The notes beneath the pieces were generated by a model. The model was not told the DNA's origin, searched no databases, and saw only the letters and a list, made by a program, of their open reading frames with translations. The position numbers and the translations under genes are program-made. Below are positions 1 through 24,481 of a stretch of 24,481 nt of DNA, piece by piece; the stretch's first letter is position 1; every line of letters starts with the position of its first letter. The stretch comes from a virus: IMG/VR virus record IMGVR_UViG_3300028384_000141, positions 1 to 24,481 of that record. One strand, given 5' to 3'.

Positions 1-206
1 CAAACAGACGCAAGGCCGTAACGTAAAACCCTTCCCGCCTTTATAAGGAATAGACTGGTCATTCATCGTTAAAGGATATTCAATCGGATGGAATGCTAAT
101 AAATACAAGGGTTTAGCGCATGGTGTGGCGTGGTGCGTGGCGATAAGGTTCGGTAAAATTAGGGAAAGTACCTATCCTGGTTAGGGTTTGTTCTAAGGTA
201 CAGGGT

Positions 207-224
207 ACCCCTAAGGGGGTTTTT
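207..224 (+). terminator. Candidate short plus-strand terminator
   Basis: ACCCC (207-211) and GGGGT (216-220) can form a 5-bp stem with a TAAG loop, and a T run continues to 224. The T run is on the plus strand only, opposite to every gene here, so it would stop transcripts entering from the left rather than the late transcript. The stem is short, and the overlapping palindrome GGGTACCC (203-210) offers an alternative fold. Low confidence. Confidence 0.3.
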
Positions 225-240
225 GGCGACACACCCTTAC

Positions 241-268
241 GTTATACCCTCTCAGATTTTTCTGTGAA
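241..268 (-). promoter_or_regulatory. Candidate sigma-70 promoter reading off the left edge
   Basis: On the minus strand a -35 box TTCACA (268-263) matches five of six consensus positions. It is followed by a 16-bp spacer and a -10 box TATAAC (246-241), also five of six. Transcription would start near 234 and run leftward out of the window. In T7-like phages, host-RNA-polymerase promoters lie just inside the terminal repeat and drive the early genes, so position and orientation fit an early promoter. No start site can be proven from sequence. Confidence 0.5.
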
Positions 269-316
269 AATAAGCTTGGGTTATTAGGTCTTTAACACTA
301 ATGCTCTCACGTCTGT

Positions 317-395
317 ACGCTAAACAAACGTTACAGTACGTTACAGTACGTTACAGTACGTTACAGTACGTTACTAACGCTATACAAACGTTACA
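317..395. repeat. Four-copy decamer array between two 19-bp repeats
   Basis: Four perfect tandem copies of TTACAGTACG occupy 331-370, and a partial TTACTAACG follows. The array is bracketed by ACGCTAAACAAACGTTACA (317-335) and ACGCTATACAAACGTTACA (377-395), which differ at one base and start exactly 60 bases apart. The 10-bp period would put each GTAC core on the same face of the helix. T7 carries arrays of short tandem repeats beside its terminal repeats; this array lies in the comparable place. It could also bind a replication or packaging protein. Confidence 0.85.
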
Positions 396-419
396 CTAAC
401 GCTTAACACTCCCTAAGTA

Positions 420-503
420 CCCTTTCACACATACGTTAAAGCTTATGTTAAACGTAATCTTAAACAATTCTTAAAGTATATTCTTAAAGTATATGTGAAA
501 GGG
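420..503. repeat. Imperfect inverted repeat with phased TTAAA motifs
   Basis: Arm 420-434 pairs with 489-503 at 14 of 15 positions (430/493 is the mismatch). After a mismatch at 435/488, bases 436-439 pair with 484-487, giving a stem of about 20 bp. The arms and loop carry TTAAA at 436, 448, 460, 471 and 484, roughly one helical turn apart, and the 13-mer TTCTTAAAGTATA is tandemly duplicated at 468-480 and 481-493. The structure lies about 50 bases downstream of the terminase stop and has no T run, so it does not look like a simple terminator. A role in terminal-repeat formation or as an A/T-rich origin is inference. Confidence 0.75.
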
Positions 504-552
504 GGGGGAGGGGGTTTTGCTTTCCCCATTGTGTGACAGTTAAAAAAGTCCT

Positions 553-2244
553 TTAAAACCAAGTACTTGCCTTACGTCCAGATTGACCTGCAAGTACATT
601 AATTCCACTTACAAACTTTTCTAACTCATCGTCCAGAAGTTGTTGTTTTCGTTGACGAATTTCCTTGTCAGCATCTGCTGCCATCTGTTCTACCCAGTAG
701 GCACACGCCATAGCTAAGACATCAAGACGGTCATCATGTGCTAAAGCCCCTCTGTCCCGTGTTATACGGGTCATTTGGTAGGCTAGCATATAGCGTTGAG
801 CTTTCTCTGGAGGGAGGTCTTGAACGCTATCGAAGTCCTTTTGTAGTACTCTAGGGTCTATTACGAGCTTATGTTGGTTCATAATAGGTTCTAGGGTATC
901 GATGATACGCAGTTCCTTTTGCTTACTGTGTCTTACCTCTTCTACCGTTACGGGGTAGATACGTTGTAGATACGGCTTAAACAGTTCTGTAAACATACCA
1001 TCACCGAAGTTACTCTCGATAAGGGTTAGGTTTACCTTTTCCTTCTTAGCTAGCTTAGCTAAATGTTCTAGCACCTGTGGAGAGTATCCACCTTTGATGC
1101 CTCCTGCGTCTGTAACGTACAGGTAGCCGTTCTTCATCTTAACAACAGCGTAAGCGGTTTCGTCAGCACCACGACCAGAGGGGTCGATAGCCAGGACTGA
1201 ACCATCATACTCATCACGCCCTATAATCTCTTCTGGGGCGTAATATTTGTCACCCGCTAGTCCTACTATGGGTAGGTTGGTAACGGGCTTCATAATGCCG
1301 TATATGAGCTTCTCAGGGGCTGTTTCAGCATCACACGACATCACCATCAGGTCAGACAGCTTTAGAGGGTATCTATCGGTATCTGACAGGCTAGTGTCTA
1401 GCATGAACTGTAACGCAAAGCCTGAGCGTCCATACGATAGCTCACGCTCGATGAGGTCGTCATCGTTAAAACGTTTAGGGTCTGTAGGTCTACCAACTAA
1501 ATCAGGGTCTTCCTGTATCTCTTGGTAAATCTTATCAGCAATGCGAGTACCATAGCTTTTCTCTATGGTTTCTACAGATGGGTAACGTGCAGTCCATACA
1601 CGCATTTTGTAACCACGTTCAGTGAGTACGTTATACAAGCTCATTTCATTCTGAGGGGTACCGAGGTAAATAATCTTACCGTCTGGTTTCAGTACCGCAT
1701 CGAATTCCTTAACACTCTCTGAGAGCTTCTCACGCATCATTTGCGTCATACTATTGTTAGGTACTTCGATGTCATCAGCGATAATGATGTCTGCACGACT
1801 ACCAGTAAGCTGACCGGTGATACCCACGGACTTAACGCTTGGTGAACCTGACGCTTTAGCCGGTGCTACGTCAAACGCAATCTTAGACCATCGTTGTCCC
1901 TCTCTAGCAATCAGGTGCTGACATAGGGGTAACTCAACGATGATACGTTGGGTAAACGTACTGAAGTCATCAGCACGAGCTTTAGACGCTGAAACAACCA
2001 TGAACTTCTTGTCAGGGTCGAGTAGCAGTTGGTGTACCACATAGGCACAAGTAATGTACGACTTACCTACACCACGGAACGCCTCAATGATGGAACGTTT
2101 GGGTGCATTTTGGATAAAATCAGCAATGTCGTACTGTACGGGGGTGGGTTCAGGGAGTCCTAAATGCTTCCAGACTAGGAACATAAAGTTTCTAAAGTCG
2201 TGGAGAGGCTCAGGAAGCCCTGTAGAGGGTTTAGTATTGCTCAT
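553..2244 (-). CDS. terL: Terminase large subunit (T7 gp19-like)
   Basis: ATPase-nuclease that packages concatemeric DNA through the portal and cuts it at genome ends. At 563 residues it matches the T7 gp19 family. The ATPase half has Walker A FRGVGKS (56-62), Walker B IIIADDIE (153-160) and the coupling motif GTPQ (195-198). The RNase H-like nuclease half has AIDPSGRGAD (352-361, acidic D354 and D361), E410 in LIESNFGDG, and HDDRLD (503-508), which supplies the last metal-binding aspartates. It is the last gene before the repeat-rich left end, as gp19 is in T7. A candidate terminator separates it from the HNH gene upstream. The only Shine-Dalgarno-like element, GAGGT, is about 13 bases from the ATG, so initiation may be weak. 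Confidence 0.97.
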   Translation of the reverse strand: MSNTKPSTGLPEPLHDFRNFMFLVWKHLGLPEPTPVQYDIADFIQNAPKRSIIEAFRGVGKSYITCAYVVHQLLLDPDKKFMVVSASKARADDFSTFTQRIIVELPLCQHLIAREGQRWSKIAFDVAPAKASGSPSVKSVGITGQLTGSRADIIIADDIEVPNNSMTQMMREKLSESVKEFDAVLKPDGKIIYLGTPQNEMSLYNVLTERGYKMRVWTARYPSVETIEKSYGTRIADKIYQEIQEDPDLVGRPTDPKRFNDDDLIERELSYGRSGFALQFMLDTSLSDTDRYPLKLSDLMVMSCDAETAPEKLIYGIMKPVTNLPIVGLAGDKYYAPEEIIGRDEYDGSVLAIDPSGRGADETAYAVVKMKNGYLYVTDAGGIKGGYSPQVLEHLAKLAKKEKVNLTLIESNFGDGMFTELFKPYLQRIYPVTVEEVRHSKQKELRIIDTLEPIMNQHKLVIDPRVLQKDFDSVQDLPPEKAQRYMLAYQMTRITRDRGALAHDDRLDVLAMACAYWVEQMAADADKEIRQRKQQLLDDELEKFVSGINVLAGQSGRKASTWF

Positions 2245-2270
2245 AGTAGGGTAGCTTACCTCGATACAAG

Positions 2271-2290
2271 AAAGCCCCTCAGAGGGCTTC
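2271..2290 (-). terminator. Candidate terminator between the HNH gene and terL
   Basis: On the minus strand AAGCCC (2289-2284) and GGGCTT (2277-2272) form a 6-bp stem around TCTGAG, followed by the T-rich TTTCTTGT. It lies in the 65-base gap before terL, so part of the late transcript may stop before the terminase and lower its level. The stem is modest and the T run is interrupted, so leaky termination is more likely than a full stop. Confidence 0.55.
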
Positions 2291-2309
2291 TGAGAGGCGT
2301 AGAGAGGTA

Positions 2310-2531
2310 TTATTTATTTCTACCTCGGTTCTTGCTTTTAGATTGGATTCTAAGGTTGCTGTATGCGTTGTTTTTAGGGTTACGGTCTTTATGGTCTATA
2401 TCCTTACCTGCTATGGCTGCTTTACCGTGCTTTTTCTGCATCTTACGTCTAGCCATAACCCGACCTGCCCTACGCTTAACCTGTTCGGGTTTACCGTGAT
2501 ACTCACGATACTCTTTTTTATAATCTCTCAC
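2310..2531 (-). CDS. Small HNH-type endonuclease-like protein
   Basis: A 73-residue, very basic protein. Its C-terminal half contains DIDHKDRNPKNN (44-55), then YSNLR (57-61) and SKNR (66-69). This is the beta-beta-alpha-metal pattern of phage HNH proteins: D-H-x-D, N-P-x-N-N, S-N-L-R. The usual final histidine appears as asparagine (N68), an HNN variant found in the family. The first 40 residues are Arg/Lys-rich and probably bind DNA. It follows PhoH by one base and precedes the terL terminator. In several tailed phages an HNH protein next to terL assists DNA cleavage during packaging; a selfish endonuclease is the alternative. The family call is firmer than the function. Confidence 0.75.
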   Translation of the reverse strand: MRDYKKEYREYHGKPEQVKRRAGRVMARRKMQKKHGKAAIAGKDIDHKDRNPKNNAYSNLRIQSKSKNRGRNK

Positions 2532-2532
2532 G

Positions 2533-3210
2533 TTAATAACCTGCTTTGTAGAACATCCTTACCATGTCGGCACAGATGTCAGAGCGAACTATGTCTTCAA
2601 GGTCAAACTCGATAACGCTAGTGTTATTCGGTTTGTAGGTTTTTATTAGATTTATGTAGTCTAGGATGGGTGTAGCTTTGTTTTTAAGGTCTGACTGTTG
2701 AGGGTCGCCCATAAAGACAAGTACGCTATTCTCACCTACCCTTGTTGAGATTGCTTTAATCTCGTCCATCGTGAGTTGCTGACATTCATCAACGAGGATG
2801 AAGGCATTGTCAAAGCTACGTCCACGAATGGTTTCTAAGGCTACTGTTTGAATACGTTCTTTAGAAACGCAATACTCATAAAAAGAAGCACCGAGCTTTT
2901 GCTTGAGGACATCTGTCATAGGAAGTGTCCACGGTTCTAGCTTTTCTTGTAGAGTGCCAGGAATAGCCCCTAATGACCGACCGGTGGGTACGTTTGCTCT
3001 TGCTAATATAATTTGGTCGATACACCCACGAACAAGCCATTGAGCTGCTTTTACGCAACAGGTGAAAGTCTTACCTGTACCTGCGTGACCGAGTACTACG
3101 AGAAGGTGATTGTGTTCTAGGTCGTGAAAAAGCTCAGCTTGAACCTGAGTCTTAGGGGCATAATCTATTTCTGGTCTTGGATGATGTTTAATTTTCAGGC
3201 TTTTACCCAT
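2533..3210 (-). CDS. phoH: PhoH-like P-loop ATPase
   Basis: A 225-residue PhoH-family nucleotide-binding protein, common in marine phages. Walker A is GHAGTGKT (41-48), Walker B is FILVDECQQ (137-145), and GDPQQSD (168-174) is the SF1-helicase-like motif III. The R-A-N-V-P-T-G-R segment near 71-78 is also typical of PhoH. It resembles the ATPase core alone, with no added PIN or KH domain. The start codon overlaps the stop of the small upstream gene by one base (TAATG), indicating coupled translation. Its phage function is not established; RNA or phosphate-stress roles are proposed for the family. Its position between the putative small terminase and terL is notable. Confidence 0.93.
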   Translation of the reverse strand: MGKSLKIKHHPRPEIDYAPKTQVQAELFHDLEHNHLLVVLGHAGTGKTFTCCVKAAQWLVRGCIDQIILARANVPTGRSLGAIPGTLQEKLEPWTLPMTDVLKQKLGASFYEYCVSKERIQTVALETIRGRSFDNAFILVDECQQLTMDEIKAISTRVGENSVLVFMGDPQQSDLKNKATPILDYINLIKTYKPNNTSVIEFDLEDIVRSDICADMVRMFYKAGY

Positions 3211-3425
3211 TAGTTAAGTTGTTCCGCTATGTCGAAGGGAAGGGACTCTAAAAGATTAGCCATAGGGTTATCGGTTGTGATAACACCCAGTGTGGCATTG
3301 TTGTCTTTGAGCATCCGTACAGCTACTGATAATTCAGCAGCCGTAGCTTCTCCACTTCTAACACGGCGTAACAATTCTTGGGCAACAGCGTTATGAAGGT
3401 CGTCAAAGACTTCTTTGTTGTCCAT
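3210..3425 (-). CDS. Putative terminase small subunit (gp18-like)
   Basis: A 71-residue acidic helical protein. The central pattern LLRRVRSGEATAAELSVA followed by RMLKDN resembles the short DNA-packaging (maturase A) proteins of T7-like and marine podoviruses, where a helix-turn-helix-like segment recognises packaging DNA. T7 gp18 (89 residues) has a comparable N-terminal helical pair and lies between holin and large terminase, which matches the order here except for the PhoH and HNH insertions. Its TAA overlaps the phoH ATG. The call rests on position and this short pattern; an unrelated small protein cannot be excluded. Confidence 0.6.
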   Translation of the reverse strand: MDNKEVFDDLHNAVAQELLRRVRSGEATAAELSVAVRMLKDNNATLGVITTDNPMANLLESLPFDIAEQLN

Positions 3426-3427
3426 TG

Positions 3428-3925
3428 TTAAATTCCTATTGTTTCCTTTGCAGCGTCAGACGATGCGATAGCTCTCGCTTCCCATCCTCGACCAAAGGTT
3501 TCATAAGTCTTTAGGCTTTGATAAAAAGCACGGCGTTTCTCAACAAGACTGTCAATTAATCCCATAGGGTTTTGGTTGTAGACTTGCTTAATCTTAGCCA
3601 AGCTTTTTGCACCGATGTGACCATCAGCTTTAGCACCAACTACTTGTTGTAGTAATTTAGCAGCACGACCTACTCCGTGGTTTACCGCCATATCAAACGC
3701 CAACATTGCAATAGGTTCAGGCATTTCTGCCGCCTTAATAGGAGTCCAGTAATCCTGCTTGTAAAGCTCTGTTGCACGTTCTTTTGTAAGGTTAGCAATG
3801 TCTTCTTTTGGGTAAGCTTTTTTACTAATACCAAACTTAGTTTCACCGCCTGGGTCTTTACTGTGATTAACGTAACCACCTTCGTGTTTGAGGGTGAAGT
3901 CAATCGATTTTTGAAATGCTGCCAT
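3428..3925 (-). CDS. GH108 family endolysin (lysozyme/muramidase)
   Basis: Cuts the glycan strands of peptidoglycan for host lysis. The 165-residue form has the GH108 signature HEGGYVN, with catalytic Glu15, then DPGGETKFGIS (24-34). A C-terminal part rich in short helices (roughly 75-160) fits the peptidoglycan-binding domain usual in this family. I chose the ATG at 3925 because AAGGAAGGA lies six bases upstream and because family members usually begin about ten residues before EGGY. An in-frame ATG at 3991, touching the holin stop, would add 22 residues without similarity. No signal peptide or membrane anchor is visible, so export would depend on the adjacent holin. T7 itself uses an unrelated amidase located elsewhere. 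Confidence 0.92.
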   Translation of the reverse strand: MAAFQKSIDFTLKHEGGYVNHSKDPGGETKFGISKKAYPKEDIANLTKERATELYKQDYWTPIKAAEMPEPIAMLAFDMAVNHGVGRAAKLLQQVVGAKADGHIGAKSLAKIKQVYNQNPMGLIDSLVEKRRAFYQSLKTYETFGRGWEARAIASSDAAKETIGI

Positions 3926-3931
3926 CTCTAA

Positions 3932-3940
3932 TCCTTCCTT
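3932..3940 (-). promoter_or_regulatory. Strong Shine-Dalgarno deciding the endolysin start
   Basis: The minus strand reads AAGGAAGGA here, six bases before the ATG at 3925. It is among the best ribosome sites in the window and supports the short form of the lysozyme over the in-frame ATG at 3991. Confidence 0.75.
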
Positions 3941-3991
3941 GCTATTTGGAATGACAGGCATCTGACGTTCTGGAATGTTTGGTGTTCTCAT

Positions 3992-4333
3992 TCACTTTTT
4001 CCAATTCGCTAAAGTTTTAATACCAAAGCTTGCTGCAATGGCTGCGCCTAAAAAGGCTTTGTAATATTCGGGCATGGTGTCTAGCACCGCAAACCCGTCT
4101 TGAATGTATGGTACTAAGCTAGGGATGAAAGCCCCAATCATTGGGATGGAAAGGACGACAACAAACCACTCATCCTTCCAAGAACTCTGAGAACCCTGCG
4201 CTTGCAGGGCTTCCCAGTTCTCAGTAGAAGTAATGGCTTTAATCTTAGCTTCTTGCTTTGCCTTGCCTTCTTCTGCTTTTCCTTTAATCCACTCCGTAGC
4301 TAGTCCACCAAGCATGGTGACTAATTGAAGCAT
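3992..4333 (-). CDS. Holin, GTA_holin_3TM-like
   Basis: A 113-residue membrane protein. Residues 57-77 (from WFVVVLSIPMIGAFIPSLVP) and about 91-109 (YKAFLGAAIAASFGI) are membrane segments. The first 13 residues form a possible third amphipathic helix, followed by a Lys/Glu/Ala-rich cytoplasmic stretch. The W-K-D-E-W start of the first segment, a central GF-x-x-L-D, and SFGI near the end resemble the three-segment holins of gene-transfer agents and marine phages. It lies directly before the GH108 lysozyme and one base after the coiled-coil membrane gene, forming a lysis cassette. An AGGA ribosome site is eight bases upstream. Confidence 0.8.
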   Translation of the reverse strand: MLQLVTMLGGLATEWIKGKAEEGKAKQEAKIKAITSTENWEALQAQGSQSSWKDEWFVVVLSIPMIGAFIPSLVPYIQDGFAVLDTMPEYYKAFLGAAIAASFGIKTLANWKK

Positions 4334-4334
4334 A

Positions 4335-4556
4335 TTATATTCCTAATAATTTGATTGCGTTTCCAAGACCCACTGAGTCTGCAAAGAACAAAGCTAACGC
4401 ACCTGCTGCAAACCATTTGATTTGAGAGAGCGTAGCTTCGATTGCGTGTAGTGAGCTTCGGAAATCCTCGGTCGTGTCTTGTAGAGCATCAAGAGCTTTG
4501 TCGTGATGTTCTAGCCGAACTTCAACCTTTGTTACACGGTTTTCAAGTTCTTGCAT
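4335..4556 (-). CDS. Small coiled-coil membrane protein (XhlA-like, lysis accessory)
   Basis: A 73-residue protein: a heptad-patterned helix at 3-47 (ENRVTKVEVRLEHHDKALDAL and onward), then one hydrophobic segment at about 47-62 and a short hydrophobic tail. This layout matches haemolysin XhlA-type proteins and some spanin or holin helpers, with the coiled coil on one side of the membrane. Its ATG overlaps the upstream stop (TAATG), and it is followed at once by the holin and lysozyme, so a role in lysis timing or envelope disruption is likely. Which of these it does cannot be told from sequence. Confidence 0.65.
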   Translation of the reverse strand: MQELENRVTKVEVRLEHHDKALDALQDTTEDFRSSLHAIEATLSQIKWFAAGALALFFADSVGLGNAIKLLGI

Positions 4557-5026
4557 TACGGTTTATCCTGATGTTCTTCTAATAACTTCACCCTAACCTG
4601 AAGGTCATGGATGTACTCGATGATACCCTCACGAAGCTGTTGACGAGCCAAAGCATTCTCAGGGGAAGGTATGATTTGCCCATTGGGGTCAATGAGCATC
4701 ATCATGTTTCCCTTCACCCCTTGAACAACAGGTGCTTCCCAAAGACAAGTGTCGTCATTTAATATCCAACTAGCGAAAGGCTGTGGGGGAATGAATGCAT
4801 CACGGTCAGAGTCGTAGGTATAACCAACACCTGCGTAGTTTTTACGCAAAGGTGCGCCATCATCAGGTTCGTTTGTTTCTGGGTTGTAGTGAACACCACC
4901 ACGAGTGTTGTAAGATGTTTGAATCCACTCGCCTGGTTCGTTATCTACGAATGTGTCGAAGAACTCAGCTTCAGCTACGATAACTTGAGTAACAACACCG
5001 TCTTTTACTTTTGCATAATGTGCCAT
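4556..5026 (-). CDS. Conserved marine-phage protein beside the fibre genes, function unknown
   Basis: A 156-residue soluble protein. The N-terminal 100 residues have a recognisable pattern: AHYAKVKDG, then WIQTSYNTRGGVHY, LRKNYAGVGYTYD, DAFIPPQP and LNDDTCLWEAP. Proteins of this type recur next to tail-fibre genes in marine T4-like and T7-like phages. The last 35 residues (from about 122) form a charged helix. No catalytic motif is visible. The preceding adhesin and following lysis cassette suggest a virion or fibre-associated role, which is inference. A TAATG overlap couples it to the coiled-coil gene downstream; a TAAGGAG ribosome site precedes it. Confidence 0.65.
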   Translation of the reverse strand: MAHYAKVKDGVVTQVIVAEAEFFDTFVDNEPGEWIQTSYNTRGGVHYNPETNEPDDGAPLRKNYAGVGYTYDSDRDAFIPPQPFASWILNDDTCLWEAPVVQGVKGNMMMLIDPNGQIIPSPENALARQQLREGIIEYIHDLQVRVKLLEEHQDKP

Positions 5027-5036
5027 GTTGTTCTCC

Positions 5037-6332
5037 TTAGATTGCGTACCTTATGATTACGATGCCTGAGCCACCTGCGCCTGAATGTCCGTATCCATCG
5101 TCACCGCCGCCGCCTCCGCCGCCAGTGTTAGCTTGTCCTGCTTCACCGATTGCATTGTTTGCCAGACCGGCGCGACCACCGCCTCCTAAACCGCCTGTTC
5201 CCGGTGTCTGCCCTTTGTCAGTCCAACAGCCGCCGCCACCGCCTCCTGCGTAATATCCCGATTCACCTGATGATGTAGCAGTTGCCCAGACGGAATATGC
5301 GTTTGACCCAACGCCGCCATTACCGCCACCGCCGTTATAGCCGTTACCGCCCGCAGCGCCTTTACCGCCGCCTCCGCCGCCGTTTTTATTCGTAGAACCA
5401 CTATCTAGTCCGTTACCACCTGAGTTACCCTGTCCGGATGTGCCTGAAGAACCTGTAAAGCTAGGTGTATTGTGTCCTGAAGCTCCACCACCAGAACCGC
5501 CAGATGTTGATGCAGTTTGATAGCCGTCACCACCTTTACCGCCGCCAATGGCTGTTTGCCACCCGCTAACAGATGAATTACTGCCGGGTATGGCTATAGA
5601 ACTTTCACCTGTGCTACCAGCGCCACCGGCACCAATAGTTACAGATACTGACCCGGAAGAAAGAGACACAGTGCCGCCAAGCATACCACCTGCACCGCCA
5701 CCACCTCCGTGGTTACCGCCGCCTCCACCGCCTCCGGCTACTATTAAGTAATCTGCCGATGCACTAAAGCCCGATGGGACTGTAAATGTGCTTGAAGAAG
5801 TAAATTTATGATAACGATATCCACCCGATGACGTAATCGTTCCACCTGTTGGTAAACCCAAAACACTAAAAGTATTACTTGGAGATTGACCGTTATCACC
5901 GTTAGTTACCTTAACTGTAACAGTTCCGGTAGAAGCATAAGCTGCTGCGGGTACCGCAACTACTAATGTTGTGTCACTAGAAGCGGTTGCTGTTACTGTT
6001 GCAGTTGTAAAACTACCAGAAAACTGAACGTCACAGTCACCACTTAAAAATCCTGTACCAGTAATAGTAATGTTGCCGCCAATACCTTCGTAAACTCCTC
6101 CTGAAATAGAAGCAATAGTAGGAATAACTGGAGATACTTTGTTCCAGTTAGTGCCGTCATAAGCTTTAAGAATATCTAAGCCTGTGTCGTACCAGACTTG
6201 ACCTTGAGTTGGGCTACTAGGTGCTGTAGCACCAATAACTACCTCATCGTCTACTGTAATATTGTCTAACGCTCCGACTTTTACATCGCCGTTAGCATCT
6301 AGCAAATCCGCTAGATTTCTTGATTTACTCAT
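5037..6332 (-). CDS. Glycine-rich tail adhesin with IPT/TIG-like domain
   Basis: A 431-residue probable receptor-binding protein. Residues 1-34 are a conserved start (MSKSRNLADLLDANGDVKVG). Residues 35-68 (APSSPTQGQVWYDTGLDILK and onward) are a short beta module common in fibres. Residues 71-158 look like an IPT/TIG immunoglobulin-like domain (PTIASISGGVYEGIGGNITI start). After a beta linker, residues about 197-431 are mostly glycine runs broken by short variable loops, ending GAGGSGIVIIRYAI. The run pattern recalls the polyglycine-II sandwich of phage S16 gp38 adhesin, where loops between glycine helices contact the receptor. It is a second adsorption protein beside the gp17-like fibre. Its ribosome site lies in a predicted hairpin. 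Confidence 0.8.
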   Translation of the reverse strand: MSKSRNLADLLDANGDVKVGALDNITVDDEVVIGATAPSSPTQGQVWYDTGLDILKAYDGTNWNKVSPVIPTIASISGGVYEGIGGNITITGTGFLSGDCDVQFSGSFTTATVTATASSDTTLVVAVPAAAYASTGTVTVKVTNGDNGQSPSNTFSVLGLPTGGTITSSGGYRYHKFTSSSTFTVPSGFSASADYLIVAGGGGGGGNHGGGGGAGGMLGGTVSLSSGSVSVTIGAGGAGSTGESSIAIPGSNSSVSGWQTAIGGGKGGDGYQTASTSGGSGGGASGHNTPSFTGSSGTSGQGNSGGNGLDSGSTNKNGGGGGGKGAAGGNGYNGGGGNGGVGSNAYSVWATATSSGESGYYAGGGGGGCWTDKGQTPGTGGLGGGGRAGLANNAIGEAGQANTGGGGGGGDDGYGHSGAGGSGIVIIRYAI

Positions 6333-6341
6333 ACGTTGTTA

Positions 6342-6363
6342 CTCCTTGAATGTAACAAAGGAG
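6342..6363 (-). promoter_or_regulatory. Hairpin sequestering the adhesin ribosome site
   Basis: On the minus strand CTCCTT (6363-6358) can pair perfectly with AAGGAG (6347-6342), the Shine-Dalgarno of the adhesin gene starting at 6332, across a 10-base loop. A second possible hairpin, GGGAG/CTCCC, lies just upstream (about 6371-6389), and its arms could compete for the same partners. This would restrain adhesin translation unless the structure opens. Sequence alone does not show whether it acts in vivo. Confidence 0.5.
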
Positions 6364-6390
6364 GCATAAGGGAGTTTAGTACCGCTCCCA

Positions 6391-6705
6391 TTACGCCCCC
6401 TCCGTTGGAGTTGACTCAGCTTGTTCAGCAGCCATAGCCGCAGCAGCAGCTTCAGCTTCCTCTTGACGTACCGCAGCAGTCTTAACAACACCATGCTCAA
6501 ACCCATGAGCTACAATCTCTTCACGAGTTGTAGGGATTTGTTCACCGTTGTCTAAGCAGTGTTGTACCGTCATCTGCACGATTTCATCGTTAGCAATACG
6601 GCAGCGTTCTGTGACTGCATTCTCAGCCCAATCTTGAGGAGAAAGTGCTGCATATTCCAGACCTTTGTATTGAGTGTCTGTTAACTCGATTGTAATTGTT
6701 GGCAT
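6391..6705 (-). CDS. Small fibre-cluster protein, function unknown
   Basis: A 104-residue acidic protein. It starts with a short beta segment (MPTITIELTDTQYKGLEY), continues with SPQDWAENAVTERCRIANDE and a predicted helical core, and ends in an Ala/Glu-rich tail (EAEAAAAAMAAEQAE). Similar short proteins sit between fibre genes in other marine phages, but I know no established role. It lies between the gp17-like fibre and the glycine-rich adhesin and has an AAGGAG ribosome site. It may be a fibre assembly helper or minor virion protein; this is inferred from position only. Confidence 0.55.
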   Translation of the reverse strand: MPTITIELTDTQYKGLEYAALSPQDWAENAVTERCRIANDEIVQMTVQHCLDNGEQIPTTREEIVAHGFEHGVVKTAAVRQEEAEAAAAAMAAEQAESTPTEGA

Positions 6706-6720
6706 AATCTTTCTCCTTAA

Positions 6721-9288
6721 TTAGCCTAGTAGATAGCCATCAAATTGAGTGTATGATGCGTACATATACCCTGAATTCTGTTGGTCTGCATAAAGCTCAA
6801 CGTAATCATTTGCGTTTAAACTTAGTATTGCAGAACCAGTACTATGGTCCCAACTGTCTGAGTAAGCGTGACCACCGTGTAAAAATTCAGCTTTTTTGCT
6901 GCCATTTACATAAAAGTATAATCTTCGCCAATTTGACCCCACGTTATGCAAAGAAGTAGCATTGAATATATATTTACCTGCTACGGGAGCAGTAAACCTA
7001 CTGTTAGAATTATTCCAAGAGCCGTCACCAGCAAATGAACCCATAGAGCTGCCAGTAGACCACCCTGTAATTTTAGTAGCACCGCCGCCAGCATTTATTG
7101 TGAAATCAGAAGCTAACGTAGCTCTAAAACTTGGTTGATAAGGCTTTGTGACACGACCCGCTGAGTCGATGCGCATACGTTCTGTATCTTGCGTTTCTAC
7201 ATAAACATAATCAGAAGCATTGTTACCAAAGATGCCGTTATTGCCCCAGATTACACCTTTGTCGTCTGTATCAATTCGTACATCACCACCTGCAACGGTT
7301 AATGTTGCTGATGGACTACTCGTACCAATACCAACGTTACCGCTGCTGTCGATGCGCATACGTTCTGTGTTGTTGGTATAAAATCTAGTATTACAGGCAT
7401 CTGTATTTTGAATATACAAGTCTGTGTCATGGTAAATAAACGACCTATATGAACCGTTATAACTATCTAAAGCAATTCCACCAGAACGATTAGGATAAGA
7501 TGCGCTAGTCCCCTTTAATGTAAGGCTTGGCATGCCTGCACCGATTGAAACAGCACTTGTGCCGCCAATAACTACGTTTCCACTGGAGTCAATGCGCATA
7601 CGTTCTGAGCCGTCTGTAGTAGCAGTAATATAACCACTTCCAGTATCTACAACTTCAACGGATGAATTACCTTCTGTAATTGCATCAGAAGCAATACCAC
7701 TTAGCAATCCATCAACTTCAGTCTTGGTATAATGAGTAGCCAAGGTAAACGTACCAAACGCTACCACATACAACTCATCACCTGCTGCTGCACCTGAAGC
7801 TAGAGTAATGGTAGAACCATCAGTAGCTGTGTAGTCAGAAGGGTCAAGGTGTACACCGTTAAGATATACATCAATGTAACCTGAGTCATACGCTAGGGTT
7901 GCACCATTAGCATCTGCACCAGTGAAAGCTGTTTGGCTTGCTGTAGCTACAAACTTAAAGCGAGCCGCAGTACCGTTTACAGAAGAACCTGCGTTCTGCC
8001 ATGAGCCACCGTTGTAAACCATCATCTTGTCACCAGTGGTATCAAACCAACCTACTGCATCTACGTTAGCGATAGACGCTGCGACAACATCAATCTCTGA
8101 AGTAGCTTCGTTTAAATCATTAGCTACTGTGACAACCTTAGCCACTTCTGTAGCAATGGTTTGAATGTCTGAGATGTTAGTAGCTGCCAAAGAAACGTCA
8201 GCGATGTTGTTAGCAACAGTTGTTACATTGGTATTGTTACCTGCAACAGTGTTGATGTTACCTGAGTTTGCATTGACTGCATTGATGTTGGTTTCATTAG
8301 CTTGAACTGCGTTAATGTTAGTCGCATTACCTGCAACAGCATTAACATTAGCGATGTTGCCACCAACAGCGTTTACGTTTGCAATAGCACCTGCTGTAGT
8401 GTTCACGTCAGCTACGTTGGTAGCCACGGTGTTTACATTAGCAATGCTACCTGCTGTGGTATTAACATTAGCAATGTCAGTACCAACCTTGTTTACATTC
8501 GCAATGCTATTCTCAACGGTGTTAATGTCACCGATGTTTGTAGCTACGGTGTTAACGTCTGCAATGTTAGTAGCAGTGGTGTTAACATTAGCGATGCTAT
8601 TTTCTACTGTGTTAATATCGCCAATATTAGTAGCGACAGTATTAACATCAGCGATATTTGTAGCAGTAGTGTTAACATTAGCAATAGAACCTGCAACAGT
8701 GTTTACGTTAGAGATTGCACCACCGACAGTATTTACGTTAGCGATGCTACCTGCTGTAGTGTTTACGTTAGCAATGTCGTTAGCTACGGTGTGAAGCTTG
8801 GTGGTATCGATAGCGTTAAGCTGTGCTTTATCGCTTGGAGATAGCCAAGTGTTCTCAATGTAATTCTTAGTTGCTACGTCCTGAGCGTTTACAGGGTCTG
8901 CTACGTTCTTGATAACACGGTTTGAACCGTTAACTTCACCATCAAACTTACCGTCAGCATCTAGTGAAAGAGCAGCTTCGGCTTTGTCAATCGCTTCTTG
9001 AGCAGCATGGTAAACCTGGATGTTGGAGTTATCCAAATCCTCTTCGGTCAACACAGAACCAGAAGCAAAGTCAACAGCACGGTTTGTGAGGTCAGTTGTA
9101 CGCTCGATGCGTACAGTAGCCCCGCTAGTAGGGGTTGGAGTTACATTAACAGTGTTAGCAGAAGTAAACGTGAATGTTGCTGCTGTACCATCCACGAATA
9201 CTTCGATTTCACTTTGGTTAATGTACTCAAAAGGAATATTGAAAGTAGCACTACCACCGGCAGTGTACTCTATATAACTATAAGCCAT
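6721..9288 (-). CDS. Tail fibre, gp17-type anchor with C1q-like tip
   Basis: An 855-residue receptor-binding fibre. Residues 1-110 match the T7 gp17 N-terminal tail-attachment domain (MAYSYIEYTAGGSATFNIPF start, RIERTTDLTNRAVDF, GSVLTEEDL). Residues 171-390 are a decapeptide repeat stalk. A beta module follows at about 425-520 (WFDTTGDKMMVYNGGSWQ, then YLNGVHLDPSDY). Three copies of ERMRIDSSGNV-type motifs lie near 563, 644 and 706. The last 140 residues resemble a C1q/TNF-like jelly roll (FTAPVAGKYIFNATS, then FYVNGS, ending SYTQFDGYLLG), a common trimeric tip in marine phage fibres. It follows the gp16-like gene by three bases, as in T7. No C-terminal self-cleaving chaperone is visible. Confidence 0.93.
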   Translation of the reverse strand: MAYSYIEYTAGGSATFNIPFEYINQSEIEVFVDGTAATFTFTSANTVNVTPTPTSGATVRIERTTDLTNRAVDFASGSVLTEEDLDNSNIQVYHAAQEAIDKAEAALSLDADGKFDGEVNGSNRVIKNVADPVNAQDVATKNYIENTWLSPSDKAQLNAIDTTKLHTVANDIANVNTTAGSIANVNTVGGAISNVNTVAGSIANVNTTATNIADVNTVATNIGDINTVENSIANVNTTATNIADVNTVATNIGDINTVENSIANVNKVGTDIANVNTTAGSIANVNTVATNVADVNTTAGAIANVNAVGGNIANVNAVAGNATNINAVQANETNINAVNANSGNINTVAGNNTNVTTVANNIADVSLAATNISDIQTIATEVAKVVTVANDLNEATSEIDVVAASIANVDAVGWFDTTGDKMMVYNGGSWQNAGSSVNGTAARFKFVATASQTAFTGADANGATLAYDSGYIDVYLNGVHLDPSDYTATDGSTITLASGAAAGDELYVVAFGTFTLATHYTKTEVDGLLSGIASDAITEGNSSVEVVDTGSGYITATTDGSERMRIDSSGNVVIGGTSAVSIGAGMPSLTLKGTSASYPNRSGGIALDSYNGSYRSFIYHDTDLYIQNTDACNTRFYTNNTERMRIDSSGNVGIGTSSPSATLTVAGGDVRIDTDDKGVIWGNNGIFGNNASDYVYVETQDTERMRIDSAGRVTKPYQPSFRATLASDFTINAGGGATKITGWSTGSSMGSFAGDGSWNNSNSRFTAPVAGKYIFNATSLHNVGSNWRRLYFYVNGSKKAEFLHGGHAYSDSWDHSTGSAILSLNANDYVELYADQQNSGYMYASYTQFDGYLLG
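8119..8778 (-). repeat. 22-unit decapeptide (30-bp) repeat in the fibre stalk
   Basis: Residues 171-390 of the fibre can be divided without gaps into 22 decapeptides of the form x-I-A-N/D-V/I-N-T-V/T-A-x. Units 4-6 and 7-9 are identical in protein over 30 residues but differ at many synonymous sites in DNA. The units become degenerate toward the C-terminal end (for example NETNINAVNA, then EVAKVVTVAN). Regular isoleucine/valine spacing suggests a trimeric fibrous stalk, either a coiled coil or a triple beta-helix. Repeat number probably sets fibre length. Confidence 0.9.
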
Positions 9289-9291
9289 TAT

Positions 9292-12200
9292 TTATTGTCC
9301 TGATAAAATTGCGTCAACTTGTTGCTTAACCGGATTAGGGTTACCGAGTTGAGTATCATTAGTAGTGGTTTCAATCTTAGCTTCCATCAGAGCTTTGATA
9401 ACCGGATGTGCCTTACCTAAGTGAGCGTCTTTTCTAAGTTCGTTTAACGCTATTGTTCGGTAGTGAGCGATAACCTTACGGATAGCTTTCTCACGGGCAT
9501 TCTGGTCACGTTGCTTAACAGCGAAGTAACGGTCTGAGTCACGGAAGATTTCTCGATATGCACCATCGTCTGTAACAAGATGTGTTAGGGCTTCCTCTAG
9601 GGTTGCTCCTTTCTTAGCTTGTTCAGGGTTACCGTAGCCTTCAATTTGAACACGGCTGGTTAAGTCTTGGTAATAATCATATACAGTTTGATTACCGTCA
9701 GGCTTAACAGTGTATTTACGAAGGTCTACAGTGCCACCAATAACAGGTGTAGGAGGCATAACAGTCATACCCAAGCGGTCAATTTCTTCACGCAGGGCTG
9801 ATGCTTTGCCTTCTTTTGTAGGTATGCCAGAGATAGCGAAACCCATCTCTTCAGGCTTAGTAAGCGGATAACCGACAACAGGGTCACGCTTACGGTCGAT
9901 AGGGTCATTAGGGTCACGCAGAAATGGGTAAACCTTTTGTGCAGTTTTACCTAAATAATCTGTAGACTTCTCTAACGCATCGTCACCAACACCCAAGATT
10001 TCATACAGCTCTTGCTCATTACCCGACATACGGAAAAGCTCATCTACAAGACGAGCGTATGGGTACATAGAAGCTGCCTTCTTCTGTAGGATATCACCTG
10101 CTTTATCGAAGTCATCAAGCATTGATGCTAAGTCAGTGATACCTTGAGTGGTAGGCATATCGATAAGTGCTTTCATAGTTGCACCCATCATATCCATCAT
10201 ACGACCTGCTGCTGTTTCTGCATCGCTGTATTTGATTGCGTCAAACAGATTAGCAACAACACGGTATGAACGTGAGTATGGGTCAAGCTTACGGAAGCTT
10301 AGTAAAGTACCATCTTCTAGCTCTACTGAGTTAGGTAGGTTAGCGTCACTAGCTGCATTGGTTTTCTGACGGTTGTAGTCAGACATACCATCACCTTGCA
10401 GACGGTCTTGAGAAGCCATCATAAATGCGTGTACCCACATGAGAGTACCGACATTCATAATCATTTCTGCTCTAGCACGTTCAGCAGGGTTAGCACTTGA
10501 AAGCATCTTCTGTAGCTCATCACTGGTGTTTTGTAGACCAGGAGTACGCTGTGCGAAGTGAGACAAGAGGTTAGCCGGTGTACGAACGAAAGGCATAATC
10601 TGACGCATTACAGGATGCTTGTTAACAAACGAACCTGTACCTTTACCTAAACGACCAAAGACATCGTTCTGGAAGTCATTTTGGAATGTAACTGTACGAG
10701 CTTCTTCCAAAGCCTTACGAACACGCATATCGTCAGGAACAACACCTTTACCGATAGAGTCGATATGGATGTTCACCAAATCCTGAGCTTCACGGCGAGC
10801 CGCTGCGATTGCAGATGGGATTTCTTTAACACTCTTAATCTTGCTAAGGTGTTCTTCCATCACCAATGACATTAATTTACCACGGAATGACATTTGCTTA
10901 ATAAGCTCATCGGTCATTGCCATGCCACGCCCACCGATTGCACGGTTTACGTTACCTGCAAGGTTTGCACCGTACATACCCCATGACTCATCTTTCTGCT
11001 TGCCTAGTGAGCCAATGCTAGAAAGGTCAAAGTCACGGTTACCGATGGTGATTGAATCAGCCATCTCGTCAACAGTACGGTGTGGGTCTAGTTGTGAGCT
11101 ACCTTTAGCGAATGCTTTAAATGAATAACGTAAAGCACTTGCGATGCTCATGTGGTCGGTAGTGAGTTGGATAATGCCCTGACGAGCCTGTGACCAACCT
11201 TTACCTGTCATACCATTTTTAACACCTGCTGCAATCTCGATACCACCACGCTCAAGCATATGAACGTAAGAGCCACCAGTGTTTACAAACAAGGTATTGA
11301 ATGCGCCTAGAATGTTGTGAATCCAAAACTCGTTTAGACCATCAATCATCTTACCACGCCATGTGCCACCTTTTTCAGAGGCTTTGGCTAGGTACGCTGC
11401 AAGTTCATCAGAAGAACCTGTTAGTTTAGAAAAGTTATCCATTACTTCTGCGTAGGTACGGGTGTCCATACGCTCACGCATCTTAGTAATAGCCAACGCA
11501 CGACCTGCACGGTTACTTACAGTTTCAGACAACGCAATAGCGTCCTGAGCTGCTTTCATGTACTTGGCTGCGTTCTTATCGTTAGAATTCCATGCACTTT
11601 GGAACTTCTTAAAAGCAATGTCTTCCATCTGGTAAACAAGTGCATTGAAATGGTCACTTGCATTAGCCGGAATCTTGCCGTTGTTATAGGCTTTAACCAT
11701 GTGGTCAAGCGTACCTTCAAAGGTAGCTTCATCAAGTTTCAAGCCAGTAGATTTAAGAACCTCTAAGGCACGGTTACGGGATTGCTCTAGCGTGTAGGAT
11801 TTACCAACATCAGAGTTCTTCATAATGCGGTTATGGAAACCATCACCAATTTCTTCAAAGAACTTTTGTCGAGCGACTTGACGCATCTCACCAGTGACGT
11901 TTGGGTCACCTAGTGTATACATCCAATCAAGAGTAGCTTCGGCTGTAGCATCATCTGTTGAGTACTCATCTGTAGTACCCATCATCTTTTTAGTAGCTGC
12001 TTCACCTGCTTCTTTGTTAGCTTTATTTGTTAAACCTTGTTTAAGACCTTGCGCCCCACCTATTGTAGAACCCAGTACCAAACCACCACCTGCACCGATT
12101 GCGGTGTCAACTAGCGTTTCTTTAAGGTCTACACCATCGCCGACACCAACTTCGCCTTTAGCGAATTGTGTACCGACAGATTGTGGAACAGCCCAGGCTG

Positions 12201-12819
12201 CACCTTGCTTAGCACCCTCTAAGCCGCCCTTCTTCATACCTTCCCAGATAAGCTTACGGATACCGGCTTTAGCGAGTTGTTTAGCGGCTAAGCTACCTGC
12301 TGTAGCTGTACCTGCTGTGAACATACCTGCCCAGTTAGACAAGTCAGTTACACCTGCTTCTGCAAAGTCTAAGAAAGCGTCCCACTTGCCGTTGTTTTCA
12401 TTGTAGAAAGGCATGGTGTTTTCCCATGCATTCCACATAACGCCTAGTGCTTGACGCTCTTCTTCATTGTAAAAGTCAGAGCCTAGTTCACCTGCAAGCA
12501 TTGTAATAGAACCTAAGTTCGTATCGTAGTAGCGCATTTGTTCTTTATAATCTGCTACTAGCTCTTCAGGTGAGCCATCAAAATCCTTACCGTTTTTACG
12601 TTTGTAAAAGACTTTATAAGCATCTTGTAGACCTTTGTTTTGCTCAAGGTCACGAGTTGAGAACGCTTCTTTTTCTGCATTCTCTGGTTTCAAAAAGCCC
12701 GCCTCGGCATAGCTTTTATGAACATTATTTATTTCTGATGTTGAAAGAGTGTGGTCAGATTTGTACTGACCTACTACGTTGCCGTTGTCGTCAACGAACT
12801 CGTATAAATTTCCTGCCAT
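9292..12819 (-). CDS. Internal virion protein D (gp16-like ejectosome protein)
   Basis: A 1175-residue protein in the gp16 slot, between the gp15-like gene and the fibre. T7 gp16 (1318 residues) is ejected into the host and forms part of the trans-envelope DNA channel. Visible features are a short beta start (MAGNLYEFVDDNGNVVGQYK), Ala/Gly-rich possible membrane-active stretches near 155-180 and 238-260 (IGAGGGLVLGSTIGGAQG), and long alpha-helical segments after that. I do not see the N-terminal lytic transglycosylase that T7 gp16 has. Assignment rests on size, order and the tight gp13-14-15-16 succession rather than on a diagnostic motif. Confidence 0.82.
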   Translation of the reverse strand: MAGNLYEFVDDNGNVVGQYKSDHTLSTSEINNVHKSYAEAGFLKPENAEKEAFSTRDLEQNKGLQDAYKVFYKRKNGKDFDGSPEELVADYKEQMRYYDTNLGSITMLAGELGSDFYNEEERQALGVMWNAWENTMPFYNENNGKWDAFLDFAEAGVTDLSNWAGMFTAGTATAGSLAAKQLAKAGIRKLIWEGMKKGGLEGAKQGAAWAVPQSVGTQFAKGEVGVGDGVDLKETLVDTAIGAGGGLVLGSTIGGAQGLKQGLTNKANKEAGEAATKKMMGTTDEYSTDDATAEATLDWMYTLGDPNVTGEMRQVARQKFFEEIGDGFHNRIMKNSDVGKSYTLEQSRNRALEVLKSTGLKLDEATFEGTLDHMVKAYNNGKIPANASDHFNALVYQMEDIAFKKFQSAWNSNDKNAAKYMKAAQDAIALSETVSNRAGRALAITKMRERMDTRTYAEVMDNFSKLTGSSDELAAYLAKASEKGGTWRGKMIDGLNEFWIHNILGAFNTLFVNTGGSYVHMLERGGIEIAAGVKNGMTGKGWSQARQGIIQLTTDHMSIASALRYSFKAFAKGSSQLDPHRTVDEMADSITIGNRDFDLSSIGSLGKQKDESWGMYGANLAGNVNRAIGGRGMAMTDELIKQMSFRGKLMSLVMEEHLSKIKSVKEIPSAIAAARREAQDLVNIHIDSIGKGVVPDDMRVRKALEEARTVTFQNDFQNDVFGRLGKGTGSFVNKHPVMRQIMPFVRTPANLLSHFAQRTPGLQNTSDELQKMLSSANPAERARAEMIMNVGTLMWVHAFMMASQDRLQGDGMSDYNRQKTNAASDANLPNSVELEDGTLLSFRKLDPYSRSYRVVANLFDAIKYSDAETAAGRMMDMMGATMKALIDMPTTQGITDLASMLDDFDKAGDILQKKAASMYPYARLVDELFRMSGNEQELYEILGVGDDALEKSTDYLGKTAQKVYPFLRDPNDPIDRKRDPVVGYPLTKPEEMGFAISGIPTKEGKASALREEIDRLGMTVMPPTPVIGGTVDLRKYTVKPDGNQTVYDYYQDLTSRVQIEGYGNPEQAKKGATLEEALTHLVTDDGAYREIFRDSDRYFAVKQRDQNAREKAIRKVIAHYRTIALNELRKDAHLGKAHPVIKALMEAKIETTTNDTQLGNPNPVKQQVDAILSGQ

Positions 12820-12836
12820 CGCAATGACCTATAAAA

Positions 12837-14588
12837 TTATTGTAAAGGGGTAACCACAACAGATGTTGCCGATGAGTTTGGCTGTGGAGTAATCGAAGCC
12901 GAATTCTCCGGTGTTTCTGCAACTGGTCTTTGTTGTCCTGCGTACTGTAGTTGATAACCTGTTGATGCCGGAGGATAACCGCCTGAAGCATCTACAGACA
13001 TCTTAAGCATATTGTCCCTAATGTGTCGCAACACAGCAGGGTTCTTACGCAGTTCCATGAAGGATTTACCTAGAAACTCATCAAACTTAGTGTCAGTAAT
13101 ATACTGCTCTAATTTTTGAGGGTCAGATAAAGCTTCTAAGAAACGCTGACGTAACTCAGTGTCAGCTAACTTAAAGTTTTCCATAAGTTCTGGCTTAGCA
13201 AAGTTTAATGCACCTTCAGCTAATTGAGTTACGTTAAAGTTTGTTTTCAGGATAGTACTCATATCCTTAAAGTTCTCATCCGAATAGACTGAGCGTTTGC
13301 CGGTAGTCTGACGGAAGCTAACTGCTTCTTGAAGAGTAGAGATTTCAGCCAGTGTTAGGTCATTTCCATATTTGGATTTACCTGTACGAACGTCAGCCAT
13401 AAACTCATCAAGTTCATAGGGGTTTTTCTCAGCAACATCTTGCTCTAGCTCCATACGGCGTTGTGCCGTCATTGGACGCTCGATAGACGTAGCTCGCATT
13501 ACGGTATTCTTAATATCAAGTAAGTCTGATTGGTTTAAAGAACCGCCTTCAAAATCTTCAAAAGGAAAATCTTCAATATTCCCACCATCCTGAACAAATG
13601 TTACTGCTTGGTTAGTAATGGTACGGATATCTTTCGCTCTCTCACGAGATTGCTTTTGGTAGTTCTTAGCGTTCAGTGTATCCAATGCATCAGCAGCTTC
13701 CACTTCCAATCCGCTAGAAACTAGCTTCCAATGGTTAGTGTTTTGTAACGTGCCTGAACCTGCTTTGATATTTTTTAAGGCTTCAGTTAACGCACCTAAC
13801 TCAAGTGGGTTACGAGATGCTTTGATGCGGTTTGAAATATACTTAGCTGTGTACTCATTGATATTAGTGCCTGTGTATGACGAGTGGTTCGCAAACATAT
13901 TGTCATTGTGGGCATTAATAGCATCTGAAACAGCAGTAGAGTCAGTCATATCAACCTGCTCAAGAGCTGAGTTAAGACTACCCATATAGTTCACGCCTAG
14001 CTGTTCTTGAGTCCAGGCGAAGTTCTTTTCGTTGTGGGTATTCTTTAACTGGTTGAAGTGACCATCCATGATGCGATTTAGTTCACCACGAACGCCGACT
14101 GCGTTCATCAAATCCCCATGCTTCTGCATAGAGTTTGCGAGCATACCCTGATACCAGTTTGAGAAGTCGGCAGGGTTTACTTGCTGTAGTGAATTAAAGT
14201 TATCACGCCATGCTTGTTGGATTTCATCACGCATCTCGTTAGCCATAGCTCTACCGAGTGCTTCGTTATACGCTATCTTAACCGTAGGGTCAGAGCGTAC
14301 ATCGAGAAGACCTTTCTCACGGGCTTCTGCATAACCAATCATTCCATTGGTTTTAAAGTCAAATTCCATTGACTTCTGAGCATCCTGCTTAGCTCGTAAC
14401 TTACGCTCTTTATCAGCAAAGTTCACATATTCTGGAACGGCTTGCTGTAAGAAGGTAGTGAGTGAGTTACGTTTAATCTCGTTATAATCAGGGGCTACAG
14501 GGGCTGCGAATGTATCTACGGGAGAGATGGTAGGATTAATACCAATGTCCGTTTTTACATCTTCTGCGTTTAAACGTCTTTTAGCCAT
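12837..14588 (-). CDS. Internal virion protein C (gp15-like)
   Basis: A 583-residue, largely helical, charged protein; T7 gp15 is 747 residues. In T7, gp15 stacks with gp16 inside the capsid and is ejected to build the periplasmic tunnel. Here the N-terminal 40 residues are Pro/Thr-rich (NPTISPVDTFAAPVAPDYNE), the body has many amphipathic helices, and the C-terminus is a flexible Ser/Thr/Pro/Gln tail. Its ATG overlaps the stop of the gp14-like gene by one base (TAATG), so the two are probably translated in a fixed ratio. No enzymatic motif is seen; the identification is by position and character. Confidence 0.8.
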   Translation of the reverse strand: MAKRRLNAEDVKTDIGINPTISPVDTFAAPVAPDYNEIKRNSLTTFLQQAVPEYVNFADKERKLRAKQDAQKSMEFDFKTNGMIGYAEAREKGLLDVRSDPTVKIAYNEALGRAMANEMRDEIQQAWRDNFNSLQQVNPADFSNWYQGMLANSMQKHGDLMNAVGVRGELNRIMDGHFNQLKNTHNEKNFAWTQEQLGVNYMGSLNSALEQVDMTDSTAVSDAINAHNDNMFANHSSYTGTNINEYTAKYISNRIKASRNPLELGALTEALKNIKAGSGTLQNTNHWKLVSSGLEVEAADALDTLNAKNYQKQSRERAKDIRTITNQAVTFVQDGGNIEDFPFEDFEGGSLNQSDLLDIKNTVMRATSIERPMTAQRRMELEQDVAEKNPYELDEFMADVRTGKSKYGNDLTLAEISTLQEAVSFRQTTGKRSVYSDENFKDMSTILKTNFNVTQLAEGALNFAKPELMENFKLADTELRQRFLEALSDPQKLEQYITDTKFDEFLGKSFMELRKNPAVLRHIRDNMLKMSVDASGGYPPASTGYQLQYAGQQRPVAETPENSASITPQPNSSATSVVVTPLQ

Positions 14589-15253
14589 TATGGGTTTCCT
14601 CCGAACGAGAAGCTAGGCAAATCGAAGCCCATAGATAAATCAGGCATAGTGAAGTTAGACATAGAACTTATAGAGTTATTGATGTCAGTACCGATGTTGG
14701 CAAAGTTCTCACCTAGAGAAGCTGTACCTTCACCAAAGCCGCCGTTAGCACCACCGTATGCCATAGTTGCGTTAAACGCAGTCTTAACAATAGCTGCACC
14801 CAAGCTTGGCTTAGGCTTACGGCTAGCGTCAGCTTGCATAATGCGGTTTTGTAGTTGTGAGTACAAACCTTCACGCTTGAATGCGTAGGCTGTAGTCAAG
14901 TCGTCAATGACTCGATTAACAGAGGTGTTGTACTTGAGTAAGTCGTTTTCTTTCTGGATGACAGTCAGGTCAATAGAGCGACCTTCTGCGCCTGTCTCAG
15001 CATTTAATACTTTCTGTTTCTCAATCTGCTTCAGAGCTAATAACTGGTCAGCTTCACGCTTGTCAGCAATGTCCATCTGCTCACGGTCTTGCTTAGTATT
15101 AAGCTGACGAGCTTGGTCATCACGGGCTTTATATGAAGCTTCAATCTGAGCATCAGCTACTTTATTACTATGCTTAGCAATGGCTGATTGAGTTTGATAA
15201 TCTGCTATTCCTGAGACAATGGCTAAACCCGCTGCAATAACTGGGTTACACAT
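14588..15253 (-). CDS. Internal virion protein B (gp14-like)
   Basis: A 221-residue protein, close to T7 gp14 (196 residues), which is ejected and forms the outer-membrane pore. The N-terminus MCNPVIAAGLAIVSGIADYQ is a short hydrophobic helix right after Met-Cys, as in T7 gp14. Residues about 25-130 are a long charged helical or coiled-coil region. The tail, after KPKPSLGAAIVKTAFNATMA, is Gly/Ser/Phe-rich with repeated short hydrophobic patches. Its start overlaps the gp13-like stop by eight bases, and its TAA overlaps the next ATG. Confidence 0.82.
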   Translation of the reverse strand: MCNPVIAAGLAIVSGIADYQTQSAIAKHSNKVADAQIEASYKARDDQARQLNTKQDREQMDIADKREADQLLALKQIEKQKVLNAETGAEGRSIDLTVIQKENDLLKYNTSVNRVIDDLTTAYAFKREGLYSQLQNRIMQADASRKPKPSLGAAIVKTAFNATMAYGGANGGFGEGTASLGENFANIGTDINNSISSMSNFTMPDLSMGFDLPSFSFGGNP

Positions 15254-15710
15254 TTTCTATCCTCACAAATTGGTAGAATGGCACTTCGCCATGTCCATGT
15301 TTTTCGATACGCTTGATGAACGTAAAACCTAAAAACTTGAGCCATTGGATAGCTCTGTCGTTACGTTCATCTACGAAGTTCATTAGTAATGGATATTTCT
15401 TATTCTGCTCTTCTACCCACTTTCTCGACTGTTTCAGGAAGGGGATAGTAATTTCAGGAATTCGGTCAGTACCCATTAACCAAGGGCATCCCATGCCCTC
15501 AGTCGGGTTAGAGACACCAAAGATTCCGCCTACGGAACCATCTGGCATGATTATGGTGTTACACTCTTTGGAAACGAAAAAAGACCAAGAGAGTGCAGCA
15601 TAGTTTTCCATTCCTAACGATGCGTACAGTTCTTCTTGGTCTTTCTTACTTAGGTTTTCAGCGAGGTATTCCACATCAGCCAACACTGTTGGTCTGAAAT
15701 ATGGTTTCAT
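15246..15710 (-). CDS. Internal virion protein A (gp13-like, GNAT fold)
   Basis: A 154-residue protein resembling T7 gp13 (138 residues), which is needed for virion assembly and has an acetyltransferase-like (GNAT) fold. Visible matches are the start MKPYFRPTVLADVEYLAENL, a central IIMPDGSVGGIFGVSNP strand pair, the helix before NFVDERNDRAIQWLKFLGFT, and the C-terminal FYQFVR strand. The N-x-x-A-I-x-W-L-K-x-L-G-F pattern is the GNAT C-terminal element. I start at 15710, where ATG overlaps the TAA of the tail-tube B gene. A longer frame from 15770 would run inside that gene. Enzymatic activity is doubtful. Confidence 0.83.
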   Translation of the reverse strand: MKPYFRPTVLADVEYLAENLSKKDQEELYASLGMENYAALSWSFFVSKECNTIIMPDGSVGGIFGVSNPTEGMGCPWLMGTDRIPEITIPFLKQSRKWVEEQNKKYPLLMNFVDERNDRAIQWLKFLGFTFIKRIEKHGHGEVPFYQFVRIENV

Positions 15711-18073
15711 TAGATTCTTTGTGACCTGATGTTGTAGTAACCTTCCCATTCCGCTGATTGGAATGCACAAGGTAAGTGAGAGTCACTCTTCAACTCAACT
15801 TCAAGGTTTCTGCTGTTAGCCATCACATTGATACGGAACGTACCGTCAGAGATAGCAGGTTGGTTTAGGATGTTTGTAATCGAGCCTACCAAACGACCTG
15901 TAAACTGTGTCAGGTACTTATTTCGGTTAGCTGTAATGCTAGAACCATTAGGCCTTACTTCAGCTTCAAAGAAGCCTGTATCGTTGTAAACAACACTAAT
16001 GTTTCGTAGCTGCAAACGTCCGAGGTTAATTGTTTCTTCGTTAGAGCGAATAACTTGCTCAGAGAAGACGTAACGGAATGTGTAAGGTATGCCGCCAAAT
16101 ACTCGGTTACCTGCTGCTAACTCACTTACAATTTTAGTTGTAGGTATGAGCAAGCCTTTATCCGTCACATAGACTGCGTTAGCATTACCCCAGAAAATAG
16201 GTAGGGTATGAGATGCACCAGAGGCAGTAATTTCCTCACGGCGGTCTAGTAATATCTCCCATCCACCTTGTGTAATCTCTACGGTATCGTCAGTAGATAG
16301 CGTCATACGCTCAAGACAGATTTTACCGTCAGAGTATTTTATTAGGAGGTTGATATCAGACTTGTCAAAAGACACATCAAGAATATCGCCACCAAACGTC
16401 CAGTTACTCCAACTTGCTTGTAGCTTTTCTTTACCCTGCCAGTAGTAACGGTAGATGTATAGCGTATTAGGCTTAGCATCTGTTACAGCTAGGATGGTAT
16501 CTTCGTTAGAGCTAGCTTCAAGCTTAACAATCTCACCCTCGATATATTTAGGTATGTGAGCTGTAATGTCAGCAGCGTCATTAGTCTCAGTATCTACGTC
16601 AACAAAGTATTCACGAAGACCTGACCACTTACCCCGTCTAACAGGGAAGAAGACGTAACGACCTGCACCTACAGGCTTAGCTTTTAGCGATGCTTCAAAC
16701 TGAGTTGAAACGTCAATAGTAACTGTGTCCGGTGCGAGGTAATCCAACGCATTCAGTTTAAATTGAGTTTGGTCTGAGAACAGCAACAATGACTCATTGA
16801 ACGGTACAGCGTGTTTAAGGATTGATACTTGGTTGTTAGAAACAGCTACATCAATCGGGTCGCTGTCGAGCGTAGTTAGTACGGTCTTACGGAATAGGTT
16901 GTAAGCATCGAACTCACCTGACTCTGAGAGAATAATGTTCTCATCGTACAAGAAGCCCAAACGGTTTCTGTGGAAGAAGATATCATTTAGTGAAAGGTTA
17001 TCTTCTGCAAACACAGGGAATGGGTTTGTATCGTCATCACCACACTCACGCTCAGCCCATGTAATTGGTTCAAAGACGTAGGTGGTAGCACCTGTACGCC
17101 GAAGTTGGTGAGGCATGGTTGTTGCGTTAAACTTGTATGTAATTCCTGGTGCTACTGTTTCTTTCCAAACACCCTGACCAACAGTACCTGTAGACAGTTT
17201 GACGTAATAGTCATCCTGACCTTTAGCGTTGTCACCTGTAATACGGATGATAAAGCCATTAGCACCGTCTGGTGGTAGCTTTTTAAAGTCTAGTGTTTCT
17301 TCTTTAAACGCTAGTAATTGAGCATTACCACGAGAGTCTTCTGCAACTACTTCAAAGTCAGTATCTGAATATAGATGGATGACGTTGTTGTATTGGGTTT
17401 TGTTCACGCCTGAAGGCAGTGAGATACCCATTAACTGAGTTGCAATGTTATCAGTCTTAATACTAGCTTCAGCAGCATTCGTAGCCGAAGTGCTATCGTT
17501 AGTAGAATAACCAGTAGTATAACTTTGTGTTGAGTACGAGCCACTTGGACGGCGTACCTTCAACGTATAAGTTGTTCTATAGTCACCCTGCTTAACATAC
17601 ACCAACGCCTCGTAGCGGCGATTAGAAGCCTGTAGAGGGGTGGTTGCAGGGTCAATAGACACACCCTGTTTCTTATTCAGGATGTATGTAACGTCAGCTA
17701 CCGTAACCGCTGCCAAGTCTTCTTGTGGGTTAGTTGCTGAGTTTAAATAAGCTGTAGAACCAGTAACTGATAATGAGTTACCGTCTTTATCAATTAGCTG
17801 TAGATTAGCTGTGCCACTATTATTAGTGACGATTAAGTTGTTTAGGGTACTAGCATCTCTGCGTGACGTATGAACAAACGCAGAGCTTACATTTAAACCA
17901 TTAAGGCTAGTCAATTCTGCGACATGAGTAGTACAGGGTCTTTTGACTAGACCTGCGACAACGCTCGATAGGGCGTTCTCTTGTAATTCTGCTTGAGTCC
18001 GTAAACGTAGCGAAGGTGGTTGCTGAGATACCCCGTTAATCATGTTTGGGATAGACCCGTTGATTAAAGGCAT
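15710..18073 (-). CDS. Tail tubular protein B (gp12-like nozzle)
   Basis: A 787-residue protein, nearly the length of T7 gp12 (794). Six copies form the conical tail nozzle in this family. The N-terminus MPLINGSIPNMINGVSQQPP is the characteristic start of the family (NGVSQQPxxLR, then QAELQENALSSVVAGLVKRP). Also typical are DIFFHRNRLGFLYDENIILS and SESGEFDAYNLFRKT (about 360-400), where the latter region forms part of the beta-propeller core. It starts in a TGATG overlap with tail-tube A and ends in a TAATG overlap with the gp13-like gene, so all three are translationally coupled. Confidence 0.96.
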   Translation of the reverse strand: MPLINGSIPNMINGVSQQPPSLRLRTQAELQENALSSVVAGLVKRPCTTHVAELTSLNGLNVSSAFVHTSRRDASTLNNLIVTNNSGTANLQLIDKDGNSLSVTGSTAYLNSATNPQEDLAAVTVADVTYILNKKQGVSIDPATTPLQASNRRYEALVYVKQGDYRTTYTLKVRRPSGSYSTQSYTTGYSTNDSTSATNAAEASIKTDNIATQLMGISLPSGVNKTQYNNVIHLYSDTDFEVVAEDSRGNAQLLAFKEETLDFKKLPPDGANGFIIRITGDNAKGQDDYYVKLSTGTVGQGVWKETVAPGITYKFNATTMPHQLRRTGATTYVFEPITWAERECGDDDTNPFPVFAEDNLSLNDIFFHRNRLGFLYDENIILSESGEFDAYNLFRKTVLTTLDSDPIDVAVSNNQVSILKHAVPFNESLLLFSDQTQFKLNALDYLAPDTVTIDVSTQFEASLKAKPVGAGRYVFFPVRRGKWSGLREYFVDVDTETNDAADITAHIPKYIEGEIVKLEASSNEDTILAVTDAKPNTLYIYRYYWQGKEKLQASWSNWTFGGDILDVSFDKSDINLLIKYSDGKICLERMTLSTDDTVEITQGGWEILLDRREEITASGASHTLPIFWGNANAVYVTDKGLLIPTTKIVSELAAGNRVFGGIPYTFRYVFSEQVIRSNEETINLGRLQLRNISVVYNDTGFFEAEVRPNGSSITANRNKYLTQFTGRLVGSITNILNQPAISDGTFRINVMANSRNLEVELKSDSHLPCAFQSAEWEGYYNIRSQRI

Positions 18074-18663
18074 CAGTAAACCCTCTTAGTACCTACACGG
18101 TCAAGAATGCGGTAAACATCGTAGTTATTAGCAATGTTGTAATCCGCTGTTTCATTCTCGAAATCTTTAAGTTGAATTAAAGCTTCCATTTCATCGTTTT
18201 GATTGAAGGTGTGTAAATCACCTGCACCTACAATCTGGTCTTGTAACACACGAGCTGCCTTAACTGCGATGTAGCGGCGAGCTACTGCGGGCAAATCTGT
18301 GAAATCTAATTCGTAAACAATATCGACCTTAATTGATTTGCCGATGTTGTAAGTGTGGTTGGTAAGGTCATACATCTTACCGCCACGTTGAGTTAAATCG
18401 AACTCTACATTGTGTTCCGGCATTGCATCTGCACGGATGGTGTTATTGGCAAGAATAATCTCACCTGATGGAGTTGGGTCAATCTGAACATTTTTCTCAC
18501 GATTGAAATGCCAACCCTCTGCCTGAACTGAACGATTAAGTTGGTTCAGAATAGTCTCAGCAGTCTCCGCTTCAACCAATCCAGAAGAAAGTCGGTTAAC
18601 AGGAGCTTCACCAATGGCTGAGAGCATTATATTGACAGCTTCTAGCTTGGTATTTGGAGTCAT
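18073..18663 (-). CDS. Tail tubular protein A (gp11-like gatekeeper)
   Basis: A 196-residue protein, the same length as T7 gp11, which forms a ring joining the portal to the nozzle. The start TKLEAVNIMLSAIGEAPVNR is the family signature. LVEAETAETILNQLNRSVQA, GWHFNREKNV and VARRYIAVKAARVLQDQIVG also match. It begins only about 13 bases after the T run of the terminator behind the capsid gene, with a GAGGTG ribosome site in between. Its expression therefore depends on read-through of that terminator. Its TGA overlaps the tail-tube B ATG. Confidence 0.96.
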   Translation of the reverse strand: MTPNTKLEAVNIMLSAIGEAPVNRLSSGLVEAETAETILNQLNRSVQAEGWHFNREKNVQIDPTPSGEIILANNTIRADAMPEHNVEFDLTQRGGKMYDLTNHTYNIGKSIKVDIVYELDFTDLPAVARRYIAVKAARVLQDQIVGAGDLHTFNQNDEMEALIQLKDFENETADYNIANNYDVYRILDRVGTKRVY

Positions 18664-18676
18664 TGAAACACCTCAT

Positions 18677-18707
18677 AAAAAAGGGCGACCCCCGAAGGAG
18701 CCACCCT
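18677..18707 (-). terminator. Strong terminator after the capsid gene
   Basis: On the minus strand AGGGTGGCTCC (18707-18697), a TTCG loop, GGGGTCGCCCT (18692-18682) and TTTTTT. All 11 pairs form, with three G-T pairs, and the UUCG tetraloop adds stability. It starts about 22 bases after the capsid stop, the position of T-phi behind gene 10 in T7. Since tail genes follow with no room for a promoter, it must be partly read through. Confidence 0.92.
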
Positions 18708-18728
18708 GATTAGAAACGCTAAATAAAA

Positions 18729-19742
18729 TTAAACAGCGTTCAAAGAGATTGCACAGCCTGGGCGCAACACGTTGTGACCCATAGCGTACTTAGCAACCAT
18801 GATTGTACCTTGACGGTCAATCTGGTACTCAGACTCAACGCCCAAGTCCATTAGTTTAACAGTAGCTGCTGCGTCTTGAGTGAAGATAAGACCACGAACT
18901 TTCGCGTAGTTAGCCTTATAAGCACCTGAACGTGACAATGGGTCTGGAGTAACACCAGTAGTTGACTCGTCAGTTTGTGGGATGTGGTTAGACATGAAGA
19001 TGCTAACACCACCAACTTGAGGAACAACACCTGCTGCTACTGAACCTGCACCACCGATGTCTTTGTTCAACCAAGTAGCTGAAGTAACGTCAGTAGCGTT
19101 CAACAATGCATAGTACTGAGCAGGTGGTAATACACACACCTTGTCGCCAGTGATATCTTTCTTGTCGAACTCTTCAAGTGCGTCATAGATAGCTGCAACG
19201 ATTTTAGCACCGTCAGTTGCGTCTGCTGCAACAGTACCGATGGTTACGTTAGAAGTGTAAACTTCGTCAGCGAATGCAGTACCGAACTGAGCTGCTGCTT
19301 TAGTAGCGTTATCGACAGAAGCTGCTTTAGCTAGGATGCGAGCTACGTTCTTGTCAGCAGTGTTAGCCAATGCGAAACCTGCTTCTTTAGCGTAGATTGA
19401 ACGTACATCGTAGTGGTTCATTGCTTCATCGATGTTTGCGATGAACTGTGAAGAAATCAACAGGTCATCAACAGTAACAACACGCTCACCGTGCTTGATA
19501 GCGTCTGCTTGAATCAAGCTGCCAGGAGTGTGGTATTTAGCAGTTGCTGCACCAGTCAATGGGAACTGCGCCGACTTACCATTCTGGATGGTACGAGTAC
19601 GGTGCAAAGGCATGAATACGTTACGCTCTTCAAAAGCGGTCAGTACTTCACCTGCATAAAGTTTAAGGAACAACGAGCGAGCATCGCCTGTTGCGTTCTG
19701 TTGACCGAGTCGAGACACGGTCTGGTCTGTTGGGAATGCCAT
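18729..19742 (-). CDS. Major capsid protein (gp10A-like, HK97 fold)
   Basis: A 337-residue capsid subunit; T7 gp10A is 345 residues. Family features are the start SRLGQQNATGDARSLFLKLY, AGEVLTAFEERNVFMPLHRT, then the E-loop/spine region GKSAQFPLTGAATAKYHTPG and VTVDDLLISSQFIANIDEAM. The C-terminal domain has KVCVLPPAQYYALLN and ends VAKYAMGHNVLRPGCAISLN. A terminator begins about 22 bases after the stop, leaving no room for a T7-like frameshifted 10B extension. The gene has its own leader and lies between two terminators, so it can be transcribed separately at a high level. An AAGG ribosome site lies nine bases upstream of the ATG. Confidence 0.97.
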   Translation of the reverse strand: MAFPTDQTVSRLGQQNATGDARSLFLKLYAGEVLTAFEERNVFMPLHRTRTIQNGKSAQFPLTGAATAKYHTPGSLIQADAIKHGERVVTVDDLLISSQFIANIDEAMNHYDVRSIYAKEAGFALANTADKNVARILAKAASVDNATKAAAQFGTAFADEVYTSNVTIGTVAADATDGAKIVAAIYDALEEFDKKDITGDKVCVLPPAQYYALLNATDVTSATWLNKDIGGAGSVAAGVVPQVGGVSIFMSNHIPQTDESTTGVTPDPLSRSGAYKANYAKVRGLIFTQDAAATVKLMDLGVESEYQIDRQGTIMVAKYAMGHNVLRPGCAISLNAV

Positions 19743-19877
19743 TTTATATTACCTTTTAGTAAAGAATAGTTGAGTTTGTTGTTTGTTTACTCAGCTTATC
19801 CGTCACATCCTTTTCTCTAAGATTGTCCTCCGCAGAGGGTCAAAGGTAATCATTCAGTTTGGTATTTTGCTTCGTAT
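19743..19877 (-). promoter_or_regulatory. Capsid gene leader, probably holding a late promoter
   Basis: This 135-base stretch lies between a strong terminator and the capsid start and contains no open frame of note. Because the terminator is just upstream, a promoter for the capsid gene is expected here. I cannot match it to a known phage RNA-polymerase promoter. A small hairpin CCTC-TGCG-GAGG occupies 19827-19838, preceded on the minus strand by TTGACC with no good -10 box at the right distance. The last 60 bases are A/C-rich and unstructured. Confidence 0.5.
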
Positions 19878-19898
19878 AAAAAGGGAGCCGAAGCCCCC
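19878..19898 (-). terminator. Terminator between scaffold and capsid genes
   Basis: On the minus strand GGGGGC (19898-19893), TTCG loop, GCTCCC (19888-19883), then TTTTT (19882-19878). The six-pair stem has one G-T pair and a stabilising UUCG loop. It lies about 20 bases after the scaffold stop. T7 has only a promoter here, so this separates capsid transcription from upstream genes. Confidence 0.88.
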
Positions 19899-19916
19899 TA
19901 GAGTTTGAGACAATAC

Positions 19917-20702
19917 TTAGAACACGTTAGAACGTGATAGCTTTTCAGCTACTGCGTTCCGGTATGCGGGGTCGTTGCCATATCTGGGGTCACGCATTGC
20001 AGAGGTTAATTCTGCTACACTCTGGAATGCCCCGCTTGAAGACGAGGCAGCGTCACCTTGTACAAGTTTAGGTTCGCTACCGACTTCAGAACGATATCGT
20101 GCAGCTAGACCCTGTACGGCGAAATTTGCCAATGACATATCGCCGGACTCTACGTTTGTGTTGTATGCATCAATCTCTGACTCAGATAAGTTTTCAGCAG
20201 CCCACTGAACCATTTCAGCGTAGCTCTCTTGTCCACCTACCATGTCAAATATCTTGCCGGTTTGTTGTTGAGCGATTGCTTCTTGTCCTGCAATCCATGT
20301 ATCAACTAACTCACGGTTAAAACCTTTCTCAGCGAGCGAGTTATACGCATCGTCAGAAAGTTCACCACTTTCGGTGTATTCCTGTTGGAATGTATCAAAA
20401 TCCAAACCTACATTATCGAGAGCCTGAGCTACGTCCGAAGCCTCGGCTTCAGCGTTTAACTCTGGTTCATCGTCTGTTTCAGTTTGTACTTCTTCAGGTG
20501 AGTCTTTTGAGGAAGACCCAAGCTTACGCTCTAAATCTGCATAAGCCTGAGCCATTGCCTCGGCTGACTCAAATTTTTCAGGCAACCATTCAGGGCGGTC
20601 AGGGTTGTTAGCCGTCTCAAGTGCTTCACCCTTCGCAAGCATTTCTGCTTCATATTCCTGATTTGGAGCTGCCTCTTCAAATGTGTTCAAAGTCTCTGCC
20701 AT
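19917..20702 (-). CDS. Capsid assembly scaffolding protein (gp9-like)
   Basis: A 261-residue, very acidic, helical protein directly between portal and capsid genes, as T7 gp9 (307 residues). It acts as internal scaffold for procapsid assembly and leaves before DNA enters. The N-terminal half is Glu/Asp/Ala-rich (EEAAPNQEYEAEMLAKGEAL; SSKDSPEEVQTETDDEPE). The C-terminal end, MRDPRYGNDPAYRNAVAEKL, is the conserved capsid-binding element of the family. The start lies six bases after the portal stop, with an AGGG ribosome site inside the end of the portal gene. Confidence 0.93.
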   Translation of the reverse strand: MAETLNTFEEAAPNQEYEAEMLAKGEALETANNPDRPEWLPEKFESAEAMAQAYADLERKLGSSSKDSPEEVQTETDDEPELNAEAEASDVAQALDNVGLDFDTFQQEYTESGELSDDAYNSLAEKGFNRELVDTWIAGQEAIAQQQTGKIFDMVGGQESYAEMVQWAAENLSESEIDAYNTNVESGDMSLANFAVQGLAARYRSEVGSEPKLVQGDAASSSSGAFQSVAELTSAMRDPRYGNDPAYRNAVAEKLSRSNVF

Positions 20703-20708
20703 ATATTA

Positions 20709-22283
20709 TTACCCTTGTTGGGTTTCCTGTTGTTGTTGAGCCATCATAGCCTTAGCCATTTCAGGCGTTGCCTTACCTGCCATATCTTGAACAGTACTCA
20801 TCATTTGAGCTGCCTGTTGTTGTTGCGTGGCTTGCTCAGCTTCTTGAGCTTTCTGTTCATCTGATTTGATTAGACCGTTGGTATCAATTCCCAGAGATGC
20901 ACCAAGGCGGTCAATGTAATCACCAATATTCATCTCAGACTGAATAATCTCAGCACCGAGAGGTTGCAGATATTGTAAGAAGGTCGCCAACTTATTCAAA
21001 TCTTGACCACGACCCAATGCCTCTAAGCCGGTAACGACTGTAGGTTTAACTGTGTCTTTAGGAAGCTTAGGCATTTTGCCTGTAGATTCTAAACGGGTTA
21101 ATAAGATTTTGATAAGCGGCTGTTGAAACTCTTGGCTAAGAATAGAGTAAACACCACCTAAGGCGGTCTCTAGTTCTTGTGCCATGTAACGTACTTCTTC
21201 CGCAGTAACACGTTCAGCATTTCGCTGTACTGATGAATTCAACAAGAATGCGAAAGAGAGTCGCTCAGTAATGTTCTGAGCTGTCGCTAGGGCTACCTGA
21301 AAGTCTGCTGCTTTCTGTACTTGCAGCGTTGTAACGTCATTAGCGTCACCATTCACGATAGCTCCATTAGGAGACTCAGCAAGGGTACGGGCTTTAGTCG
21401 TTCCGTTTGGTCGTACTAAGAATAGTACTTTTGCGGATGCGGCAGAGCCTTCTACGATTGCTTGAGTTAATCCCTCTAAAGATTTCAAGTCGCCGATGTA
21501 GTCTTCTACAAAACCACGACCGTAATCTTCACCATCAATCCGTGAGAAACGGAGAGGGATGAATGGGTTTTTATCTTTAGGGTACGAACCTCGACTGTCC
21601 GGTACTTCCATACCTGCGACTTCTTGGTGTACTTCCCATTTGTCTTTAACCAGTTTCACACAAGTGAAAAGGTCTAAATTTCTTGTGAGTGGTTCGTCAG
21701 AACCCTCGGCTTTCAGAAGCATTTGAGCAGCCTCTGGGAGCATTTTTGGTGAGATAGATTCTTTAGTGATTATCTCTAATAGGTTGCCCATAGCGTCACG
21801 TTTTACAACGAAACGGTCTAAGCGAAATACCTTCATACCATCCTTTTTAGGAAGGTAAACGAGCGAGTTACCTGAAACGATAAGCTGTTTGATTGCTTCA
21901 AATACAGGTACACGAATTGCTGTTGCTTCAATCTCTTGAAGAGCAGCCCTTTCAATACGTCCTAATGCTTCCTCGACCTTACCTCGTGCATCACCTGCAC
22001 CAAGCTCAGCCAAGTCAAAATCGTCAATCATTAGACGGAAGAATGGACTGTTAGGGGGTAGCAAAGTCAGTAGCAGCTTACTTGCTAAGTTGTTAACACC
22101 CCTAGCACCTACGCCCTGAAACGGTGTTTTATAAATGGTAGAACCACTATGACCGTCAGGTGGCATTAGGTGAGGGATTGTTAATTCTGCTGCATCTCTC
22201 GCTCTTTGAAGGAAAGTATCACGGTCAGCTTCTAACTGAGCGTATCGTCCGGCTGCATAGCCTTGCCCTTCAAGGATTGCCAT
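20709..22283 (-). CDS. Head-tail connector (portal), gp8-like
   Basis: A 524-residue portal subunit, close to T7 gp8 (536). Twelve copies form the DNA channel that docks terminase and the tail. Family features: FLQRARDAAELTIPHLMPPD near the start, VGARGVNNLASKLLLTLLPP (about 55-75), PFIPLRFSRIDGEDYGRGFV near the middle, SLEGLTQAIVEGSAASAKVL, then FLLNSSVQRNAERVTAEEVR. The last 45 residues are Gln/Met/Ala-rich (TQQQQAAQMM and MMAQQQQETQQG), probably a flexible tail. It starts the core morphogenesis block after the two small basic genes. Confidence 0.97.
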   Translation of the reverse strand: MAILEGQGYAAGRYAQLEADRDTFLQRARDAAELTIPHLMPPDGHSGSTIYKTPFQGVGARGVNNLASKLLLTLLPPNSPFFRLMIDDFDLAELGAGDARGKVEEALGRIERAALQEIEATAIRVPVFEAIKQLIVSGNSLVYLPKKDGMKVFRLDRFVVKRDAMGNLLEIITKESISPKMLPEAAQMLLKAEGSDEPLTRNLDLFTCVKLVKDKWEVHQEVAGMEVPDSRGSYPKDKNPFIPLRFSRIDGEDYGRGFVEDYIGDLKSLEGLTQAIVEGSAASAKVLFLVRPNGTTKARTLAESPNGAIVNGDANDVTTLQVQKAADFQVALATAQNITERLSFAFLLNSSVQRNAERVTAEEVRYMAQELETALGGVYSILSQEFQQPLIKILLTRLESTGKMPKLPKDTVKPTVVTGLEALGRGQDLNKLATFLQYLQPLGAEIIQSEMNIGDYIDRLGASLGIDTNGLIKSDEQKAQEAEQATQQQQAAQMMSTVQDMAGKATPEMAKAMMAQQQQETQQG

Positions 22284-22294
22284 ATTTATTTACC

Positions 22295-22609
22295 TTATTT
22301 TGGTACGTTTACTGAACTGCCTGATGAACCACCAGTACCTACGCCTGAACCACCATTAGCAGTACCGATGCCTTGGTTGGCATTGATACGCAACTTACGC
22401 TTACCACCACGTTTCCGTTTCAGCGATGTGGATTGCTTATCGGCTGTCTGCAACTCTTCAGTATAGCCTGGAGCTGCTGCGGTAGATGGAGTTGGGGTTG
22501 GTTCTGGAGCTTTAGGAGTTGGCGGGCTGATGGTGTTCTTTACAGTCTTCACGATTTTCTTAGGAATCGAAGCGACCTTTTTAACTACTTTTTTTACAGC
22601 GTTGCACAT
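22295..22609 (-). CDS. gp7.3-like small basic virion protein
   Basis: A 104-residue protein resembling T7 gp7.3, a 99-residue virion protein needed for adsorption or tail assembly and ejected with the DNA. The shared layout is a Lys/Val-rich amphipathic start (VKKVVKKVASIPKKIVKTVK), a Pro/Thr/Ala-rich middle, a basic block KRKRGGKRKLRI (about 63-75) and a Gly/Ser-rich end. Position immediately before the portal is the same as in T7. It begins Met-Cys, as do the next small gene and the gp14-like protein. The basic block and Gly-rich tail also resemble the neighbour at 22619-22846. Because the composition is biased, the match is by layout rather than by alignment. Confidence 0.75.
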   Translation of the reverse strand: MCNAVKKVVKKVASIPKKIVKTVKNTISPPTPKAPEPTPTPSTAAAPGYTEELQTADKQSTSLKRKRGGKRKLRINANQGIGTANGGSGVGTGGSSGSSVNVPK

Positions 22610-22618
22610 AATTAACTC

Positions 22619-22846
22619 TTATTTCTTAATTTGAAGACCAGTACCCGCTGACTTACCTGCTACATTAGCAGTGCTAGTCGGGTTGTAGCGTAGGGCTTTC
22701 TTGCCTGAACGCTTCTTATTGGCTTGGTTAGAAGGCTTATCTTTGTTCTCGTAAGCCGTGAGTAAATCAGGAGGCGGTGCTGCGGGAGCTGCCGTAGCCG
22801 CAGGTTGCGGTACTTTTACTTCCGGCATCTTCGGTGCGAGACACAT
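22619..22846 (-). CDS. gp6.7-like small virion protein
   Basis: A 75-residue protein. Its start MCLAPKMPEVKVPQP parallels T7 gp6.7, which begins Met-Cys-Phe-Ser-Pro-Lys and is a virion protein ejected into the host. A Pro/Ala-rich middle is followed by a basic block KKRSGKKALRY (about 44-54) and a small-residue tail ending GLQIKK. The second half looks like a shorter relative of the gp7.3-like protein next door. It lies ten bases upstream of that gene and has a GAGGA ribosome site. Assignment depends on the short N-terminal match and the gene order. Confidence 0.65.
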   Translation of the reverse strand: MCLAPKMPEVKVPQPAATAAPAAPPPDLLTAYENKDKPSNQANKKRSGKKALRYNPTSTANVAGKSAGTGLQIKK

Positions 22847-22848
22847 AT

Positions 22849-23031
22849 TTAATCCTCATATATTTCTTTATAAAGTTCTTCCAATTTCTGGATTACACTT
22901 TGTTGTCCCTGCAAATACCGAAGTTCTTCAATAGTAGTGTCCGGTTTTGTGGGCAGGGTATTAGGGAACAACTCATTAAGTTTCTCTAATAAAGCTACAG
23001 TAATGCTTAAATTTTTACCTAAAACTTGCAT
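22849..23031 (-). CDS. Small protein of unknown function
   Basis: A 60-residue acidic protein. After a short start it has SITVALLEKLNELFPNTLPT, then TTIEELRYLQGQQSVIQKLE and a charged helical end. The two-helix arrangement with an L-F-P-N-x-L-P turn and a GQQSVI motif is seen in short proteins beside portal genes in other marine podoviruses, but I know no function. It lies between nrdB and the gp6.7-like gene, two bases from the latter, so it should be co-transcribed with the structural genes. Confidence 0.6.
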   Translation of the reverse strand: MQVLGKNLSITVALLEKLNELFPNTLPTKPDTTIEELRYLQGQQSVIQKLEELYKEIYED

Positions 23032-23053
23032 AAAGTGTCCTATAGGGTGATGG

Positions 23054-24007
23054 TTAAGACCAACCCCATTCCCCTGCCATACCGTCAGCGTTGTAGTCAG
23101 TTACAGTGCCTTCAAAGAAATTCTTAAATGAATCTCCGTTCAACACCCAATCCAACCACGGAAGTGGGTTCTCCTTAACTTTCCAGTTGCCTTTCAAACC
23201 TAGCTGTATCAAGCGGCGGTCAGCGATGTACCGGATATATTGTTTAACTTCATCTTCCGTAATGCCCTCAACGCCACCAAGCTCAAAAGCAAGCTCGATA
23301 ACCTTATCTTCTAAGGCTACAGCGTCACGAAACATCTGGTAGATATCTTTCTTAAATTCGTCTGTTACGACTTTAGGGTGTTCGTCACAGAACTCTCGGA
23401 ATAGCTTAACCATTCCTTCGCAGTGCATTGTCTCATCACGAATAGACCATTCTACAATCTCACTCATGCCACGCATTTTGCCAAAGCGTTGATAGTTGAG
23501 CAGCATGACAAAAGCTGAGAAGAGAGACATACCCTCATTCAATACCGAGCGAGCGATAGACTTAGCCAGTCCTGAGTGACTGTGAACGTCAATATCACCC
23601 ATGAAATCTAACTTATCCTTCATAGCAGCAATCTCAGTAAACGCTGAGAACTCTTCTTCAGGTAAGCCTAGAGTATCATTCAACAATGCATACGCACGTT
23701 GGTGGATGAACTCACGGTTAGCGAAGCTAGTAAGCATCGCCCTAATCTCGTTGTTCTTAAACTTCTGTAGGTAGTACTCGATATAGTTAGTACCCACTGC
23801 TACGTCAGACTGTGTGAACAATCGTAAGATTTGTGTGATGTGGTTCTTCTCTTTAGCTGAGAGCTTGCCACCCTGCCATTGCGTAACGTCATCGTTAAGC
23901 TTGGCTTCCCATTCACCCCAATGGATTTTTTCGTGACTAACAGCGTAGTCTACCGCCCACGGGTAATTGAATGGTTTATAAACTACACTACTCTCCAACA
24001 ATGGCAT
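23054..24007 (-). CDS. nrdB: Class I ribonucleotide reductase beta subunit
   Basis: The R2 subunit, which holds the diiron-tyrosyl radical used by NrdA to make deoxyribonucleotides. From the ATG at 24007 (317 residues) all iron ligands and the radical tyrosine are visible: D68, E99, H102, Y106 (REFIHQRAY), E158 (NEGMSLF), E192 and H195 (RDETMHCEG). Their spacing equals E. coli D84, E115, H118, Y122, E204, E238 and H241, with constant offsets of 16 and then 46. The C-terminus ends in acidic and Trp residues, as needed to dock NrdA. I prefer this ATG to the TTG at 24022 because a GGAG site sits seven bases upstream. No nrdA is in the window. Confidence 0.96.
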   Translation of the reverse strand: MPLLESSVVYKPFNYPWAVDYAVSHEKIHWGEWEAKLNDDVTQWQGGKLSAKEKNHITQILRLFTQSDVAVGTNYIEYYLQKFKNNEIRAMLTSFANREFIHQRAYALLNDTLGLPEEEFSAFTEIAAMKDKLDFMGDIDVHSHSGLAKSIARSVLNEGMSLFSAFVMLLNYQRFGKMRGMSEIVEWSIRDETMHCEGMVKLFREFCDEHPKVVTDEFKKDIYQMFRDAVALEDKVIELAFELGGVEGITEDEVKQYIRYIADRRLIQLGLKGNWKVKENPLPWLDWVLNGDSFKNFFEGTVTDYNADGMAGEWGWS

Positions 24008-24161
24008 TACAGTTCTCCACAATAATCTTTGCGTTTTCCACTGCTGCTGCCATTGGTGTGCCTTTGGTAATAAGAATAGCAGCCACTACTGCGATAGCGT
24101 CAGGGTTAATTGTAGCCTTTTTGGTAGCTGTAATTTTCTTCGTCACTTTCTTTTCAGTCAT
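23988..24161 (-). CDS. Short overlapping gene between thyX and nrdB, unknown function
   Basis: A 57-codon frame from ATG 24161 to TAG 23988. It overlaps the thyX end by eight bases and the nrdB start by 20 bases, and AAGGA lies about seven bases before the ATG. The product starts with a Lys/Thr-rich segment (MTEKKVTKKITATKKATINP), followed by a hydrophobic helix (AIAVVAAILITKG) and an Ala/Glu helix ending in ENCNAIVGE. The tight overlaps on both sides, the good ribosome site and the lack of any other frame filling this 150-base gap support a real gene. The helix is too short and broken by charges to call a membrane anchor. No family recognised. Confidence 0.65.
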   Translation of the reverse strand: MTEKKVTKKITATKKATINPDAIAVVAAILITKGTPMAAAVENAKIIVENCNAIVGE

Positions 24162-24481
24162 TTAGTAATCCTTCGATAATTTTACCGCACTTCTGAGCGA
24201 TAATTTGATGTTCTAATTGTGTCCCATTTCCAGAGCGTAACTCGATGTAATGAAGCCAAGAGCGTAGCGTACCACCCATGTACATCCGGCTAGGTGTCAT
24301 ACCTTCCGGTAGCACAGCACGAGCTTGTTCTTTAGCGATACCATTTTCGATAGCCCATCCATATGCCTTCTTTGCAGCATTAACTACTTCAGCTTGATTT
24401 TGTAACCACTCGAGTTCCATAGTAACTCGCTCATCACTATCCATCATATCTTGTAGTTCAATACTATTTTGTCTGTTCTTA
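24154..24481 (-). CDS. thyX: FAD-dependent thymidylate synthase ThyX, 5' end outside the window
   Basis: The C-terminal part of ThyX, which makes dTMP from dUMP using methylene-tetrahydrofolate and FAD. The frame stays open through the right edge (codons before the internal Met at 24447 read KNRQNSIELQD), so the gene is cut by the window and does not start at 24447. The family pattern EQARAVLPEG is followed by TLRSWLHYIELR, where the two arginines and the L-R-S-x-x-H-F/Y-x-x-L-R motif contact substrate. TQLEHQIIAQ corresponds to the usual A-Q-x-E-I-x-x-x-A helix. The RHRxxS flavin motif would lie off the edge. Together with nrdB it forms a dNTP-supply pair. Confidence 0.88.
   Translation of the reverse strand, partial: KNRQNSIELQDMMDSDERVTMELEWLQNQAEVVNAAKKAYGWAIENGIAKEQARAVLPEGMTPSRMYMGGTLRSWLHYIELRSGNGTQLEHQIIAQKCGKIIEGLLND

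Follow-up and report, generated by a model that had tools for sequence, protein, structure and literature searches.

The closest described counterparts of the locus analysed here are the short-repeat arrays of phages T7 and T3 (SRL and SRR), which occupy the gap from terL to the terminal repeat and lie immediately beyond the conserved AAAAATCTGA cut motif. The array reported below has the same placement, which we take to match that of the right-hand short repeats (SRR) of T7. Arrays of this type are a known but poorly understood element, and no account of the function of the T7 SRL or SRR turned up in the literature searched. Short repeated sites near the packaging cut are also present in the R sites of lambda cosB and in SPP1 pac, and these sites are conserved and protein-specific. 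In T7, the 160-bp terminal repeat starts straight after AAAAATCTGAGTGACTA and opens with TCTCACAG. The terminal repeat of T3 starts straight after AAAAATCTGAATGGGTA and opens with TCTCATAG, and that of the Pelagibacter phage HTVC019P, an exact 162-bp repeat, starts straight after GAAAATTATGAGGGGGTA and opens with TCGTATTA. The T3 end TCTCATAGTTCAAGAACCCA was placed by read pile-up (PMC3896407). In the Pseudomonas phage LUZ100 the recorded repeat start is about 14 bp further in. A paper on a T3/T7 hybrid cites polymerase-lysozyme pausing at the concatemer junction as the step recruiting gp18 and gp19 (PMC3276506).

The window, i.e., the whole 24,481-base stretch of DNA that was analysed, is a linear viral record and contains the late half of a genome of T7-like type, with capsid and portal genes and, according to family matches, a T7-type packaging pair of gp19-type TerL and gp18-type TerS. 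The source phage is T7-like and marine, and the earlier description of the locus as non-coding DNA of a T7-like phage was borne out. The packaging genes are as follows:

553 to 2244, minus strand: terL, T7 gp19 type (phrog_38, E=3.5e-121; PF22530)
3210 to 3425, minus strand: terS, T7 gp18 type, 71 aa (PF11123 DNA_Packaging_2, E=3.9e-14; phrog_891)

A search for relatives of the 71-aa TerS with a solved structure found none. A small HNH endonuclease ORF (PF13392, window 2310-2531) sits between a PhoH-like gene and terL, and a putative tail fibre gene (6721-9288) contains degenerate 30-bp coding repeats (IANVNTVATNIGDINTV...) at window 8311-8792.

Downstream of terL, the minus strand carries the word (C)AAAAATCTGAG..GGTA/TA at window 261-243, the slash marking the predicted cut. 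The word is common to related loci, being present in 56 of the 65 with usable sequence, and CCCCC follows it there after about 25 bp. Three features were placed around this boundary:

1 to 244, minus strand: right-hand direct terminal repeat copy (predicted), which opens with TAACGTAAGG at 244 and extends past the contig end (boundary homology with T7, T3 and HTVC019P)
205 to 219, strand unassigned: box rich in C and G, ACCCCTAAGGGGG, a short way into the terminal repeat (CCCC(C) kept in relatives and T7)
245 to 261, minus strand: conserved terminus motif AAAAATCTGAGAGGGTA, directly outside the predicted cut (56/65 relatives; beside the terminal repeats of T7, T3 and HTVC019P)

Because the motif matches the terminal-repeat starts of T7, T3 and HTVC019P, the terminase cut is predicted, almost certainly correctly, between positions 245 and 244. 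The first-pass annotation had assigned the repeats to a genome end, and the homology agrees, placing the array 73-151 bp outside the predicted terminal repeat, between the repeat and terL. The boundary motif is present together with one predicted terminal-repeat copy, and the contig ends inside the predicted repeat. Contig ends were also used as a proxy for physical ends, and the contig tails share no common stop point.

A strict version of the motif occurs once in each of eight long records. Eight others do not have it, and among these some contain a variant or are missing the stretch. The idea that the motif is a promoter for a phage RNA polymerase was rejected on the basis of its copy number, at most one per long record. 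In about 34 relatives a ATCTGTTTT-like sequence lies 186-276 bp after the cut; this sequence is the class II termination/pause sequence of T7 RNA polymerase, known at the T7 concatemer junction (PMC11617373). The cut motif is split by the ends of the deposited linear record of roseophage CRP-227 (OR420746.1), which ends AAAAAAATCTGA and starts GGTGGTATACG; its opening point is about 7 bases away from where the physical end is predicted. Two related contigs, L002 and L003, are near-identical to about 40 bp past the cut and unrelated beyond; L002 runs on after the cut motif into bacterial-looking sequence and is perhaps a chimeric assembly.

The array itself consists of decamers:

314 to 393, minus strand: eight decamers in exact 10-bp register, TAACGTTTGT, ATAGCGTTAG, TAACGTACTG four times, TAACGTTTGT and TTAGCGTACA (repeat analysis)

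The units start on the minus strand at 393, 383, 373, 363, 353, 343, 333 and 323. Four exact copies of TTACAGTACG in exact 10-bp phase (331-340, 341-350, 351-360 and 361-370), as noticed earlier, were confirmed, and the exact period of 10 spans 328-374 (4.7 copies, 100% match). Among lags of 5-30 over positions 1-552, lag 10 gives the longest exact self-match, 37 bases, whereas the highest value reached among 300 dinucleotide shuffles was 12. The first-pass annotation had further described the array as bracketed by two 19-bp repeats. These 19-mers, ACGCTAAACAAACGTTACA (317-335) and ACGCTATACAAACGTTACA (377-395), do have a single mismatch, and their starts are 60 bp from each other. However, they are not independent flanks, since each is made of two diverged decamers (TAACGTTTGT + WTAGCGT...) in the register of the array, and the 60-bp spacing results from six units of ten in one register. 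The array is non-coding, terL ending at 553, and an Rfam search gave no match.

Two further features lie on the terL side of the decamers:

436 to 494, minus strand: second, looser short-repeat array of TTTAA/CTTTAAG units at 11-13-bp spacing (repeat analysis)
405 to 518, minus strand: imperfect inverted repeat around the TTTAA array, with arms CCCTTTCACATATAC and GTATGTGTGAAAGGG (z = -3.75 for the RNA fold)

The TTTAA units start at 488, 475, 464, 452 and 440, with gaps of 13, 11, 12 and 12 bp. They are of the same type as CTTAAAG and CTTAAGG, which, together with TCTTAGG, are the common array words in relatives and are close to CCTAAAG of T7. The T7 short repeats had been named as the nearest known parallel with an unrelated sequence; the parallel is stronger than stated, and the lack of sequence relation was overstated, because the gap also holds these T7-resembling units. 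The inverted repeat is possibly a late terminator or processing site, and it is partly retained in L001 and L002.

Searches of viral and bacterial contig collections with the exact array, the 19-bp flank and the terminal-repeat-start patterns found no other carrier. The terL-side flank patterns matched only L001, the one near-identical relative (97.9%), whose contig stops at the array edge, which may be an assembly break at the repeat. The nearest relatives spanning the array site, L002 and L003 (86-87% TerL identity), keep synteny and the cut motif, whereas an ORF of about 84 codons replaces the array. Coding sequence of HTVC019P reaches within about 20 bp of the cut, and that of CRP-114 also comes close to it. 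Since L002, L003, HTVC019P and CRP-114 have coding sequence there, an array on the right side is dispensable. As judged from these sequence comparisons, the decamer is private to its lineage, and the T7-like junction in general does not require it. The decamers had been proposed as a recognition site for terminase; they are not a conserved one, because L002 and L003 retain synteny and the cut motif without them, and the conserved part is the neighbouring AAAAATCTGAG..GGTA. Syntenic relatives lacking the array had been named as evidence that would speak against the proposal, and they were found in part, in that L002 and L003 have the small ORF at the site.

Comparisons among close relatives showed how such arrays change. 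L019 and L020 differ by exactly one 11-bp unit, L011, L014 and L015 (terL 99.6% identical) by 10, 11, 34 and 44 bp, and L033 and L035 differ from L039 by 21-23 bp, with no terL indels in any of these sets; the remaining indels in the comparison are not unit-sized. The arrays of close relatives therefore change largely in steps of whole units, each about 10-11 bp long, that are gained or lost, and because of this turnover the likeliest reading of the four exact copies is a recent expansion within an older decamer array. In L019 and L020 the non-coding junction from terL to the cut is 99.3% identical, compared with only 89.3% at the terL end, a contrast suggesting recombination that swapped the terminus.

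Although the unit sequence differs among relatives, a spacing near one helix turn recurs. Pooled right-side stretches (n=32, dereplicated) have an excess of self-matches at lags 9-12, with harmonics at 20-22. In 27 dereplicated relatives, counted with the source window left out, 756 self-matches were observed at lags 9-13 against 217 expected (3.5-fold, z 15.6). Other intergenic DNA of annotated relatives gave 209 against 109 expected at the same lags (z 4.3), and as this control is small (4.1 kb) and itself modestly in excess, the periodicity is a matter of degree. The terL end, used as a second control, did not peak at 10-12, and the lags that stand out most there (9, 21 and 27) are all multiples of 3. 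The left (SRL) side of the terminal repeat is similarly enriched, and an SRL partner array is present in T7 and several relatives. Individually, significance at p<0.05 (uncorrected and not fully independent) was reached by 24 of the 46 stretches on the right and 14 of the 39 on the left, and T7, T3 and LUZ100 reached it on both sides.

Several explanations of the decamers were considered. A serious rival is that they are a functionless neutral spacer, the non-coding gap growing and shrinking by slippage or recombination as the repeat is duplicated. The unconserved unit sequence, the lack of an array in the nearest spanning relatives and the variation in copy number among near-identical relatives all fit this explanation. 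However, slippage alone predicts neither a common period close to a helix turn to the left and right of the repeat in many distinct lineages nor the many indels of 10-11 bp or multiples thereof; we regard the neutral spacer as possible but somewhat doubtful. An intrinsic phased DNA bend or a folded single-strand structure could also account for a 10-bp period, but the array shows no more wedge-model curvature than shuffles do (p = 0.30), the relatives' arrays likewise show no excess (median p 0.41), and the single-strand DNA fold is weaker than that of shuffles (z +1.48), making this explanation very improbable.

The remaining two explanations assign a sequence-specific role to the unit. If the decamer were a site for the phage's own TerS, with unit and TerS coevolving, the gp18-type terS gene 1 kb from terL and the recurrence of TAACGTA at the predicted terminal-repeat start (TATAACGTAAGG) would be accounted for. 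However, the arrays of L005 and L006 have no such word in common with their own cut sites, L002 and L003 lack an array, and the conserved element is AAAAATCTGAG..GGTA rather than the decamer, so that a coevolving TerS site is unlikely. A replication or transcription element analogous to T7 phiOR or a late origin might be expected at this place, as T7 and T3 carry phiOR between terL and the terminal repeat and CTATAGTATATAG-like words occur just after terL in related contigs. No such promoter-like word was found in the gap of the source phage, though, the decamer is unlike it, and scans for host-type sigma-70 promoters and terminators gave no match; we consider such an element quite unlikely.

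We favour the reading that the decamers form a lineage-private array of the T7 SRR type, made by unit slippage and having a putative docking role in packaging, and give it a probability of about 55% as a whole. Its parts differ in strength. The array is very probably the SRR equivalent of a T7-like concatemer junction, and its origin by slippage or recombination is equally well supported, whereas a docking or spacing function in packaging is put forward tentatively. Under the favoured reading, terminase would cut the concatemer at the position predicted by homology, leaving the array outside the cut. Spacing of about one helix turn would set the units on roughly one face of the DNA, and because the units would share that face, the array's most likely role would be that of a multivalent platform of low specificity on which the packaging machinery is loaded or spaced during junction processing. 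Candidate users of the platform are TerS and a complex of RNA polymerase, lysozyme and terminase. A more speculative and rather unlikely extension is that T7-like phages in general are under selection to have helix-phased short-repeat arrays next to the terminal repeat, in which phase matters and sequence does not; fast unit turnover would then give every lineage a junction signature of its own, perhaps suited to the packaging proteins of that lineage.

The main value of the locus lies in the wider pattern across relatives. As a single conserved word, AAAAATCTGAG..GGTA makes it possible to predict from sequence where many T7-like genomes from metagenomes physically end, and the presence of arrays with a helix-turn period in many lineages makes the role of the T7 SRL and SRR testable with phase-shift mutants.

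Compared with known systems, the decamer array belongs to the T7 SRR class as an ordinary member that evolves fast and looks unusual. Terminase pac and cos sites such as those of SPP1 and lambda cosB are conserved and protein-specific, whereas the decamer is confined to one lineage and has a putative role. HTVC019P, CRP-227 and LUZ100 also have phased arrays of 11-12 bp next to the terminal repeat, with other unit sequences; those of HTVC019P and CRP-227 are chiefly on the left, or early, side, and on the right coding sequence comes near the cut. A CCTAAAG-like unit, a feature of the T7 and T3 arrays, is not found in the decamer, and the TTTAA/CTTTAAG units at 436-494 are of a related type. 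However, such a unit does not define the class, because unit sequence varies among relatives, and membership here is by position and architecture, not by sequence. The arrays of T7 and T3 likewise consist of many short units at about one helix turn (lags 12-13 in both), but their units are loosely spaced CCTAAAG-type heptamers, whereas here the unit TAACGTACTG keeps an exact 10-bp phase and occurs in four perfect copies.
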